From Planctomycetaceae bacterium (GTDB taxonomy: Bacteria > Planctomycetota > Planctomycetia > Planctomycetales > Planctomycetaceae): a DNA stretch of 64,000 nucleotides. Location of the stretch: contig JANQRQ010000039.1 in NCBI GenBank assembly GCA_028284485.1, forward strand, positions 1 to 64,000, given 5' to 3'. The position numbers and the translations under genes are program-made. Every line of letters begins with the position of its first letter. Position 1 is the first letter of the stretch. The notes under the pieces were generated by a model. The model saw only the letters and a list, made by a program, of their open reading frames with translations. It ran no database searches and was not told the DNA's origin. Positions 1 through 64,000 of the stretch are shown piece after piece.

Positions 1-1383
1 GAATCGGGGGCCATCAATACGCGGCAGACGGAGTCTGCCCGTGAACAATTTGATATGCAGTCGATCACCGATGAGATTCGCACGCGTAGTCTTGGCCGGC
101 TGAATGAAATCTCGAACGAACTTCAGCGGCAACTCGATCCAGAGCAATTGGAAACCGTCACGACAACACAATTGGTTCGTCATGAATGGACGGATCGTAT
201 TGAGGGTTTTCAACAACGTCGTCAAAATGTCGAATCGCGCATCGAATCGATCAAGCGGGGATTTGAGAACCACAACGGTAGCGTCTTTGGTTATCGGCAG
301 ACGGCCGATGAGGTAAGTCGCGTGATCTCCGACCTCCGAGAGTTGCGATCCGAACTCGAACGGGCGCCACTAATCGTTGATGTCGATTTGGAACGAATTG
401 ATGCAGCCCGAATTCGCGATCAGCAACGTATCGAGGATCAATTGGATTCTCTAACGCTCGATGCGCAATCGTTGTCGCAATTCTTGATTGGACCTGAACT
501 CGTCACACGAATGCAGACTGCACTTCACTACTTCGAATGGGCAAAAACAAATGCATCAAAACTAAGCGACGATTCCAAACCGCAGCGATTCAGAGGCGTC
601 GACATCACGTTTCGAGATGCAGTGCAATACCCCAAGCTCCTATTGAAAGAACTACGCATCTCCGGTCTGGCGGAATTCAACGACCAAGAGATTCCATTTC
701 AAGGCATCATGAAAGGCCTGACGACCGAGCCAGCACTCTATGGGCAGCCGGTTCTATTGCACGCCATCGGTCAGGCAGAGGCTGAATTCGACATCCAAGC
801 CGCCATTGATTTCTCACAAGATACAGCGCGCCACGAACTGCTGATAACGTACGCTGACTCCTCGCCCCATCGCAAACAACTAGGTGATCATCACACCTTC
901 CGAATCCCGATATCAATCGGCCCTTCCCGCTACCACTGCTACGCCAAAATGATTGGTGAACAATTGACTGCCGAATTTGCACTCTCGCAGCAAATCGTTT
1001 CTACGGAAATCCCACCGGCACGCGAGGGCGAAATCGTCAGCAACCTTATTGCCGAAGCACTTTCCAACGTTCGCAATACTCAAGCGAAATTACTCCTGAC
1101 GGGAACGCTCGAGCATCCCGCTTGGGAGTTGAAGTCTAACTTCGGTCCGGAATTCGCCGAAAGCGTCGACTACCTTTTTGCGAGCGCATTGCGATCGCAT
1201 GCCTCGGAATTGCTGGGGGAATCCGATTCCATCGCACGTATCAGTCGCCTGCAGCTACGTGAGCAGCTTAATGACCGGTTAGGTCAGCTCTTGTCGCAAC
1301 TGAATGGTCCCGAAGCCGAAGCTCGACGACTGTTGGGACCGTTTGCCGGCGGCGCAGGGCGACTCGACTTCCTCAGGCGGTAA
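1..1383 (+). CDS. TIGR03545-like conserved protein (3' part)
   Basis: The reading frame is open from the first base of the window, so this is the C-terminal part of a longer protein. An in-frame ATG at 55 is probably internal. About 460 residues are visible. The first 150 or so are charged and helical, probably coiled coil. A beta-rich region follows, with the stretch PKLLLKELRISG and then GIMKGLTTEPALYGQPV. That combination is what I recall from TIGR03545, an uncharacterised family of outer-membrane bacteria often found as a two-gene pair with a small membrane protein. Family assignment is by memory of the pattern, not by search. No function is known, and the partner gene would lie upstream of the window. 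Confidence 0.6.
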   Translation, partial: ESGAINTRQTESAREQFDMQSITDEIRTRSLGRLNEISNELQRQLDPEQLETVTTTQLVRHEWTDRIEGFQQRRQNVESRIESIKRGFENHNGSVFGYRQTADEVSRVISDLRELRSELERAPLIVDVDLERIDAARIRDQQRIEDQLDSLTLDAQSLSQFLIGPELVTRMQTALHYFEWAKTNASKLSDDSKPQRFRGVDITFRDAVQYPKLLLKELRISGLAEFNDQEIPFQGIMKGLTTEPALYGQPVLLHAIGQAEAEFDIQAAIDFSQDTARHELLITYADSSPHRKQLGDHHTFRIPISIGPSRYHCYAKMIGEQLTAEFALSQQIVSTEIPPAREGEIVSNLIAEALSNVRNTQAKLLLTGTLEHPAWELKSNFGPEFAESVDYLFASALRSHASELLGESDSIARISRLQLREQLNDRLGQLLSQLNGPEAEARRLLGPFAGGAGRLDFLRR

Positions 1384-1468
1384 TCTGGCACACCAATGAA
1401 GGTTGAACGCGTAGAGCCGATTGCCGCCCTGCCCCACTAGGGGCTGATGCAACCGGCACCTCTCAACT

Positions 1469-2407
1469 TCATTCCGGCAGGCATTTCCGCAAGTAATTGA
1501 TGCTTTCGCGGGCCAGCCGTTCCGGGCCCGGCGCGTAGTCGAACACTTCCACCGAAATCCACCCGTTGAACTCGACGTCCGCTAATGATTCCAGGACCGG
1601 CACGAAATCGAGTTCTCCAAACCCCGGCCCCAGTCGATTGGGATCATTTGCGTGAAAATGGACGAGTTCATCGTGATGTTCTCTAATCAATGTCGGAATC
1701 GTTACCGTTTCTGCCGCCATCGCGTGACAGTCCAGAATTAGACGGCAACGGGCCGAGTCCACTTTCTTAATCAGCTGCATTGCCTGGTTGGCGTTGCTCA
1801 AGAAGTTTGTTTTTGTCGGCAACAGTGGCTCCATGGCCAATGTCACATCGTTGCGTTCGAGAATTGGCAACGCTTGATGAATCACATCGGTGGCGAACTC
1901 TAAACCTGCCTCGAATGTGATACCATCGCCCAGGTTTCGCTGTTGTGGCGATCCGAAAACGAGCAACTTGCCCCCCAGGTCAGCACAGAATTTGGCTAAC
2001 TCACCGAGGTATTGAGACGTTCTCCTTCGAACTTCCCTGTCTGGGCTTGTCAGATGTAACCCTTCGGTGCGTGCCAACAACCAATGGAGTCCAACAACCT
2101 TTAATCCGGCCCGCTCCGCTTGCTTGCGAACTTCGGACCTTCGCTGGATCGATATGTCGGTCACGTCGTCGGAAATCGTGAACGGGGCGATCTCGAGTCC
2201 TTGATAACCGCACTCAGCAGCAAGCGAAAACGCTTTTTCAAACGGCCAATCTCCAAAAGTCTCATTGCAGATTGCAAATCGAGGCGGCGTCTTCACGCTC
2301 ACCTGCCCCCAACATTGATCGCGTTTGTTGTGCACTGCAAGACCTGCCACACCGACGGAAGTGACAGCCTGCCTTATGAATGATCGACGCGATAACTCTG
2401 TGCCCAC
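1469..2407 (-). CDS. Tat-exported sugar phosphate isomerase/epimerase-like protein
   Basis: 312 residues. The start is GTG, preceded by GGGAG at a good distance. The N-terminus carries a twin-arginine signal (SRRSFIRQ followed by a short apolar stretch), so the folded protein probably acts outside the cytoplasm. The rest is a xylose-isomerase-like TIM barrel (AP_endonuc_2 type). Likely metal and substrate residues lie in EPLLP, DCHAMA, HFHANDPN and near the C-terminus in VEVFD. Planctomycetes carry many such exported barrels, usually with unknown sugar substrates. It stands alone on the minus strand, between the TIGR03545-like gene and an 84-bp repeat copy upstream. Fold is confident; substrate is unknown. 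Confidence 0.85.
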   Translation of the reverse strand: MGTELSRRSFIRQAVTSVGVAGLAVHNKRDQCWGQVSVKTPPRFAICNETFGDWPFEKAFSLAAECGYQGLEIAPFTISDDVTDISIQRRSEVRKQAERAGLKVVGLHWLLARTEGLHLTSPDREVRRRTSQYLGELAKFCADLGGKLLVFGSPQQRNLGDGITFEAGLEFATDVIHQALPILERNDVTLAMEPLLPTKTNFLSNANQAMQLIKKVDSARCRLILDCHAMAAETVTIPTLIREHHDELVHFHANDPNRLGPGFGELDFVPVLESLADVEFNGWISVEVFDYAPGPERLARESINYLRKCLPE

Positions 2408-2461
2408 TGCAGACTCCCGAGTTTGATTCGCTTACGTTCCACCTAAAGCGATTTGCCTTTT

Positions 2462-2545
2462 CTTGTGAGCGCGTCTGGCTCGTGGGATCCAGCCATCTTA
2501 GAACAAAATGCATTTGCCGCGGCCACAAGTCAGCGTAATACGCTG
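2462..2545 (-). repeat. 84-bp structured interspersed repeat, copy A
   Basis: Read on the minus strand it begins with the palindrome CAGCGTATTACGCTG and ends with CACAAG. It aligns without gaps to copies at 52497-52580 and 59630-59713. Two hairpins are visible: the 15-bp palindrome, and a long hairpin closed by CTTGTGG at positions 17-23 pairing with the last seven bases (here with one G-T wobble), extended by CGCG/CGCG after a one-base mismatch. An inner stem CTGG-A-TC/GAGCCAG has loop CCAC and one mismatch. It lies between two minus-strand genes, in the 278-bp gap upstream of the sugar isomerase-like gene. There is no transposase nearby, so REP-like or MITE-like DNA or a structured RNA are both possible. 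Confidence 0.85.
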
Positions 2546-2685
2546 TAAAAGATTAGTTTATGGCTTTGGTGCGATATTACCAAATTGTTTTCCAACGTTG
2601 ACTGTTGTCGTAAACCGATTCGATTGACGCAACTCATAACCTTGGCAGGAAGTTTGCATGGACACAAACCTGGTAAGGACACTTT

Positions 2686-3603
2686 CTAAACCGCCCCCGC
2701 TAGTTGATCGATCGCCCATAAGCTTTCGCGTAGCAGATCGTCATCACCAATTTCCTCCGCATATTGAAGCACGCTTATCGTGTGATGGACCGCACGAATC
2801 CGCGCGTGCATCCACGCGTCGTCATCGACTGCTCCATAGCAGAGAAGGAACTCGTCGTGCATCGACGCGGGAAACAACAAGAATGCCACAATGAGATCGA
2901 CGGCCGGATTTCCAATATGAACGTCGCCCCAATCGATGATTCCGGTCAGGTTGTGATCAGTGTCTACTACAAGATGACGAGAGTACAAATCGCCATGGAC
3001 CAATGCATTGTTTGCAGGGACTGACATCTTTTCCCCGATCCGCAGCAGTTCGTACAGCGATTCATCATATTGCACGATTCCGCGCCCAACGAGGCCTTCC
3101 AATCGTTCCTTTGTTCGGGGAGTCCTCCTTCGCCAATCGAGCCGATACCATTTATCCGGCGGCGCTCCGATTTGCGAAATCTGGCCCTCGCAAATCGCAT
3201 GCAACACCGCTAGGAACTCGGCCAATGGTCGAATCATCCGCTCGCGCTGTGCGATCGTCAGTCGTGCCCGACAAGCTGTGGTCCCTGCAATCAACGGATA
3301 ACCAGCGAACGGCCATGGGAATGTCGCATCAGGCTCGCCGACGAATTCCGGACGGGGAATCGATAGTGGCAATTGGTCGGCAATGTGCTGGAGTACCTGA
3401 ATTTCTCCCTTGAGACACTCTGCGCCAACTTGTCGGCGTGGAAATCGGAAAACCATGGAATCATTCACCAGGAACGCCGCATTATCCCACCCCGTTCCGA
3501 AAGGAGTAACGTGCAAGGGACGCAATTGCGGAAACTGCGTTTCGATAAGCCGTCGTGCATCATCGTTGGTGACTGTATGTTCTGCTTCCCAGGGCTGAGA
3601 CAT
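2686..3603 (-). CDS. APH/choline-kinase-like phosphotransferase
   Basis: 305 residues with the aminoglycoside phosphotransferase (APH) fold. The catalytic loop is LVHGDLYSRHLVVD and the metal-binding motif is GIIDWGDVHIGNPAVDL. An N-terminal nucleotide-binding lobe carries FGTGWDNAAFLV. The overall pattern resembles the macrolide 2'-phosphotransferase branch, but APH-like kinases phosphorylate many small molecules and nothing here shows the substrate. Single gene, diverging from truD across a 168-bp gap. Calling it a resistance gene would go beyond the evidence. Confidence 0.85.
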   Translation of the reverse strand: MSQPWEAEHTVTNDDARRLIETQFPQLRPLHVTPFGTGWDNAAFLVNDSMVFRFPRRQVGAECLKGEIQVLQHIADQLPLSIPRPEFVGEPDATFPWPFAGYPLIAGTTACRARLTIAQRERMIRPLAEFLAVLHAICEGQISQIGAPPDKWYRLDWRRRTPRTKERLEGLVGRGIVQYDESLYELLRIGEKMSVPANNALVHGDLYSRHLVVDTDHNLTGIIDWGDVHIGNPAVDLIVAFLLFPASMHDEFLLCYGAVDDDAWMHARIRAVHHTISVLQYAEEIGDDDLLRESLWAIDQLAGAV

Positions 3604-3771
3604 CAGAAAACTCTCGAGGTCAAGTCATGACGCGTTCGTCGTCGAGTGCTGTCAACGCGATGGCTGAAAAGGGCTACCGAGAGAACAGCGTTGAGTTATC
3701 ATGCGGTTTGTAACTGAAATTGTGTCGCTGCCGATAGGCAGGCTTAGGAATTCTGGCAATCGACAAAACTC

Positions 3772-4854
3772 ATGGATAGCGATTTTCCCACGCTGAATTC
3801 AAAGCCCTCCCGTGTTGGAGGTACGCTAAAGCTCTCTCCAGAGGATTTCATCGTGGAGGAAATTCCCGCCTATAGCCCATGCGGCGTTGGAGAACATCTG
3901 TTTCTATGGATCGAGAAACGAAACGTTTCCACCGATGAGTTACTACAACATCTTGCACGGTCGCTCAACATTTCACAGCGTGCAATCGGCATCGCGGGAA
4001 TGAAAGACCGGCTGGCCGTCACCCGTCAATTCGTCTCCGTCCCGGTCTCCAGCGGCGAGCAGCTTTCGCACCTGGAGACAGAGAACATTCGAATTCTCAG
4101 CAACAGACGGCATACCAACAAACTACGGACCGGTCATCTTCGCGGTAACCGATTTGTTATCGTCTTGAGGAATGTCGATGCCGATGCCGCCCCTCGAATC
4201 GAGCAAACCTCACAACTGATCTCAAAATACGGATTCCCGAACTACTTCGGCACGCAACGATTCGGATCCAATCACAAAACCCTGAAACATGGAGTTGAAT
4301 TGTTAAGCCAGGACGCCTCGATCGCTCCGACAAAAAAGCCTCACTCGCCACGTCGATTTCGACTGGCTCTTTCTGCCGTACAATCTTGGCTTTTCAATCA
4401 ACTGTTGGCTCGGCGGATTCAAGAGGATATCGCGACCAAGGTTCTTCGCGGCGACGTCATGCAAGTCATCGCCTCAGGTGGCCTGTTCGTCGCGGAACGG
4501 ACCGATCGCGAACAGCAAAGACACGATTCGGGTGAAACAGCAATCACCGGACCCATTTTCGGCCCAAAAATGAAGCGACCGCAACACGGCGCTGCCGAGA
4601 TCGAGGCCGAAGTACTCGAGGCATCAGGATTGATTCTCTCTGCATTTTCGAGATTTCCGAAAATGACGCGGGGGACGCGACGGCCGCTAATGGTTCGGCC
4701 AGACGACTTTGACGTGATGCCCGCTGAAGACGGCACTGTACGGATTCAGTTCACGCTCCCTCCGGGAGCCTATGCGACGGTGCTGATGGACGAATTCGTC
4801 CAACGGCCCAAGGACAACAAATCGTCAATTGAAAGAGACAGAAATCTCGATTGA
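3772..4854 (+). CDS. truD: tRNA pseudouridine(13) synthase TruD
   Basis: 360 residues, the usual length for TruD, which isomerises uridine 13 of certain tRNAs in the cytoplasm. The catalytic motif GMKDRLAVTRQFVSV holds the nucleophilic Asp. Other family signatures are NYFGTQRFGSNHKTL in the middle and FTLPPGAYATVLMDEF at the C-terminus. The early motif KLSPEDFIVEEIPAY also matches TruD. No strong ribosome binding site is seen before the ATG. The gene ends 13 bp from the stop of the convergent KaiC-like gene, so the two 3' ends probably share termination or overlap as transcripts. Confidence 0.96.
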   Translation: MDSDFPTLNSKPSRVGGTLKLSPEDFIVEEIPAYSPCGVGEHLFLWIEKRNVSTDELLQHLARSLNISQRAIGIAGMKDRLAVTRQFVSVPVSSGEQLSHLETENIRILSNRRHTNKLRTGHLRGNRFVIVLRNVDADAAPRIEQTSQLISKYGFPNYFGTQRFGSNHKTLKHGVELLSQDASIAPTKKPHSPRRFRLALSAVQSWLFNQLLARRIQEDIATKVLRGDVMQVIASGGLFVAERTDREQQRHDSGETAITGPIFGPKMKRPQHGAAEIEAEVLEASGLILSAFSRFPKMTRGTRRPLMVRPDDFDVMPAEDGTVRIQFTLPPGAYATVLMDEFVQRPKDNKSSIERDRNLD

Positions 4855-4867
4855 TGGCGACGCCGAA

Positions 4868-5752
4868 TCAATCGTCGACGAACTCAAGCCCCGCCTCGCC
4901 GATTTCGAATGGGTAAATTCCATCGTCACAGGCACTACCGCGATGTTTAGCGACATGCAGCGCTCGCCCCATTCGCGATCCATCACGCGTCTTTCCCATC
5001 AAAATGATTGTATTGGCGTTCGAGAGCACATCGCCGCTATCTAACGGCCGACTTAAGAGATCATCCAACATGATTTCGCGGCTGGTATACATCAACAAGC
5101 AGCCGATTCGCGTATGGTCGTAATAGTATTCTTCTACAAGTTCCGATTGCGATCGAAACTGCACGCGGAACAAATCGCGAGCCACCCACTCGGATTCCTT
5201 GCGCAGAATCTGGTGGTAAAGGTAATCGAATAAGTGAAATTGAAACGAATCGCTGGGCTCGTCAACCGGCTCGACACCGTCGATCACACACCGCCGCACG
5301 CCGTGTACAAAGTTACCATAGAAATAGGCAATCGACCGATCGAGCTTCTTGGCCAACTCGACCTTCCATTCGCGCCAGTCATCGAATTCCATATCGCTGA
5401 TCGTGACTCGCCGGCCGCTGCGGTCGAAAATATGTAAGGCATCGTAGCGGGCTTTCTCGCGCGACCATACGTCGAGCGGATCGAGTTTTATGTCGACCGG
5501 ACAGGTTTGAAGCTCCCAACGGAATAGCCGTCGGGCATATTCACTGTGATTCTGCGAGTCGCCACGCGACGTCATGTCGAACAGAATCCCTCGCTCTTGC
5601 TCCTGCTTCAGGCCATGATGCGCAAACTGCAAACCCAACTGGGTCTTACCAATACCTGTTGCTCCGACGACGACCGTCAGCGTCCCAGGCAACAGCCCAC
5701 CGCCTAAAATTTCATCCAGCTTACATATTCCGGTTTCAAGCCGCTCGGTCAT
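4868..5752 (-). CDS. KaiC/RecA-like single-domain ATPase
   Basis: 294 residues. The opening [19 protein letters not shown] and Walker [10 protein letters not shown] are typical of KaiC/RadA-type ATPases. Walker B is probably [10 protein letters not shown]. The C-terminal segment [29 protein letters not shown] matches the end of a KaiC domain. Only one domain is present and no KaiA or KaiB lies nearby, so a circadian role is not implied. Stand-alone KaiC-like proteins are usually signalling or regulatory ATPases of unknown target. The middle region ([20 protein letters not shown]) is not familiar. It is last in the minus-strand run after the D-threonine-aldolase-like gene, with a 136-bp gap that could hold its own promoter. 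Confidence 0.82.
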
Positions 5753-5888
5753 TCGGCATCTGCTTTTTTTCGCAAGAAGTTTTTCAAAACGATTCGCAAG
5801 ATCGAAATGGGATCACAACAAAATTAAAGAGCGAGCACGAACGCACTAGGCGTGCCGCTTACGAATATCGACTGCCTCGGGTGACTTT

Positions 5889-7004
5889 TCAAATCGTCAA
5901 CCAACGATCGCGCGAAGCGATGTCCCAGCGATCGGACAGTCGACCATTTTGAATAACCCAGACTTGTTTATGCAATGCCGAGGTTGGGCAGACATGTCGT
6001 GGGATCGCCAACAATTCGTCGCCAGGCTGGAATCGGTCTGCCTCTGACGTTGATAGCACCAGATGCTCCTCGTTTTGCAGCACTTCTTCGGCGTCCGGTA
6101 GTTCGGGAAATACCAAGCGCTGGCCAGCCGGCTGATCAGCTGCGACGGCTTTATAGCCCAAATCGAGTGTCACGCGGTCGACGGTGGGGCGACTAATGAC
6201 TCTCGTCAATAAGAGTGCTGCCGGCGGAAACACGAGATCGGGAAACGCCTCACTATACCCGGCATCGTTATAAACACACGTTCCGGGGCTGCATTCGATC
6301 GCAGGGTCATCCATTTCGGCGTAAATCGGAAAGGAGCCGGTCCCCCCTGCCACGATACGCGGAACGGGCCATCCCTCGGCCTCCAGATCCTGGCGAAATT
6401 GTTGAACCTTCTCCCATTCGCTTAACACCGCAACTCGCCGCTCCTCCCGTGACCGTTGATGCTGGTGCCCGTCATACACGTGCAAGCCTTGCGGTTCAAC
6501 ACCGGCAGTCTCGATGATTAGCCGATATAGATCTTTGGCTTTGTCGCCGACTGGCAATCCCGTACGGTGCTGGCCGGCATCGATGTCGAGTAGCACACCG
6601 ATCGAACTGCCGGTGGAATCCATCGCCTGCCCCAAATTGCAAATGGGTAGGACATGGTCGGCCGTCACGCTGAACGCGACGTTCGGAAATTGTTCGACGA
6701 ATCGTACTGCCCGAGCAATATTCGGTCCGACCAAGTTGTAGGCCAAAAAGACATCAGGAGCTCCGGCATCCGCCAGCATTTCAGCCTCCGCGAATGTCGC
6801 CGCCTTATGCTTTAAGATCCCCAACTGAATCTGACGTTGGACTACTTCGCGCGTTTTATGAGTTTTGCAATGTGGCCGCAAACGAGTCGGATCACCGGCA
6901 ATCTCTATCATTTGCTGAAGGTTCTCGTCCAATAATTCGCTGAATACAAGCATCGCCGGTGTAATGATCCGGCTTGTATCATCAATGGCGTAGCGTGGAT
7001 CCAT
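5889..7004 (-). CDS. D-threonine aldolase-like PLP enzyme
   Basis: 371 residues from the ATG at 7004, which has AAAGG five bases upstream; a GTG two codons earlier is less likely. The alanine-racemase-type barrel motif RPHCKTHK lies near residue 44, and its first Lys (about K47) should bind PLP. The C-terminal barrel and metal site contain VVAGGTGSFPIYAEMDDPAIECSPGT and DLGYKAVAADQP, as in D-threonine aldolase and D-serine dehydratase-like enzymes. Such enzymes cleave beta-hydroxy D-amino acids to glycine and an aldehyde, or dehydrate D-serine. Here it follows an SSS symporter and an amidohydrolase on the same strand, suggesting catabolism of an imported amino-acid-like compound. Confidence 0.88.
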   Translation of the reverse strand: MDPRYAIDDTSRIITPAMLVFSELLDENLQQMIEIAGDPTRLRPHCKTHKTREVVQRQIQLGILKHKAATFAEAEMLADAGAPDVFLAYNLVGPNIARAVRFVEQFPNVAFSVTADHVLPICNLGQAMDSTGSSIGVLLDIDAGQHRTGLPVGDKAKDLYRLIIETAGVEPQGLHVYDGHQHQRSREERRVAVLSEWEKVQQFRQDLEAEGWPVPRIVAGGTGSFPIYAEMDDPAIECSPGTCVYNDAGYSEAFPDLVFPPAALLLTRVISRPTVDRVTLDLGYKAVAADQPAGQRLVFPELPDAEEVLQNEEHLVLSTSEADRFQPGDELLAIPRHVCPTSALHKQVWVIQNGRLSDRWDIASRDRWLTI

Positions 7005-7091
7005 CAGCACCTTTCATCATTGTCGCCAGAACTCGATATCTCATCGCTGCAAACAATTGTCGATTCACATGACAGAATCGGTTGCTGCCCA

Positions 7092-7928
7092 TCACAGCCC
7101 TTGAAAGAAGACTCGCTCGGCCGTTTTTCGCAGTAGCCATTCACGCTCTTCTGTTGTCACAAAATCAAGCTGGTTTTTCACAAGGTCAATCGAAGCTCGG
7201 TAGGAGTGTGGAGAAACTACTTGAAACGGCGCATCGGACGCCCACATCAGCCGCTGCGCGCCGAATGCGTTATACACTTCGCGAATTAGAGGGATCAGGT
7301 CGTGGTACGGCGGACTTTTCCGGCCAAGCGCGTAATACGCAGATATTTTTACGCTGACATTTCCGTGTCGAGCCATGTCGCACAACGCTTTGACTTCAGC
7401 GGGGTCGACCCGACCAGTAATCCCAACACGGGCAAAATGGTCGATCACAACCGGTGTCTCGGGAAAATCGCGACACATACGATCGAGGGCAGCTAGCGCA
7501 TTGGGATTAATCAAGCAGCACATCGCCAAGTCATGCTCCGCTCCCGCCGAGAACATTTCGTGCAGTCCATCAGAATCTAGCCAGCGATCGGCGTTCTCGG
7601 TTTGTGGGCGTATCCGAAACCCGCGCACCCCCAGTTTTTTCATTTGCAGCATTTCACGGGCGGGTGACTTCTTTTCATCGATGACTGCAACGCCGGAAAA
7701 CATGCCGGGAAAACGAGCCATCGCGTCAAGCATGTAGCTGTTATCGAAGCGATAAAACGACATTTGAATCAACACAACGCGATTAACTCCGACAGCATGC
7801 ATTTCGCGTTGCAATTCTTCGGCAGTAAAACTCGCGGGGGCCATACTCTCCTTACTGTAGCCTTCAGCCAAGGGGTACCGTGCGAGATCAGGCGTCCAAA
7901 TGTGTGAATGCGCGTCGATGAGATTCAT
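7092..7928 (-). CDS. amidohydrolase family TIM-barrel protein
   Basis: 278 residues of the amidohydrolase-2 type. Metal-ligand motifs are DAHSHIW at the N-terminus, VVIDHFAR in the middle and MWASDAPF near the end. AAGG precedes the ATG by seven bases. No signal peptide, so it is cytoplasmic. It is clearly related to the Tat-exported amidohydrolase at 28360-29295: both share REMxAxGV followed by a QxSxFYRxDN-like segment and both occur beside PLP enzymes. The family includes lactonases, decarboxylases and hydrolases, so the reaction cannot be named. Gaps of 87 and 97 bp to its neighbours are compatible with one operon running from 10334 to 5889. Confidence 0.85.
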   Translation of the reverse strand: MNLIDAHSHIWTPDLARYPLAEGYSKESMAPASFTAEELQREMHAVGVNRVVLIQMSFYRFDNSYMLDAMARFPGMFSGVAVIDEKKSPAREMLQMKKLGVRGFRIRPQTENADRWLDSDGLHEMFSAGAEHDLAMCCLINPNALAALDRMCRDFPETPVVIDHFARVGITGRVDPAEVKALCDMARHGNVSVKISAYYALGRKSPPYHDLIPLIREVYNAFGAQRLMWASDAPFQVVSPHSYRASIDLVKNQLDFVTTEEREWLLRKTAERVFFQGL

Positions 7929-8025
7929 GTTGCAACCTTCAAATCCCGTTTCAGAGACGGAAACTGATATTCAACGTACCGCTCTTTTAGCCAATCGACT
8001 GGGAATCGACGTCGGCGGACTATCG

Positions 8026-9972
8026 TTACGAACTCGACTGCTTGTGAAAGTACTTTTCAACAAGATGTCTCGGTGGTGGCGGTGTCATTTTTGTCACCAC
8101 AAAGACCGCCAGAAAAGAGGTGCACAATCCAATAATAATCGGATCGAAGTTCAACAGTCGGTACGGCCGGAAGAAACTCTCGTTGACAAAAGCACCCGCC
8201 ACATACATCGAAAGGTGTGCTCCAAATCCGGCTAACATCCCAGACATACATCCCGGGAGATTCGCACGCGGCCAATACAGCGCAAACACCATCGGTGCCA
8301 AGAAACAGGCTGCCAGTCCACTGCCAACATAAACGATAATGTCTTGCAAGAATTGCGGGGGATTGACGGCACCAACCATGGCAACCGTTCCCACAATCAG
8401 CGTGCATAAATAGCTCATTCTCCGCAAGGTCTTTTCAGAGGCTTGAGGATTCAGGTTACGCTGGTAGATATCACGGACAAGCGCCGAAGAAATCATCAAT
8501 AGAAAGCTGTCAACCGTCGACATGACTGCGGCAAACGGTGCCGCCACCAGCAGACCGGCTAGCCAAGGCATACCGGCCCCGGTCGTCAAATGAACGGCCA
8601 TCGCCGGCATGATTCGATCTGACTCGGCATCCATTCCCGGCAACAAGACCCGGGCGCAACAGAAGATGATGACCAATGACAAATAAATCGCCGAGTAATA
8701 TATGGCGACCGTGAAAATGGCTCGTCGCAAAGTTGATGTATTGCGAAACGCCATTAACCGCACCATATTGCTCGGCTGGCCGGATCCGGAAATTGCCCAC
8801 ATAAAGAAAAACGAAAAAGCCAAACTCAATGGTAGGAATCCAACTGCATCCGTAGGACTGGGACCGGGGCCTGTCACGTAAGAGCCACGTTGTTCTGCGT
8901 CGGCACCGTAAGCGTAGGGAGTCATGCTTGGTTGTACGAGGTTCACCCCCTCGAAGAACTCAACAGCTGACTCCCCCCCCGTCAGTCTTCTGATTTCTTC
9001 CGGAGTTGTAATCTCCAAGATTTTAATGTCGTTCGCTTGTGTCTCGCTTTCGGAAATGACGGCTTCCTGGGCGGTGCGAAACAGACGTGGAAGATCGCCC
9101 TCTCCATCGGTTATTTGCAGCCAAGTTCCTGAAGGAACGACAAGCCGTCCCGTACTGGAAAGTCCGTATCGCACCAAATTTGCCGTTCCGTTCTTGGGCG
9201 GAGTCATGTTCGCCATTTGACGAGTTGCCTGTTCCAGCCCGCCCACTTGGGACAGCGCCAGCGGCAAGAGAATTAAGACACCAATAATCATGACCACACC
9301 CTGCAGTACGTCTGTCCAAACGACGGCATGAAATCCGCCGTAGGTCGTGTAGACAATGACCGCGACACCGAACGTCAGCAGGCAAAGCAAATATTGCGAA
9401 TCGACACCTTGTAAGTAAGTGATTCCCTCGGTGAAACGACCGAATGTCTCGGCGGAATTCTGAAATGGTTCCACATCCAACAGAAGCGTATTGAGAATCA
9501 AGCTGCCCGCTTTGAACTGCGCCACCAAGTTGAATGACATGAAGAAGACAATCAGCATCACCGCCAACAGTCCAAAAGCGGGGCTTTGAAACCGATCGCG
9601 AATGACGTCGGGGACCGTAATGGATCCGGAAATCCGCGCGACTTGATTCAAGCGCTTACCCAACAAGCCCATCGTGCAGATCGGCACGACCATGTAGCTA
9701 CCAATCCACAGCGCCAGCACCCATCCATGCATATAGATCTTGGAAGGGAATCCCGTAAAACTGCCACCCGATGAACTTGTGGCCGCAAATGTCAAAGCAA
9801 AGGCCCAAACTCCCAAGCTTCGGCTGCCGAGAAAATACTCGCTGAGAAAGCTTTTGCTCTTGAGCAAGGCGTTCGAAACAGCTGCCAACCCAAATACGGC
9901 CAGCGTGTAAAACAAGAATGTCAGCAGGGCCGCATTCGACTGACCTTCGGCGAGAATGACGGAACTGTTCAT
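8026..9972 (-). CDS. sodium:solute symporter family (SSS) transporter
   Basis: 648 residues with about 13 hydrophobic segments in the SSS pattern. Family features include the glycine/serine-rich TM1 region (FAATSSSGGSFTGFPSKIYMHG), VVWTDVLQGVVMIIG, and AAPFAAVMSTVDSFLLMISSALVRDIYQR. A soluble insertion of roughly 110 residues (from WLQITDGEGDLP to about SPTDAVGF) sits between membrane segments and is unusual for the family. The start codon overlaps the stop of the upstream DUF997-like gene by ATGA, so the two are translationally coupled. That gene order recalls PanF with its small partner YhdT. The substrate is unknown; the downstream amidohydrolase and D-threonine-aldolase-like genes suggest an amino-acid or amide compound. 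Confidence 0.92.
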   Translation of the reverse strand: MNSSVILAEGQSNAALLTFLFYTLAVFGLAAVSNALLKSKSFLSEYFLGSRSLGVWAFALTFAATSSSGGSFTGFPSKIYMHGWVLALWIGSYMVVPICTMGLLGKRLNQVARISGSITVPDVIRDRFQSPAFGLLAVMLIVFFMSFNLVAQFKAGSLILNTLLLDVEPFQNSAETFGRFTEGITYLQGVDSQYLLCLLTFGVAVIVYTTYGGFHAVVWTDVLQGVVMIIGVLILLPLALSQVGGLEQATRQMANMTPPKNGTANLVRYGLSSTGRLVVPSGTWLQITDGEGDLPRLFRTAQEAVISESETQANDIKILEITTPEEIRRLTGGESAVEFFEGVNLVQPSMTPYAYGADAEQRGSYVTGPGPSPTDAVGFLPLSLAFSFFFMWAISGSGQPSNMVRLMAFRNTSTLRRAIFTVAIYYSAIYLSLVIIFCCARVLLPGMDAESDRIMPAMAVHLTTGAGMPWLAGLLVAAPFAAVMSTVDSFLLMISSALVRDIYQRNLNPQASEKTLRRMSYLCTLIVGTVAMVGAVNPPQFLQDIIVYVGSGLAACFLAPMVFALYWPRANLPGCMSGMLAGFGAHLSMYVAGAFVNESFFRPYRLLNFDPIIIGLCTSFLAVFVVTKMTPPPPRHLVEKYFHKQSSS

Positions 9973-10334
9973 TCGTCGTCTCCCTCCGCTTCAGCCGCTG
10001 TGGAAGCTGCTATATCCTCCGCAATATCGGCACCCTCGTGCGCCTCTCCTAACTCGTCGTCAGCCATATAACAGAAGCAGAACCAAGTGGTGAAGATATC
10101 GGCGATGAGCCATGGAGCAAAAATACCCCAAAACACCCAACTGGGAATGCCCCAGACTGTTTCGACCGACGATGAATCGGACAGCGCCGAGTAGCCATTG
10201 AAATAGCAATAGGGCACGGCCCACACGAGCGCCACTGCCCAGACACTGAAAATGACGAGTGCTTCCCGTCGAGAGTTTAGAAAGATCGGGTCATAAACAG
10301 CATCGTCAACTTCTGTAGATTCGCCGCTACTCAT
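9969..10334 (-). CDS. DUF997/YhdT-like small symporter subunit
   Basis: 121 residues if translation starts at the ATG at 10334, which is preceded by AGAGG. A GTG four codons upstream (10346) is a weaker alternative. The sequence DPIFLNSRREALVIFSVWAVALVWAVPYCY and a second hydrophobic segment WGIPSWVFWGIFAPWLIADIFTTWFCF resemble DUF997 proteins, the small two-TM partner of SSS symporters. The acidic tail (EGADIAEDIAASTAAEAEGDDE) is cytoplasmic or periplasmic and looks disordered. It overlaps the symporter start by four bases and probably opens the operon. Function as an accessory subunit is inferred from gene order. Confidence 0.78.
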   Translation of the reverse strand: MSSGESTEVDDAVYDPIFLNSRREALVIFSVWAVALVWAVPYCYFNGYSALSDSSSVETVWGIPSWVFWGIFAPWLIADIFTTWFCFCYMADDELGEAHEGADIAEDIAASTAAEAEGDDE

Positions 10335-10482
10335 GAGACCTCTCACACTTAGATTTCAGGCGAGGACCAGCTGTCAACTTCGTCGAGAACACACTTTGCT
10401 ATGTCAATCGAGTCAATTGCCTACTGCATTTGTAAAATCCTGAACTCCTCAATTCTGCATGCATTGGGCGCGATCATTGTCC

Positions 10483-10500
10483 GTGCAAACAATGTTGCAC
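10483..10500. promoter_or_regulatory. 18-bp palindrome, candidate operator
   Basis: GTGCAA-ACAATG-TTGCAC is a perfect inverted repeat with 6-bp arms and a 6-bp spacer. It lies just upstream of the proC promoter, between proC and the divergent symporter operon, where a dimeric regulator could control either side. No regulator gene is adjacent. Confidence 0.45.
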
Positions 10501-10507
10501 ATGCCGT

Positions 10508-10536
10508 TTGTCGCATGTTTCCAGCCAGCTTATAAT
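10508..10536 (+). promoter_or_regulatory. sigma70-type promoter of proC
   Basis: TTGTCG at 10508-10513 and a perfect TATAAT at 10531-10536 are separated by 17 bp. Transcription would start near 10543, leaving a leader of about 40 bases before the proC ATG at 10581. This is the clearest housekeeping promoter seen in the window. Confidence 0.65.
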
Positions 10537-10580
10537 CATTCATGTCAAAAAACGATAACCGAACGAAAGAAATCTATTGA

Positions 10581-11408
10581 ATGTCGACGATCAACTCGGA
10601 AGTACGAATTGGATTTATCGGCGCCGGGCGCATGGCAACCGCTCTTGCCAAAGGTCTCATTGACGCGAAGTTCTGCGAACAAGAAAACGTGATAGCCTTC
10701 GATATCAGTGACGACGTCCGGCAACGTTTCGCGGCTGAAACTGGTGCGGTCACAGCGAAATCAAACAACGAAGTTGTCTCGAAATCGCAGGCGATCATCC
10801 TGGCCGTTAAGCCGCAACATATGCCCGATGTCCTTGAGGACATTAAGGATCACGTCAGCTCGAACCACCTGGTCATATCAATCGCAGCAGGTGTCACCCT
10901 GGATCATTTGGAACGCTGTTTAGGCAGCGGATTGCGGTTGATCCGGGTCATGCCGAATACTCCTTGTCTGGTCGGCGAATCGGCGTCCGGCTTTGCACTG
11001 GGAAACTCGGCAACTGAAGACGACGGCCGGTTTGTCCAGGGATTGCTTTCAACCGTCGGTATGGCTTTTCAGGTCGACGAACATCTGCTTGATGCAGTCA
11101 CAGGACTGTCCGGCAGCGGTCCCGCGTTCGTCTATGAGGTAATCGAAGCTTTGAGCGATGGTGGAGTCCACGCTGGACTACCACGCAATATCGCGGCACA
11201 ACTCGCAGCCCAAACGGTATTAGGCGCTGCTCAAATGGTTTTGACGACGGAAGAGCATCCGGCTGCCCTCAAGGACGCAGTCGCCAGTCCGGGAGGAACA
11301 ACAATCGCCGGTCTGCACGAACTTGAGAAAGGCGGCTTACGTGCAACCCTGATGAATGCCGTCATTGCAGCATCGCGCCGATCCCAAGAACTGGGACAAT
11401 CGTCGTAA
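10581..11408 (+). CDS. proC: pyrroline-5-carboxylate reductase
   Basis: 275 residues, the family's usual length. It catalyses the last step of proline synthesis, NAD(P)H-dependent reduction of 1-pyrroline-5-carboxylate, in the cytoplasm. The Rossmann motif is IGFIGAGRMATALAKGL. The middle motif VIRVMPNTPCLVGESASGFA and the C-terminal substrate and dimer region DAVTGLSGSGPAFVYEVIEALSDGGVHAGL and ASPGGTTIAGLHELEKGG are diagnostic of ProC. The gene is monocistronic, with its own promoter and a candidate operator upstream. Confidence 0.97.
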   Translation: MSTINSEVRIGFIGAGRMATALAKGLIDAKFCEQENVIAFDISDDVRQRFAAETGAVTAKSNNEVVSKSQAIILAVKPQHMPDVLEDIKDHVSSNHLVISIAAGVTLDHLERCLGSGLRLIRVMPNTPCLVGESASGFALGNSATEDDGRFVQGLLSTVGMAFQVDEHLLDAVTGLSGSGPAFVYEVIEALSDGGVHAGLPRNIAAQLAAQTVLGAAQMVLTTEEHPAALKDAVASPGGTTIAGLHELEKGGLRATLMNAVIAASRRSQELGQSS

Positions 11409-11458
11409 CCGAACCAGAACTCACCGGGCGAACGGTTAAAACAGTCAGTCGCCTTTCC

Positions 11459-11477
11459 CAGAACGGGCGTTTCTGGC
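11459..11477 (+). terminator. weak hairpin after proC
   Basis: CCAGAA/TTCTGG form a 6-bp stem with a 7-base loop, 50 bases after the proC stop. No U-tract follows, so termination here is only a suggestion. Confidence 0.25.
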
Positions 11478-11624
11478 TGAGGAATGTTTGACTGCCTCAA
11501 GCTGTGGCCTAGGCTGTGTTGGAACAAGACTCTACGTAGTTTCCGTAGGGACAATCTATGTACGCAGGTCTCGACCGGGCTGGCGTTTAATCCTCTCACA
11601 GCATGAGACTCAGAATTCGCTTCC

Positions 11625-13763
11625 ATGGCTACAGGGCATCTACTCACTGAGGATTTGAATATCCCCAACACCTTCGGCCCGTCCAGTCGGCCTATGGATT
11701 CTTCAAGAATCCTGTTTGAGCTGATGCAGTTGTCGCATCAAGCTGATGAGGCCCGTCGGCAAAACGGACAGGCCGATATGCTGGAAGACGTCATTTCCAA
11801 GTCGATTCTCAGGCGGCTTCTTTCCGCCTTGCATTTTCGCGATGCGGCGACAGTCAATCATTCCCGACGAGTTGCGAAGTTGTCAGTGGGAATCGCGCAA
11901 TTCCTCAGTTGGGAAGGCCAACCGCTCAAACTGTTGGAAGTTGCAGGTTTGTTGCACGATATCGGCAAAATCGGCGTTCCAGACAACATCCTGTTCAAGC
12001 CAGGCCGACTCAACCCGGACGAAGCAGGGCTCATGGCATTGCACTACAACATCAGTCTTGATGTGTTACAGGCATGCCGTGTTGATCGAGGCGTTTTGGA
12101 GATCATCAGCCAGTCTCATACTCATTACAACGGTGCCACCGATGGATTTCGACGAATTGGCAGCGATGTTCACCAAGGAGCACGAATTCTCGCCGTTGCC
12201 GACGCCTACGATTCGCTGTCGATGGACAAAGTTTATCGCGAAAAGAAAACGCACGAAGAAATCATGGAGATTCTTCATGCAGAATCGGGAACGCAATTCG
12301 ACGGCAACATCGTCCGCGCGTTATCTCGGTGGATTGACACAAATGGACTTCCTTTTCAAACCGAAAAATCCGAGCCAGTCGCCAACCAGGCGCAGATGAC
12401 TCCTGTTGACCACGAAGAGACGCTACGAGCAAGTTCATTAGGTAACGTCTTTTCCTACCTGTATATCCTCGAAAGCCTTTACGACGGCTTCTATCTCGTC
12501 GACGCCGATCGCCACTACCGAATTTGGAATCGAGGGGCCGAACGACTGTTAGGACAACGTGCCACGACCGTCCTGAATCAAACATGGGACGAGAACCAAT
12601 TTGAGATGATCAGCAAGTTTGGAGATCCGCTTCCCGAAGAAGAGCGGCCCCTTCGCCGAATCTTCGAAACTGGAAAGGCGACCACTTCCGAGATTCAAAT
12701 CCAACAAACCAACGGCTCCTGGATCCCTGTGGAGTTACAATCCGTTCCGGTTGTTGACGATAACGGCTTGGTGATCGGAGTTGCTGAGATTTTCCGCGAC
12801 TTGTCCCGAACCGGCACCTGTTCGGAATACCGTGAGCTCAAACTGGCCGCATGCCGCGACTCTCTCACTTCAGTTGCCAACCGCGGTTCGCTGGAAACCC
12901 AATTGGCGATGCTCATTACCGAGTTCTCGGAGAGTTCACTACCGGAGCCATTCAGTGCGATATTCCTCGACATTGATCACTTCAAACAGATTAACGATAC
13001 ATTCGGACACTCCATCGGTGATCAAGTACTGATTGAAATCGCCAGGTTACTGCAACACGAGACCTACTCGGGGGAACTTGTCGGGCGTTTCGGTGGCGAA
13101 GAATTCATGATTCTTTGCCCTGCCACAAATCTGGATCAGGCGCAACGTCGCGCGGAACGGTTGAGGCTTGCTATTTGTGCAGCCGACATCGCAGAACTCG
13201 ACGACTTCTCAGTCAGCGCTTCGTTTGGCGTTGCCCAATCGGAACCCGGCGACTCGGTCGAGAGCATTATTCGGCGTGCGGATACAGCACTGTACGCTTC
13301 CAAAGAGGGTGGGCGCAATAGAACGACAACGTTGACCACCGCGGAAATGATCGAGCAAAATAGCACAGCCAAAGAACAGAAACGCTCAGCCGACGCGATG
13401 CGTTTTCAAACTGTGCTTCATGCTTGCGTTGCTTCTGACATCGTGATCTACAAGCTTGGCGGATTCGTCGACGATCATCGTGCATCTCTTCGCGAGGTCA
13501 CTTCTGAGCGAGTTGTCATTCGCATCGGCAGTCGTGGGATCCTGCCATTCTGGGGAGGATCGGACCGCACTCGGCCGGTAGAAATGGAATTGGAGTTCGG
13601 AGACCGAATCACCAAAACACGTCGGCGATCTAAGGAAGCCAGCTCGCGCGTCGAGATTCAAGTTCGTATCCGACCGATCGGCATTGCCAGAAATCGCGAA
13701 GCTTTTCAGGCTCGGGCAAAGCGCGTGTTGCACGCACTCCGGGAATACCTCGTCGCGGATTGA
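11625..13763 (+). CDS. HD domain - PAS - GGDEF signalling protein
   Basis: 712 residues. An HD phosphohydrolase-like domain (about 60-215) keeps NHSRRVAK and LLHDIGKIGVPD, but where HD-GYP enzymes have HHExxDGxGYP it reads SHTHYNGATDG, so GYP is absent. A PAS domain follows (about 270-390: YDGFYLVDADRHYRIWNRGAERLLG). The GGDEF domain (about 400-560) has GGEEF at 490-494, compatible with diguanylate cyclase activity. The RxxD inhibitory site just before it is missing (the region reads TYSGELVGRF). The last 130 residues are basic and beta-rich and might be PilZ-like, but this is uncertain. It is soluble and probably makes or senses c-di-GMP. An in-frame ATG at residue 24 could be the true start. 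Confidence 0.87.
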   Translation: MATGHLLTEDLNIPNTFGPSSRPMDSSRILFELMQLSHQADEARRQNGQADMLEDVISKSILRRLLSALHFRDAATVNHSRRVAKLSVGIAQFLSWEGQPLKLLEVAGLLHDIGKIGVPDNILFKPGRLNPDEAGLMALHYNISLDVLQACRVDRGVLEIISQSHTHYNGATDGFRRIGSDVHQGARILAVADAYDSLSMDKVYREKKTHEEIMEILHAESGTQFDGNIVRALSRWIDTNGLPFQTEKSEPVANQAQMTPVDHEETLRASSLGNVFSYLYILESLYDGFYLVDADRHYRIWNRGAERLLGQRATTVLNQTWDENQFEMISKFGDPLPEEERPLRRIFETGKATTSEIQIQQTNGSWIPVELQSVPVVDDNGLVIGVAEIFRDLSRTGTCSEYRELKLAACRDSLTSVANRGSLETQLAMLITEFSESSLPEPFSAIFLDIDHFKQINDTFGHSIGDQVLIEIARLLQHETYSGELVGRFGGEEFMILCPATNLDQAQRRAERLRLAICAADIAELDDFSVSASFGVAQSEPGDSVESIIRRADTALYASKEGGRNRTTTLTTAEMIEQNSTAKEQKRSADAMRFQTVLHACVASDIVIYKLGGFVDDHRASLREVTSERVVIRIGSRGILPFWGGSDRTRPVEMELEFGDRITKTRRRSKEASSRVEIQVRIRPIGIARNREAFQARAKRVLHALREYLVAD

Positions 13764-13985
13764 CCTACTGCCGACCAGCGACGACATCGTTGTTTCCGCA
13801 CTCCGAACTCGAGATTACGGGATGCACCGACTTTAACGATTATGTCGATTGCAACGGCACCTGGATCTCTTCTCCAGGACGTAAACCCCGAATCCTCCTC
13901 ATATTCGGTAGAAAAGGGGGAATCGGACGTTCTTCGATAATGCTTCTCCTAGATGCAGTCCGATAGGGAAAGAAAAGGACCCCGT

Positions 13986-14002
13986 GACCTTGAAACAAGG
14001 TC
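13986..14002 (+). other. small perfect hairpin in the leader of the export gene
   Basis: GACCTTG-AAA-CAAGGTC is a 7-bp perfect stem with a 3-base loop, ending 36 bases before the GTG start of the Wza-like gene. It could affect translation of that mRNA. The rest of the 13764-14038 gap shows no gene. Confidence 0.35.
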
Positions 14003-14038
14003 TAACCTGCGCCTGCTTGATTCCCAGGGACCCTGATC

Positions 14039-15850
14039 GTGAAGCCCGCGACACTCTCGCCGAAACATCGACGCGCAACCCGGACAGTGTCAGAATTGCA
14101 GTTGGCAATCGGATCCGCACAGCGGAGCGAGAGAATCGTCGGACAAACATTAGGTCACGATTCAAGATTCGCCTTGATTCAGCCATGGATTCTGTTGTGC
14201 CTATTGGGCGTGATCGGTCTTTCTGGCTGTGCTGGATTTAAACCAATCAGGGGAGTTCCCGTTCGGAATCTGTACCTCCCCTCGTCAGAGCCTAGTCGAT
14301 CAGGAAAAAGTACGATCGATTTAGCTTTGCTTGGCCAAACAGCTCCGCCCGTCTATCTCGTTGATTCTGGAGATGTTCTGGGAGTCTATATTGAAGGAGT
14401 GCTTGGGCGGCGTGAAGAAGTCCCCCCCGTTCACTTCCCCGAGAATCACGAAGTTGCTCCATCATTGGGCTACCCGATTCCCGTGCGAGACGATGGAACA
14501 ATCTCCATGCCGCTGGTCGGCGCCATTCCCGTGCGTGGGCTATCGATTCGTCAAGTCGAGGAAACGATTCGCAACGCCTATGTCGGTCAAGGTGACGTCC
14601 TCGCTAAGGGACGCGATCGAATATTTGTCAGTTTGCAAAAACCAAGAACTTATCGCGTTCTCGTTGTACGACAGGAAGCCGGTAACGACGCGAACAATAT
14701 CGTCGGACCAGGACAAATCAATCCCGGAGCGCTAAAACGAGGAAGTGGTCAGGTTGTAAATCTGCCCGCTTACTCCAACGATGTGTTACACGCCTTGGCT
14801 GAAACCGGTGGCCTGCCCGGTCTGGATGCTGAAAACACAATCTACATTGTCAGACGTCGGCAGATCGTCCCGACCGAAGTTCCCGTGCATCATCACCCGG
14901 GGACATTTCCCGAGCCGATCCACCCTCAGTATCCGCCAGGACCACAAACGCCGCCTGTCGTCGCACCGGTAAGCTACGAAACGTTTGCCGATGGTGATTC
15001 GAGTGAGGATGAATGGGGACATACAAGCGGACAAGGTGTCGTCCATGCACAACACGTGACAAGCGATTGGGGTCACTCATCGCCTCAGTCTGCACCGACA
15101 ACTGCTGTGGCTTCAGCATCAATGGGAATCGGGAATCCTTACGGATCAGCGTATTCGGTGCCCCAACAGCCCATTCAACAATCACCTGCCCTCGGCTATC
15201 CTGCGCCGCCCTTTGCTGGACCGGCGATGGAACCATTCGCGGCACAATCTTGGAACGGCACGCCCGACTTTTATGATCCGCAAATGTATCCCGGAGCATT
15301 CGGAAGCTACGCCCAGACCGTTCAGAACGAGCGAGTTGTCAAAATCCCCGTTCGACTCGGGATGGGTGAATGGGTCAACGTTCGAGAACAGGATGTCATC
15401 TTGAACGACGGCGACATCGTGTTCATCGAAACGAGGGACACCGAGATCTTCTACACCGGCGGCCTCTTGGGAGGCGGTCAGTTTACGCTGCCGCGAGATT
15501 ACGACCTCGATATTTTGGGAGCAATCGCGATTGCCCAGGGTCAGAACAATGCCGGCAGTGCGCCGCGTTCCATTGGTGGAAACTCGGCACTCAACCAGGA
15601 CGTGACGATCAGCGCCAGCCATGCGATCATCTTGCGACCGTTACCTGAAGGCGGCCAAATCCCCATCCAAGTCGATTTGTACCAAGCAATGCGTTGCCCG
15701 GAAGAACGGGTCGTGATCCAACCGGGTGACTACATCATATTGCAGTACACTTGGCCAGAAGCCATCGCCGCATTCCTGGAACGACATCTCCTCGAAGGCG
15801 CTTTGTTCGGGTTGGCGGCAGCTCAGTTGAATAACAACGGCAACAACTGA
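14039..15850 (+). CDS. Wza-like polysaccharide export lipoprotein
   Basis: 603 residues from a GTG with GGGA upstream. A lipoprotein signal ends in LSGCAGF (lipidated Cys64). The region before it is long, so a later start such as the TTG at 14174 is possible. A Poly_export domain follows (YLVDSGDVLGVYIEG, then VRDDGTISMPLVGAIPVRGLSIRQVEETI), then SLBB-type segments (VLHALAETGGLPGLDAENTIYIV and later FYTGGLLGGGQFTLP). Between them lie about 150 Pro/Gln/His-rich residues of low complexity, which is unusual. It would form the outer-membrane and periplasmic channel for a capsule or exopolysaccharide. No Wzc, Wzx or Wzy gene lies alongside, although a c-di-GMP-type gene is immediately upstream. 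Confidence 0.9.
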   Translation: MKPATLSPKHRRATRTVSELQLAIGSAQRSERIVGQTLGHDSRFALIQPWILLCLLGVIGLSGCAGFKPIRGVPVRNLYLPSSEPSRSGKSTIDLALLGQTAPPVYLVDSGDVLGVYIEGVLGRREEVPPVHFPENHEVAPSLGYPIPVRDDGTISMPLVGAIPVRGLSIRQVEETIRNAYVGQGDVLAKGRDRIFVSLQKPRTYRVLVVRQEAGNDANNIVGPGQINPGALKRGSGQVVNLPAYSNDVLHALAETGGLPGLDAENTIYIVRRRQIVPTEVPVHHHPGTFPEPIHPQYPPGPQTPPVVAPVSYETFADGDSSEDEWGHTSGQGVVHAQHVTSDWGHSSPQSAPTTAVASASMGIGNPYGSAYSVPQQPIQQSPALGYPAPPFAGPAMEPFAAQSWNGTPDFYDPQMYPGAFGSYAQTVQNERVVKIPVRLGMGEWVNVREQDVILNDGDIVFIETRDTEIFYTGGLLGGGQFTLPRDYDLDILGAIAIAQGQNNAGSAPRSIGGNSALNQDVTISASHAIILRPLPEGGQIPIQVDLYQAMRCPEERVVIQPGDYIILQYTWPEAIAAFLERHLLEGALFGLAAAQLNNNGNN

Positions 15851-15897
15851 CGCCTGTTCGGCTCTTTAGGTGCACGCCGAATATGTCACGCCATCGA

Positions 15898-16785
15898 TTA
15901 TTTCGATGCGCTACGGTCGTTTGCACCTTGCTGCGGCAACCACCGACGAATGTACCGGGCGGCCGGTTGCTGACGAATGGCGGTCCGCCCGCGGCTCAGC
16001 GCTTCTGCCGTTCGTGCCAGGGCTCGCTGCCGATCGACATTATCGGCGACAAATACCTTCAATGCGGCCGCAGCTTGTTTGGCTTCGGCATCGTCCTTGG
16101 AACCAAGGACTCGGCAAATATGCCAGCGATATTTCGGGTCGGCGATCGCTGCAGTCCAATTGGCCGTTTCCGGAGCCCGCGTTGGCATACTCAAGAAAAC
16201 GATTTCAGGGTGACTGGGAATCCTTCCGCCAATGAGTTTCACGACGTCCTGCAGAATCTTTGGGGCATCGGTTTCGCTTGGCTGGACAAGGGCGTAATTG
16301 GCGATGACTCGGTTCTCATTTGCGATAAGAATTGTCAGATTAACATCACGATTCAACCCGTAACTGCCCGGACCTTCGGCTCCGTCCAACGAAATCCCCA
16401 CCGGCCGTCCCATGCCCCACCAACTGATCGCCTGCTGCAAATACTGTTCGGCTGCCGAACGGTCTCCATCGAGCCAAACAACTGCGGCAAATAACTCCTC
16501 TTCGGTCCGCATTTCTGCGTAGTTCATCAGGACTCGCGTCAACCGGGCCGCCGGCCGATTCGCACCATTAACCAAGACAAGCAACGTGGGCTTCCCTTCG
16601 GAGGCGCTCACAACGTCGATCTCTTGTCCCCGGTCGACACCATAAGCCAGCAAAACATTAATCTGCGGCAACGGTTCCCCCTTCTGGGGGCCAGAGAACA
16701 CCGCTTCATCGTCAGCAATCGCGGCGACAGTAATGGACAGCATTGCAATGACGATGGGTATTTGAATTTGGCTTGCGATGTTCAT
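15898..16785 (-). CDS. secreted thioredoxin-fold-like protein without CxxC (paralogue 1)
   Basis: 295 residues from the ATG at 16785, which has AAGGAG eight bases upstream; the frame stays open 25 codons further but without a ribosome site. A signal peptide runs to about AIADD. The body resembles a peroxiredoxin/thioredoxin fold (KPTLLVLVNGANRP, then GRPVGISLDGAEGPGSYGLN, then LTILIANENRVIANY). There is no CxxC and only one Cys in the mature part, so thiol chemistry is unlikely. It shares GAEGPGSYGLNR and LVQPS with the protein at 23511-24488, of which it is a clear paralogue. It is last in the nine-gene minus-strand block. Function unknown. Confidence 0.8.
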   Translation of the reverse strand: MNIASQIQIPIVIAMLSITVAAIADDEAVFSGPQKGEPLPQINVLLAYGVDRGQEIDVVSASEGKPTLLVLVNGANRPAARLTRVLMNYAEMRTEEELFAAVVWLDGDRSAAEQYLQQAISWWGMGRPVGISLDGAEGPGSYGLNRDVNLTILIANENRVIANYALVQPSETDAPKILQDVVKLIGGRIPSHPEIVFLSMPTRAPETANWTAAIADPKYRWHICRVLGSKDDAEAKQAAAALKVFVADNVDRQRALARTAEALSRGRTAIRQQPAARYIRRWLPQQGANDRSASK

Positions 16786-16903
16786 CAATGGATCTCCTTG
16801 AACATGGCCCAAACAATAGACATTGGAGTCTAGTGCCGACATTCGATCCACATCGAGCACATCCGCTGGCAGTCGACCGCCAGTAGCGACGACCGTTTAG
16901 ACA

Positions 16904-17863
16904 TTACTCTTCCGGTTTTGGCAGCAGCACGACCCGAGCGAGTTGCCCACGGTCGCCACCAACAACCGCTTCCTGATTACCGGAATGAACAGCCACGCAA
17001 TAGGCCCAGCCATCAATTGCGGGTGATTCCTGAAGGATTTCCACGGTGTCTGGATCAATCGTCCTCAATTGCCCGTCTGTACAGCTCACAACGATGCGGT
17101 CCCCGCTACTTGTCCAATCCACTGCGAGCGGGACACTCCCCGACACCTTGCAGAACCGCACCATCCGTCCAATTGTCGGTTGCCATAACCTTGCCGTCCG
17201 GTCGCGACTCACTGAAGCAATCATCGGCAATACATCCGGATCCGATGATGGGCGCAGCGCAACGTCGTGGACGGGCTGAGTGTGGTTGTTAAACGCGCGA
17301 ATGTTATTCCCTGATGGTAGCTCCCAAACACGAACGCTTTGGTCAATCCCCGAGCTGACCAAAGTCTTTCCATCCGAAAGAAAACAAACCGCCGTCACCG
17401 GCCGCGAATGACCTTCGATTTGCACATTCGTCTCTCCGGAATCTGCATTGTGCACTGTGACTTTCCAGTCGAGGCTCGCCGTTGCCACTTGATGCGAATC
17501 CGCTGACCAATCGACCGCGTAAATCAAATCGTCATTGGTCGAGCTGCGAAATAGCAATTTGCCACTTGGCCACGCGAACATTTCCAACGTCCCCTCTTCC
17601 GCCGGAGTACCTCCGACAACAGCCACGCGGTCGCCATCCGGTGAAAATGCCAAATCGTGAATGTGCAGCAATTCGCTTTCGAGACGTCGAACGCTTTCGA
17701 TTCCCGGCCAAGACTTCACCTCTAGTCCGGATTGCGAGCCAACCAGTATCCGTTCCGCATTCGGCACAAACTTGACGGCAGTGACCGGAGCCTCCGCCGC
17801 ATAAAGAGACGAAGTCAACAACATGAAAACCAAGTTCGTAAATGTTTTCACGATTCTCCTCAT
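16904..17863 (-). CDS. secreted WD40 repeat protein
   Basis: 319 residues from the ATG at 17863 (MRRIVKTFTNLVFMLL), which gives a proper signal peptide. The frame is open 109 codons further upstream, but that part overlaps the next gene and is composition noise. WD40 repeats are visible, for example SADSHQVATASLDWKVTVHNADSG, DGKTLVSSGIDQSVRVWELPSG and SVSRDRTARLWQP. They would form a beta-propeller of about seven blades, a periplasmic or surface protein-binding scaffold. It lies 43 bp after the stop of the 621-residue protein, within the ECF-headed block. No enzymatic domain is attached. Confidence 0.88.
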   Translation of the reverse strand: MRRIVKTFTNLVFMLLTSSLYAAEAPVTAVKFVPNAERILVGSQSGLEVKSWPGIESVRRLESELLHIHDLAFSPDGDRVAVVGGTPAEEGTLEMFAWPSGKLLFRSSTNDDLIYAVDWSADSHQVATASLDWKVTVHNADSGETNVQIEGHSRPVTAVCFLSDGKTLVSSGIDQSVRVWELPSGNNIRAFNNHTQPVHDVALRPSSDPDVLPMIASVSRDRTARLWQPTIGRMVRFCKVSGSVPLAVDWTSSGDRIVVSCTDGQLRTIDPDTVEILQESPAIDGWAYCVAVHSGNQEAVVGGDRGQLARVVLLPKPEE

Positions 17864-17906
17864 TTGATTTCTGAAATCCCCCGCACGACGGGACTGTCTG
17901 GCAACG

Positions 17907-19772
17907 TCACTCGCCCGTAACTGGCCACTGTTGCACGGGATTCTCCCACACCTGACACAACGGTTCGTCCGTCCGCTCGAAGCCGTCTTGAGCCCACCCA
18001 GCATCAATCGATAACACGGTCTGCCCATCAATTTCGTTGCGGTATTCGTACAAGGGACGCAACATCGGAAACGAGTTCGCCTGCTCATTCGAAATGCCGT
18101 AAAACAGCGGCTGAGCGTCGCCTCGAGTTGCGTGGACAGGAACAGTGAAAGGAGATTCTCGATCCATGGCGAAAAAAGCAACCGGCGCATCCATGCTTGA
18201 AACGTGCTCCATCCCCGTGCTTGCCATCGTCAGTTGTCGACCATGGCGATAAACGGGAACGGGCATTGTCACCCGCTGATCGTCCAAATTCAGCCGATAC
18301 ATGATTTGATTGTAATCATATCTCGGCGTCTTATGTTCGTTTCCCGAAAACAACGTGGTGTAGGTCCCCTCAAAATAGATCGTCCGGCCACCACGACTTG
18401 CAAAAAAAGGATGCTGCTTGGGATTGTAAAAACTGTACTTGTGATGCGTCACAATTTTCCGCGCGTAACCCCAAGGACCTAACGGCGAATCGGCTTCGGC
18501 ATACCAAATCTCACCCAACAACGACGTCCCGAAACTCTGCAAGCCGATCAAAAGCCATCGATTCCGATACTCGTTGAAGTAAACTGATCCTCCGTGAATT
18601 GCGATCAGATCGCCGGTCTCGACATCGATAAGTCGCGGTTGGATTTCGTCGTCCTGTAACAATCCACCTTTTTTGAATTCTGCTTGAAGCTTTGCGCTCA
18701 GCGGCGGCGTTCGACGCTTCCAGCCATACCGCAATGCTCCGTCCGCCCTGCGGTCTAGCTGGGGCAAATCGGCACTACTCCCCTCCTTCAAGCAGGTAAA
18801 TGATTCGTACTGATCCAAGTCTTGAATGGCTTCAATCGTTGCTGGCACGCGCGTGAGCGGAAATGGCTTCGCGAAGTAAACATACTCGATCCCCTCGTCC
18901 TGAAACAAAAAGGGATGTCCCGAGGGATAAACCGCTGCGTTGTCCGGGAATTTCAAGACCTGCTCGAACTCCTGGCGTTTCGGGTTAAACTCCGCCAATC
19001 CGTGCCGATAAACCGTAAGCGGTGGCTTAACTTTGACATAGTGCGCGAACATCCGCTCACGGCCGTCATCGTTTAACACAATCAAACTGTCGATCCAAGT
19101 CGGACCACTCCCCGGCATCTTCGCGGTCTCTTTGGCGAACCCTTCGGCACCAACAAAGTAGCGAAGATCGACTCCCACGTTAGGCGACAGACCGCCATTT
19201 GCCGGAAGCTCTGATGTTGCACCTGGGACGTGAAAGTTGCCCAAGGGATAGCGCGGTCGATTGGTGTCCCCCCAGAACCAATGGACTTTCCCGCCGAACA
19301 ACGCGCTAACCACACTATCCGATCCGAGCACCTTGGCATTTAGCAGCGGCTCTACAATCGGTATTTCGTTTCCGATCAGCCGACTATCGCGATAGATTCC
19401 GCCGCCGGTTACTCGATACAACCGCTCGGCAACATTAGTCCTCTGAATTTGAATCGTCGCGGTATTGCCCGGAGTTAACTGAAATGCTTTGCCCCGAAAC
19501 CCAAATCCATCTTTCGGAAACTCGTATCCGTGACTCGTCACGCGAAAGAAGACACTTTGCCCCATTAATCCAGGTTCGTTGATTGCTGCGACACCATCAC
19601 TGTCGGTTACGAATCGAATTCCGTTTACGGTTTCGAGTTCGACAAGCGGCACTCCACGCCCAGTTTCCGAATCGACAACCGTAATTGCAAAATATTCGGA
19701 ATCGCCTGGTGCCAAGTCGACTGCGGGAATAACAAATAGCAGCCAAGCGAGGCATTGTGCGCGCAGTATCAT
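17907..19772 (-). CDS. secreted protein: Ig/carboxypeptidase-regulatory-like domain plus propeller-like domain
   Basis: 621 residues with an N-terminal signal peptide (MILRAQCLAWLLFVIPAVDLA). Residues 25-110 look like a carboxypeptidase-regulatory-like beta-sandwich (FAITVVDSETGRGVPLVELETVNG). The remainder is rich in Trp, Tyr and Gly with repeated segments such as GGKVHWFWGDTNRPRYPLG, GHPFLFQDEGIEYVYFAKPFP and SFYNPKQHPFFASRGGRTIYFEG, as in five-bladed glycosidase-like propellers (DUF4185-like). I do not recognise a definite family. A surface carbohydrate-binding or -cleaving role is a guess. It sits between DUF1501 and WD40 genes with short gaps, so probably in one transcript. Confidence 0.7.
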   Translation of the reverse strand: MILRAQCLAWLLFVIPAVDLAPGDSEYFAITVVDSETGRGVPLVELETVNGIRFVTDSDGVAAINEPGLMGQSVFFRVTSHGYEFPKDGFGFRGKAFQLTPGNTATIQIQRTNVAERLYRVTGGGIYRDSRLIGNEIPIVEPLLNAKVLGSDSVVSALFGGKVHWFWGDTNRPRYPLGNFHVPGATSELPANGGLSPNVGVDLRYFVGAEGFAKETAKMPGSGPTWIDSLIVLNDDGRERMFAHYVKVKPPLTVYRHGLAEFNPKRQEFEQVLKFPDNAAVYPSGHPFLFQDEGIEYVYFAKPFPLTRVPATIEAIQDLDQYESFTCLKEGSSADLPQLDRRADGALRYGWKRRTPPLSAKLQAEFKKGGLLQDDEIQPRLIDVETGDLIAIHGGSVYFNEYRNRWLLIGLQSFGTSLLGEIWYAEADSPLGPWGYARKIVTHHKYSFYNPKQHPFFASRGGRTIYFEGTYTTLFSGNEHKTPRYDYNQIMYRLNLDDQRVTMPVPVYRHGRQLTMASTGMEHVSSMDAPVAFFAMDRESPFTVPVHATRGDAQPLFYGISNEQANSFPMLRPLYEYRNEIDGQTVLSIDAGWAQDGFERTDEPLCQVWENPVQQWPVTGE

Positions 19773-19819
19773 CGTAAAACTGAGCCTTTTCAGTTTCGAG
19801 TGACAGCGATGGCGTGGGA

Positions 19820-21187
19820 TTACCCCACCAATTCACTGATAACCGATCCCCCCTGATTGACTTGAACGGGCCGGCCATCAGCCGTGTGCAATTCAAGATC
19901 GGGATCGATTCCCAACAGCGTGTAGATTGTTCGCGCCAAATCGGCGGGAGTTACGGGGCGGTCCTGCGGACTTTCGCCAACGGAATCGCTTGTGCCGACG
20001 ATCTGCCCGCCTCGCAAACCACCGCCGGCCATGGCCACACTAAACACACGTGGCCAATGGTCACGCCCGCCGGAGGTATTGAGCTTCGGCGTCCGTCCGA
20101 ATTCTCCCATCACCACGATCAACGTCTCGTCCAGCATCCCACGTTCATCAAGATCTTCAATGAGCGCTGAGAAACCTAAATCGAGCGACGGTATCAGGCC
20201 AACCGGTTTCTTTGCACCGGTATATCCATCTTTGAGCCGTGTGACCAAATCTTGATGCGTGTCCCAACCGCGATTCGTCACTGTGACGAAAGGAACGCCG
20301 CGCTCAATGAGCCGCCGTGCCAATAGACAGCTTTGGCCAACTGTCTTATGGCCGTACCGCTGTCGTGTCTCTTGCGGCTCTTTCGAGAGATCAAACGCTT
20401 CTTTTGCATCTTTCGATGTGATCAATCGATAGGCCTGTTCAAACTCGGGGTCCGACGGGGCGTCCGAAGAAGACTCGACCTGTCGGCTGAATTGATCCAG
20501 TTTTTGCAAATAATCGCGACGCCGATTGATCCGTTCCAAATCCATTCCATTAAAGAAGTCGAGGTCGCGAACTTGAAAATCGGGCCTGGCAGGATCGCCC
20601 CCCACAGAAAACGGTCGTGTCGCTGCCGGCAAGTAACCATTCCCCGACAACTTCGAACCACCGACTCGGAAATTCGGAACGGCGATATTGTCTGGCAACA
20701 CACCCTTGGTTGGCCGAACCTGCGCCAAGACCGATCCGTAATGCGCATATTCGACAACTGGAGTCGGCTTGTAGCCGGTCAGCAGATAATGCGTTCCAAA
20801 GTTATGCTCCCCCAGCGGAGAAGTCATCGAACGAATCACACCGACGTGATTCAGTAGTCGAGCCGTGTTTGGCATGAATTCGCAAATCTGAGCACCCGGC
20901 ACAGCGGTCGATATCGGCTCAAACGGCCCGCGGACCTCGGTCGGTGCATTCGGCTTCAAATCAAATGTTTCCAGATGGCTTGGGCCGCCGTCCAGCCAAA
21001 TAACGACGCAAGAACGTGCCCGGCCCAATGGGAGGCTGGCATTTGTAGATTCCGCTGCCGTGAGCCTGCGCATGGCCAGAATATCGGACAAACCCAGTCC
21101 CAAAGACGTAAGTCCTCCGACTCGCAAAACGTCTCTGCGTGTTACGCCGTCACAACGCCGAAATGGGTGGCCGTTTGCATTCATCAT
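19820..21187 (-). CDS. DUF1501 domain protein, Tat-exported
   Basis: 455 residues. A twin-arginine signal is present (TRRDVLRVGG followed by an apolar stretch). The body matches DUF1501, a family in the alkaline phosphatase/sulfatase superfamily that is greatly expanded in planctomycetes. Signatures are CVVIWLDGGPSHLETFDLKP, GTHYLLTGYKPTP, TLIVVMGEFGRTPKLN and GRDHWPRVFSVAMAGGG. GGAG lies upstream of the ATG. It follows the DUF1549/DUF1553 gene at 105 bp, the standard pairing in this phylum. The activity of the family is unproven; a periplasmic hydrolase acting with the cytochrome-like partner is the usual inference. Confidence 0.93.
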   Translation of the reverse strand: MMNANGHPFRRCDGVTRRDVLRVGGLTSLGLGLSDILAMRRLTAAESTNASLPLGRARSCVVIWLDGGPSHLETFDLKPNAPTEVRGPFEPISTAVPGAQICEFMPNTARLLNHVGVIRSMTSPLGEHNFGTHYLLTGYKPTPVVEYAHYGSVLAQVRPTKGVLPDNIAVPNFRVGGSKLSGNGYLPAATRPFSVGGDPARPDFQVRDLDFFNGMDLERINRRRDYLQKLDQFSRQVESSSDAPSDPEFEQAYRLITSKDAKEAFDLSKEPQETRQRYGHKTVGQSCLLARRLIERGVPFVTVTNRGWDTHQDLVTRLKDGYTGAKKPVGLIPSLDLGFSALIEDLDERGMLDETLIVVMGEFGRTPKLNTSGGRDHWPRVFSVAMAGGGLRGGQIVGTSDSVGESPQDRPVTPADLARTIYTLLGIDPDLELHTADGRPVQVNQGGSVISELVG

Positions 21188-21292
21188 TCGTTACTCCAAA
21201 ACGGGAAATAACTATCCTGTTATTTTCGATTTTCACACAAATTGACGATCGCCGCTATCTGTCAATCCGACACGATCGTCGATGGGTAAACA

Positions 21293-23422
21293 TTAATGGT
21301 TGGTTGCGAATTCGCGGCACGACAAAAGTGCCCACACAATATCTTCCAGCACCTCACGCCGAACCGACTCACTCGACACTTCATTCAGTTGCGCCATCCA
21401 GAAATCCTGCTCGCGAGTGTCGGGGTGGCGTCCGAGACTTCGCAAATACAGTTCGCCAATAATCTCTTGATTGTTCTTTCCTGATTCGAGTAGCTGCGTC
21501 ACGCGCCCGGCTTTTGCGGATGTTTTGCGATTGATCAATTCACCGTTCAGCATGTGGAGTTTTTGAGTCAAACCTCCGCCGCCGCTTCCACCTGGTGCTT
21601 CACACGATTCTTCTCGAGAGCATCGACCGAGGATGTCCAACGCATCCGATGGGATTTTCGGATCGAACAGCGTGACCGCTCGGGTCCCTTCGGGCATATT
21701 GCCGTACTGATCCGAGACTCCCGAAACTTCCGCCAACGCATCAGCCAGCACTTCCGGCTCGAGCGGCCGAATGAGAGCATGTGAATAAAAGCGGTCGTCC
21801 CCTTCGTTTGCCGCGACTGTCCGCGAACTACGTCCATAAGCGGCGCTCGTTGCGATCAATCGCAGCGTATGCCGAAGCTGGAAGCCGTTAGCAACAAAAT
21901 CGTCCGCAAGATGATCGAGAAGCCGAGGATGTGTTGCCGGATTTGTGGCACGCATGTCATCAGCCGGCTCGACTAATCCGCGTCCCATCAAGTGCTTCCA
22001 AAGGCGATTGACGATCGCACGTGCGAAGAACGGATTGGAACCATCCGTCAGCCAACCAACGAATTCTTGGCGTCCGTTTTGACTTGCTTCCAGGAAGCGC
22101 TCTCCTGGGATGCGGGGAATCGCGGCTTCGCCGGTTCGAGGATGTGTGATTTCACCCCGTTTGCCGACTTTGATGACGCGTCCACGTTCAATGTTGGCAA
22201 AGATGGCAGCAAATCCGTGGTAGTCGTCCTGTGTCCATTGATCGAGCGGATGATTGTGACAATTGGCGCAACGCAACCGCGCTCCCATGAACAACTCGCT
22301 GACATACTCCGCCTGCTCACGGGCGCCGGCTACGGTTCGGTAGAAATTCGCAGGCCCAAATTCGTGCGAGTCGCCGGTGGCTGTCACCAGTTGGCGGGCC
22401 ATGGTGTTATATCCCGTCCCATTTCGAATCTGATCGCGCAGCCAATTGTGGAAGGTCAAAGCCCCTTGAGTATCTTGGGGCTGTGACCGAATTCGCAGTA
22501 ACTTAGCAAATTGAAATGTCCAGTAGTCGACAAACTCATCTGTCTCCATCAGCGTATCAACCAAGTGTTCACGCTTATGAGAATCGGAGTTGTTCAGGAA
22601 TTCTTCAACCTGCTCTGGACTCGGCAATGTACCAGTCAAATCCAAATACAGTCGACGCAAGAAGACAGCATCGTCGGCTGCGGGAGAAACTGGTATACGC
22701 AATGTTGCCAGCATCTCGTTGACATACTCGTCGATGAAGTTTCGCGATGGCGTCGTTGACGCAACCGACTGGTCCGACAACGGAACGATCAACTGCAACG
22801 GGACGACATGGTTGACGAAACGGGCAATGACGACATTCTGCCCGCGACGTTCGATACGCGCCACCGCTGTTGTCGAGTCGATCGATACTGCCGCTGGATC
22901 ATTAGGCGTAAAGACCGTCCACTGGGTCACGACTTCCTCTGTGCCGTCGTCGTACCGAGCCGTGGCTTCAAGGGGGATCTCCTGGCCCAATTCCTGAATC
23001 ACCAAGCGACGCGGTTGTACATCAAGACTGACAACTTGGCGCTGACGAATTCGCGGGGCACCTTGTCTCAACCACGCCAGCAATCGCTGTTCGGCGTCGC
23101 TATCGGATTCAATCCGAATTCCCCCACCGTGCGCCAAAAGGCCAACTGGTTTGGCCCGTAGCAAACTATCCTCGGGGCGGGCCAAGTTGATCCGTCGGCC
23201 TTCGAGTTCGCGAACGATGGCTTGGTAGTCGTTCGCAGGATCGCCACCGTAAAGCGAAAGTTTAAAACCGCCGCGGCCAATCGCGGCCCCGTGACACGAG
23301 CCGACGTTACATCCCGCCTTTGTGAAGATCGGGATGATTTGCGTATCAAAATCAACCGGGGTTGCTTCGCCTCCGGTGGCGACTATCGCCGCCATCACAA
23401 TCGTGCAGGTTGCCACTGCCAT
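21293..23422 (-). CDS. DUF1549/DUF1553 cytochrome-like protein with BIG2 domain
   Basis: 709 residues, signal peptide at the N-terminus. An N-terminal cytochrome-like domain has CNVGSCHG (C38, C43, H44), a CX4CH spacing in place of CXXCH. A bacterial Ig-like (BIG2) domain follows around 150-220 (PLEATARYDDGTEEVVTQWTVF). DUF1549 comes next (FIDEYVNEMLATLRIPVSP, FLRRLYLDLTGTLPSPEQVEEF), with a canonical CANCH at 385-389. DUF1553 closes (NPFFARAIVNRLWKHLMGRGLVEPADDM). A stop lies just upstream of the ATG in frame, and a GTG at residue 3 has the better ribosome-site spacing. It probably binds haem in the periplasm and works with the DUF1501 protein; the reaction is unknown. Confidence 0.92.
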   Translation of the reverse strand: MAVATCTIVMAAIVATGGEATPVDFDTQIIPIFTKAGCNVGSCHGAAIGRGGFKLSLYGGDPANDYQAIVRELEGRRINLARPEDSLLRAKPVGLLAHGGGIRIESDSDAEQRLLAWLRQGAPRIRQRQVVSLDVQPRRLVIQELGQEIPLEATARYDDGTEEVVTQWTVFTPNDPAAVSIDSTTAVARIERRGQNVVIARFVNHVVPLQLIVPLSDQSVASTTPSRNFIDEYVNEMLATLRIPVSPAADDAVFLRRLYLDLTGTLPSPEQVEEFLNNSDSHKREHLVDTLMETDEFVDYWTFQFAKLLRIRSQPQDTQGALTFHNWLRDQIRNGTGYNTMARQLVTATGDSHEFGPANFYRTVAGAREQAEYVSELFMGARLRCANCHNHPLDQWTQDDYHGFAAIFANIERGRVIKVGKRGEITHPRTGEAAIPRIPGERFLEASQNGRQEFVGWLTDGSNPFFARAIVNRLWKHLMGRGLVEPADDMRATNPATHPRLLDHLADDFVANGFQLRHTLRLIATSAAYGRSSRTVAANEGDDRFYSHALIRPLEPEVLADALAEVSGVSDQYGNMPEGTRAVTLFDPKIPSDALDILGRCSREESCEAPGGSGGGGLTQKLHMLNGELINRKTSAKAGRVTQLLESGKNNQEIIGELYLRSLGRHPDTREQDFWMAQLNEVSSESVRREVLEDIVWALLSCREFATNH

Positions 23423-23510
23423 CCCTCACTTTTTGCCCAACGGAACTTCAACAATTTCCACGAATGAAGCGACATCAAATGCCGCAGATTATCTTAATCA
23501 GATTGCGAAT

Positions 23511-24488
23511 CTAATCCTTCGATTCCGGCTTCTTTTTTGCCTCGGGTCGCTCCAGGTTTTTTCGACGCACGCCTTCACGCGCATTCTTGCCAGATTCCGA
23601 TTTGAATTCCTTCGCCCACCGCTTGAGGTGTTCCTGGGCCCGTTTCGTACCGTAGTTTTCAAGTTTGCCGGAATTGATAATCCGCCGTGCAATGTCTCCC
23701 ACTTGTCCCCGCGAGACCGGATGCTTGGCCAGGTACGCTTCGAGTTTTTCAACTGCCTTGTCGACATCTTCAACCGACGCAGATTTGTTAATGATGGGGG
23801 CCAAATAACCCCGCAAATTCGGATCCTGCGGTACGGCTTCCTTCTTATTGTTGTTGGCTGCTGCAGTCCGGCGCATCATTTTGGCATTTTCCGTTCCGAT
23901 GTACCGCCGATCGCCCAACTCGGCAACGGTCATGGCCTTCCCACCAATCAAAGCGACGATTTTGTCCAATACCTTAGGAACGTCCGCCTGTACGCTCGGC
24001 TGAACCAAAGGAAAGTTGGCCGTCACCTTGTTCTCTTTGGCAACGATAATTGTCAAAGTCATATTACGATTGAGGCCGTAACTCCCCGGCCCTTCGGCAC
24101 CATCGACCGAGATTCCCACAGGCGACTTCTGCGGCAAAGCATGCCGGGCTCGCTTGAGACGCTCGGTCGTCGCCGTAATATCATCGCCGAGAAAGACGAC
24201 TGCACTTCGCATTCCGTCGTCACGTCGAATACCGGCATACTCCGAGAGCAGACGGGTCACGGCAATCGAGGGACGCGTCAATTGGTGAACAAAAACGAGT
24301 AAAAACGGCTTACCTTCCGCCTGCTTGACCCAGTCGAATTCTTTCCCTTCTTCCGCGTCAAATACTCCCACGACTTTCAAGGGAGCCAGCTTTTCGCCGA
24401 CCTGCGGGCCGGAGAAAATCGGATCATCTGCACCCATCGCCGGTGCAACTAAAGCCGTGATCAGCAGGAGTCCCAGGAACTGTTTCAT
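23511..24488 (-). CDS. secreted thioredoxin-fold-like protein without CxxC (paralogue 2)
   Basis: 325 residues with a clean signal peptide (MKQFLGLLLITALVAPAMG) and GGGAG before the start. It aligns with the protein at 15898-16785 over the first 190 residues: IFSGPQVGEKL, GKPFLLVFVHQLTRPS, VGISVDGAEGPGSYGLN and LTIIVAKENKVTANF. The mature part has no Cys at all, so it cannot do thiol redox chemistry. The last 130 residues are Lys-rich and helical and differ from the paralogue. It lies between the Spy/CnrX-like gene and the cytochrome-like gene. A structural or ligand-binding periplasmic role is possible; function unknown. Confidence 0.82.
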   Translation of the reverse strand: MKQFLGLLLITALVAPAMGADDPIFSGPQVGEKLAPLKVVGVFDAEEGKEFDWVKQAEGKPFLLVFVHQLTRPSIAVTRLLSEYAGIRRDDGMRSAVVFLGDDITATTERLKRARHALPQKSPVGISVDGAEGPGSYGLNRNMTLTIIVAKENKVTANFPLVQPSVQADVPKVLDKIVALIGGKAMTVAELGDRRYIGTENAKMMRRTAAANNNKKEAVPQDPNLRGYLAPIINKSASVEDVDKAVEKLEAYLAKHPVSRGQVGDIARRIINSGKLENYGTKRAQEHLKRWAKEFKSESGKNAREGVRRKNLERPEAKKKPESKD

Positions 24489-24647
24489 TATGTAACTCTC
24501 CCGTCAGTTTGCCCTGTTAGAATCGCTAAATGGCGGTCACTAGTATTTTGTGTCTGGAACGACCTCAGTTCACTTAATCATAACCTAGCCGGTCGATGAA
24601 TTCGATTCGTCCGCCCACAAGTTCGCGTAACTTCAAAATGCGATCGA

Positions 24648-25106
24648 TTAGTTTTGCCGACCCGAATCCGGCGATCGCGACTTGTTGTTTCCTGGTTTTT
24701 CCGATTCCGCCCCGTTGACCCTGGACTTGGATTTGCGCGTCGTGTTCTTTGCGTCCGACGCCAATGCGTTGTCGATTCGTCGTTTGAGAATTTCAAACCG
24801 CTCTCGACCGACGATTCTCCTCAGTTCCGTTTGCAAATTATGATAGTTTGCCAAGAGCTGGCGTTGAAGTTCGATAATGTCCGACTGCAATCGCTCAGCG
24901 TGATCCACTGAGAATTCAAACTGAGAATAGACCAACGTCAATTCGCGTTGCCGTTGCGAGAGCGCCGTTTTGAGTTCGCGATCGCGCTCTTGCGTCCTTT
25001 GTATCAACAGCCGCAATTGGCTGTATTGCGCCGAAGTCAACGGCGCCGGTTTCACCTGGGGTTCGTCCGCGAACATCAGGGTACTACATAACAAAAGTGC
25101 GGACAT
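24648..25106 (-). CDS. small periplasmic helical protein, Spy/CnrX-like sensor candidate
   Basis: 152 residues from the ATG at 25106, with GGAG seven bases upstream. That ATG sits one base after the stop of the anti-sigma gene; the longer open frame overlaps that gene and is discounted. A short signal peptide (MSALLLCSTLMFA) precedes a helical hairpin, PLTSAQYSQLRLLIQRTQERD to ERFEILKRRIDNAL, and a basic disordered tail. The LTxxQ-like opening and layout resemble Spy/CpxP and CnrX heavy-metal sensors (PF13801-like). Two His residues (VDHAERL and NYHNLQ) could bind metal. Position after an ECF sigma and anti-sigma pair supports a sensor role, but homology is not proven. Confidence 0.65.
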   Translation of the reverse strand: MSALLLCSTLMFADEPQVKPAPLTSAQYSQLRLLIQRTQERDRELKTALSQRQRELTLVYSQFEFSVDHAERLQSDIIELQRQLLANYHNLQTELRRIVGRERFEILKRRIDNALASDAKNTTRKSKSRVNGAESEKPGNNKSRSPDSGRQN

Positions 25107-25107
25107 C

Positions 25108-25497
25108 CTATTTCTCCTGCTCGAACGCTTGCAGCCCTGACAACAACAATGACTGCTGATTTGAGATGATATCCAATGAATCGACTGGTGGGGGCGTGAG
25201 CAAAAACTCAGCATCAGGTACGTTGTCAACGTTGGCCTGCGTCAACTCGCCTATCGATTGATGGTCGTTTTGAGGAAACTGCCGCCCCATCAAGAAGACC
25301 AAGAACAAAGACAACGCCACCGCTCCTCCAACAAGGAAACGTGAGCCATTTCGACGACGATGAATTCTACGAAGAACGCGTTGCTCCATTCCTGAAGAAG
25401 CCGCTGGTAGCGGAATCGATGAAAGGGCCTCGCCTAAGCGTTCGTCGTCGGCATTACGGTTTTCAGATTGATGTGGACTACTCATGCTGGCCATCAT
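25108..25497 (-). CDS. single-TM anti-sigma factor candidate
   Basis: 129 residues, or 125 if translation begins at the ATG at 25485, whose first bases overlap the sigma stop. The N-terminal 55 residues are cytoplasmic and include GMEQRVLRRIHRRRNGSR. One membrane helix follows (FLVGGAVALSLFLVFLMG), then a short acidic periplasmic tail. There is no zinc-binding HxxxCxxC motif, so it is not a classical ZAS anti-sigma, but size, topology and overlap with the ECF gene fit an anti-sigma such as CnrY. Function is inferred from context. Confidence 0.7.
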   Translation of the reverse strand: MMASMSSPHQSENRNADDERLGEALSSIPLPAASSGMEQRVLRRIHRRRNGSRFLVGGAVALSLFLVFLMGRQFPQNDHQSIGELTQANVDNVPDAEFLLTPPPVDSLDIISNQQSLLLSGLQAFEQEK

Positions 25498-26068
25498 TCC
25501 AGATTTCGCTGATCCTTTGTCTTGCCCGTGAAAGCCGCATTTTTAGCCGTTCACGAGGCACGTTGATAATCGTGGCAATCTCAGCCAAATCTTTTTTTTC
25601 GAAGTAGTAAAGGTGAATGAGAACTCGATCGGACTCCGACATTTCGTTGAGGGCATCTCGTAACCGTGATGCACGAATCTCAGATTGTTCGCGTTCGCTG
25701 ACGACTTCCACTGTCGATGGAGTCGCGTCGTTAATGGTTAATGTGGAGAACCTCGCTTGGCGACTCCACCACCGTCGACGGCTCTTGCGCAAATCAAGAA
25801 CACATCGGACGGTGATTCGATACATCCAAGCTTCGGCGCCAGACTCGCCTCGCCATTGTGTCGATTTCGACCAAATCCGCTGAAAGGCATCAACTGCGGC
25901 CTCCTCGGCCAGCGCTTCATCGTCGACCACTCGAAATGCCAAACGAAATAACCGATCCTGATATTGCCGAACCAACTCAATGAGTGCCTGTTCATCACCC
26001 TGCTGACATCGCCGCAAAAGTTTTTCAGCGTCACGTGTGGGTTCCACTATTTCGCCTACAGGTGACAC
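25478..26068 (-). CDS. ECF-type RNA polymerase sigma factor
   Basis: 196 residues from a GTG; another GTG at residue 8 is also possible. Region 2 is LVRQYQDRLFRLAFRVVDDEALAEEAAVDAFQRIWSK with the ECF-type DxAEDxxQ-like helix. Region 4 is SDRVLIHLYYFEKKDLAEIATIINVPRERLKMRLSRARQRI. It should direct RNA polymerase to stress- or signal-specific promoters. The next gene overlaps it and looks like its membrane anti-sigma. It heads a co-directional block reaching 15898, so it may control those genes, but I could not pick out a repeated promoter motif. Confidence 0.93.
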   Translation of the reverse strand: MSPVGEIVEPTRDAEKLLRRCQQGDEQALIELVRQYQDRLFRLAFRVVDDEALAEEAAVDAFQRIWSKSTQWRGESGAEAWMYRITVRCVLDLRKSRRRWWSRQARFSTLTINDATPSTVEVVSEREQSEIRASRLRDALNEMSESDRVLIHLYYFEKKDLAEIATIINVPRERLKMRLSRARQRISEIWNDGQHE

Positions 26069-26385
26069 AATTCCGTGGCAGGTCAGCCATAAACAAGCCA
26101 GCGAAATTCGGCACAGGTATTAACAGGGGACGGCTCGGCTACAAGAACGTCCGTATCATAGACGCCGCCGCTCGACGAGCGGTAACTCATTTTTGTCTCT
26201 TCTCTTCGGGGCCCATCGATTTGACGAACCCCGTCCGCAAGATGGTGTCGCTAATTCGGCCGGGCGCCGACAAATAGAGTTCGGGTACCAGACACGCCAT
26301 AACCCCAATAACCTTTTATCGCGTATCACCTTACGTCAATCCGCAGAATATCGACCCCATATCAATGGAATTGAGATAACACATC
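26069..26385. other. divergent intergenic region, no gene seen
   Basis: 317 bp between the ECF sigma gene (minus) and the GNAT gene (plus). It must hold promoters for both. I see no convincing -35/-10 pair, repeat or strong hairpin. Short open frames here have no ribosome site and look like noise. Confidence 0.5.
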
Positions 26386-26931
26386 ATGTCGGACGCAGCC
26401 CCTGTCGAAACTGACCGATTGCGACTGATTCCCGCCTCGGTTGAATTGCTCCAGTTCGAACTGTCCGATCGCGACCGACTATATGCAAAGCTCGGGGTCA
26501 AACCACCAGCAGAGTGGCCTCCCGAGTTGAACGATGAGAACTCGATTTCGTACACACTTGCCAAAATCGAGGAATACCCAGATCAATTCGGTTGGTGGTA
26601 CTGGTACGTCATTCTGAGACCCAGCGATGCCAGGCGTCCTGCTCTTGTCGGAGGTGTCGGGCTAAAGGGGCCACCCGATTCGAATGGAACGGTTGAAGTT
26701 GGCTATTCGATTCTCAGGGAGTACCGAGGTCGTGGATTCGCCACCGAAGCGGTCGACGCACTTTGCCAGTGGGCCGTCGCGCACGGAACGGTTAAGCGCA
26801 TCATCGGGGAGACCCTGCCCGAACTCGTGCCCTCGATTCGCGTTCTCCAAAAACTGGAGTTTATCGGCCCAGTCGAAGGCTCCGAGCCAGGGGTGATCCG
26901 ATTCGTGCGTGAATTTAAACCGGCAATGTAA
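26386..26931 (+). CDS. GNAT family N-acetyltransferase (RimJ/RimL type)
   Basis: 181 residues with the GNAT fold. The N-terminal ETDRLRLIPASVELLQFEL is typical of the RimJ/RimL (Acetyltransf_3) branch. The acetyl-CoA loop is STLREYRGRGFATEA-like, here ILREYRGRGFATEAVDALCQWA. The ending RVLQKLEFIGPVEG matches the family. Cytoplasmic; the acceptor could be a ribosomal protein, a small molecule or an antibiotic and cannot be told from sequence. It is a single gene, 227 bp from the next. Confidence 0.9.
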   Translation: MSDAAPVETDRLRLIPASVELLQFELSDRDRLYAKLGVKPPAEWPPELNDENSISYTLAKIEEYPDQFGWWYWYVILRPSDARRPALVGGVGLKGPPDSNGTVEVGYSILREYRGRGFATEAVDALCQWAVAHGTVKRIIGETLPELVPSIRVLQKLEFIGPVEGSEPGVIRFVREFKPAM

Positions 26932-27158
26932 GACTGTGGAAATCAAATCTCGCATCACATGCTTCGGCGAGACACCCGAATCAACGACGCCCATGCGACC
27001 AGCCGATCTTTTGAAGACCAAAACGATTTCTGCTGTCAGCTGCAGCGACGGTCATGTAGGATAGGCCAAGAATTATTCGCTGATCCGGCTGAGACAGTTG
27101 CAATGTCACACGCCGGATGCCATGGCCATCAACTGCGGTGTTTTGATCGAGGGCGATT

Positions 27159-28271
27159 GTGAATCTCCACCAGGATTACGGATTGCGACGAGTCATCAAC
27201 GCCTGCGGCAAGATGACTCATCTGGGGGCATCGGTCGTCATACCTGAAGTAATTGACGAAGTCGCTGAGTCACTGAGGCATTTTTTTGTTCTCGATGAAC
27301 TTCAGGCTGCGGCGGGGCGCGTGATCGCGGAAGCAAGTGGAGCCGAAAGTGGTTGCGTCACCGCATGCACAGCGTCAGGAATCACGCTTAGCATCGCAGC
27401 GTGCATGACGGGTAACGATTTGGGGAATGTGTTTCAATTACCTGAAACGGAAGGATTTCCCAATCGCGTCATCATCCAGAAAGGCCATTGCGTCAACTTC
27501 GGTGCCCCCGTCACACAGTGTATTCGACTGGCCGGCGCACAAGCTATCGAAGTCGGCGTCGTCAATCGCTGCACGCCTGATGAGATTCAACATGAACTCG
27601 ATCGAGGCGACGTGGCGGCGGTCCTCGCTGTCGAGTCGCATCACACGGTGCAGTATGGATGGGTGCCGGTCCCTGAAGTCGTGGAACTCGCGCATGCCGC
27701 CGGAGTTCCAGTGATTGTCGATGGTGCTGCACAAGATCTGCGGTTGCGTGAGCTGATTGGTTATGGAGCCGACATCGTCATTGTCAGTGGGCACAAGTTC
27801 CTTCGCTCTCCAACGGCGGGGGTCGTTGCCGGGCGCAAGGATCTCATCGATGCCGTCTACTTGCAAAATCGGGGCATTGGGCGGGGTATGAAGGCCGGCA
27901 AGGAAGCAATTATCGGCGCAATGGCTGCGCTGAAATACCGCATGAACCAAAGTATTCCCGACTGGACCGCAGAGCAGGATCGAAAAGTCGGCCGAATCGT
28001 CGAACAGCTTGCAGGCATCGACGGGCTAGTGCTGAACGTGGATCCCGACCCCAACGGTTGCCCCTATTCGCGAACTCGACTGACACCCGACCCGGAAGTG
28101 ACCGGACACACCGCTGCCTCGTTAGCGGCCGCGTTGGAAGAAGGTGACCCGACGGTCGTTCCCAGGGCGCATCACGTTGACGAAGGATACTTCTACCTGG
28201 ACGGAATCGACTTAACCGATGAGGATATTGATTTCGCCTGCCAAAAAGTTCGCAAGATCCTGGGATGTTAA
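27159..28271 (+). CDS. SelA/DgaE-like PLP-dependent enzyme
   Basis: 370 residues from a GTG with GAGGG upstream. Fold-type I PLP enzyme of the SelA branch: the PLP lysine is in VSGHKFLRSPTAGVVAGRKDLI (near residue 211). AEASGAESGCVTACTASGITLSIAACM forms the phosphate-binding part, and IVDGAAQDLRLRELI holds the cofactor Asp. Such enzymes include L-seryl-tRNA selenium transferase and D-glucosaminate-6-phosphate ammonia-lyase. At 370 residues, and without selenium genes nearby, a catabolic lyase is more likely than SelA. It starts a plus-strand set with an amidohydrolase, an oxidoreductase and an aldehyde dehydrogenase. Confidence 0.85.
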   Translation: MNLHQDYGLRRVINACGKMTHLGASVVIPEVIDEVAESLRHFFVLDELQAAAGRVIAEASGAESGCVTACTASGITLSIAACMTGNDLGNVFQLPETEGFPNRVIIQKGHCVNFGAPVTQCIRLAGAQAIEVGVVNRCTPDEIQHELDRGDVAAVLAVESHHTVQYGWVPVPEVVELAHAAGVPVIVDGAAQDLRLRELIGYGADIVIVSGHKFLRSPTAGVVAGRKDLIDAVYLQNRGIGRGMKAGKEAIIGAMAALKYRMNQSIPDWTAEQDRKVGRIVEQLAGIDGLVLNVDPDPNGCPYSRTRLTPDPEVTGHTAASLAAALEEGDPTVVPRAHHVDEGYFYLDGIDLTDEDIDFACQKVRKILGC

Positions 28272-28359
28272 CCACCGCGGGGCTCCGTAGTGGCATCGGA
28301 TTCAGCAAATCGGAGCGATTCTGAAGTCAGACCGAACTGACATCGATTGGAGAAATAGG

Positions 28360-29295
28360 ATGAATGCAGAACGGCATCCGATCGACCGTAGACGATTCCT
28401 TCAGACTGCTGCCGCCATGACCGCAGCGAATGCAACAAGTTCACTCTCCGCGGATGAGGATGACAATCAGCCGAATCTCGTTATCGACTGCCATGCCCAT
28501 ATCTACGGGACCGATGAAGTTCGCTATCCCACCATCTCGAACCCGTACCGACCGCCTGACGGAACGGGAACTGTTGACCATCTGAAGCGGGAAATGCAGG
28601 CCGCGGGCGTTCGATTTGTGACTGCCATTCAAACGAGTACCTTTTACCGATGGGATAACCGGTTCACGACTGAGTCCGCTCGTGATAACGATGACATGAT
28701 GGTCGGTGTATGCACCTTGGATCCCGACGATCCGCGCAGCCCACAACTGCTCGAAAAGTATGTCACACATTTCAATGTACGCGGTATGCGAAGTGTCCCC
28801 GCGCGGAACGGTCTGCTTGACGACCCTGGTGTAGATCGCTTGTGGCAAACCGCTGAAGAATTGGGAATCGTTATCAACGTGCTCGTCAATCACAGCAAAC
28901 GCCCAGAAGTCGAAGCGCTGGCGAAGCGGCATTCCAAATTGCGGATCGTGCTCGACCATTGCTTTAGTTTGAAGGCAGGTCCGGAATTCAAGCCGGCGCT
29001 CAACGACGTGATCGCCATGGCAGAACTTCCCAACGTGCATGCGAAATTGACGTTCCTGCCAACCGGAACTGCTGAAAGCTATCCGTTTCGCGATATGCAT
29101 GACGCGTGCTATCGCATTGTTGAATCTTTCGGCGCAGACCGTTGCGTCTGGGGGAGCGATTTCCCCTGCGAATTGTGGTGCCCCAATGTAACATACGCCC
29201 AACATTTGAGACTGTTCACTCACGAACTCAAGCTCAATTCAGACGACAAGGCTGCCATTCTGGGCAAAACCGCGCAAAGACTGTGGTTCCCCTGA
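28360..29295 (+). CDS. Tat-exported amidohydrolase family protein
   Basis: 311 residues; GGAG lies eight bases before the ATG. A twin-arginine signal (DRRRFLQTAAAM) predicts export of the folded, metal-bound enzyme. Metal-ligand motifs are VIDCHAHIYG, IVLDHCFSLKAG and CVWGSDFPCELW. It is related to the cytoplasmic amidohydrolase at 7092-7928 (shared LKREMQAAGV and TSTFYRWDN). The reaction is unknown. It lies 88 bp after the SelA-like gene and 104 bp before the oxidoreductase. Confidence 0.87.
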   Translation: MNAERHPIDRRRFLQTAAAMTAANATSSLSADEDDNQPNLVIDCHAHIYGTDEVRYPTISNPYRPPDGTGTVDHLKREMQAAGVRFVTAIQTSTFYRWDNRFTTESARDNDDMMVGVCTLDPDDPRSPQLLEKYVTHFNVRGMRSVPARNGLLDDPGVDRLWQTAEELGIVINVLVNHSKRPEVEALAKRHSKLRIVLDHCFSLKAGPEFKPALNDVIAMAELPNVHAKLTFLPTGTAESYPFRDMHDACYRIVESFGADRCVWGSDFPCELWCPNVTYAQHLRLFTHELKLNSDDKAAILGKTAQRLWFP

Positions 29296-29399
29296 CGTAT
29301 GGGCGACTGAAATCGCAAATATTGGATTGATAAACTCAACCAGGAACAAGACACCGCTGCAGTGACCAGCATGATTGCAGATCATAGGAGAACTGACTG

Positions 29400-30653
29400 A
29401 TGAGCAACCTTCGATACGGAATTATCGGCGGCGGATTTATCACCGCATTTCATTTGCGGGCTCTGCAAAGCGTGAGAGGCATGGAAGTGGCCGGATTGTG
29501 TTCGCGCCGACCGCCGGAGAAGCTGGCCGCCTATGTGCGTGAGAATGGGTTGGGCGAGGGCCGCATTTACGACAACATCGCCGAAATGGTTTCTCAGGTC
29601 GACGTGATATTTATCTGCGGACCGAACTTCAAGCGGGTCGAGCATGTCGAGCAAATTGTCCAGGCAGTGCAATCCGGCGCCACGCTCAAAGGGCTCATTT
29701 GCGAGAAGCCGCTAGGTCGGAATCTCGGTGAAGCTCGAAAGATGTTAGAACTGGTGAAGCAAATCGATGTTCCGACTGCTTACTTCGAAAACCAATTGCA
29801 CATGAAAACGATGCAAATGTCGCGGGAACAATTGAAACCGGTGATCAATTCCATGGGATCTCTCGTCTTGGCAAGATCGGGCGAAGAGCATGCCGGCCCG
29901 CATAACGCCTGGTTTTGGGATCCTGTGCAGCAAGGAGGCGGCGTGATGAGCGACATGGGCTGCCATTGCCTGGCCGTCGGTTGGTATGCGCTCACGCCTC
30001 CAGACAAACCGGTTCGCTTTCTCGAACCGATCTCCGTTTCCGCTGACCTTTCGCTGCTCAAATGGGGACAACCTCGCTGGCGTCAGGAACTACTGGAGCG
30101 CTACGGCGTCGATTATTCCAAAACACCAGCCGAAGACTTTGCCACGGGAATGGTCACGTTTCGCAATCCGGAAAACCAACACATCGTGAAAGCCCAGTTC
30201 ACCGTATCCTGGATGTACGACAAACAGGGCCTGCGGATGGCTCTCGACGGAATTGGCCCTGGTTACGCCCTCGAAATGAACACGTTGCAATCACCGCTGG
30301 AACTGTTCATTGGAGATGCAGCGGCACAGAGTCTGGCCGATACCGAGTTGGCACTGGAAAAGTCACAAGCGAGCCAAGGCCTGTTGACCGTTCAGCCGAA
30401 TGAACCGGATCTGTATGGATATGTCGATGAAAACGTCGATGCTGTGGCAGCGTTTACTCAAAACCGAGCTCCCCTGTTGGATTGGGACTACGGTCTGGAA
30501 ATCGTCAAGCTCACCATGGCCGCTTACTTGTCTCACGAGCGACAGGCCACCGTCGATTTGACCGATCCCAAGACATTGCAAGAATTGGAGAATTACGTGC
30601 CGTTGATTCAACTGGGCCGGGGGACCGAGATACTGGAACTCCCAGACAAGTAA
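29400..30653 (+). CDS. Gfo/Idh/MocA family oxidoreductase
   Basis: 417 residues with GGAG before the ATG. The N-terminal Rossmann domain starts YGIIGGGFITAFHLRAL, and the family's EKP motif is present as LICEKPLGRNLGEARKML. The C-terminal substrate domain includes HNAWFWDPVQQGGGVMSDMGCH, where the metal-independent catalytic His is expected. No signal peptide. These NAD(P)-dependent enzymes oxidise sugars, inositols and related polyols. Here it is grouped with amino-compound enzymes, so an amino sugar or sugar acid is conceivable. Confidence 0.9.
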   Translation: MSNLRYGIIGGGFITAFHLRALQSVRGMEVAGLCSRRPPEKLAAYVRENGLGEGRIYDNIAEMVSQVDVIFICGPNFKRVEHVEQIVQAVQSGATLKGLICEKPLGRNLGEARKMLELVKQIDVPTAYFENQLHMKTMQMSREQLKPVINSMGSLVLARSGEEHAGPHNAWFWDPVQQGGGVMSDMGCHCLAVGWYALTPPDKPVRFLEPISVSADLSLLKWGQPRWRQELLERYGVDYSKTPAEDFATGMVTFRNPENQHIVKAQFTVSWMYDKQGLRMALDGIGPGYALEMNTLQSPLELFIGDAAAQSLADTELALEKSQASQGLLTVQPNEPDLYGYVDENVDAVAAFTQNRAPLLDWDYGLEIVKLTMAAYLSHERQATVDLTDPKTLQELENYVPLIQLGRGTEILELPDK

Positions 30654-30733
30654 CCATCGGGGACTGCCGCTATAACGCCGGTGTCATGCAGCGATCGATG
30701 CCTCTTCAGCAGGTTTTTCCCGCGAAAGACACC

Positions 30734-30760
30734 AAGCCTGTTTCGTGACAAAACAGGCTT
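30734..30760 (+). terminator. perfect 10-bp hairpin between the oxidoreductase and ALDH genes
   Basis: AAGCCTGTTT and AAACAGGCTT pair perfectly around the 7-base loop CGTGACA. It sits 80 bases after the oxidoreductase stop and 90 before the ALDH start. No U-tract follows, so it may be a terminator helped by other factors, an mRNA processing site or a stabiliser. Confidence 0.55.
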
Positions 30761-30850
30761 CACAACCGATTGTGCTTGTATTTGAAATCTGGTTTCCAAC
30801 TTCAGCGCGATGCATCAGAAACTTTGAAACTGCTCGGAAGGAGACGAATC

Positions 30851-32374
30851 ATGTTTCAGGATGTCTTGCAACGATTAGGGATCGACGACGTCCATAGCGG
30901 CGTCTGGAGCGGCGAATGGGTCAGCCAGCCCAATGGCGGCGAGCTGGTTTCATCGAATCCAGCGACCGGCGAACCGATTGCGCGCGTGCAAACCGCAACC
31001 CGCGAAGACTACGACAACATCATCTCCGCCAGCGAACAGTCTTTTCGTCGCTGGCGCATTGCGCCTCCGCCTCAACGAGGCGACGTCGTGCGCCAACTTG
31101 GTAATGCCTTGCGGCGGCATAAGCAGGACCTCGGATTACTCGTCACTTTGGAGACCGGTAAGATTCGGGCCGAGGGCGAGGGCGAAGTGCAGGAAATGAT
31201 CGACATGTGCGATTTCGCCACCGGTCTTTCTCGCCAGCTTTACGGATTGACGATCGCCAGCGAGCGACCGAGCCACCGGATGTTCGAACAATGGCATCCC
31301 CTCGGTATCGTGGGAATCATTACTGCTTTCAACTTTCCGGTAGCCGTTTGGGCATGGAACGCTGCCGTTGCCGGTGTGTGCGGCGACTCGACCGTTTGGA
31401 AACCCTCACCACAAACGCCGCTTACTGCGATTGCCGTGCAACACATCCTCAACCAAGTTACGAAGGATACGGGATTCGCGGACGTCTTTAACCTCTGTAT
31501 CGGACAGGGAAATGCAGCCGGAGAATGGATGGCGGCCGATGAGCGGATCCCCTTGGTGTCGGCAACAGGAAGTTGCCGAATGGGGCACAGCGTCGCCGAA
31601 ACAGTCGGTAGCCGACTCGGCCGCTCGCTGTTGGAACTGGGCGGCAACAACGGCATGATTGTCACGGAATCAGCCGACCTCGAACTGGCAATTCGTGCAG
31701 CAGTCTTCGCTGCAGTCGGGACCGCCGGCCAGCGCTGCACGTCGTTGCGACGGCTTTTTCTTCACGAGTCGATTGCGGACGCATTCCTTAAACGGCTGCA
31801 AAAGGCATACTCCAGCATCAAGATCGGCGACCCTTGGGAAGAAGACGTGCTCATGGGGCCGCTGATCAGCGAGGCAGCCGTCGATCAAATGATGCAAACC
31901 TTAGAGACAATCCGCGATCAAGGGGGCGACGTCGTATACGGTGGCAACCGAATTGAAAGACCTGGCTATTTTGTCGAACCGACCATTGTGCGTGCGGCTT
32001 CCGATATGCCCATTGTTCGGCAGGAAACTTTTGCACCGATTTTGTACGTGTTGACATATCGCTCCCTCGATGAGGTGATTGAAACGCACAATAGCGTCGA
32101 TCAAGGGCTTTCGTCGGCCATATTTACCGATCGCATGCAGGAAGCCGAACGATTCTTGTCCACAGCAGGGAGCGACTGCGGCATCGCAAACGTTAACATC
32201 GGCACATCGGGCGCAGAAATCGGGGGAGCCTTCGGTGGCGAGAAAGAAACCGGCGGAGGACGAGAGGCGGGTTCCGACTCGTGGAAGGCCTACATGCGAC
32301 GCCAAACTTGCACTGTCAACTGGGGCGGCGACCTTCCATTAGCACAGGGAATTGAATTTGACGTCGCTGAGTAA
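30851..32374 (+). CDS. ALDH7-type aldehyde dehydrogenase (aminoadipate semialdehyde/piperideine-6-carboxylate type)
   Basis: 507 residues from the ATG at 30851, preceded by GGAAGGAGAC; the frame's earlier GTG lacks a ribosome site and extends past the family's usual N-terminus. Motifs follow ALDH7A1 closely: GRSLLELGGNN with the general-base Glu near residue 261, and FAAVGTAGQRCTSLRRLFLHES with the nucleophilic Cys near 296. This branch oxidises alpha-aminoadipate semialdehyde in lysine breakdown, and related aldehydes. There is no other lysine-degradation gene beside it, so the in vivo substrate could be an aldehyde from the adjacent PLP and amidohydrolase steps. Confidence 0.9.
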   Translation: MFQDVLQRLGIDDVHSGVWSGEWVSQPNGGELVSSNPATGEPIARVQTATREDYDNIISASEQSFRRWRIAPPPQRGDVVRQLGNALRRHKQDLGLLVTLETGKIRAEGEGEVQEMIDMCDFATGLSRQLYGLTIASERPSHRMFEQWHPLGIVGIITAFNFPVAVWAWNAAVAGVCGDSTVWKPSPQTPLTAIAVQHILNQVTKDTGFADVFNLCIGQGNAAGEWMAADERIPLVSATGSCRMGHSVAETVGSRLGRSLLELGGNNGMIVTESADLELAIRAAVFAAVGTAGQRCTSLRRLFLHESIADAFLKRLQKAYSSIKIGDPWEEDVLMGPLISEAAVDQMMQTLETIRDQGGDVVYGGNRIERPGYFVEPTIVRAASDMPIVRQETFAPILYVLTYRSLDEVIETHNSVDQGLSSAIFTDRMQEAERFLSTAGSDCGIANVNIGTSGAEIGGAFGGEKETGGGREAGSDSWKAYMRRQTCTVNWGGDLPLAQGIEFDVAE

Positions 32375-32423
32375 TCGAACTTGCAAGTTGCTCAAACACG
32401 CCGACGGTATCGCCACCGAATAA

Positions 32424-33989
32424 TCAAGTGGCGGCCGATTCCACGGCCAGCAACTTCTCATCGATCGTCAGTTCGGTCGGATCTTCGCGAAACACCACTT
32501 CACGGATCCCGTGCCATAACCATCGCGCATTGAACGCGACAAGAATGGCGGCTGTCACGCCCAATACAACCAGCGCTGTTGGGACAGGGTTGTTGGCATC
32601 AGCAATGTAATCCAAAGTTTCGAATGGGTTTGTGATATAGGCCAGCGAATACCCATCTCTCCAGTCGATAATCCCGAGCGCGCGCAATAGATACGGAAAA
32701 AGCGTACCGAGGGCAAATAAAATGAGAATGATTACCCGCAAATGCGCCGGTTGAATGGCCGAAGAAAAACGCTTTAGGCAACGACCCACCAGGGCGGCAA
32801 CACTGAGGTAGATGACCAGATAACAATTGCAAGCTGCTGCGAATGGGAGAAACTCCTGCTGAAGTACTCGAGCCGACGTGTATCCACTAATTCTCGCCAT
32901 GAAAAACGCCAAGGCCGGCAAGCACGTTGCATGTAGCAACACGTATAACATCCCACGGTGACCGCCTGGTAACAGCGGTACCATCACTGTTCGTACGATC
33001 GCGTGCTTCGAAAGATCACGCTGTAAGCGATGAGAAAGGTCATCCGTTTCGACCGTGATGAATGTTCCAAGAATCGCCAAATGCAATGTCGACAAGACGA
33101 GGAGTACGTATATCTGTGAGCTGGCTATCGAAACGAATCCGCCGTTGAAGTAGTAATAAACCGCCGTCCCGATCCACAGCAGCCAAAACTGAAGGCTGCA
33201 CGTCAATCGAATACCGGTACTTCGATTGTCAGATTCAAATGTCAATTGCGCGGTGGTCAACTGCAAGCACAGAATGAAATAAGTTCCCACGGCGACCGAA
33301 ATACAGCCCAGCCACCACCAAAAATTCGGACTGTCCAGTGGGATCGGATCGCTGATCCAAAAGGAAACGAAACCATAAACCGCAATTAACAATACACCCA
33401 GGCCCGAAATGACGAGCAATGTCATAAACGTCTGCCAATGCTTTTGACGAGAAGAAGTCGCCATCAACAAGGCGACCAGCGACAAAAACAAAGATGCAAA
33501 CAGCGAAAGGGTCAGCACCATGACGACCTGCGCCAAATCGAATCCCTGCAATAGTGATGTAAAGGCAATGAATGGTGCAATCGCCGAATAGAAGATCAGC
33601 ACTTGAATGAATGCCGATAGCAATTTTCCCCAAACAATTTGTCGGGGCTGCAATGCCGTAATGCTCAAAAGTTCGTAGGTATTTTGCTCCCGCTCCGAAA
33701 GGAGACTGCGGTAGGCACCAAACGGAACGGCGACAAAAATCGCCGTCGACAAGGCTGTATAGTAAGACAGGAATAGCGTTCGCCCGCCGGTACCGAATTC
33801 CAGCGAATCTCCGGCCTGCAGAATAAACAACAGTGAAATGAGCCAGACCGCTAAGAGGAGCAGCATGAAGGTCATCACAAACTGGCGACTCTTCATCGCC
33901 TGTCGCGTCTCTTTGATCAGAATGGGGTTGAACCAGTCACTTGCGTGATCGGTCCACTTTGCGGCCATGCCGTTTGCTGCACTCATCAT
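32424..33989 (-). CDS. ABC-2 type transporter permease
   Basis: 521 residues with about 12 hydrophobic segments. The N-terminus NPILIKETRQAMKSRQFVMTFMLLLLAVWL and the segment YRSLLSEREQNTYELLSITALQPRQIVWGKLLSAF are typical of ABC-2/gliding-type permeases. It lies 124 bp after the ATPase gene at 34114-35142 and probably forms the exporter with it. No substrate is indicated; the operon partners (MoxR ATPase, periplasmic GATase-like protein) recall the gld/MoxR-type envelope clusters. Confidence 0.87.
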   Translation of the reverse strand: MMSAANGMAAKWTDHASDWFNPILIKETRQAMKSRQFVMTFMLLLLAVWLISLLFILQAGDSLEFGTGGRTLFLSYYTALSTAIFVAVPFGAYRSLLSEREQNTYELLSITALQPRQIVWGKLLSAFIQVLIFYSAIAPFIAFTSLLQGFDLAQVVMVLTLSLFASLFLSLVALLMATSSRQKHWQTFMTLLVISGLGVLLIAVYGFVSFWISDPIPLDSPNFWWWLGCISVAVGTYFILCLQLTTAQLTFESDNRSTGIRLTCSLQFWLLWIGTAVYYYFNGGFVSIASSQIYVLLVLSTLHLAILGTFITVETDDLSHRLQRDLSKHAIVRTVMVPLLPGGHRGMLYVLLHATCLPALAFFMARISGYTSARVLQQEFLPFAAACNCYLVIYLSVAALVGRCLKRFSSAIQPAHLRVIILILFALGTLFPYLLRALGIIDWRDGYSLAYITNPFETLDYIADANNPVPTALVVLGVTAAILVAFNARWLWHGIREVVFREDPTELTIDEKLLAVESAAT

Positions 33990-34113
33990 GCCTGGTGTCT
34001 TTGTCGCCGGCTTCTGGATTGAAGAATTACAACTTGTGGAAAATGATCCGCGTATTGAGACGTATGCGTACTAGCCCCGTCGAAATCTCTGTCGCTTCGT
34101 GCGGAATATCGGA

Positions 34114-35142
34114 TTATTGCGTTATTCCTTTCGTCAAGTTCATGAACGCATCTTCGAGACTCTCGATCTTGCTTTGAAACTCTGTTACTTCAAAGCCTTC
34201 CGAAAGCATGGCCTTGAGTAACTGGTGCTGCTCACGCGCGCCAGCGGAAAAATCAATGACGATTTCCCCGTTTATCAATTTTGCATCAGCAATATGGGGT
34301 TGTTCCAGCAACCACGATTCCAGACGGGCAGACCCGTTGAGCACACAAATTCGAATCGCCCGACCGTGCTCCTGTCCGCTATTTTTCCTGCGGCGATTTT
34401 GAATATCCTCCATCGTGCCACTCGCCAGAATCTCCCCCGCTTCGATTATGGCGGCTGAATCACAAATCTCTCCCAGCTCCGTCAGAATGTGGGAACTGAT
34501 GAGGACCGTCTTGTTCATTTCCTTGGCCAGCAAATGAATCAACTCGCGCAACTCCACTCGGGCGCGGGGATCGAGACCGGCTGCCGGTTCGTCGAGAACG
34601 AGTACTTGCGGATCATGGATTAACGTGCGTCCCAGTCCCAATCGTTGCGACATACCTTTGGAAAGTGTGTCGATCGGTTTGTGGGCTAATTTGCGCAGTT
34701 CGGTAAAGACCAGCACGTGCTCGACGGCGTCGCGTCGCTTGGCACCGTGAAAGCCATACGATCGGGCAAAGAAATCGAGATACTCGACGACGTTCATGTT
34801 CGAGTACCTGCCGAATGAATCTGGCATAAACCCAACGATTCGACGTACGCGATCGGGATCGTCAATAACGGAGTGACCGCCCACGAAGGCATCACCGGCC
34901 GTTGGAATATCCAATGTGGCCAGGATGCGCATTGTCGTCGTTTTTCCAGCTCCGTTAGGCCCGATAAACCCCAACACCTGCCCTGGAAAAGCCTTGAAAG
35001 ATACATCGTTGACCGCTTTGAGCTTTCCGAAGAAACGATGCACACGCCGAAGTTCCAATGTCGGCGTTCCGTTACCGTCTGAGCCGCAAGCACTCTGCTC
35101 TGCGGGTTCAGGAATGGTTTGGGAGTCGATCTGTTCTGGCAT
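34114..35142 (-). CDS. ABC transporter ATP-binding protein
   Basis: 342 residues from the ATG at 35142; a TTG at 35217 that overlaps the upstream stop would add 25 residues. Walker A is GPNGAGKTTT, the signature is LSKGMSQRLGLGRTL and Walker B is VLVLDEPAAGLDPRAR, followed by the switch His in ISSHILTELGEIC. The domain order and the C-terminal extension of about 100 residues fit GldA/CcmA-type exporters. It pairs with the downstream permease and follows the 739-residue membrane protein directly. Cytoplasmic face of the inner membrane. Confidence 0.93.
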   Translation of the reverse strand: MPEQIDSQTIPEPAEQSACGSDGNGTPTLELRRVHRFFGKLKAVNDVSFKAFPGQVLGFIGPNGAGKTTTMRILATLDIPTAGDAFVGGHSVIDDPDRVRRIVGFMPDSFGRYSNMNVVEYLDFFARSYGFHGAKRRDAVEHVLVFTELRKLAHKPIDTLSKGMSQRLGLGRTLIHDPQVLVLDEPAAGLDPRARVELRELIHLLAKEMNKTVLISSHILTELGEICDSAAIIEAGEILASGTMEDIQNRRRKNSGQEHGRAIRICVLNGSARLESWLLEQPHIADAKLINGEIVIDFSAGAREQHQLLKAMLSEGFEVTEFQSKIESLEDAFMNLTKGITQ

Positions 35143-35213
35143 TTCGATTTCTTTGGGGTCGACAGACTTCACGTGTCTTTGTGGGGCGTCGTGTAAGCAC
35201 CCAGCGTAAAACG

Positions 35214-37433
35214 TCAATAGTATCCAAGAAGGAAGTGACGACTTGCTCGCTCCGTGACGGAATCCAAACCGACATCGATACCAGGGGGCTCATTCAGAAT
35301 CGCAATATAGCTTCGGGGGCGCACCGGCGTTCCCGCTTGCAACGATGCCAGGAATGACTTCAGAGTTAACTCAAGTAAACTGTGATCGAAATTGATACTC
35401 AAATACGAATCGTTGTTAGCATATTGATCGAAACGAACTCCGATGGTTGACCTGTTAATTCCTTCTGGAACCTCAAGTGGGTATTGCGAGAACTCGTTAA
35501 AGATCGACCGCAGAGTGGTCTTGTCCGCCCGACCAAGCTGAGCAGTGGCATTCGCGTTGATTCGGTGCCCCGCGTAAATCGTACCGTTGTCGTCGACGAT
35601 GATCAGGGAATCGAGATCCCAAGCCAATCCATTCGCAACCTCCAAGCGATCGTCGGCGGACGGGGAAATTTCCAATCGGCCGCGCTCATCGCGATGCGAC
35701 TGAACAACAAACTGAGTTCGAGTCCGTGAACGCAGCCACCCCGATTCCAATGCCTGCGATTCTGTCCAATCGACGCTACCCGAATTGAACTCGTAGTTGA
35801 GGGGCCAAATCGGAAATACCGCCGAATCTTGCGAGAAAGATAATCCATTTGTCGGCGCCAATCCCGCATAGAGGGCCATGCGTGTCGTACTGATTGCAGC
35901 GCGACGGGATTGATCAAGCACTGTAATGCTTCGCATTCTCGATTTGACACCAAAGCCGTGTGCCACAATCGAATAGCCGAACAGCGAAAGGCTGGTCAAT
36001 AACGCGATGGTGGGAATCGTCAACACAAGCAAATACAACTGCCCCCGCCGTAACAGCCAGATGTAGTTGATCGGTCCAATGACAATCGCGAAGAGAGTAA
36101 TGAGGATCAAAAACGCCTGTTTCGGTAATGTGGAAATACCAGGTATCAGGAATTCGTAGAAACCGAAGTTGCCGGTTCGCGAGGAAATTCCGTTGCGCTG
36201 TGGCCAATTCAATCGTGCGGAACCAACCGATTTCAAAAACCAACGCCAGTCGCTTGATGTCCCCGGAAAAGGGTCTTCCTTAAAGGCATAAACTTGGCCG
36301 AGCATCATTGGCCGAGATTCAAACACATCGCGCGCAAGACGCCAGCGATTCGCAGTGAAGATCTCCTTCTGTCTTTGCAGTTCCGCCTGTTCTTGATCTG
36401 TTTCACCACAGCTTTCTTCGGTATCAGAGAAGGTGCAGTCGCAAACCATGGAATAGGACATGTAACAATCGAACGACGAACCGTCGTGTTGAGGCCGGTT
36501 CACCTCAATATCGATCCATTCAGCCGGGTCCGACTGCTGCCATTGCGGATCGGTCATACTGTATCGATGAACGCCCAATAACGAGCTCAACTGCTGGGAG
36601 TCCGAAGCTCTTTCACCAACCGCAAAAACAATCAGCGATCCGCCACTTTCGACCCACTTGATAATTGCTGAGCGCTTCTCGGCCGGCAAATTCGCAAACG
36701 TTTCCATCGATACGGCGACAACATCCAAACCCGAATAGCTGATCCATTGATCCGGCAACAGGGAGGGATCCACAAATTGCGAGTCGGTACTCATCAAGAC
36801 TGCGTAATAGGATCGCGGATCCTCATCCATGGTCATCGTATCGATGGCATTCTCGAAAGCAGAGCAATCGACTTGTTGTGGTGAGATGACAAGTAATGCC
36901 GGTCGAGCAGCACCATCGGCCTCAGGAGGTTGAAAATCGAGTTCGGCAGTTAGTCCCGATAACGGCCGGCCTCCTTCTGATACTGTCAACGCTGCGTAAC
37001 TCGCCGTACCGACCATGGGAACGGGAATCTCAAACCGCGCGGTTGCGTTTTGATCGATGCGAATCGTCCGGCGAACATCCGGAAGCGTCCCGTGAATTTC
37101 GTAAGCCGAAATGTGAAACGTCAATGTGCGAGCCCGACCACGATTCGTGACCTGCATTCGGACCGGATAGTAGCCGCCCCAAGTGCCGCCGGCCCAAATC
37201 GAATCAATGGTCACAACCAAATCATCGGCGCGCAGAGTCTTTTCGCTGCCGGTTGCGTGTGCCTCACGAACTTGGACGTGAAACACCGCCACCGTAACGA
37301 AAACAGCAAGTACGGCTCGAAACGAATTCGGGGGCGTGTACACGCTGTTTCGGGCATCCGCGTAGCCGTTCGCGGCACGGCACGACAACGGTCCCTTCTT
37401 GACTTGGGCACGTTCTCGTCGCATGACCATCAT
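35214..37433 (-). CDS. membrane-anchored periplasmic protein with GATase/ThuA-like domain
   Basis: 739 residues. The start overlaps the MoxR stop as ATGA, so the two are translationally coupled. A long basic N-terminus leads to a signal-type helix (FRAVLAVFVTVAVFHVQV). A beta-sandwich follows, then a Rossmann-like region (PALLVISPQQVDCSAF, LDVVAVSMETFANLPAEKRSAIIKWVESGGSLIVFAVG) resembling class I glutamine amidotransferase-like domains, without an obvious catalytic Cys. Two membrane helices (KQAFLILITLFAIVIGPINYIWLL and LYLLVLTIPTIALLTSLSLFG) precede a second soluble domain. An acidic Cys-rich insertion (CDCTFSDTEESCG) is unusual. No named family is certain. It may link the ABC exporter to the envelope. 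Confidence 0.75.
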   Translation of the reverse strand: MMVMRRERAQVKKGPLSCRAANGYADARNSVYTPPNSFRAVLAVFVTVAVFHVQVREAHATGSEKTLRADDLVVTIDSIWAGGTWGGYYPVRMQVTNRGRARTLTFHISAYEIHGTLPDVRRTIRIDQNATARFEIPVPMVGTASYAALTVSEGGRPLSGLTAELDFQPPEADGAARPALLVISPQQVDCSAFENAIDTMTMDEDPRSYYAVLMSTDSQFVDPSLLPDQWISYSGLDVVAVSMETFANLPAEKRSAIIKWVESGGSLIVFAVGERASDSQQLSSLLGVHRYSMTDPQWQQSDPAEWIDIEVNRPQHDGSSFDCYMSYSMVCDCTFSDTEESCGETDQEQAELQRQKEIFTANRWRLARDVFESRPMMLGQVYAFKEDPFPGTSSDWRWFLKSVGSARLNWPQRNGISSRTGNFGFYEFLIPGISTLPKQAFLILITLFAIVIGPINYIWLLRRGQLYLLVLTIPTIALLTSLSLFGYSIVAHGFGVKSRMRSITVLDQSRRAAISTTRMALYAGLAPTNGLSFSQDSAVFPIWPLNYEFNSGSVDWTESQALESGWLRSRTRTQFVVQSHRDERGRLEISPSADDRLEVANGLAWDLDSLIIVDDNGTIYAGHRINANATAQLGRADKTTLRSIFNEFSQYPLEVPEGINRSTIGVRFDQYANNDSYLSINFDHSLLELTLKSFLASLQAGTPVRPRSYIAILNEPPGIDVGLDSVTERASRHFLLGYY

Positions 37434-38539
37434 TGCTGCAAATCTCCAGGAAATTCCCTGTCCACCTCAGGAATTGACTCCAAAAGACAATCGATGATCC
37501 TTGCAGTCGTCCAACCTTCCAGACGTGCTGAGTAATCCAATATAAGCCGATGCCCCAATACACCGTATGCAACACGCCGAACATCATCGAAGCCAACATT
37601 GGGCTTGCCGGCCAACAGTGCTGCGGCGCGAGACGTTCCAGACAACGCAATCGCTGCCCGCGGCGAGGCTCCGAACTTGACGAACTGCCGAATCTGTTCC
37701 GGCGACGCTTCCGATTCAGGGTGTGTGGCGTTAACGAGCCGCGCGATGTAATTGGCAACCGCGCTCGGTAAATAAACCTGCTCGGCCAACCCGAACAATC
37801 GCTCTAACCGAGCCGCCGTCCAGATTTGCTCGAGCATTGGCGGCTCTCCGTTTTTTCGGGTGCGGATGATTTGTTCCAAAGTGTCGCTGGAAACATGTTC
37901 AACATTAAGCTTGAACGTAAATCTATCAAGCTGCGCTTCGGGCAGCGGGTAAGTGCCTTCCAGCTCGATCGGGTTTTGCGTGGCTAGCACGAAGAATGGA
38001 CCCGGCAAAGCATGCGTTTCTCCGAGTACGGTCACGCGGTGCTCTTGCATCGCTTCCAGCAATGCCGATTGGGTTTTCGGCGTTGCACGATTTATTTCAT
38101 CTGCCAACACCAGGTTGGCAAAAATCGGACCCGGGTGGAACACCAGCCTGCGAGCCCCGTGCTGTTCCTCGAGTATTGGTGCGCCCACGATATCGCTCGG
38201 CAACAAATCCGGAGTGAACTGCAGCCGGCGAAATTCAAGCCCCAGCAACGACGACAGAGACTTGACTAATTCTGTCTTTCCCAGGCCCGGCAAACCTTCC
38301 AGCAACAAATGACCTCGTGATAACAAGCAAATGACCACCATTTCGAGCAAATCGCTTTGCCCCAAAATCGCGGAGTTTAGGCCGGCCAAAAGCTGGCTGA
38401 TCGCGTCGTGTCCCTCTTCAACCTCCTCCGGAGCCAATAGGCGACCTGCGCCTTCGTCCGCTTCAGTCGGCGCGGCGACCGAACTTTGAATCTCACTCTC
38501 GTTCGGGTTATTCAATTGGGATGCTCCTCGAAATGCCAA
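37430..38539 (-). CDS. MoxR family AAA+ ATPase
   Basis: 369 residues. Walker A is EGLPGLGKTELV (near residues 82-92), followed by the MoxR hallmark RLQFTPDLLPSDIVG. Walker B is LVLADEINRATPKTQSALLEAMQE, and sensor 1 is FFVLATQNPIELEGTYPLPEAQLDRF. MoxR ATPases act as chaperones that assemble or activate partner proteins, often with VWA-domain proteins. No VWA or DUF58 gene is adjacent here, unlike most MoxR loci. The stop overlaps the start of the 739-residue protein, making that the best candidate partner. Confidence 0.94.
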   Translation of the reverse strand: MAFRGASQLNNPNESEIQSSVAAPTEADEGAGRLLAPEEVEEGHDAISQLLAGLNSAILGQSDLLEMVVICLLSRGHLLLEGLPGLGKTELVKSLSSLLGLEFRRLQFTPDLLPSDIVGAPILEEQHGARRLVFHPGPIFANLVLADEINRATPKTQSALLEAMQEHRVTVLGETHALPGPFFVLATQNPIELEGTYPLPEAQLDRFTFKLNVEHVSSDTLEQIIRTRKNGEPPMLEQIWTAARLERLFGLAEQVYLPSAVANYIARLVNATHPESEASPEQIRQFVKFGASPRAAIALSGTSRAAALLAGKPNVGFDDVRRVAYGVLGHRLILDYSARLEGWTTARIIDCLLESIPEVDREFPGDLQQ

Positions 38540-38553
38540 AACGAGAGGGCCGG

Positions 38554-39948
38554 CTATTCGGAATCGAAGTAGCGGCGAACGACGTTGCGATGCCGGGGCC
38601 TGATTTTGCGTGTCCAGGTCTCGCTACCAGAAGCCGCATCAACTGTGCGCGCTGTGTTACGACCGGCCGTTGCTGCCGGATCGGCTTCGGGAGTCGATTT
38701 TGTTGTACCGTAGACTTCGTCTTTTGGTTGGTCGAAAGCTCCCGGCGGCAAAACGACTTCTTTAAACTTCGCGGTGGTCTCATCCGATTCATCGCCCCAT
38801 GACATCGGAGCATCACCGCGACCGCGAGTGACACCGCCTTTTCCCGGCCGCTCGCTCGACTGCTGCCCCCCATGTTGATTTCCGGGGCAATTGCTGTTAA
38901 CGCACTCTCCGTTGTGCAACGGCGATCCGCAGTGTTGGCAAAGACCGTTCTGACTTTCGCTGCGCAGTTCGCTGAGTTTCTGCGATTCCTGATCCAAGAA
39001 TTGCTGCAGGTTTTCCAACGCTTTCTGACGGGCAGCCGATTCCTGCGGCAATGTCAGTTGGCCATTTTGCATCATCTTTTCTAACGCGTCTCGAAGGTCT
39101 GGAGATGCATTTGCCAACTCACCCGATTTCGCGAGCTCCTGCAATGCACTCTGCAGGTCATCCGTCAATTGGCCCGAACGTTGCTCGTTCAAAATCTGAT
39201 CGCCGCCATCGGCCGGTTTCATCAAACCGGCAACGGCACTACGCGCCTTGTCGACGGCCATTGATTTGGTGTCCAATCGATACAGCATTTTCTGTCTTAA
39301 TGCATCAACGGTTTCCCATTTTTCATGCGTCAGTGGTGTCTTCTTTGATTCTTCGGCGAGCTTCTCGATTTCTTCTTGAAGTTCCTGCTTTTCTTCTTCT
39401 TCGAGAATCGATGCCTCGTCAAGCTGTGTGAGTAACTCCTGCAGTTGCTCCGACGCTTGCCGACCAACGGTGTTTTCCAGGATCGATTCCGTTCGGGCTT
39501 CGCGAAGAGGCACAAAGCATGCCCCGATAGCGAACAAAACAGGCAGCACTAGAGACTGAAAGAACCTCACTGGTCGAATTCTCGGTAGAGTTTCATTCCA
39601 AGCCTGCTCGGACCCCGGCAACCGCGAACTCCAAGCGGGATCCGGAATTTCATTCAAGGCCATTAACAAGCCCCCAGCATGAATCCTGCGATCCAGCCAG
39701 GCGACAGTTGCCTCACGTCCTTGGCCACTCCGTGGAGTCATCCACCACGCTGCGATGGCCAAAGGAATAACTGCCGCACCAAGCAACAGGACTTGTGGCC
39801 ACAGTCCGGGAAAGAGAATCTTGACGACCAGTACCGCTCCGCCAAAGACAAAGCAATAAACCGCTAACCAATTACCAAACTGGCGCAAGAATTCTCCCAT
39901 TTGGATGCGGCGTCCGTACCGATTGATCCAGCGGTTGTGGTCACTCAT
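38554..39948 (-). CDS. coiled-coil membrane protein with a C-terminal zinc-knuckle-like segment
   Basis: 464 residues from the ATG at 39948, with GGTGG upstream; a TTG four codons earlier is possible. Three membrane helices lie in the first 150 residues (about 24-46, 50-70 and 130-148). A strongly charged coiled coil spans about 160-330 (for example LDEASILEEEEKQELQEEIEKLAEE). Residues 337-354 carry CQHCGSPLHNGECVNSNC, four Cys spaced as a possible zinc ribbon. A low-complexity Gly/Thr-rich tail ends in basic residues. Not a family I recognise. It is 14 bp upstream of moxR and likely the first large gene of the operon. Confidence 0.7.
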   Translation of the reverse strand: MSDHNRWINRYGRRIQMGEFLRQFGNWLAVYCFVFGGAVLVVKILFPGLWPQVLLLGAAVIPLAIAAWWMTPRSGQGREATVAWLDRRIHAGGLLMALNEIPDPAWSSRLPGSEQAWNETLPRIRPVRFFQSLVLPVLFAIGACFVPLREARTESILENTVGRQASEQLQELLTQLDEASILEEEEKQELQEEIEKLAEESKKTPLTHEKWETVDALRQKMLYRLDTKSMAVDKARSAVAGLMKPADGGDQILNEQRSGQLTDDLQSALQELAKSGELANASPDLRDALEKMMQNGQLTLPQESAARQKALENLQQFLDQESQKLSELRSESQNGLCQHCGSPLHNGECVNSNCPGNQHGGQQSSERPGKGGVTRGRGDAPMSWGDESDETTAKFKEVVLPPGAFDQPKDEVYGTTKSTPEADPAATAGRNTARTVDAASGSETWTRKIRPRHRNVVRRYFDSE

Positions 39949-40294
39949 GACTACCACCAAGATTGGTTCGTTGAACTCAGTCAGCCTGTCATTGCAATTC
40001 TATCATTTAAGACGCGAACCGACAGTTCGTTTCATCAAAATCATCCCGCGTTCCCATTTCTGCAGCAGAATCCCCAAAACCGGGTCGCGGAGCCGATAGC
40101 GAAGCTGATGGCGTTCGGTAGGAAATCGAACCACTCCATCGATGTGGTGTCTGGCATCGTAAATCGACCACACTGGATTTCCCTGTCTGTCTGACATAAA
40201 AACCTGGCTGGACATTTACTCGCTGGGAATACGAGACAAAAGAGATCGGTAGCGAATTTACCTTCGCGTGCGATATCGCTAGAGATTCCACCGC
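39949..40294. other. divergent gap between the MoxR operon and the MFS gene
   Basis: 346 bp. It contains one plausible small minus-strand frame (40003-40215, listed separately). The rest should hold promoters for both directions, but no consensus elements stand out. Confidence 0.45.
40003..40215 (-). CDS. possible small hypothetical protein
   Basis: 70 residues, or 64 if it begins at the second ATG (MSDRQGNPVWS). The sequence is protein-like, with aromatic and hydrophobic residues spread evenly (WSIYDARHHIDGVVRF, LRDPVLGILLQKWERGM). The frame ends 54 bp before the coiled-coil membrane gene on the same strand, as expected for a short first gene of that operon. No ribosome site is clear and I know no homologue. 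Overlapping frames on the other strand make this uncertain. Confidence 0.4.
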   Translation of the reverse strand: MSSQVFMSDRQGNPVWSIYDARHHIDGVVRFPTERHQLRYRLRDPVLGILLQKWERGMILMKRTVGSRLK

Positions 40295-41479
40295 ATGAGC
40301 CGCACGACTTTCCGCATGATTGTGATCATCTCCAGCGCTCATGCTTTGGTCCACGTGTTCGAGTTGTCCCTCCCGAGCGTCGAGCAAATGATCGGCGAAG
40401 AATTTGAGGTCGGGACGGCGAAAACCGGCGCACTTGGCACCGTGTGGAGATTGCCCTTTGGTGTGGGGGCACTGCTCGCTGGAATCCTTGCGGATCGCTT
40501 CGGCTCGAAACCGATGCTACTCGTCTATCTGATCGGGTGCACCTCGATGTGTATCGCTGCATCGTTCGCGACATCGCTCACAGAACTATTTGTAACAATG
40601 TTTGCAATGGGTTGTTTCGCCAGCATTTATCACCCCGCTGGACTGGCGATGATTTCGCGGGAAACGACACCGGAAAACCGCGGCGCAGCACTCGGTTGGC
40701 ATGGAATTTTTGGATCGATCGGAATTGCAGGAGCGCCGTTTATGGCAGCGCTCGCCTTCAGTACCGGTGCGATTACCTGGCGTGGTTACTACCTGGTTCT
40801 CACACTCCCCGCTTTGGCCATTGCGGCCCTGATTGCATTTGCGCTTACCGAACACCGAAGTCGTAATATCACAAGTGAAACGGCTACCGACGATACACTG
40901 CCCGAAGAGGCCAACGAGTCTCAGTGGAAACGGTATCTATTCCTGGTGTTCATCGGAGCATTATCCGGTTTTGTTTACGCCGGTTTTATGCACTTCTTGC
41001 CACGCTATCTCGATACATCCGGATTGCGTCCTGCCGGCATTCCCGAAGAAAGCTTTCGCAACGCGCTCAGCGCCGTCGTGTTGCTTTGCGGAGTCGTGGG
41101 ACAAGCCATTGCAGGTCGACTCGCACAACCGGGGCGTCTCGAATCGCTTCTCGCGGTGATCCTCCTACTGAACGTTCCATTTCTATTCTGGATGGCGGTG
41201 GCCGAAGGGCATTACCGACTGTGGGCGACATGTGGATTGGCTTTGGTGCATTTTATGAATCAGCCCGTTTACAACAGTTTAATTGCCCAATACGTCGCTG
41301 GAACTCGGCGAAGCACGGCTTACGGGTTTAGTAACATGTTTTGCTTCGGCATCGGGGCGTTAGGACCTTCTTATGCCGGCTACATGCAAACCGACTTTTG
41401 GACTTACGCCGGCCTGGGCATTGTCGCTTCGATGGCGTGCCTGTGTGCCGTGCTATTGAGATCCGTTCGATCGAAATAA
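40295..41479 (+). CDS. major facilitator superfamily transporter
   Basis: 394 residues with about 12 membrane helices. The loop 2-3 motif appears as GILADRFGSKPMLLVYLIG, the classic MFS GxxxDRxGRR-type signature. A central cytoplasmic loop (TEHRSRNITSETATDDTLPEEANESQWKRY) separates two six-helix halves. The end of the first half (AMGCFASIYHPAGLAMISRETTPENRGAALGWHGIFGSIG) recalls the fosmidomycin-resistance and sugar-efflux branches. Substrate unknown. Single gene between two divergent or independent units. Confidence 0.9.
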   Translation: MSRTTFRMIVIISSAHALVHVFELSLPSVEQMIGEEFEVGTAKTGALGTVWRLPFGVGALLAGILADRFGSKPMLLVYLIGCTSMCIAASFATSLTELFVTMFAMGCFASIYHPAGLAMISRETTPENRGAALGWHGIFGSIGIAGAPFMAALAFSTGAITWRGYYLVLTLPALAIAALIAFALTEHRSRNITSETATDDTLPEEANESQWKRYLFLVFIGALSGFVYAGFMHFLPRYLDTSGLRPAGIPEESFRNALSAVVLLCGVVGQAIAGRLAQPGRLESLLAVILLLNVPFLFWMAVAEGHYRLWATCGLALVHFMNQPVYNSLIAQYVAGTRRSTAYGFSNMFCFGIGALGPSYAGYMQTDFWTYAGLGIVASMACLCAVLLRSVRSK

Positions 41480-41494
41480 TTGATTTCGATCGAA
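41466..41494 (+). terminator. tandem self-complementary TTCGATCGAA pair after the MFS gene
   Basis: TTCGATCGAA occurs at 41466-41475 (inside the last codons) and again at 41485-41494, 19 bp apart. The two copies can pair with each other to give a 10-bp stem with a 9-base loop, followed by AAATC. A terminator hairpin is the simplest reading; an operator for the next gene is the alternative. Confidence 0.4.
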
Positions 41495-41612
41495 AAATCA
41501 GCCATCACCCCCCTTCTGACCGACGTACGCTCCTGTAGTAATCAATCGCGGTGCGCGCCCGTACCGGCGGTTACATGGTCCGATTTCGAGCCATTTGGAA
41601 AGGTTTCTGCCC

Positions 41613-43496
41613 ATGATGACGGCGGCCAATCTGCCGAAGAGCGACTCAGCTTCAGCGATACACGAACATTACGCATCGCGAAGAAATGAATTCCTGGCTT
41701 TGGAATCGTCGCTGCAACTTCGTTTTCGAGCAGCAAAGATCGCCGGAACATTGTGTCACTGGACGACTCTCGCCTGCCTCATTCTCGGTTGGATCGGATG
41801 GTTGTCGCTCGCAGCAACAGCGACCGGATGCATTGCATTCATCGCCGCGGGACTACTACTGACCGTCGTCAACTCCAGAATGCAGGATCGCGTAAACCGT
41901 GCGCGTGAAATGCGACGCATCAATGAACTGGCGATCGCCCGTATGGATCGTCGTTGGGAAAAAATCCCAAACATTCCTGCTTCGTTGGACGAGAGCAGTG
42001 CCAATCTCGCCCATGACTTGGACCTATTTGGGCATGCATCACTCTTCGACCTCATTTGCTCTGCAAACACATCTCTGGGAATCGAAACTCTGCGGGATTG
42101 GTTAGTCGTGCCGGCCGAACCGGATGATATCGAACGGAGGCAACAAGCGGTCGCCGAATTGTCCGGTCAGTTGGAGCTGCGGCAGAATGTCGATGCCTTG
42201 GGTCGCATGCTAGCGGTGAACGCTTCTGCCGTTCAGAACTTTTCAGAATGGGCCTCTAGCCCATCTGAAATCCACCGTTCGGCTTGCTTTCGGTGGGGGA
42301 TCCGAATCTGGTCGCTGTTGCCTATTTTGATTTCGTCACTGGTCCTGATGCATTTTGTGCCCGAGACGATCGGAATGCCGTTTCTGGTCCTTGTCATCGC
42401 AATCAATCTCGTTATGACGATTCTATTCTCGGGTGCAATCCACGACATTTTCGCTGTTGTCACACCGCGCAGCGACGCTGCTTTGATCCGACAGTTTCAC
42501 CGGATGTTCCAGTTACTTCCGACATCGAAAGGTAACAGCGAGGAACTAAGGCGCATTCGAGAAACGACGGCTGAAGCCTGCACGAGTTTGAGGCGGCTGC
42601 AAGGGTTTGCTGCACTGCTCAATCTGCATCGCCATCCCTGGATGACGGTTTTCGGGTACCTACCACTCCAATTCCTGTTCTTGTGGGATTTTCACATTCT
42701 CTCGCTGCTGGAACGGTGGCAACGCAAGAGCGGACATGCTGCACCAATGTGGTTTGATGCACTGGGACGATTCGAGGCACTGGCTTCGTTTTCTGCACTG
42801 TCACACGATAACCCGGGTTGGGCATTTCCGCGTTTTGCGAATCGGGCGACTCCCGTAATCCAAGGAACCGCAGTCGGCCACCCACTGCTGCCGGAATCGA
42901 CACGTGTTTCTAACGATGTCCGACTTGGTCCTGCCGGAACAGTTCTCGTGGTGACCGGATCGAACATGTCTGGGAAAAGTACTCTATTGAGGTCCATCGG
43001 CATCAACGCCGTTCTTGCGCAAGCGGGCGGCCCCGTTTGCGCACGTGAACTCATCATGCCGCCCGTCGATGTCGTATCGAGCATCCGCATTACAGATTCG
43101 TTGGAGCAGGCCAAGTCACTATTTATGGCAGAGGTCTTGAGACTGAAGAATGTCGTTGATACAGCCCGCCAATACAGCGCGAAATCCGGCCGTGTTCTAC
43201 TCTACCTACTCGACGAAATCCTTCAGGGAACCAACACGGCTGAACGGCACGTCGCCGTACTTCGTGTCTTAAAACATCTGCTCAGCCAACAAGCAATCGG
43301 AGCGATCTCGACGCACGATTTGGAATTGGCGGCGAACTCCGAACTGGCACCGCATGTGCAAAACGTACATTTTCGGGAAACACTTTTTGATCCCGACGAT
43401 GATCTCTCCATGTCTTTCGACTACATGATGCGGCCGGGAATTGCGACATCGACCAACGCGTTGAAGCTGCTCGACTTTGTCGGACTCACTCCATAG
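41613..43496 (+). CDS. membrane-anchored MutS-like ATPase
   Basis: 627 residues from the ATG at 41613 with GGAAAGG upstream; the longer frame begins at a TTG. The C-terminal third is a MutS domain V: Walker A TGSNMSGKST (about 448-457), then Walker B LLYLLDEILQGTN and ISTHDLELA. A domain III-like helical clamp precedes it. The mismatch-binding domain I (with its Phe-x-Glu) is missing. Two pairs of hydrophobic helices lie near 45-90 and 235-280 (LLPILISSLVLMHFV, PFLVLVIAINLVMTILF), so the protein is probably in the membrane. Similar MutS-related membrane ATPases exist in several phyla, with no proven repair function. Confidence 0.87.
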   Translation: MMTAANLPKSDSASAIHEHYASRRNEFLALESSLQLRFRAAKIAGTLCHWTTLACLILGWIGWLSLAATATGCIAFIAAGLLLTVVNSRMQDRVNRAREMRRINELAIARMDRRWEKIPNIPASLDESSANLAHDLDLFGHASLFDLICSANTSLGIETLRDWLVVPAEPDDIERRQQAVAELSGQLELRQNVDALGRMLAVNASAVQNFSEWASSPSEIHRSACFRWGIRIWSLLPILISSLVLMHFVPETIGMPFLVLVIAINLVMTILFSGAIHDIFAVVTPRSDAALIRQFHRMFQLLPTSKGNSEELRRIRETTAEACTSLRRLQGFAALLNLHRHPWMTVFGYLPLQFLFLWDFHILSLLERWQRKSGHAAPMWFDALGRFEALASFSALSHDNPGWAFPRFANRATPVIQGTAVGHPLLPESTRVSNDVRLGPAGTVLVVTGSNMSGKSTLLRSIGINAVLAQAGGPVCARELIMPPVDVVSSIRITDSLEQAKSLFMAEVLRLKNVVDTARQYSAKSGRVLLYLLDEILQGTNTAERHVAVLRVLKHLLSQQAIGAISTHDLELAANSELAPHVQNVHFRETLFDPDDDLSMSFDYMMRPGIATSTNALKLLDFVGLTP

Positions 43497-43546
43497 CGAG
43501 CATCGCTGAGTGACGTGACCTGTCGTCCAGACGATTGCGAAGCAGC

Positions 43547-44779
43547 TCAGCCGATATTTGCCTTTAAACGGCTCACCGCTTCTTCAATGTTCTCTCGGCT
43601 ATTAAATGCGCTCAATCGAAAATAGCCTTCGCCGGAAGCGCCGAAACCGCTCCCCGGTGTACCGACCAAGTGTGCTTGTTCCAAAAGCCGATCGAAGAAG
43701 TCCCAACTTGCCATCGAATCCGGAGTTTTCAACCAGACGTAGGGCGCGTTGACGCCACCGTAGACTTCGATTCCAACTGCCTGCAATCCTTCGCGTAAGA
43801 TTTCGGCATTCTTCAGATAGAAATCGATCAGTTGACGGATTTGTTGTTTTCCGGCCTCACCGTAGGCGGCTTCGGCTCCGCGTTGAACAACATAAGACGC
43901 GCCGTTGAATTTTGTGCTTTGCCGGCGGTTCCATAGCGGTTGAATCTCAACCGACTCACCAGTCGACGTCTGGCCGGTCAACTCTTTCGGCACAACGGTA
44001 AATGCGCACCGCACGCCGGTAAAACCGGCATTCTTACTGAAACTGCGGAACTCGATGGCAACTTCTCGAGCGCCGTCGATCTCGAAAATCGAATGTGGGA
44101 TTTCCGGGTCAGTGATGTACGCTTCATAAGCTGCGTCGAATAGCAGAATCGCATTGTTGTCCCGCGCATAATTCACCCACTGGGCCAAGGTCTCGCGGGT
44201 TGCCACCGTTCCCGTGGGATTGTTGGGATAACACAAATAGATCAAATCGACTGGTCGGTCCGGTAGCGGAGGCAGAAAATCGTTCTCAGCCGTCACAGGC
44301 AGGTAAACCAATCCGGCAAATCGGCCGCTTTCATCAGCATTTCCTGTCCGTCCAGCCATTACATTGGTGTCGACATACACGGGATACACCGGGTCCAAAA
44401 CTGCAACGACATTATCGGGTCCGAATATGTCCAGAATATTTCCAGAATCGCACTTCGAGCCGTCAGATACAAAAACCTCATCCGCGGATACATCGACACC
44501 GCGGGCCTGATAGTCATTCTCGACGATGGCATTCCTAAGAAAATCGTATCCCTGCTCAGGACCATACCCGCGAAAGCTGGCACGGTCGCCCAATTCGTCT
44601 ACCGCTGAATGCATGGCCTCTTGGATTGCTGTCGGCAGCGGTTCCGTAACGTCGCCGATTCCGAGCCGGATGACATTCGCATCCGGATGGCCGGAACAGA
44701 ATTTTGAGACACGACGCCCAATTTCAGGGAACAGGTATCCAGCCTTCAGCTTTAGGAAATTCTCGTTGATCTGTGCCAT
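43547..44779 (-). CDS. dapL: LL-diaminopimelate aminotransferase
   Basis: 410 residues from the ATG at 44779, exactly the family length; the longer open frame upstream overlaps the neighbouring gene. It makes LL-diaminopimelate from tetrahydrodipicolinate in one step, for lysine and peptidoglycan. Diagnostic motifs are [21 protein letters not shown] at the start, [29 protein letters not shown], and the PLP lysine in [20 protein letters not shown]. The single-step DapL route is the one used by Chlamydiae, Planctomycetes and their relatives, in agreement with the rest of the window. Confidence 0.96.
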
Positions 44780-44918
44780 AGTTGAGCCTGTATTTTCGGA
44801 GACTTCAGTTGCAGTTATCGATTGGAGCAAACAGCTCTCTGAATTGCACGACACTCTACACCGGTCGAGGTTCGAACAAGATTGCATTCTTTTAGAAGGG
44901 TGCAAGTCGTATTGCAAC

Positions 44919-46229
44919 TCAGCGCGCGGAGTCGCGAGGATTCCAGCGACCGCGTGGCTCTGCATTCAACCGAAACCTGCGAGTTTCCGCCCGGATCCCC
45001 TGTACGCCTAGAACGCGACGAATCGACCGCTCACCGGTCCACCGATCGGCGGCACTTTCGATGACGACCAAGACGTTATCGTTTAGCTCAAAGTTCTCCG
45101 CGACTGCCAGTGCCACTCCCAACCGAAATCGTTCCTGTGGATAAGCCGGCGCCTCAAGCATACGCAACGACCAATCGTCGATCCTCAGCCGGCACCAATC
45201 AAATCCGAACTGCGGATCGTCGATTAGCGATGCGAGATCCGGCGGCATTCGATTTCGCTCTGATTTCGAGACATAAAGCTGAACTCGTTCAGGGCGAGAT
45301 GCATAAAGTCCCCATGACGGCCAGTGATCGAACAATCCATACGGCTCCAAAAACGGCAGCGATATCGCGGCGAACGACATTATTGTTGCCAACCAAACTA
45401 AGGGGCACGTGGTTTTGATCGGCTCGGGCGTCGCCACCGACTCAGCGGCGAGAAGTCGAGATCGGCTACGAGCCGTACCGAACAACAGCACAATCAAAGT
45501 AACAAAGAATGCGTTCCACACCAGCACACCTGGTTTGTGGTTCAACCCCCACGGGCCAACGGCCAGCATCAGCGCAACATGCATCATGATTGCAAAACAC
45601 AGTGCAACAGACTGCGTGCGTCGCCAGCACAGTCCGACTGCGACCAGCAGTTCTCCCATGGGCAACATCGCCGCTAGAAATCGACGCGAGGATTCCGGCC
45701 AAGGCTCAATTGATTGCCCAAAGTTTTGGAAAATCCCGTTGGCGAGTTGCTGGCCATGCGTGTCCAAAAAGGAATAGTCGAGTTTGGATAGCGCGGAGTG
45801 GGCGTAAATGCTAATCGTCAGCCAACGTAGCAACGTAATGGCCAGGCGCGCCGGCGCAATTGCAGCCAACAGAGAAAACAACGCAATCTGGTAAGCCCAA
45901 GGCTGAATTCGATGCTGGTCAATCAGGAACAACGTGCTGACCGACAGCGCAAAGCTCGCAGCACCGTACTTCCAGTACAACGCTCCCATTGGGGCGAACA
46001 ACATCACGAGAAGACCGCCGATAGAGACAATCAGCAGCGTCCATTCGATGGGCACAGGAATGCGGCCCGCCCACGCAAACAACGGAATTTGGGGATAGAC
46101 GGTTTGCGGCATCCACAACCGCCAAGTGACGGAGAAGAGCGCCAACCCTCCCAGCGCCAAGAGTCGCCGCAACCAATCGACTTTTTGCAGTGACTCTTCC
46201 AAGAACCAACTCCCGGTGCAGCTGATCAA
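44919..46229 (-). CDS. polytopic membrane protein, DoxX/HTTM-like
   Basis: About 436 residues with 8 to 10 membrane helices followed by a soluble C-terminal region of about 120 residues. The start is uncertain: a TTG at 46229, or a TTG nine codons in (46202) with GGGAG upstream. The segment [26 protein letters not shown] and the later [16 protein letters not shown] recall DoxX or HTTM-type membrane proteins, but I cannot name the family. The soluble tail ([30 protein letters not shown]) looks like an independent domain. It lies 139 bp upstream of dapL on the same strand. Function unknown. Confidence 0.7.
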
Positions 46230-46309
46230 CCGTAAGGACCGAAGACGAAGGGCGGTGAGAATAACATGATCGCAGGGAGGTCGATGCTGACAAAGAAACT
46301 GTCACATCG

Positions 46310-47467
46310 TTAACGCTGCGTAGACAGGAAGCCGACGATCCCAACCACGGCCACGCCAGCAAGGACGGCCAAGCAAATCTTAATCCAACTATAGGGCCGT
46401 TCGCCTTGAACTTCACCTGTCGCGGCATTGATGGCCACTTGATACAGATGCTCACGGTATCGATAAGCTAGCAACCAGACAGGCAACAACAAGTGCTTAA
46501 ATGTCAGCGCGTCGTAGCTCGTATTGATGGAGTCAACCCGTTGCGTATCGCCGCCAATTCGTTGGCGTACCGATGTCGCAATCGCGGCGTCGATCCTCAC
46601 ACGCGCATCTTGAAAGCCATCGTCGAGTTCGATTTCGTAGGTTCGTGCCAAATAACCGGCCAGTACTTCTTGTGTGAATGGCAGGCACTTTCCGAGAGGC
46701 CAAGGCTCGAGTTGCAGCATCAGTTCGCGCGGGAGACCGCGTGAAGCCAATACCAGGACATCGTCAAAGAATTGTTGAAAATCACCCGAAGCCGGGTACC
46801 AGCGTGTGCGGCGTTCGCGTCGCTTATTCTTTCCACTCCCAACGGTCACATAGTAGTATTCGCCCCGCTGCCCTCGATACTGGTTATAGGTCAAGCTGTC
46901 AAAGGTCCAATAGGGAAGATAGACGCCACTAAACTTTCCCTTCGCACCGCGCTGCAGAAAATCGTTTGGGGCGAACCATCGCGATTTAACCCACGCTTTA
47001 AGATTCGTCGCTGCCGTTTCCTTTTCCACAAGGAACGGTAAAACACCATCGACCGAAATCCGATGCTCTGCGTCGTGAACGTTTTCCCGCTGGATGGGAG
47101 ACAGGCAATAGGGGCACTCGCTGCTGGTCAGCGAGCCGGCAAACACCAGCGTGCCTCCACAGGCATTGCATCGGATTTCGTGCTCAAGCTGCTCGCTACT
47201 TGGTTCCTTGTCGTGCAGCTCTCGCAGCCGCTCGAGGGCCGCATGATAGTCCTGCTCAACAACCTCGCCACCCTCGGTATGAAGTTCTTTTTCGTAACCG
47301 CAGTAGGGGCATTTCAGTTGCTGCTGACCTATGTTGAACTTCAGGTCAGCACCGCAAGATTCACACGGAAAGATTCGCCCCTGGTTCTCATCAATTGTCT
47401 GACCAGCCGTCTGTGTCGACGCTTGCAGGTCCGGCGAAAAGGGAACGGGAGGCGGAGCTTCGCTCAT
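46310..47467 (-). CDS. double zinc-ribbon protein with C-terminal TM helix
   Basis: 385 residues from the second of two close ATGs. Two rubredoxin-like zinc ribbons are visible: C35-C38 with C53-C56 (CESCGADLKF...CPYCG) and C100-C103 with C118-C121 (CNACGG...CPYC). A conserved middle follows, VYLPYWTFDSLTYNQYRGQRGEYYYVTVGSGKNKRRER, then a C-terminal helix (IKICLAVLAGVAVVGIVGFLS) that would anchor it in the membrane. The GVYLPYWTFD region is shared by zinc-ribbon proteins often found beside SPFH-domain genes, as here. It is probably a membrane-associated scaffold protein; function unproven. Confidence 0.78.
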   Translation of the reverse strand: MSEAPPPVPFSPDLQASTQTAGQTIDENQGRIFPCESCGADLKFNIGQQQLKCPYCGYEKELHTEGGEVVEQDYHAALERLRELHDKEPSSEQLEHEIRCNACGGTLVFAGSLTSSECPYCLSPIQRENVHDAEHRISVDGVLPFLVEKETAATNLKAWVKSRWFAPNDFLQRGAKGKFSGVYLPYWTFDSLTYNQYRGQRGEYYYVTVGSGKNKRRERRTRWYPASGDFQQFFDDVLVLASRGLPRELMLQLEPWPLGKCLPFTQEVLAGYLARTYEIELDDGFQDARVRIDAAIATSVRQRIGGDTQRVDSINTSYDALTFKHLLLPVWLLAYRYREHLYQVAINAATGEVQGERPYSWIKICLAVLAGVAVVGIVGFLSTQR

Positions 47468-47677
47468 GTGCAATTCGTGGTTTCTGTCGAATCGAATGTG
47501 ACTGCGAGAATTGTCCGTGTGCTCGCTTCAAAACTGCGCAATCAACGCAACAACCAATCGATTAGATACATCGCAACAGATTCGGTCTCTGCTCTTGCTG
47601 CGAAGTTGTACGAAGCAGCTCGATTTGACGCGTTGTTCGAAGGATTGGCAATAAATTCGGGCTGCCGAAGTCAGCAA

Positions 47678-48781
47678 CTACGTCGGCGGTGGTGGCGGCG
47701 GCGGGGTCGCCTCGAAGTACATTGCCAACTGTGGTACCTGACCCGCCGGAGTCCATCCGCTTAGTCCTGAATTCCAAACCAACGTGGCGCCATTGATCTG
47801 TCCAGCCGAGATTCCTTGCGCGATTTGTTGTGCACCAAACGGTCCCTGAGTTTGACCATTCACGGCGATGTGCCACGTAGGCTGCGCAGGAGGCGGTGGG
47901 GGAGCCATCCCCGCTTGGGGTACACCGCCGGCGCCAACCATGCGGTTTGCCATCGCAAAGCCCATTCCCAATCCCATGCCTTCGGCGGCACCGCCGCCGG
48001 CCGGATTTTCGGCCGCCGACAGCATGGCCTGCCCCATTTGATATTGTTGAAACTGATTCATATCACCGATGACACCCATACTGCTGCGAGTGTCGAGTGC
48101 CTTTTCAACTTCTTCGGGCAATGAAATATTGACAATAAATAACTGAGGCAATTCGAGCCCGTATTCGTCATCAACGCGTTCACAGACCAATTTTCGTAGG
48201 TCTTCGGATAGTTCACGATACCGCGAAGCCAAATCGAGGGCAGCGATTTGCGATTCGCCGATGAGGTCCGCAAAGGCCGTATTGATAATCGAACGCATCA
48301 ACTCCGTCACTTCGTCCGACTCGAACTCGCTGTCGGTCCCAACGAGTTCTGTTAATAGCGCTTTCGGTTCGATGGCTTTCAGAGCGTATGTGCCGAATGC
48401 CCGAAGTCGCAACGGCCCGAAATCGGCGTCGCGTAACATAATCGGATTCGGCGTCCCCCATTTTAGATCAGTAATCTGACGCGTGCTGATAAAATAGACT
48501 TCAGCTTTAAATGGACTGTCGAATCCGTATTTCCATCCCTGCAACGTCGAAAGGATGGGAAGATTGTCGGTCTTCAATTCGTAATGACCGGGTTCAAAAA
48601 TATCGGCAATCTGCCCGCGATGGACGAAGATTGCTTGCTGGCCAGGTCGAACGATTAGTTGCGCACCGTTCTTAATTTGATTGTGGTAGCGTGGGAACCG
48701 CCATACGATCGTGTGCCGCGAATCATCGACCCATTCAATGATATCGATTAATTCGGCGCGAAGTTTGTCGAACAGTCCCAT
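47678..48781 (-). CDS. SPFH-domain protein with C-terminal GYF_2 domain (YdjL type)
   Basis: 367 residues from the ATG at 48781, which has GGGAGAGGGAG directly upstream; the frame's earlier start is discounted. The N-terminus MGLFDKLRAELIDIIEWVDD and HTIVWRFPRYHNQIKNGAQLIVRPGQQAIFVHRGQIADIF are typical of the virion-core/YdjL branch of SPFH proteins. A Gly/Met-rich linker follows, then a GYF_2 domain (WHIAVNGQTQGPFGAQQIAQGISAGQINGATLVW) and a Pro run at the end. It forms membrane-associated oligomers in related bacteria. The zinc-ribbon gene follows at 211 bp on the same strand, a common pairing. Confidence 0.88.
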   Translation of the reverse strand: MGLFDKLRAELIDIIEWVDDSRHTIVWRFPRYHNQIKNGAQLIVRPGQQAIFVHRGQIADIFEPGHYELKTDNLPILSTLQGWKYGFDSPFKAEVYFISTRQITDLKWGTPNPIMLRDADFGPLRLRAFGTYALKAIEPKALLTELVGTDSEFESDEVTELMRSIINTAFADLIGESQIAALDLASRYRELSEDLRKLVCERVDDEYGLELPQLFIVNISLPEEVEKALDTRSSMGVIGDMNQFQQYQMGQAMLSAAENPAGGGAAEGMGLGMGFAMANRMVGAGGVPQAGMAPPPPPAQPTWHIAVNGQTQGPFGAQQIAQGISAGQINGATLVWNSGLSGWTPAGQVPQLAMYFEATPPPPPPPT

Positions 48782-49355
48782 GCTCCCTCTCCCAGATGTG
48801 ACGAGTGAATTCGTTTGAAAGGACGCGCAGATCAATAAAATTCTACGCGCAGGCGATTGTACCCGCGTTTTCTCAGGCCCTTCAAGAGTTGAACGGATCA
48901 ACCGATCATTTGGATCAATGCGCGATGAAGATTCTTCGATTCCATCGGTGAACTTGCTTTCATTTCGTGCAACGCGGTGGGGGAATCGAAGCTGCGGAAT
49001 TGGTGCATAGCCGAACTTTTTTGCGATCGCGATGCCAGTGCACGGCAGACGGAAGCAATCTGTTGGCGGAAATCACTGGACTCCGAGTCACGCAAACAGC
49101 CAAGTGTACGACCGCTACAAGGTCGCTGTGATGAAAAGCTGAGATCACGGCAATAGGGCCTCTGCGCCGTCACGACAAAGGACTCCGGCGAATGCCGACA
49201 TCGTTCCCATGGCACCGATCCTGATCCTGTGGCAACGAAACCAACCGACATTGGCTGGAAGAATAGTGGTCTTGAGGAATTCCCGAAGTCTTGGCACACT
49301 ACCGCCCCATCTTTGCCGCGTTCGGTGAATTCCCCACCTGACACTTCCGCCTCTC
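48782..49355. other. 574-bp intergenic region, nothing definite
   Basis: Between the divergent SPFH and lipoprotein genes. A 148-codon minus-strand frame at 48898-49344 has no ribosome site and a Ser/Arg/Cys-rich composition unlike real proteins here, so I do not call it. No hairpin or repeat stands out. Confidence 0.5.
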
Positions 49356-49913
49356 ATGTTCGCTAAGCCATTACATATTCTGATCTTATGCACCCCCCTG
49401 CTGCTTGCAGGGTGCGCTTCGATGCATAACCGGCAAGCGTCGAACCCGGTGTATGTGGCGGCGAATAACCATGAGGCAGTCTGGGAACGCATCGTCGACG
49501 TGCTGCACGATTATCAATTCCGCATTGCGTCCGAGAACAAATTAGATGGCCGAATCGAAACTGATTACAAAACCGGCGCCTCCTTTTTGGAGCCCTGGCA
49601 TCGTGATTCCGTCGGGGTCGAGAACAAGTGGGAAAGCACCCTACAGCCGATCCGTCGCAAGGTGATTGTCAGCATTACTCCAGCGGATGGCGGTTATCTT
49701 GTTGCTGTAGAGGCACTTAAAGAGTTAGAAGACCTGAACGGCCTCGCAGCGAATTCCGCAGGAGGAGCGACTTTCCAAGAAAGTACTCCCCTCGTCCGCG
49801 ATCTCGACCAGGTCGTCGGTCAAACGGCTCCGTCCCAATGGGTCTTCTTGGGCCGCGACCTGTATCTTGAGCAATCGCTGGCTCAAAGCCTGCAGGTTGC
49901 TTTTTCCCGCTAA
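49356..49913 (+). CDS. outer-membrane lipoprotein, hypothetical
   Basis: 185 residues. Lipoprotein signal with lipobox LLAGCASM, so lipidated at Cys20 and probably sorted to the outer membrane. The mature part (YVAANNHEAVWERIVDVLHDYQFRIASENKLDGRIETDYKTG) looks like a small alpha/beta domain of the kind seen in DUF3576 or BamC-like lipoproteins, but this is only a resemblance. It starts a plus-strand pair with the DUF1559 gene, 287 bp away. No function assigned. Confidence 0.8.
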   Translation: MFAKPLHILILCTPLLLAGCASMHNRQASNPVYVAANNHEAVWERIVDVLHDYQFRIASENKLDGRIETDYKTGASFLEPWHRDSVGVENKWESTLQPIRRKVIVSITPADGGYLVAVEALKELEDLNGLAANSAGGATFQESTPLVRDLDQVVGQTAPSQWVFLGRDLYLEQSLAQSLQVAFSR

Positions 49914-50200
49914 TCGCAGAAACAGCGACGCAATGCGGTGAATTCATGCGCCTCTCGGTCGTTTGAAATTCATTCTGATACTTTTCGAGTTTTTCTATCA
50001 GCTCTTGGGTTGCATCGAGCGACCAAGCCCGTTACGTTCCTGAGATTGAGACTCGATGTCAGTGCAACTGGGTCTCAGCTGTTGAGTCAGCCAGCTAAAT
50101 CCCACCGGTTCGCCAGCCAAACTCAACTCAACGAGAACACGTGTCGCTCGTTTGTTTCTCTGTTTGGCAACGTTTCTTGGAATCGGAGAGGAGTTGACTC

Positions 50201-51202
50201 ATGCGTCCCCGAAAAACTGGGAATCGCCGTACGGCATTTACTTTGATTGAATTGCTGGTTGTGATTGCCATCATCGCAATTCTCATCGCCCTATTGCTCC
50301 CCGCAGTTCAACAATCGCGCGAAGCGGCTCGACGTACGCAATGCAAAAACAATCTCAAGCAGATTGGACTGGCTCTGATGAATTATCAGAGCACCTACTC
50401 AAAGTTTCCGCCCAGCTTTTGCGTTGGTGAAGGGTTGGGAGGGCAATGGTCCATTCATGCTCGAATCCTCCCATTTGTAGAACAGAATGGGCTACTCAAA
50501 CTGGCCGACCTATCGTCCGCATACGTCGCCGGAGAGGCACCCGCCATTTCTCGGGTTGATCTCTACCTCTGCCCTTCGGAGCCAAACGATCGGCAGCGCA
50601 CGAGTAACGACCAAGCCATCCATTATCCGGTCAACTACGGTTACAACGCAGGCACTTACACGGTTTTTCGGCACAGCAATCAAGCGACGGCATTAGGACA
50701 CGCGAATGGAGGTGAATTTGGCGACGGTGCCTTCGGCCCCAACAGTAACACCGCTCCACGCGATTTCACCGATGGTATGTCCAACACACTCGGATTCGCT
50801 GAGGTTCAGGCATACACGAACTACGTCCGCGACGGAAAGGATCATCCAGCACAGCCACCCACAGAAATCTCCAGTTATGGCTCACGAGTACGCAGTACGG
50901 GGCATTCGGAATGGGTCGATGGACGAGTACACCAAACCGGGTTCACAACGGTATTCACACCGAATTCTGACACGCTTTTGAACGATTCCACCATCGGGGA
51001 TTCAACTTCGTGCCGCGAAGGAAAATCAGCCTGCGTCGGGCAGCCTGTCCGGGCGGCCGTTACTGCACGGAGCTACCACACCGGAATTGTCCATGTACTG
51101 TTAATGGATGGCTCCTCGAGAGCGATCAGTGACAGCGTCGATCTGAACGTCTGGCGGAACCTTGGAAATCGGCGTGACGGCAAGTTCGTTGGCAGCTTCT
51201 AG
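50201..51202 (+). CDS. DUF1559 pseudopilin-like protein
   Basis: 333 residues, with GGAGAGGAG seven bases before the ATG. The N-terminus [37 protein letters not shown] is a prepilin cleavage/methylation signal with cleavage before the Phe. The DUF1559 domain that follows ([37 protein letters not shown], and the ending [31 protein letters not shown]) is a large planctomycete-specific expansion. Members are exported by a type II/IV pilus-like machine. Location is the inner membrane or a surface fibre; role unknown. Confidence 0.95.
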
Positions 51203-51217
51203 TCCGCAAGGTGGACA

Positions 51218-51243
51218 GGCCGGGAGGCCTCACCCTCCTGGCC
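51218..51243 (+). terminator. GC-rich hairpin after the DUF1559 gene
   Basis: A 10-bp stem GGCCGGGAGG/CCTCCTGGCC-type with one G-T pair and a 6-base loop begins 15 bp after the stop. The opposite gene (ending at 51283) converges, so it could terminate both. Its lack of a T-tract in either direction is a weakness. Confidence 0.65.
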
Positions 51244-51282
51244 GCTGTTCACCCGCTGATCGCGAACCGGGGCCTTTCGCCT

Positions 51283-52350
51283 TCAGTCGCGACGGCGCAT
51301 TTGCTCCCTAAGTTCACGAACTTCGCGACGTAAACCGTCCAGCTGCTCGCGGAGGTTGTGTATCGCGTCGTGCAATTCCGCCATTGGAGGCGCTTCAGGT
51401 TCACGGCGTTCAGCTTCGCGATACCTTTCAAACTCCCTTTCAATCGCGTGAGCCCGTTCACGTTCTTCCTCCGCTCGCCGGTTCTGCTGATGAGCATGTT
51501 CCCGCTCCTCGGCAAGTCGACGTTCAAGCGATTCGACGAGTTCATGCAATTCCTTTCGCTCGACGAGCAATTCCTCGCGGTCACGGTTTTGAAGTTCGCG
51601 GATTCGATCACGTTCCTCGATTTCTCGTCTTTCTCGAACCTCAGCCCTTTCTCGTTCTTCCAGTTCCAGCCGTCGTCGTTGCTCTTCTCGTTCCCTCACA
51701 TCAGGATCCCGGCGAACTGGGCCACGCTCCTGTGGGCGGTCTGCTCCCCGGCGAAGCCGCGCAGCATGCTCGCGCAACTGCCCCGCAAGATCGTGAAGGC
51801 CCGCCTGCTGTAATACATTGGCAGCGTGTCGCAAATGCTCCAAATTGTTGATGTGCAGATTGTCTGTGCCTCGCGGCGAATCGCGACGATCGGGGCCACC
51901 ATCGCGGCGTGCAGGAGGACGACCGGAATCCCGTCGATCCGGTTCACGGTCGCCGTCGCGGCGTTCCGGCCCGACGTCACGTCGCCCATCGTCGCGGCGA
52001 ATTTGAATGACCCGCCGCTCCTCGACCCTCTTTCCGGATTCACTGTCGTCATTGTCGCCAGCGCGATCAGTCTGGATAATCAGGATTCGGGCGCCATCAC
52101 CATCTCGGCGCATCACCTCGAATCGCTCACCATCGATCTGCAATTCATCGATGAAGCGTTTCAACGCCTGATGAGTCGAGTCTTTCTCCGCTCCGACGTC
52201 GCTTCGGCGATCACGATCGGTCCTGTCGGCATCACGAGAAGCTCTGGCTTCCCCTCGGGCTTGAGCCTCTCTTTCATCCGCGGCACGAGCGGAGAGTGAC
52301 CCGAGTGATATCGTAGCGGCCAATGCGATTGTCGACAGAATTCGCATCAT
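51283..52350 (-). CDS. secreted Arg/Glu-rich coiled-coil protein
   Basis: 355 residues with a clear signal peptide (MMRILSTIALAATISLGSLSARA). The mature protein is extremely rich in Arg, Glu and Asp. Residues 125-170 repeat RRDxxPDRRDS-type units. A long charged coiled coil covers about 215-355 (for example EERERAEVRERREIEERDRIREL). A short ordered segment near 60-105 (HQALKRFIDELQIDGERFEVM and ARILIIQTD) could be a small domain. The bias keeps other frames open over 150 codons on both strands; these are not genes. Probably a periplasmic structural or nucleic-acid or polysaccharide-binding protein; no homologue recognised. Confidence 0.8.
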   Translation of the reverse strand: MMRILSTIALAATISLGSLSARAADEREAQARGEARASRDADRTDRDRRSDVGAEKDSTHQALKRFIDELQIDGERFEVMRRDGDGARILIIQTDRAGDNDDSESGKRVEERRVIQIRRDDGRRDVGPERRDGDREPDRRDSGRPPARRDGGPDRRDSPRGTDNLHINNLEHLRHAANVLQQAGLHDLAGQLREHAARLRRGADRPQERGPVRRDPDVREREEQRRRLELEERERAEVRERREIEERDRIRELQNRDREELLVERKELHELVESLERRLAEEREHAHQQNRRAEEERERAHAIEREFERYREAERREPEAPPMAELHDAIHNLREQLDGLRREVRELREQMRRRD

Positions 52351-53034
52351 CTCAACTTCCCTCTCTTTTGACTGGACCAGGGCAATTCTAGCAACAATGA
52401 ACCGGCCAACATCCTACTACCAAGGTAGGAGTGCGGCAAGGAAAACCTCCAAGCCGTATGGTAGCGACTCAATCTCAGTCACGGTGTGCGATTCTTCAGC
52501 GTATTACGCTGACTTGTGGCCGCGACAATCGCTTCTCGTTTTATGAAAGCTGGCTCCCACGAGTCAGAAACGTCCACAAGAAAAGTAGTAAATCACTCGA
52601 GAAGCGTCGTGCCAGATTCAGTTCCGTGCACACGAATTCTCTTTCCTGCAGAAGTCTTGCAAGTATTACAACAATTCACGGAAGGGCAGACGACTCCATG
52701 AGCAAACACATCTGGGCGTGGACATTCATAACTGATTATCGCAAAAACGTTTAAAGCCGAACTGCCCGGGCAGGACTGGCAATCTCCAGAATTTCTCTAA
52801 AGATTGGACCTGCATTTGCATCTATTTCGTTCTCACTTGAAACGAGTCGCGTGGAGTGATCGACCCAAAGATCGCAAAGTGTTGAAATCAAAGAGTCGCA
52901 GGAAGTCGCAATCGCAGGGCCAACGGAAATCAAGCTCAAGAAGAAGCCGACCCCGTAAGAGCCAATAGGCAATCGCCCTGCCTCACCCTGCAAGAATGCA
53001 ACAGGAATGGAATCCTTTCGAGAGGACGAACGGC
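52351..53034. other. 684-bp intergenic region with repeat copy B
   Basis: Between the divergent coiled-coil and peptidase genes. It holds a small hairpin near 52412-52430 (TCCTAC/GTAGGA) and the 84-bp repeat at 52497-52580. The remaining 450 bases show only short frames without ribosome sites, and no gene I can support. Confidence 0.5.
52497..52580 (+). repeat. 84-bp structured interspersed repeat, copy B
   Basis: Starts with CAGCGTATTACGCTG and ends with CCACAAG. The closing stem CTTGTGG/CCACAAG is perfect. The inner stem CTGGCTC/GAGTCAG is 7 bp with one G-T pair and loop CCAC. Bases AAAAG follow, as in copy A. It lies in a divergent intergenic region. Confidence 0.88.
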
Positions 53035-54195
53035 ATGGATGCTGTAGTGTTCCGCGGGCTGTTATTGGTAACAGCGTTTTCTTCAATCGGTGCAACGTAC
53101 CGAACACCCAATTTCGTCGTCGATGCACCGACTCCTGAAATTGCGGAGCAGGTTGGCCAAGTTGCTGAGCACTATCGAAAAACGTTGGCCGTGGAATGGT
53201 TAGGCAAAGAGATGCCTAATTGGCATCGCCCATGTACGGTTAAGGTGAAGGTCGGCCAAATCGGGGCTGGCGGTGCAACGTCGTTTTCATTTGACCGCGG
53301 TGAAGTATTCGGTTGGCGTATGAACGTGCAAGGATCACTTGAGCGAATCCTCGATTCGGTCGTTCCCCACGAAGTCAGTCATACAGTTTTGGCTTGCCGC
53401 TTCCGTCGTCCACTGCCGCGCTGGGCCGATGAAGGTGCCGCCACACTGGCAGAACACGATTCAGAAAAACTGCGCCAGAAAAAATTGGTCGAACAAATCT
53501 TAAATACGACGCGTCGAATTCCATTCCGAGAATTGTTTGCCATCAAGGAATACCCACGTGATATGAACGACGTCTTAACGCTTTACGCAGAAGGGTATTC
53601 GCTTGCAGAGTATTTGGTGCAACAGGGCGGGCGCAACCGATTTCTCCAGTTCCTCGATGACGCACATCAACAGGGTTGGGACCGGGCGATCGCCAAACAT
53701 TATCGTGAAAAGGACGTTAACGATCTCGAACGTCAGTGGAATTCCTGGGTTGTTGCAGGAAGCCCTCGCTTGAATCTTCCGGAAGGACAACTGCTGGCTG
53801 CCGCAGAAGATGGGAACAACGGGACCGGCTCCTCACAGCCGATCGTACGAGCCCAATCACCTGAATCGGAAGCAGCTCCGCCGGTTCGCCTGACGCAACC
53901 ACCAAGAGTCGCACTAGGAACTTCGTCAGAGAATCATGTCGTCGGCTCTAGCTTTGCCACGACTCCTGAAACCAAACCGCAAGCTCAAACAGAAGTCACC
54001 AATCCGCCATCGGTAACATCCGAAGAAACAATTGGACAAATCCGCGCTTTGAATGAAGGATGGTCCCCAGTGTCCCGGAAAGGACGATCACCCGATTCGA
54101 GTCGTACCAACGAACGGTCCGACTTCCCGCAAAGTTCTGTCCGAGTTCGGTCAGGATCGGCCGACCCCGCTTCCCGCGCGTCTCTTTCTCCCTAA
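53035..54195 (+). CDS. secreted gluzincin (peptidase MA-like) metalloprotease
   Basis: 386 residues from the ATG at 53035, which has GAGAGG nine bases upstream and starts directly with a signal peptide (MDAVVFRGLLLVTAFSSIGA); an earlier in-frame ATG is at 52996. The zinc motif is PHEVSHTVLA (HExxH at 112-116), with the third ligand probably Glu133 in PRWADEGAATLAEH, as in peptidase MA family proteins. The last 130 residues are Pro/Ser/Thr-rich and disordered. It should act in the periplasm or outside the cell. Target proteins are unknown. Confidence 0.87.
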   Translation: MDAVVFRGLLLVTAFSSIGATYRTPNFVVDAPTPEIAEQVGQVAEHYRKTLAVEWLGKEMPNWHRPCTVKVKVGQIGAGGATSFSFDRGEVFGWRMNVQGSLERILDSVVPHEVSHTVLACRFRRPLPRWADEGAATLAEHDSEKLRQKKLVEQILNTTRRIPFRELFAIKEYPRDMNDVLTLYAEGYSLAEYLVQQGGRNRFLQFLDDAHQQGWDRAIAKHYREKDVNDLERQWNSWVVAGSPRLNLPEGQLLAAAEDGNNGTGSSQPIVRAQSPESEAAPPVRLTQPPRVALGTSSENHVVGSSFATTPETKPQAQTEVTNPPSVTSEETIGQIRALNEGWSPVSRKGRSPDSSRTNERSDFPQSSVRVRSGSADPASRASLSP

Positions 54196-54240
54196 CTGAC
54201 GGACGCCGGCTGCCTGTCGAACAAGTATCGTCCTTTCCAC

Positions 54241-54271
54241 AACGAGCCACCCTTTTATAGGGTGGCTCGTT
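54241..54271 (+). terminator. strong hairpin after the peptidase gene
   Basis: AACGAGCCACCC and GGGTGGCTCGTT form a perfect 12-bp stem with loop TTTTATA, 45 bp after the stop. This is the most stable simple hairpin seen in the window. No T-tract follows it. It separates the peptidase from the nfeD-floA unit. Confidence 0.75.
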
Positions 54272-54451
54272 GGCTATTGCCTCTGCGGACACAACGGCTA
54301 AACTTGAATAGGATCCCCAGCAGCGAACGGTCGCGGATCTTGCCAAGTTGCTTGTTGCAGCTCAAATGCGTTGAGCTTTTCAATCCGCGCGGTTCGCGAG
54401 TCTTGGAGACTCAGCCACAGGGTCCTCAATTCCGTAGCGTGGGAACAATCG

Positions 54452-55045
54452 ATGGACTACTCGCACTTTGCGATCCTGGCTTTGGCATTCGGGATCGCTA
54501 TGTTGATTGCGGAAATCTTTATCCCCTCCGGTGGTATGATCCTCATTGTGGCGATCATCAGTCTTGTGGCATCGGTCTGGTGCGCATGGAACGCCTGGGG
54601 AGAATCGGACACGAGTCGGTTCGTCTGGTTCCTGGTTTTCGGAGGGTTATTGTTGCCTGTCTCAGCCGGGGGAGCCCTTTACATCTTTCCGCGCACGTCT
54701 TTTGGCCGCCGAGTCCTCTTGGAAGCACCGGAACATGAAGACATCCATGCGTTTGTCCAGGAAGAGCAGCGATTATCTCGCCTGATCGGCAAGACAGGGA
54801 AAACGCTAACTTTGATGAGCCCCGGCGGATTGGTGATGATCGACGGCGAGAGATTGCATTCGGAAAGCGAAGGTGTCGTCTTGGAACCGGGCGAAGCCGT
54901 CAAGGTCATCGCCATGAAAGGAAATCGGCTTGTTGTGCGCGCCGTTTCTGGGGGTGATCAAATCGCACAGACTGATGACGGTTTTGACGATGACTCGGAA
55001 GAGACGCAGAACCCGCCGCTTGACTTTGAACTACCACAAAGTTAA
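54452..55045 (+). CDS. NfeD family membrane protein
   Basis: 197 residues from the ATG at 54452, with GGGA upstream; the frame opens 27 codons earlier without a ribosome site. Three membrane helices ([64 protein letters not shown]) are followed by a soluble OB-fold domain ([53 protein letters not shown]), the NfeD C-terminal pattern. NfeD proteins partner with flotillin-like SPFH proteins, and floA follows 44 bp downstream. The acidic tail is disordered. Confidence 0.92.
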
Positions 55046-55089
55046 ACAGCAGAGGAAGTTCGGGATCGACTGCCAAGGAAACCAAATCC

Positions 55090-56157
55090 ATGTTTGATTC
55101 GATAACGACGTTAGCGCAGGACGACGGCAGCGGGTCAGCCCTGATGATGGGTGCCTTTGTCGTTGTTTTCTTCATTTTGCTCATCTTCCTGGCTGTCTTC
55201 GCCCGATACTTCACGCTTTGGATCCAGTGTGTCATGACCTGGGCCGGCATCAGCTTCATTAACCTGGTGATGATGTCGTTTCGAAAGGTCAATCCCAGTG
55301 TCATCGTGCGCAGCAAGATCATGGCGGTACAAGCCGGCATCACCAAAGCGTACCCCATTAGCACCCGGGCTTTGGAAGCCCACTACCTGGCAGGCGGGAA
55401 TGTCCCGAATGTCATCAAAGCTCTCATTGCGGCCCATCGCGCAAAACTCGATTTAGACTGGCAAATTGCCCAAGCCATCGACTTGGCAGGGCGGGATGTG
55501 CTCGACGCAGTTCGAACAAGTGTTTACCCCAAGGTCATCGACTGTCCCGATCCCAAAAAGAAGGCTGGAACTCTCGATGCGGTGGCCGGCGATGGGATTC
55601 AGTTAAAGGCACGTGCTCGCGTCACGGTCCGTACAAACATCACTCAACTCATCGGTGGTGCCACTGAAGAAACAGTGATCGCGCGAGTTGGACAAGGAAT
55701 CGTGCAAGCCATCGGATCGACCGACTCTTACAAACTTGTCCTTGAGAATCCTGATCAAATCTCTCGAACGGTATTGGGGCAAGGTCTGGAAGCACAGACG
55801 GCATTCGAAATTGTATCGATCGATATTGCGGATATTGATGTTGGCGACAATATCGGCGCCCGGCTGCAAGCCGATCAGGCCGAAGCCGACATGCGTGTGG
55901 CACAGGCCAAGGCGGAGGAACGTCGTGCTTCGGCCAAGGCCCGCGAACAGGAAGAGACAGCCCATGTTCAGGAAAATCGCGCCCAGGTCGTTCTGGCGGA
56001 AGCCGATGTGCCCAAAGCCATGGCTGCAGCGTTTCGCGGCAACAAACTGGGATTGATGGAGTATTACGAACTCAAGAACGTTCAGGCCGACACGAGTATG
56101 CGGGCGTCGATCGCCGGAGTCGGAAACCAACCTTCAAACGGATCGTCAGACAAATAG
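55090..56157 (+). CDS. floA: flotillin-like protein FloA (UPF0365)
   Basis: 355 residues with AAGGAAA nine bases before the ATG. One N-terminal membrane helix ([23 protein letters not shown]) precedes the FloA-specific [21 protein letters not shown] and [25 protein letters not shown]. The SPFH core includes [40 protein letters not shown] helical tail [42 protein letters not shown] closes it. FloA organises membrane microdomains. It sits in an nfeD-floA-hypothetical operon, the order seen in many bacteria. Confidence 0.96.
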
Positions 56158-56243
56158 CAGATGACGAAAGGTTTGATCCAAGATCATTCCCTACTATCTC
56201 GCTCGTAGACCCGTTAACCTGCGACGAACTGCAGAGTAATCAC

Positions 56244-56930
56244 ATGGCCGAAATCGAGATGGCAGCGCCGGTTTTTACCGCCGACCCTGGTGGGATCATC
56301 AGCTTGCTGATATTCGTCTTTGCGTTTATCAGTTGGCTGGTCAACAAGCTGAATGAACAGCAAAAACCGCCCAGGCCGGTCGGAGGTCAGGGCCCTCAAC
56401 CGCGACCTCGACCGCGAGAAGCTCGGCTTCAAAAGGAGATCGACGCCTTTCTCAAGCAGGCGGCCGGTGATGGCAAACGCCCGGAACGGCCCATCGAAGT
56501 CGTCGATTTCGCACAAGAAAAGCGCAGCAAAGAAACACGCGGGCTGCCAAGCGAAAAACCGGTAAAGGATCGCTCGAAACGCCGCAAATCAGTATCGACA
56601 ATCGCCGACCGCAAGCCACGCAGTTCCGATGAGCTGGGACAAGGAGTGCGAAAACATCTCGAGGAGCACATGAAGGCGGGGCGAGTCTCGTCCCACGTCG
56701 ATGAGTACCTCAGCCATGATGTGAACCGTACAGTCGAGTCACATCTGGGCACGCTCAACAGACAGTCGCCCGACGCTAATTCCGCTTACGGAACATCAGC
56801 ACAAAGCATTTCAGACGCCCTTGCCGCACAAAAAATTGTCGATTTGCTTCGCGATTCCGACGGAATCCGCCAAGCAGTCATTCTCAACGAAATCCTTTCA
56901 CCCCCCAAATCGTTGCGCCGTCGCCCGTGA
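56244..56930 (+). CDS. FloA-operon membrane protein, hypothetical
   Basis: 228 residues. One N-terminal hydrophobic helix (GGIISLLIFVFAFISWLVNKL) is followed by a Pro/Arg-rich linker and a mostly disordered, charged middle. The ordered C-terminal part is about 130-228 (LGQGVRKHLEEHMKAGRVSSHVDEYLSHDV, ISDALAAQKIVDLLRDSDGIRQAVILNEIL). It follows floA by 86 bp and probably belongs to the same transcript. I do not know a named family, but similar short proteins occur after floA in planctomycetes. A role as a microdomain cargo or adaptor is inferred. Confidence 0.75.
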   Translation: MAEIEMAAPVFTADPGGIISLLIFVFAFISWLVNKLNEQQKPPRPVGGQGPQPRPRPREARLQKEIDAFLKQAAGDGKRPERPIEVVDFAQEKRSKETRGLPSEKPVKDRSKRRKSVSTIADRKPRSSDELGQGVRKHLEEHMKAGRVSSHVDEYLSHDVNRTVESHLGTLNRQSPDANSAYGTSAQSISDALAAQKIVDLLRDSDGIRQAVILNEILSPPKSLRRRP

Positions 56931-57061
56931 CGATTATGGCGAGAATCGTACAACCGCTGCGACTAAGGGAGAGGCTTTTCGGCCATCCAAAAGGTTGTCG
57001 CCGTCAATAGTTCGGTACGAAGGCGACCTGACACGTAGCTTCCAATATCGCGACAAAACAG

Positions 57062-58186
57062 ATGCCAGACGAGCAAATTAAGGTCTTGCTGCTAGCTGGG
57101 AGATTTGAAGTCCGCGGAAGCTCGTCCGCTACGCTGCGGCTCACCGATCGGTTGCACGAGCACGAGGTCGACGCGCGTGTGATCTGCGCGAACGCCCAGC
57201 GAGTCGATCCCCGCCGGCGCTCTCGATTGCCAATCGTTGAATACAGTCGGCTCGACTTGCCAATCCTGGGCCAATTGATGATGCGCATCGTGCTGCGAGA
57301 CGTATCGAACGATGTCCCGGACCTGATTCACATCCAGTCTCGTCACATACTTGCAAAAGGAACCTGGTTGGCTCGTCAGTTGAAACGACCATTCGTATTG
57401 ACCGTTCATGACTATTTACAACCCAACGAACGCCTGTCGTTCGATCTACGATTCGGTCGTCGCATCATAACTGTCAGCGATTCTGTGCGTGACGACTTAA
57501 TCGAGCGCACTGGAATCCCTGAGGACCGGCTGACGACCATTCACAGTGGTGTCGAGGTTCGTGTTCCAACCAATACTCTGCCGGTTCTTGATACAGGTCA
57601 TGTCCCGGTCATTGGAACGGCTGGTCCTTTAGAAGCCGTCAAGGGCCTTCCCTTTTTCTTAAAGGCCGCCGCACAGGTGCTCTCCCACGATCATGAGGTC
57701 GAGTTTCTCATTGCTGGAGCCGGACCCGAAGAAGGAAATCTTCGGCGCTTGGCTCGCGACTTGGGAATCGGTCAACACGTGACATTCGTTCCCAATTTGT
57801 ATGGTTTCTCCGAGTCGCTTGCCGCCATGGACATTTTCTGCCTCCCCTCGCTTCGGCAGGGTCTGGGGACCATCATGCTGGAAGCAATGGCGTTTGGGAA
57901 ACCAGTCATCGCAACGGCTGTCGGCGGTGTCTATAGTGTCGTGCGCGATGACGAAACCGGCCTCATCGTCCCTCCCTCGGATAGCGAGAAGCTCGCTGAG
58001 AAAATCATGCAATTGCTCAAGGATCCGGTCAAGGCTCGCGCGATCGGCGCGAACGCAGCAAGCATGGTTCAGGAACAATTTGGTGTTGAGAAAATGGTGA
58101 AACGAACGGCTGACGTCTACCGAGAAGTCCTTGCGGAAACGGCAGGTCAATTCTCTACTGAAAAAACGAAATCTGAATCGTCCTGA
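57062..58186 (+). CDS. GT4-type glycosyltransferase
   Basis: 374 residues with the GT-B fold. The N-terminal half contains LIHIQSRHILAKGTWLARQLKRPFVLTVHDYL, then the switch ITVSDSVRDDLIERTGIPEDRLTTIHSGVE. The C-terminal nucleotide-sugar domain has VIGTAGPLEAVKGLPFFLKAA and the retaining GT4 motif PSLRQGLGTIMLEAMAFGKPVIATAVGGV with its E-x7-E pattern. Cytoplasmic, transferring a sugar from an NDP donor to a lipid or glycan. It stands between the floA set and cinA, without other glycan genes. Confidence 0.93.
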   Translation: MPDEQIKVLLLAGRFEVRGSSSATLRLTDRLHEHEVDARVICANAQRVDPRRRSRLPIVEYSRLDLPILGQLMMRIVLRDVSNDVPDLIHIQSRHILAKGTWLARQLKRPFVLTVHDYLQPNERLSFDLRFGRRIITVSDSVRDDLIERTGIPEDRLTTIHSGVEVRVPTNTLPVLDTGHVPVIGTAGPLEAVKGLPFFLKAAAQVLSHDHEVEFLIAGAGPEEGNLRRLARDLGIGQHVTFVPNLYGFSESLAAMDIFCLPSLRQGLGTIMLEAMAFGKPVIATAVGGVYSVVRDDETGLIVPPSDSEKLAEKIMQLLKDPVKARAIGANAASMVQEQFGVEKMVKRTADVYREVLAETAGQFSTEKTKSESS

Positions 58187-58315
58187 CATTTATGGCGTCG
58201 ATCAAACCATCGGGCTGGGCCGAAACTTTGATTGCAAGAACGGGTCCAAACAGCAGCAGAGATATCCCGAAACTCGACCTGTTTGCCACGCAATTCTACT
58301 TTGCGAAAGAACTCG

Positions 58316-59575
58316 ATGATCGCTGAAATCATTGCCATAGGCAGCGAGCTGACGACAGGAGCAAAACTCGATACGAACAGCCAATGGCTGAGTACCGAAC
58401 TCGCTGCCGCTGGAATTCCCACTCGGTTCCATGCGACAGTCGCTGATGATCTCGAAGCGATGGTGGAGGTGTTCCGGCAAGGCGTCAATCGATCGGACAT
58501 CTTGCTGATTACGGGAGGACTGGGCCCAACTTTGGACGACCTCACTCGGCAGGCGCTGGCGGACCTTGTTCAGGTCGATTTGTATCAAGATGACGCATCA
58601 CTGGAATTCATCCAGTCACTTTTTCAACGCCGCGACCGTGAAATGCCCCGTCGAAATGTCATACAAGCGCAGTTTCCCGAAGGCAGCCGGCCGATACCCA
58701 ACGAGCGTGGGACCGCACCGGGAATCTGGATGGAAGTCCCACGAAAAGATTTCGATCACCCCTGTCATATTGCAGCGATGCCCGGCGTCCCCAGCGAAAT
58801 GAAACCGATGTTTCTCGAAAAAGTTCTGCCACGACTACCGGGCACGGGACGAGTGATTCGTCGCGCCCGTATCAACTGCTTTGGCGTTGGCGAATCCCAT
58901 GCGGAAGAGATTCTCGGGGAGCTTACCGCGCGTGGACGTGAACCAGAGGTAGGCATCACGGCTCATGAAGCAACAATTACGTTAAGGATCACTGCTAACG
59001 ACATCAATATTGAAGCCTGCGAGCGCAAGATCGCAGAAACACGTGCGATCATTCACCAAAAAATGACAACATTGGTGTTCGGCGAGGAGGACGATGAATT
59101 AGAACATGTCGTTGTGCGACAACTCGCAGCACGCGGTGCGGCGGTCGCTGTCGTCGAATCGACAACGGGAGGGCTTCTGGCCCATCGACTTTCTCAAGCC
59201 GCAGGAACGGAATCCTGTTTCGTGGGCGGCATCGTCGTTCCGAACCGTGTTGCTTGGAATATGTTTTTGAAAAACCCTGCGGATGACCTTGTCACAACGA
59301 ATGCAAACGCCGAACAAGCGGAACTCGTGGCCAGCATATGCCGAAGATTCTTCGACTCGGATTTCGCCATCGCCATTGTTGACCAAATTTCATCCTACAA
59401 CGATGAATCGCTGTCGGACGATGTGCCGACAATGTTCGCGATTGCCGGCCGTGATTTCACAAAATCGGGCGAACTGAGCAGAGTCGGCGATCCGGCGATT
59501 CACAAGAGCCGGGCCGTCAAAGCCGGGCTAAATGCTCTGCGTCTACATTTGATCCAAGACGATACAACAACTTGA
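58316..59575 (+). CDS. cinA: CinA family protein (nucleotide pyrophosphatase/NMN deamidase type)
   Basis: 419 residues from the ATG at 58316, matching the family length; an ATG at 58232 extends it without family support. The MoCF-like N-terminal domain starts MIAEIIAIGSELTTGAKLDTNSQWLSTELAA and has VNRSDILLITGGLGPTLDDLTRQALA. The C-terminal PncC-like domain reads AVVESTTGGLLAHRLSQAAGTESCFVGGIV, where most members have ESCTGG. The following loop is more divergent than usual, so deamidase activity is less certain than the N-terminal ADP-ribose/NMN function. Confidence 0.93.
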   Translation: MIAEIIAIGSELTTGAKLDTNSQWLSTELAAAGIPTRFHATVADDLEAMVEVFRQGVNRSDILLITGGLGPTLDDLTRQALADLVQVDLYQDDASLEFIQSLFQRRDREMPRRNVIQAQFPEGSRPIPNERGTAPGIWMEVPRKDFDHPCHIAAMPGVPSEMKPMFLEKVLPRLPGTGRVIRRARINCFGVGESHAEEILGELTARGREPEVGITAHEATITLRITANDINIEACERKIAETRAIIHQKMTTLVFGEEDDELEHVVVRQLAARGAAVAVVESTTGGLLAHRLSQAAGTESCFVGGIVVPNRVAWNMFLKNPADDLVTTNANAEQAELVASICRRFFDSDFAIAIVDQISSYNDESLSDDVPTMFAIAGRDFTKSGELSRVGDPAIHKSRAVKAGLNALRLHLIQDDTTT

Positions 59576-59629
59576 CTGGAGTAGGGTCGGGGCATTGCCG
59601 GCCCAGCGCACGTTGAATCGGAAATGCTA

Positions 59630-59713
59630 CAGCGTATTACGCTGACTTGTGGCCGCGACAATCGCCATTTGTTCTATGATATGTCACTCCCACGAGCCAG
59701 AAGCGTCCACAAG
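59630..59713 (+). repeat. 84-bp structured interspersed repeat, copy C
   Basis: Starts with the same 15-bp palindrome and ends with CCACAAG; the closing 7-bp stem is perfect and is extended by CGC/GCG after a mismatch. The inner stem is weakened to the CTC/GAG core. It lies between the convergent cinA and kinase genes. The first 36 bases are identical to copy B. Confidence 0.87.
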
Positions 59714-59744
59714 CAAGCCGCTCTCAGACCGCGAACCCCGCAGA

Positions 59745-61346
59745 CTAATTGAGATTGAATTGCGACGCGACCCACGCAAATCCAACAGGTAGGTAGACGT
59801 AAAGCGCATAAGCGATCCCGGCCAGGATGGCCAGATAGAAAACCAGGCTGACCATTCCAAACGTGTTTTCGGTCAAACTCCGGAGCCAGCGCCAGCGCTT
59901 GCGGCGTACGATGTCCTTTTCGATATCATCATACATCTTCCGCATATCTTGCTTGCGTGCATCATGCTTGGCTTTCACCTTCTTCTTCGTGATGACTCCC
60001 GCGAACTCCGGAAATTTCCCCAATTCCAAAAATGCACCTTCGGGTGACCGTTTGGCTTTCATGGATGGATCGAGGATTTCGGTTTGCAACGCCTGCGTGA
60101 CCTGAACAGTGGTCATCTGCTTTGTCGCCGGTTTCCCCTTCTTGCCCTTGGTCTGAATGATCCAGTTGGTCGGCTTTGGCGTCGAACTTTGCGTTTCTGC
60201 CTGCCGAAAATCCTGGGTCTCATTCTGTTGGACAGAAGGCCGTTGTTTTGATCGACGTTTTCTATCAGATCCCCGAGAGGCGGGTGAGCCACCCGATTCG
60301 TCGTCGATGAAGCTCAGAGACTGATGGTCCAATTCCAGTTCTTCGAGGTCGCTGATCAACTCTTCGTAGTTTCCGTAGCGATGATCGGCTTCACACGCCA
60401 TCATTTTGTCGATCATCAAATCGAGCCGCTCAGGGATCTCTCGATTGATGCGCCGAGCAGGCGTGAATTTGCCCTTCTCCTTCGTTGTGATCAGTTCCAG
60501 CGTCGTTTCGCCCGCGAATGGCAGTTTTCCGGTCAAAAGATAATACAGGGTACAGCCTAGCGCGTAGATATCGGTCCGAAAATCGACATGCTTGGCGTTG
60601 CGGGCCTGCTCGGGCGACATATACAGCGGCGTCCCCATTCCCACGCCACTTTGAGTCATCGCTACATCTTCGTTGAGCGCCTTCGCGAGCCCAAAATCGG
60701 CAACTTTAATATGACCTCGCTTCGTCACCAGGATATTGTCCGGCTTGATATCCCGATGAACGATATCCATCTCTCGAGCATGATTCAGCGCATCGGCGCA
60801 GGTGAGTGTGACCAAAAGGGCATCACCGATGCTAATCGTCTGCAGCTTGTCCATCCAATCCTGCATGCTCATTCCATCGACATATTCGATGGCGACAAAG
60901 TTTACGCCTCGATGAGATTCAGCCGCGTAAACCTGAACGATATTCGGATGATGCAGTTTCGCCATTGCCCGAGCTTCGCGGTGAAAACGGGCCACAAATG
61001 ATTCCTGCGCGGCCAACTCTTTCGATAGCACTTTCAAGGCAACATTTCGGTCGAGACTGACTTGCTTGGCCAAGTAAACTTCGCCCATGCCCCCTTTGCC
61101 AAGCTTCTTGAGAACGCGAAAGTCGCCAAGTTGAGAACTGCCCTTCTTCGATGACGAACCGGTAGCTTGTTTTGGGGCGGCAGACGTGTCTTCGATTAGC
61201 GTTTTGTCATTCGTCTCGCCGATTACCGTTTGTTCGAGTGCCCCAGCATCGGTTGCAGCGGTCGGCGCCGGCTTTTCACGTTTGGTCTTTTCCTTGGGTT
61301 CACGATCATTGCGCGATTCGGAAGACTGAGATTCTGGTTCACTCAT
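59745..61346 (-). CDS. Ser/Thr protein kinase with C-terminal TM anchor
   Basis: 533 residues. A disordered N-terminal 70 residues is followed by a Hanks-type kinase domain (about 75-335): glycine loop LGKGGMGEVYLAK, ATP-lysine in VALKVL (K105), catalytic HRDIKPDN (D199) and DFGLAK (D217), then GTPLYMSPEQARN. A linker rich in Gln, Ser and Lys leads to a C-terminal membrane helix (VSLVFYLAILAGIAYALYVYLPVGFAWV). There is only a short tail beyond the membrane and no sensor domain. All catalytic residues are intact. Confidence 0.95.
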   Translation of the reverse strand: MSEPESQSSESRNDREPKEKTKREKPAPTAATDAGALEQTVIGETNDKTLIEDTSAAPKQATGSSSKKGSSQLGDFRVLKKLGKGGMGEVYLAKQVSLDRNVALKVLSKELAAQESFVARFHREARAMAKLHHPNIVQVYAAESHRGVNFVAIEYVDGMSMQDWMDKLQTISIGDALLVTLTCADALNHAREMDIVHRDIKPDNILVTKRGHIKVADFGLAKALNEDVAMTQSGVGMGTPLYMSPEQARNAKHVDFRTDIYALGCTLYYLLTGKLPFAGETTLELITTKEKGKFTPARRINREIPERLDLMIDKMMACEADHRYGNYEELISDLEELELDHQSLSFIDDESGGSPASRGSDRKRRSKQRPSVQQNETQDFRQAETQSSTPKPTNWIIQTKGKKGKPATKQMTTVQVTQALQTEILDPSMKAKRSPEGAFLELGKFPEFAGVITKKKVKAKHDARKQDMRKMYDDIEKDIVRRKRWRWLRSLTENTFGMVSLVFYLAILAGIAYALYVYLPVGFAWVASQFNLN

Positions 61347-61652
61347 GGCTCCGGCTCCGGCATCCTCGGGTCGGACAAATCCATTCAGTGCTGATTCAAC
61401 GACTCAGCAACAGGTTCAATTGGAACGACTAATTCTGCCTTTCACCATACCAAATCAATTCTTGCTGAACCAAGAGCATCAAATATCATTCACGAACCTT
61501 AACGAATCGATCTTCTTGTCAGTGCCGGCGAGCCAATCTCTCTATTTCTATTTGAGGATTGGTAATGGCAGAGATATGCTGGTGAAATGATCACGCAATG
61601 GCACAATCGCCGTTCTACCATAACGCCTAACGCATAAACGACGGAGCATCAG
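61347..61652. other. divergent promoter region, no gene
   Basis: 306 bp between the kinase (minus) and the isochorismatase-ThuA gene (plus). A/T-rich stretches around 61430-61570 would suit promoters, but no consensus pair is clear. No repeat or strong hairpin. Confidence 0.45.
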
Positions 61653-63284
61653 ATGAACAGATGGCGACCCGACGCAACGAGATTGTTCTGCTTTGTTCTC
61701 CTGTGTGGATTCTACGGCGCGATGGACCATTCGAGCAGCACATTCGCGGCGGACGCCAAAGAATCCTTGCAGTTGACCATTCGCAAAAAAACCGAAACGG
61801 AGCCGGGAAGCGGACGATTTCACACGTTGAAACACCCAGCAGCATGGGAGCCGCTGCAAACGGCGATCATCGTCTGTGATATGTGGGATCTGCACCACTG
61901 CCTCAACGCGACCCGTCGAGGGGCGGAGATGGGTCCGCGTATGAATCGGGTTTTGAAGACCGCGCGAGATCGAGGGGTGACCATTATTCACGCCCCCAGC
62001 AGTTGCATGGATTTTTACAAGGATCACCCCGCACGTCTCAATGCGACCAGCATTCCGCTTTCGCAGAATCTGCCCGAAGAAATCGGGGCTTGGTGTCACC
62101 AGATTCCTTCCGAAGAACAAGGCGAGTATCCGATCGATCAAAGCGACGGCGGCGAAGATGATGATCCGGCCGAGCATGCAGAATGGGCACAGAAACTCCA
62201 GGACATGGGGCGAGACCCTCGCAAACCATGGAAACGACAGACCGAGTTACTGGAAATCCGAAACGAGGACTTTATCAGCGACAGCGGTGAGGAAATCTGG
62301 AGCATCCTGGAACGCCGACGCATCGACAACGTCATTCTCCTCGGCGTGCACACAAATATGTGTGTCTTAGGGCGGCCATTTGGTTTGCGGCAAATGGCCA
62401 AAAACGGGAAAAACGTCGTCCTCATGCGAGACATGACCGACACCATGTACAACCCTGCCCGTGCACCGTACGTCAGTCACTTCACCGGGACCGACTTGAT
62501 CATCGACCATATCGAAAAATACGTATGTCCCACGATTACAAGTGACCAATTTCTGGGAGATAAACCGTTTCGATTCGAGAATGACCATCGCCCCCATTTG
62601 GTAATCATCTCGGCCGAACGCGAATACGAAACGGAACGAACTCTACCGCAATTCGCGCTACAACATCTCGGACAAGATTTTCGGGTGAGTTTCGTGTTCG
62701 GCAACGCAAACGAGCGAAATGATCTACCGGGCATCGACGTTCTGAACGATGCCAACCTGGTACTTGTCAGTGTCCGACGGCGTGTACTACCGACAGGCCA
62801 ACTGCAACTCATTCAACAATTCGTCAGCGCTGGTAAGCCTGTGATCGGCATTCGAACAGCGAGCCACGCATTTTGCCTCAGAAACGAAGATCCTCCCGAG
62901 GGATTGTTCGCTTGGCCGGAATTCGACCATGACATATTCGGGGGAAGCTATACCAATCATCACGGAAAGGGTCCACGAGTTAACTTGGAAATCGCAGAAA
63001 CGGCAGGCGATCACTCGATTCTCGACGGAATCGACACTTCTGCGTTCAATAGCGCCGGATCTTTGTACAAAGTGAGTCCACTATCGGGCAGCACAGTCCC
63101 TCTCTTGGTCGGCTCGATCCCCGATAAGTCTCCCGAACCAGTCGCATGGATCAACAAACGCCCGAACGGCGGTCGAACATTTTATACGTCGCTGGGACAT
63201 CCCGAAGATTTCGAGCAGCCCGAATTTAATAAGTTCCTGCGGAATGCTGTTTACTGGGCTGCAGAGCTTCCCGTGCCCCATTGA
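61653..63284 (+). CDS. secreted isochorismatase-like / ThuA-like fusion protein
   Basis: 543 residues, GGAG six bases before the ATG. A signal peptide ends near SSTFAADA. Residues 45-300 form a cysteine-hydrolase (isochorismatase/nicotinamidase) domain: IIVCDMWD with the catalytic Asp and VILLGVHTNMCVLGRPFGLRQM with the nucleophilic Cys. Residues 310-540 resemble ThuA (trehalose utilisation) or GATase-like proteins: LVIISAEREYETERTLPQFA, FVSAGKPVIGIRTASHAFC, SYTNHHGKGPRV and VAWINKRPNGGRTFYTSLGHPEDF. Exported two-enzyme fusions of this kind occur in planctomycetes, but the substrate is not known. Single gene. Confidence 0.85.
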   Translation: MNRWRPDATRLFCFVLLCGFYGAMDHSSSTFAADAKESLQLTIRKKTETEPGSGRFHTLKHPAAWEPLQTAIIVCDMWDLHHCLNATRRGAEMGPRMNRVLKTARDRGVTIIHAPSSCMDFYKDHPARLNATSIPLSQNLPEEIGAWCHQIPSEEQGEYPIDQSDGGEDDDPAEHAEWAQKLQDMGRDPRKPWKRQTELLEIRNEDFISDSGEEIWSILERRRIDNVILLGVHTNMCVLGRPFGLRQMAKNGKNVVLMRDMTDTMYNPARAPYVSHFTGTDLIIDHIEKYVCPTITSDQFLGDKPFRFENDHRPHLVIISAEREYETERTLPQFALQHLGQDFRVSFVFGNANERNDLPGIDVLNDANLVLVSVRRRVLPTGQLQLIQQFVSAGKPVIGIRTASHAFCLRNEDPPEGLFAWPEFDHDIFGGSYTNHHGKGPRVNLEIAETAGDHSILDGIDTSAFNSAGSLYKVSPLSGSTVPLLVGSIPDKSPEPVAWINKRPNGGRTFYTSLGHPEDFEQPEFNKFLRNAVYWAAELPVPH

Positions 63285-63345
63285 GTGCCAAGAATTCGTT
63301 CGGACTCTTCAGATAATGCGGTGCCAACCATCGACTGGCTTGTCG

Positions 63346-64000
63346 TCAAACAGATGATGGGTCGCGCGAATTCAGAACGTCTTGGTACGTTTCGCGAATC
63401 CGGCGGGTCATCGTCTGGTGCCGAAATTGGTCAGTGAATCTCTCCCGGCCGGTCGAGCCGAAGCGCTTCCGCATTTCGGCGTCGCCGGCCAGCTCGCACA
63501 GCGCGTTTGACAGATCCGCGACCGAGCGAGGCGGCAACAAGAACCCCGTCTCACCAGGTATCACGACTTCCCGGGCGCCATCTACGTCGTAGCTGACGAC
63601 CGGCTTTCCGGCAATTAACCCCTGTGGCAAAACTCTCGCCAACCCCTCCCACAGGCTGGCATGCACGACGATATCCATCGCATGGATCAGCTCGGGAATA
63701 CGCTCCGGTGGGACTAAACCAACGAATACAAAATGTTCCGAAAGACCGGCGGCAGCGATTCGTTGTTCGAACTCTTCACGTCGCGACCCGTCGCCGACGA
63801 ACAGAAATTTTACGTGCGGAAACTTTTCGATGACGTCACCGGCAGCCTCAATGACGTATTCATGCCCCTTGAGATCAAACAGCCGCGCGACCTTGCCGAT
63901 GACAATCGTTTCGTCACCGATTCCCAATTGTCGGCGGACTTCTTCGCGTGAAACGGGTGGCGATAGGAACGGCTCAACATCCATACCGCTGTAAATCGTG
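63346..64000 (-). CDS. GT4-type glycosyltransferase (C-terminal part)
   Basis: The frame runs through the window's end, and the last bases code for TIYSGMDVEPFL, so the apparent first Met is internal. About 218 residues are visible, the nucleotide-sugar-binding half of a GT-B enzyme: VIGKVARLFDLKGHEYVIEAAGDV, FLFVGDGSRREEFEQRI, HFVFVGLVPPERIPELI and the retaining motif ASLWEGLARVLPQGLIAGKPVVSYDVDGAREVV. The substrate is unknown. It is not close kin of the GT4 at 57062. Confidence 0.93.
   Translation of the reverse strand, partial: TIYSGMDVEPFLSPPVSREEVRRQLGIGDETIVIGKVARLFDLKGHEYVIEAAGDVIEKFPHVKFLFVGDGSRREEFEQRIAAAGLSEHFVFVGLVPPERIPELIHAMDIVVHASLWEGLARVLPQGLIAGKPVVSYDVDGAREVVIPGETGFLLPPRSVADLSNALCELAGDAEMRKRFGSTGRERFTDQFRHQTMTRRIRETYQDVLNSRDPSSV

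Follow-up and report, generated by a model that had tools for sequence, protein, structure and literature searches.

Which signal might free an ECF sigma factor whose gene is followed by a membrane anti-sigma candidate and by a helical protein resembling the nickel sensor CnrX is the question raised by one locus in a window of 64,000 nucleotides, the whole stretch of DNA analysed here, from a Planctomycetaceae bacterium (contig JANQRQ010000039.1). By ORF coordinates, the minus strand carries three consecutive genes: an ECF sigma factor of 196 aa with a GTG start (P0003; 26068-25478), a membrane anti-sigma candidate of 129 aa (P0002; 25497-25108), assigned by its place and overlap, and a protein of 152 aa (P0001; 25106-24648) predicted from AlphaFold2, Foldseek and conserved relatives to be an exported three-helix hairpin with a CnrX/Spy-like fold, called the sensor below. 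The sigma and anti-sigma reading frames share 20 nt and P0001 starts one base past the anti-sigma stop, which confirms the order and coordinates given in a preliminary description of this DNA. The longest ORF of P0001 encodes 193 aa from a TTG start and begins upstream of the 152-aa start. The motif PLTSAQYSQ, which the same description had placed at the beginning of the protein, lies at residue 22 behind a presumed leader, while the two His residues that it counted are correct (69 and 89 only).

To see how widely the unit recurs, we searched related genomes for the sensor. The window sensor sequence alone had matches in 10 of 170 family genomes at E <=0.01 (3 clear), and a three-row sensor profile had matches in 13 of 397 class genomes (8 of them clear, with E no higher than 2.5e-19). 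With a profile of eight rows and a threshold of E 1e-5, matches came from 7 of 199 genomes in the family to which G441 belongs and from 3 of 95 in that of G357, and among 392 genomes across the phylum the sole match was the window's own locus. These genome draws overlap and combine to 13 distinct loci, spread over three families within the class, with weak matches at E 0.0015-0.008 left aside (7 for the single sequence, 5 for the three-row profile). The order sigma, anti-sigma, sensor is found in 12 of the 13 loci located by sensor profile, so the arrangement is more than chance. G797 is a fragment without sigma or neighbour genes, the G809 sigma lacks its 5' part, and in G802 sigma and sensor are each broken across two frames; G797 was omitted when operon and promoter features were counted, the sensor alignment excludes G797 and G802, and the sigma tree excludes all three. 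In the first eight loci the anti-sigmas were assigned by place rather than by similarity. A tblastn search with the window anti-sigma recovered only that of G441 (3.5e-4), and a profile of the eight then recovered those of G805, G809, G844 and G802.

The window sigma matches Sigma70_r2 and Sigma70_r4 with 38.6 and 37.3 bits (Pfam cut-offs 24 and 24.1), and a scan of the genome contigs with its sequence returned four distant sigmas. On a tree of 10 cassette sigmas, 22 sigmas from related genomes, one from locus L136 of the same genome and CnrH, the cassette label takes 2 changes, where shuffled labels take 8.8 and none of 500 shuffles was as low; a single change is seen in only 6% of bootstrap trees; judged by their sequences, the cassette sigmas are close kin. 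CnrH, on a long branch, groups with eight other sigmas behind a 99/98 branch, apart from the 10 cassette sigmas. L136 (411-3369, contig C285) is itself a second trio of sigma, short membrane protein and PF13801 protein, in which PF13801 (32.2 bits, above the cut-off) forms one fusion protein with an alpha/beta hydrolase domain (BD-FAE, 79.5 bits).

Upstream of the sigma genes we found a conserved promoter-like element. By searching eight sigma upstream regions for pairs of boxes with a spacer of 14-18, the best 6+4 pair was GTTACC...GCGT, present in 6 of 8, where 60 shuffled sets gave 2 or 3 of 8. Its form in the window, GTTACC-N16-CGTCT (26160..26186, minus strand), lies 96 bases ahead of the annotated sigma start and is the only match in the window, where 0.04 were expected. 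Variants occur in G421 (spacer 15), G379 (CGTCC), G032 (GTGACC) and G071 (CATCT). These eight loci are the discovery set, to which the relaxed form was fitted by eye; in four held-out loci with a sigma, the strict element with spacer 16 was found in three (G844, G805 and G802) and was not found in G809, where the 5' part of the sigma is missing. Overall, the strict element is present at 9 of 12 sigma loci and the relaxed one at 11 of 12, compared with 9 single strict matches in 2000 shuffled sets of 12 (0.0004 per locus). The element falls inside the longest ORF in G307 and G844, so the true sigma start was placed further in. The usual ECF boxes are AAC and CGT, and about 55% of ECF sigmas are predicted to be autoregulated, according to the accessible part of one source (PMC8103513); from its sequence, GTTACC is a putative variant of the first box. 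The conserved element ahead of the sigma gene points to autoregulation of the sigma via this predicted promoter. A wider regulon was also considered and set aside as the pattern did not rise above control genome-wide: GTTACC-N15..17-CGTC occurred 44 times in the same genome versus 78 for the reversed control, and GTTACC-N16-CGTCTW occurred 9 times in eight genomes, 4 of them at the operon, versus 22 for the control. With counts below control, no second target is evident.

Behind the sensor, the gene order continues to be shared. Of the 12 triad loci, 11 have a contig that runs on past the sensor, and in all 11 the next gene is P0004 (24488-23511, minus strand, in the window), a member of an exported protein family without a Pfam model. 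A PSCyt2 (DUF1549)-PSD1 (DUF1553) protein (23422-21293, minus strand; PF07583 140.3 bits, PF07587 139.2 bits, both above cut-off) and a DUF1501 protein (21187-19820, minus strand), both assigned by Pfam, are downstream in 10 of 10 triad loci with a long enough contig. A WD40 protein (longest ORF 16904..18190, minus strand; repeats tested on 16904-17773) is downstream in 8 of 9, with no WD40 match found at G307. Two further genes complete the cluster in the window: a 621-aa protein on the same strand (17907-19772), which has no Pfam match above cut-off and was not matched in any of the 12 other stretches, some being truncated, and another gene of the P0004 family (15898..16860, minus strand), recognised by its similarity to P0004. 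From the sensor onward the intergenic gaps measure 159, 88 and 105 bases, and no terminator-like site was found between the sensor, P0004 or PSCyt2-PSD1 gene and the gene that follows each; we infer that the sigma unit and the downstream genes are co-transcribed. Further along the window, at 11625-13763, is a 712-aa protein that, judged by eye, appears to combine HD-GYP, PAS and GGDEF signalling domains.

The P0004 family is widespread by itself (86 of 170 family genomes at E 1e-8), mostly without a sigma ahead of it: in 43 stretches before P0004 relatives, several cut by contig ends, a sigma within 1 kb upstream was found only in the window, G032 and G071. Its own genome has five matches to the family, two of them within this cluster, and eight aligned members share the invariant motifs FSGPQ-x-GE and ISxDGxEGPGxYGLNR. 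An AhpC-TSA assignment was too weak to keep (E 0.096 in 1 of 8 members), and a single match to the PDB was put down to chance. The window PSCyt2-PSD1 protein carries CNVGSCH at 38 and CANCH at 385, and that of G032 carries CNAGACH and CANCH, which are possible haem sites, one of them unusually spaced. PSCyt is described as of unknown function in the accessible part of one report (PMC5615132). PSCyt/PSD genes are numerous in planctomycetes, each domain occurring 41 times in R. baltica, and planctomycete WD40 genes often adjoin DUF1501 and sigma-70 genes, as far as the available portions of the sources go (PMC2754498, PMC5615132; PMC5587647).

What kind of protein the sensor is was addressed by its predicted structure and family. 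AlphaFold2, given the window protein alone, modelled helices at 25-61, 67-99 and 101-127, with block pLDDT of 91-98 across residues 31-100 and 54-86 in the third helix. In a Foldseek search of the PDB, CnrX ranked first (E 0.035, prob 1.00) and the top 28 rows comprised 14 CnrX, 6 ZraP, 2 CpxP and 2 Spy entries, none of the rows having E <0.001; on the level of a model, this supports the CnrX/Spy-type fold suggested in the preliminary description. VIA-align gave a Z of about 10 across 106-110 residues of CnrX and scored many unrelated hairpins equally, so geometry by itself is not decisive. These ties are what could be expected if the likeness to CnrX were generic and the protein an unrelated coiled-coil adaptor, as would be the lack of any significant profile match to CnrX or a PDB sequence: hhalign of the helical protein against CnrX alone was not significant, and sensor profiles against PDB sequences retrieved neither CnrX nor Spy, only weak unrelated matches. 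Against such an adaptor, which we judge quite unlikely, a single superfamily accounts for 24 of the 28 best Foldseek rows, comparison of the model with viral models gave no coherent family, and 7 of 9 relatives have PF13801 as their best Pfam match (E <0.1), in nearly one register. None of the nine reaches the PF13801 cut-off of 29.2 bits (best 25.2; CnrX control 91.2), the window protein itself has no PF13801 match, other coiled-coil families rank after PF13801 in some relatives, and the LTXXQ family appears in only 1 of 8 sensor members, at E 0.01. Kinship of P0001 with the CnrX/Spy superfamily is thus likely, not proven. P0001 is probably exported; its leader, short and with no positive charge, counts against the explanation we consider best.

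The fold directly raises the possibility of metal sensing, in which P0001 would bind a transition metal as a CnrX-type sensor and release the sigma for a metal response. The metal ligands of CnrX include His42, His46, Glu63 and His119. Met123 is also named as a ligand in the accessible part of one report (PMC7689651). By mapping these positions through an alignment of 11 sensors with CnrX, which is weak, we found no His in columns 42, 46 and 119 and no Glu in column 63 (I, V or M only) in any of the 11, while column 123 is Met in 4 and column 46 is Asp or Glu in 3. The window's His69 is His in 3 of 11 sensors and its His89 in 6 of 11; invariant besides the start are Q27, Q39, L49, L56, Y60, L85, E94, L95, R96 and R110. 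Given the missing CnrX ligands and the lack of conservation of the two His, the metal-binding hairpin of the preliminary description is unsupported, a CnrX-type metal site in P0001 appears unlikely from these residues, though a site of another kind may exist, and CnrX-type metal sensing was lowered as an explanation after the mapping. CnrX as best structural match, PF13801 as best family of the relatives, His89 and the acidic residues in column 46 would all suit a metal sensor; the loss of the ligand columns in 11 sensors and the lack of an efflux gene directly behind, unlike cnrCBA, speak against it, and we regard this reading as very improbable. Since the metal-holding residues are missing and cytochrome-like genes lie behind, a signal other than metal is likely, and P0001 likely senses something else.

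The window anti-sigma contains no Cys and no HxxxCxxC, as had been noted from the sequence, and has no Pfam match; PF17524 (CnrY) matches none of eight cassette anti-sigmas, compared with 174.9 bits for the CnrY control. Its single-sequence model is weak (mean pLDDT 63, pTM 0.23) and has helices at 12-26 and 37-71, the latter extending as far as the hydrophobic stretch, and a third helix at 106-128 that would be exported. CnrY is described, in the accessible parts of two reports, as a class II anti-sigma that wraps around the sigma with two helices, helix 1 corresponding to class I helix 1 on sigma4 and the second to helix 4 on sigma2 (PMC7406223, PMC4598750). The window anti-sigma may be a shrunken clasp of this CnrY-like kind. 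HxxxCxxC is present in 2 of 12 cassette anti-sigmas (G379 and G307) and absent from the window's and nine others. On the sigma tree G357 has G379 as its sister (99/92) and G307 branches next to this pair (93/64); the G357 anti-sigma lacks the motif, so the zinc motif has changed at least twice. The exported tail has a PV pair in 9 of 12 anti-sigmas and PPPV in 3 (by eye), and this region is a candidate docking site. In the G844 anti-sigma candidate (L193:1673-2254) nine NHHDT repeats open the cytosolic part, and its close relative G802 has none.

From the computed gene order and its conservation, the predicted fold, the conserved element and the missing CnrX ligands, the reading to which we lean, with some confidence, is an ECF switch that controls its own expression, precedes an exported cytochrome-like operon and includes a CnrX/Spy-fold partner other than a CnrX-type metal sensor. 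Weighing against it, besides the intergenic gaps and the short leader, are structural matches all at E 0.001 or above, sequence comparisons with CnrX and PF13801 short of significance or cut-off, the missing element at G809 and genome-wide element counts not above control. In the resting state, the sigma would be held by the membrane anti-sigma, probably by short cytosolic helices as in CnrY, and the exported hairpin would dock on the exported tail of the anti-sigma and tune this hold. A signal from outside would then free the sigma, which would use the GTTACC-N16-CGTCT promoter to transcribe its own unit and the P0004, PSCyt2-PSD1, DUF1501 and WD40 genes. The signal is probably not a metal in the CnrX manner; as a guess, the system might respond to the condition of the cytochrome-like products after export, or to folding stress in the envelope. 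A strong rival, in our estimate still unlikely, is that the helical protein is a Spy/CpxP-like effector chaperone rather than a signal partner, the anti-sigma sensing alone or by proteolysis. Spy and CpxP act as effectors in the response to envelope stress. They and ZraP are among the best structural matches, and a gene inside an autoregulated unit is where an effector could be found; by contrast, this gene lies directly behind the anti-sigma in 12 of 13 loci, ahead of all others, and the anti-sigma tails have the PV pair in common. A bolder version of the switch holds that the CnrX/Spy-fold protein has become a sensor that works without metal and reports on the state of its client or of the envelope for cytochrome-like PSCyt2-PSD1 proteins, that the anti-sigma shrank from a zinc class I domain to a CnrY-like two-helix clasp within one orthologous operon, and that the GTTACC-N16-CGTCT promoter is dedicated, with almost no other targets; taken whole, we hold this to be doubtful.

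The switch with its predicted promoter offers a handle on the downstream genes, as the signal that frees the sigma would show when the PSCyt/PSD operon is needed. If true, the reading would also mean that sigma signalling can use the CnrX fold even in the absence of the CnrX metal site. In subscription-free literature for the most part, we found no report of a CnrX-like partner in a PSCyt2-PSD1-type operon. A related case is known from R. baltica, where the ECF sigma RB10049, which rises in heat, cold and salt, was proposed to control the PSD1/PSC2 protein RB10051; this pairs an ECF sigma with a PSD1-PSC2 protein as in the window, and the accessible part of that report mentions no anti-sigma or CnrX-like partner (PMC2754498). 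The periplasmic chaperone and stress proteins Spy, CpxP and ZraP share the predicted fold and an LTxxQ-like start of helix 1, and differ in that the window gene lies between the anti-sigma and its target genes. With CnrYXH of Cupriavidus metallidurans (NC_007972), the window shares a zinc-less membrane anti-sigma, a periplasmic three-helix hairpin and an ECF sigma in three adjacent genes. The order there is Y/X/H, whereas here it is sigma, anti-sigma, sensor; the window sensor lacks the CnrX metal ligands, its anti-sigma falls outside PF17524, and an efflux pump follows CnrYXH where PSCyt2-PSD1 and DUF1501 follow here. Membership in the Cnr family was rejected on the anti-sigma family, the gene order and a sensor below the PF13801 cut-off. 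The earlier naming of a CnrYXH-like signalling unit thus holds for the fold, the zinc-less anti-sigma and the conserved trio, and fails for metal binding and Cnr membership. Compared with class I zinc anti-sigmas, whose HxxxCxxC is kept in 2 of 12 cassette members and not in the window's, the cassette provides a set of natural variants in which related sigmas are paired with anti-sigmas that either have or lack the zinc motif.
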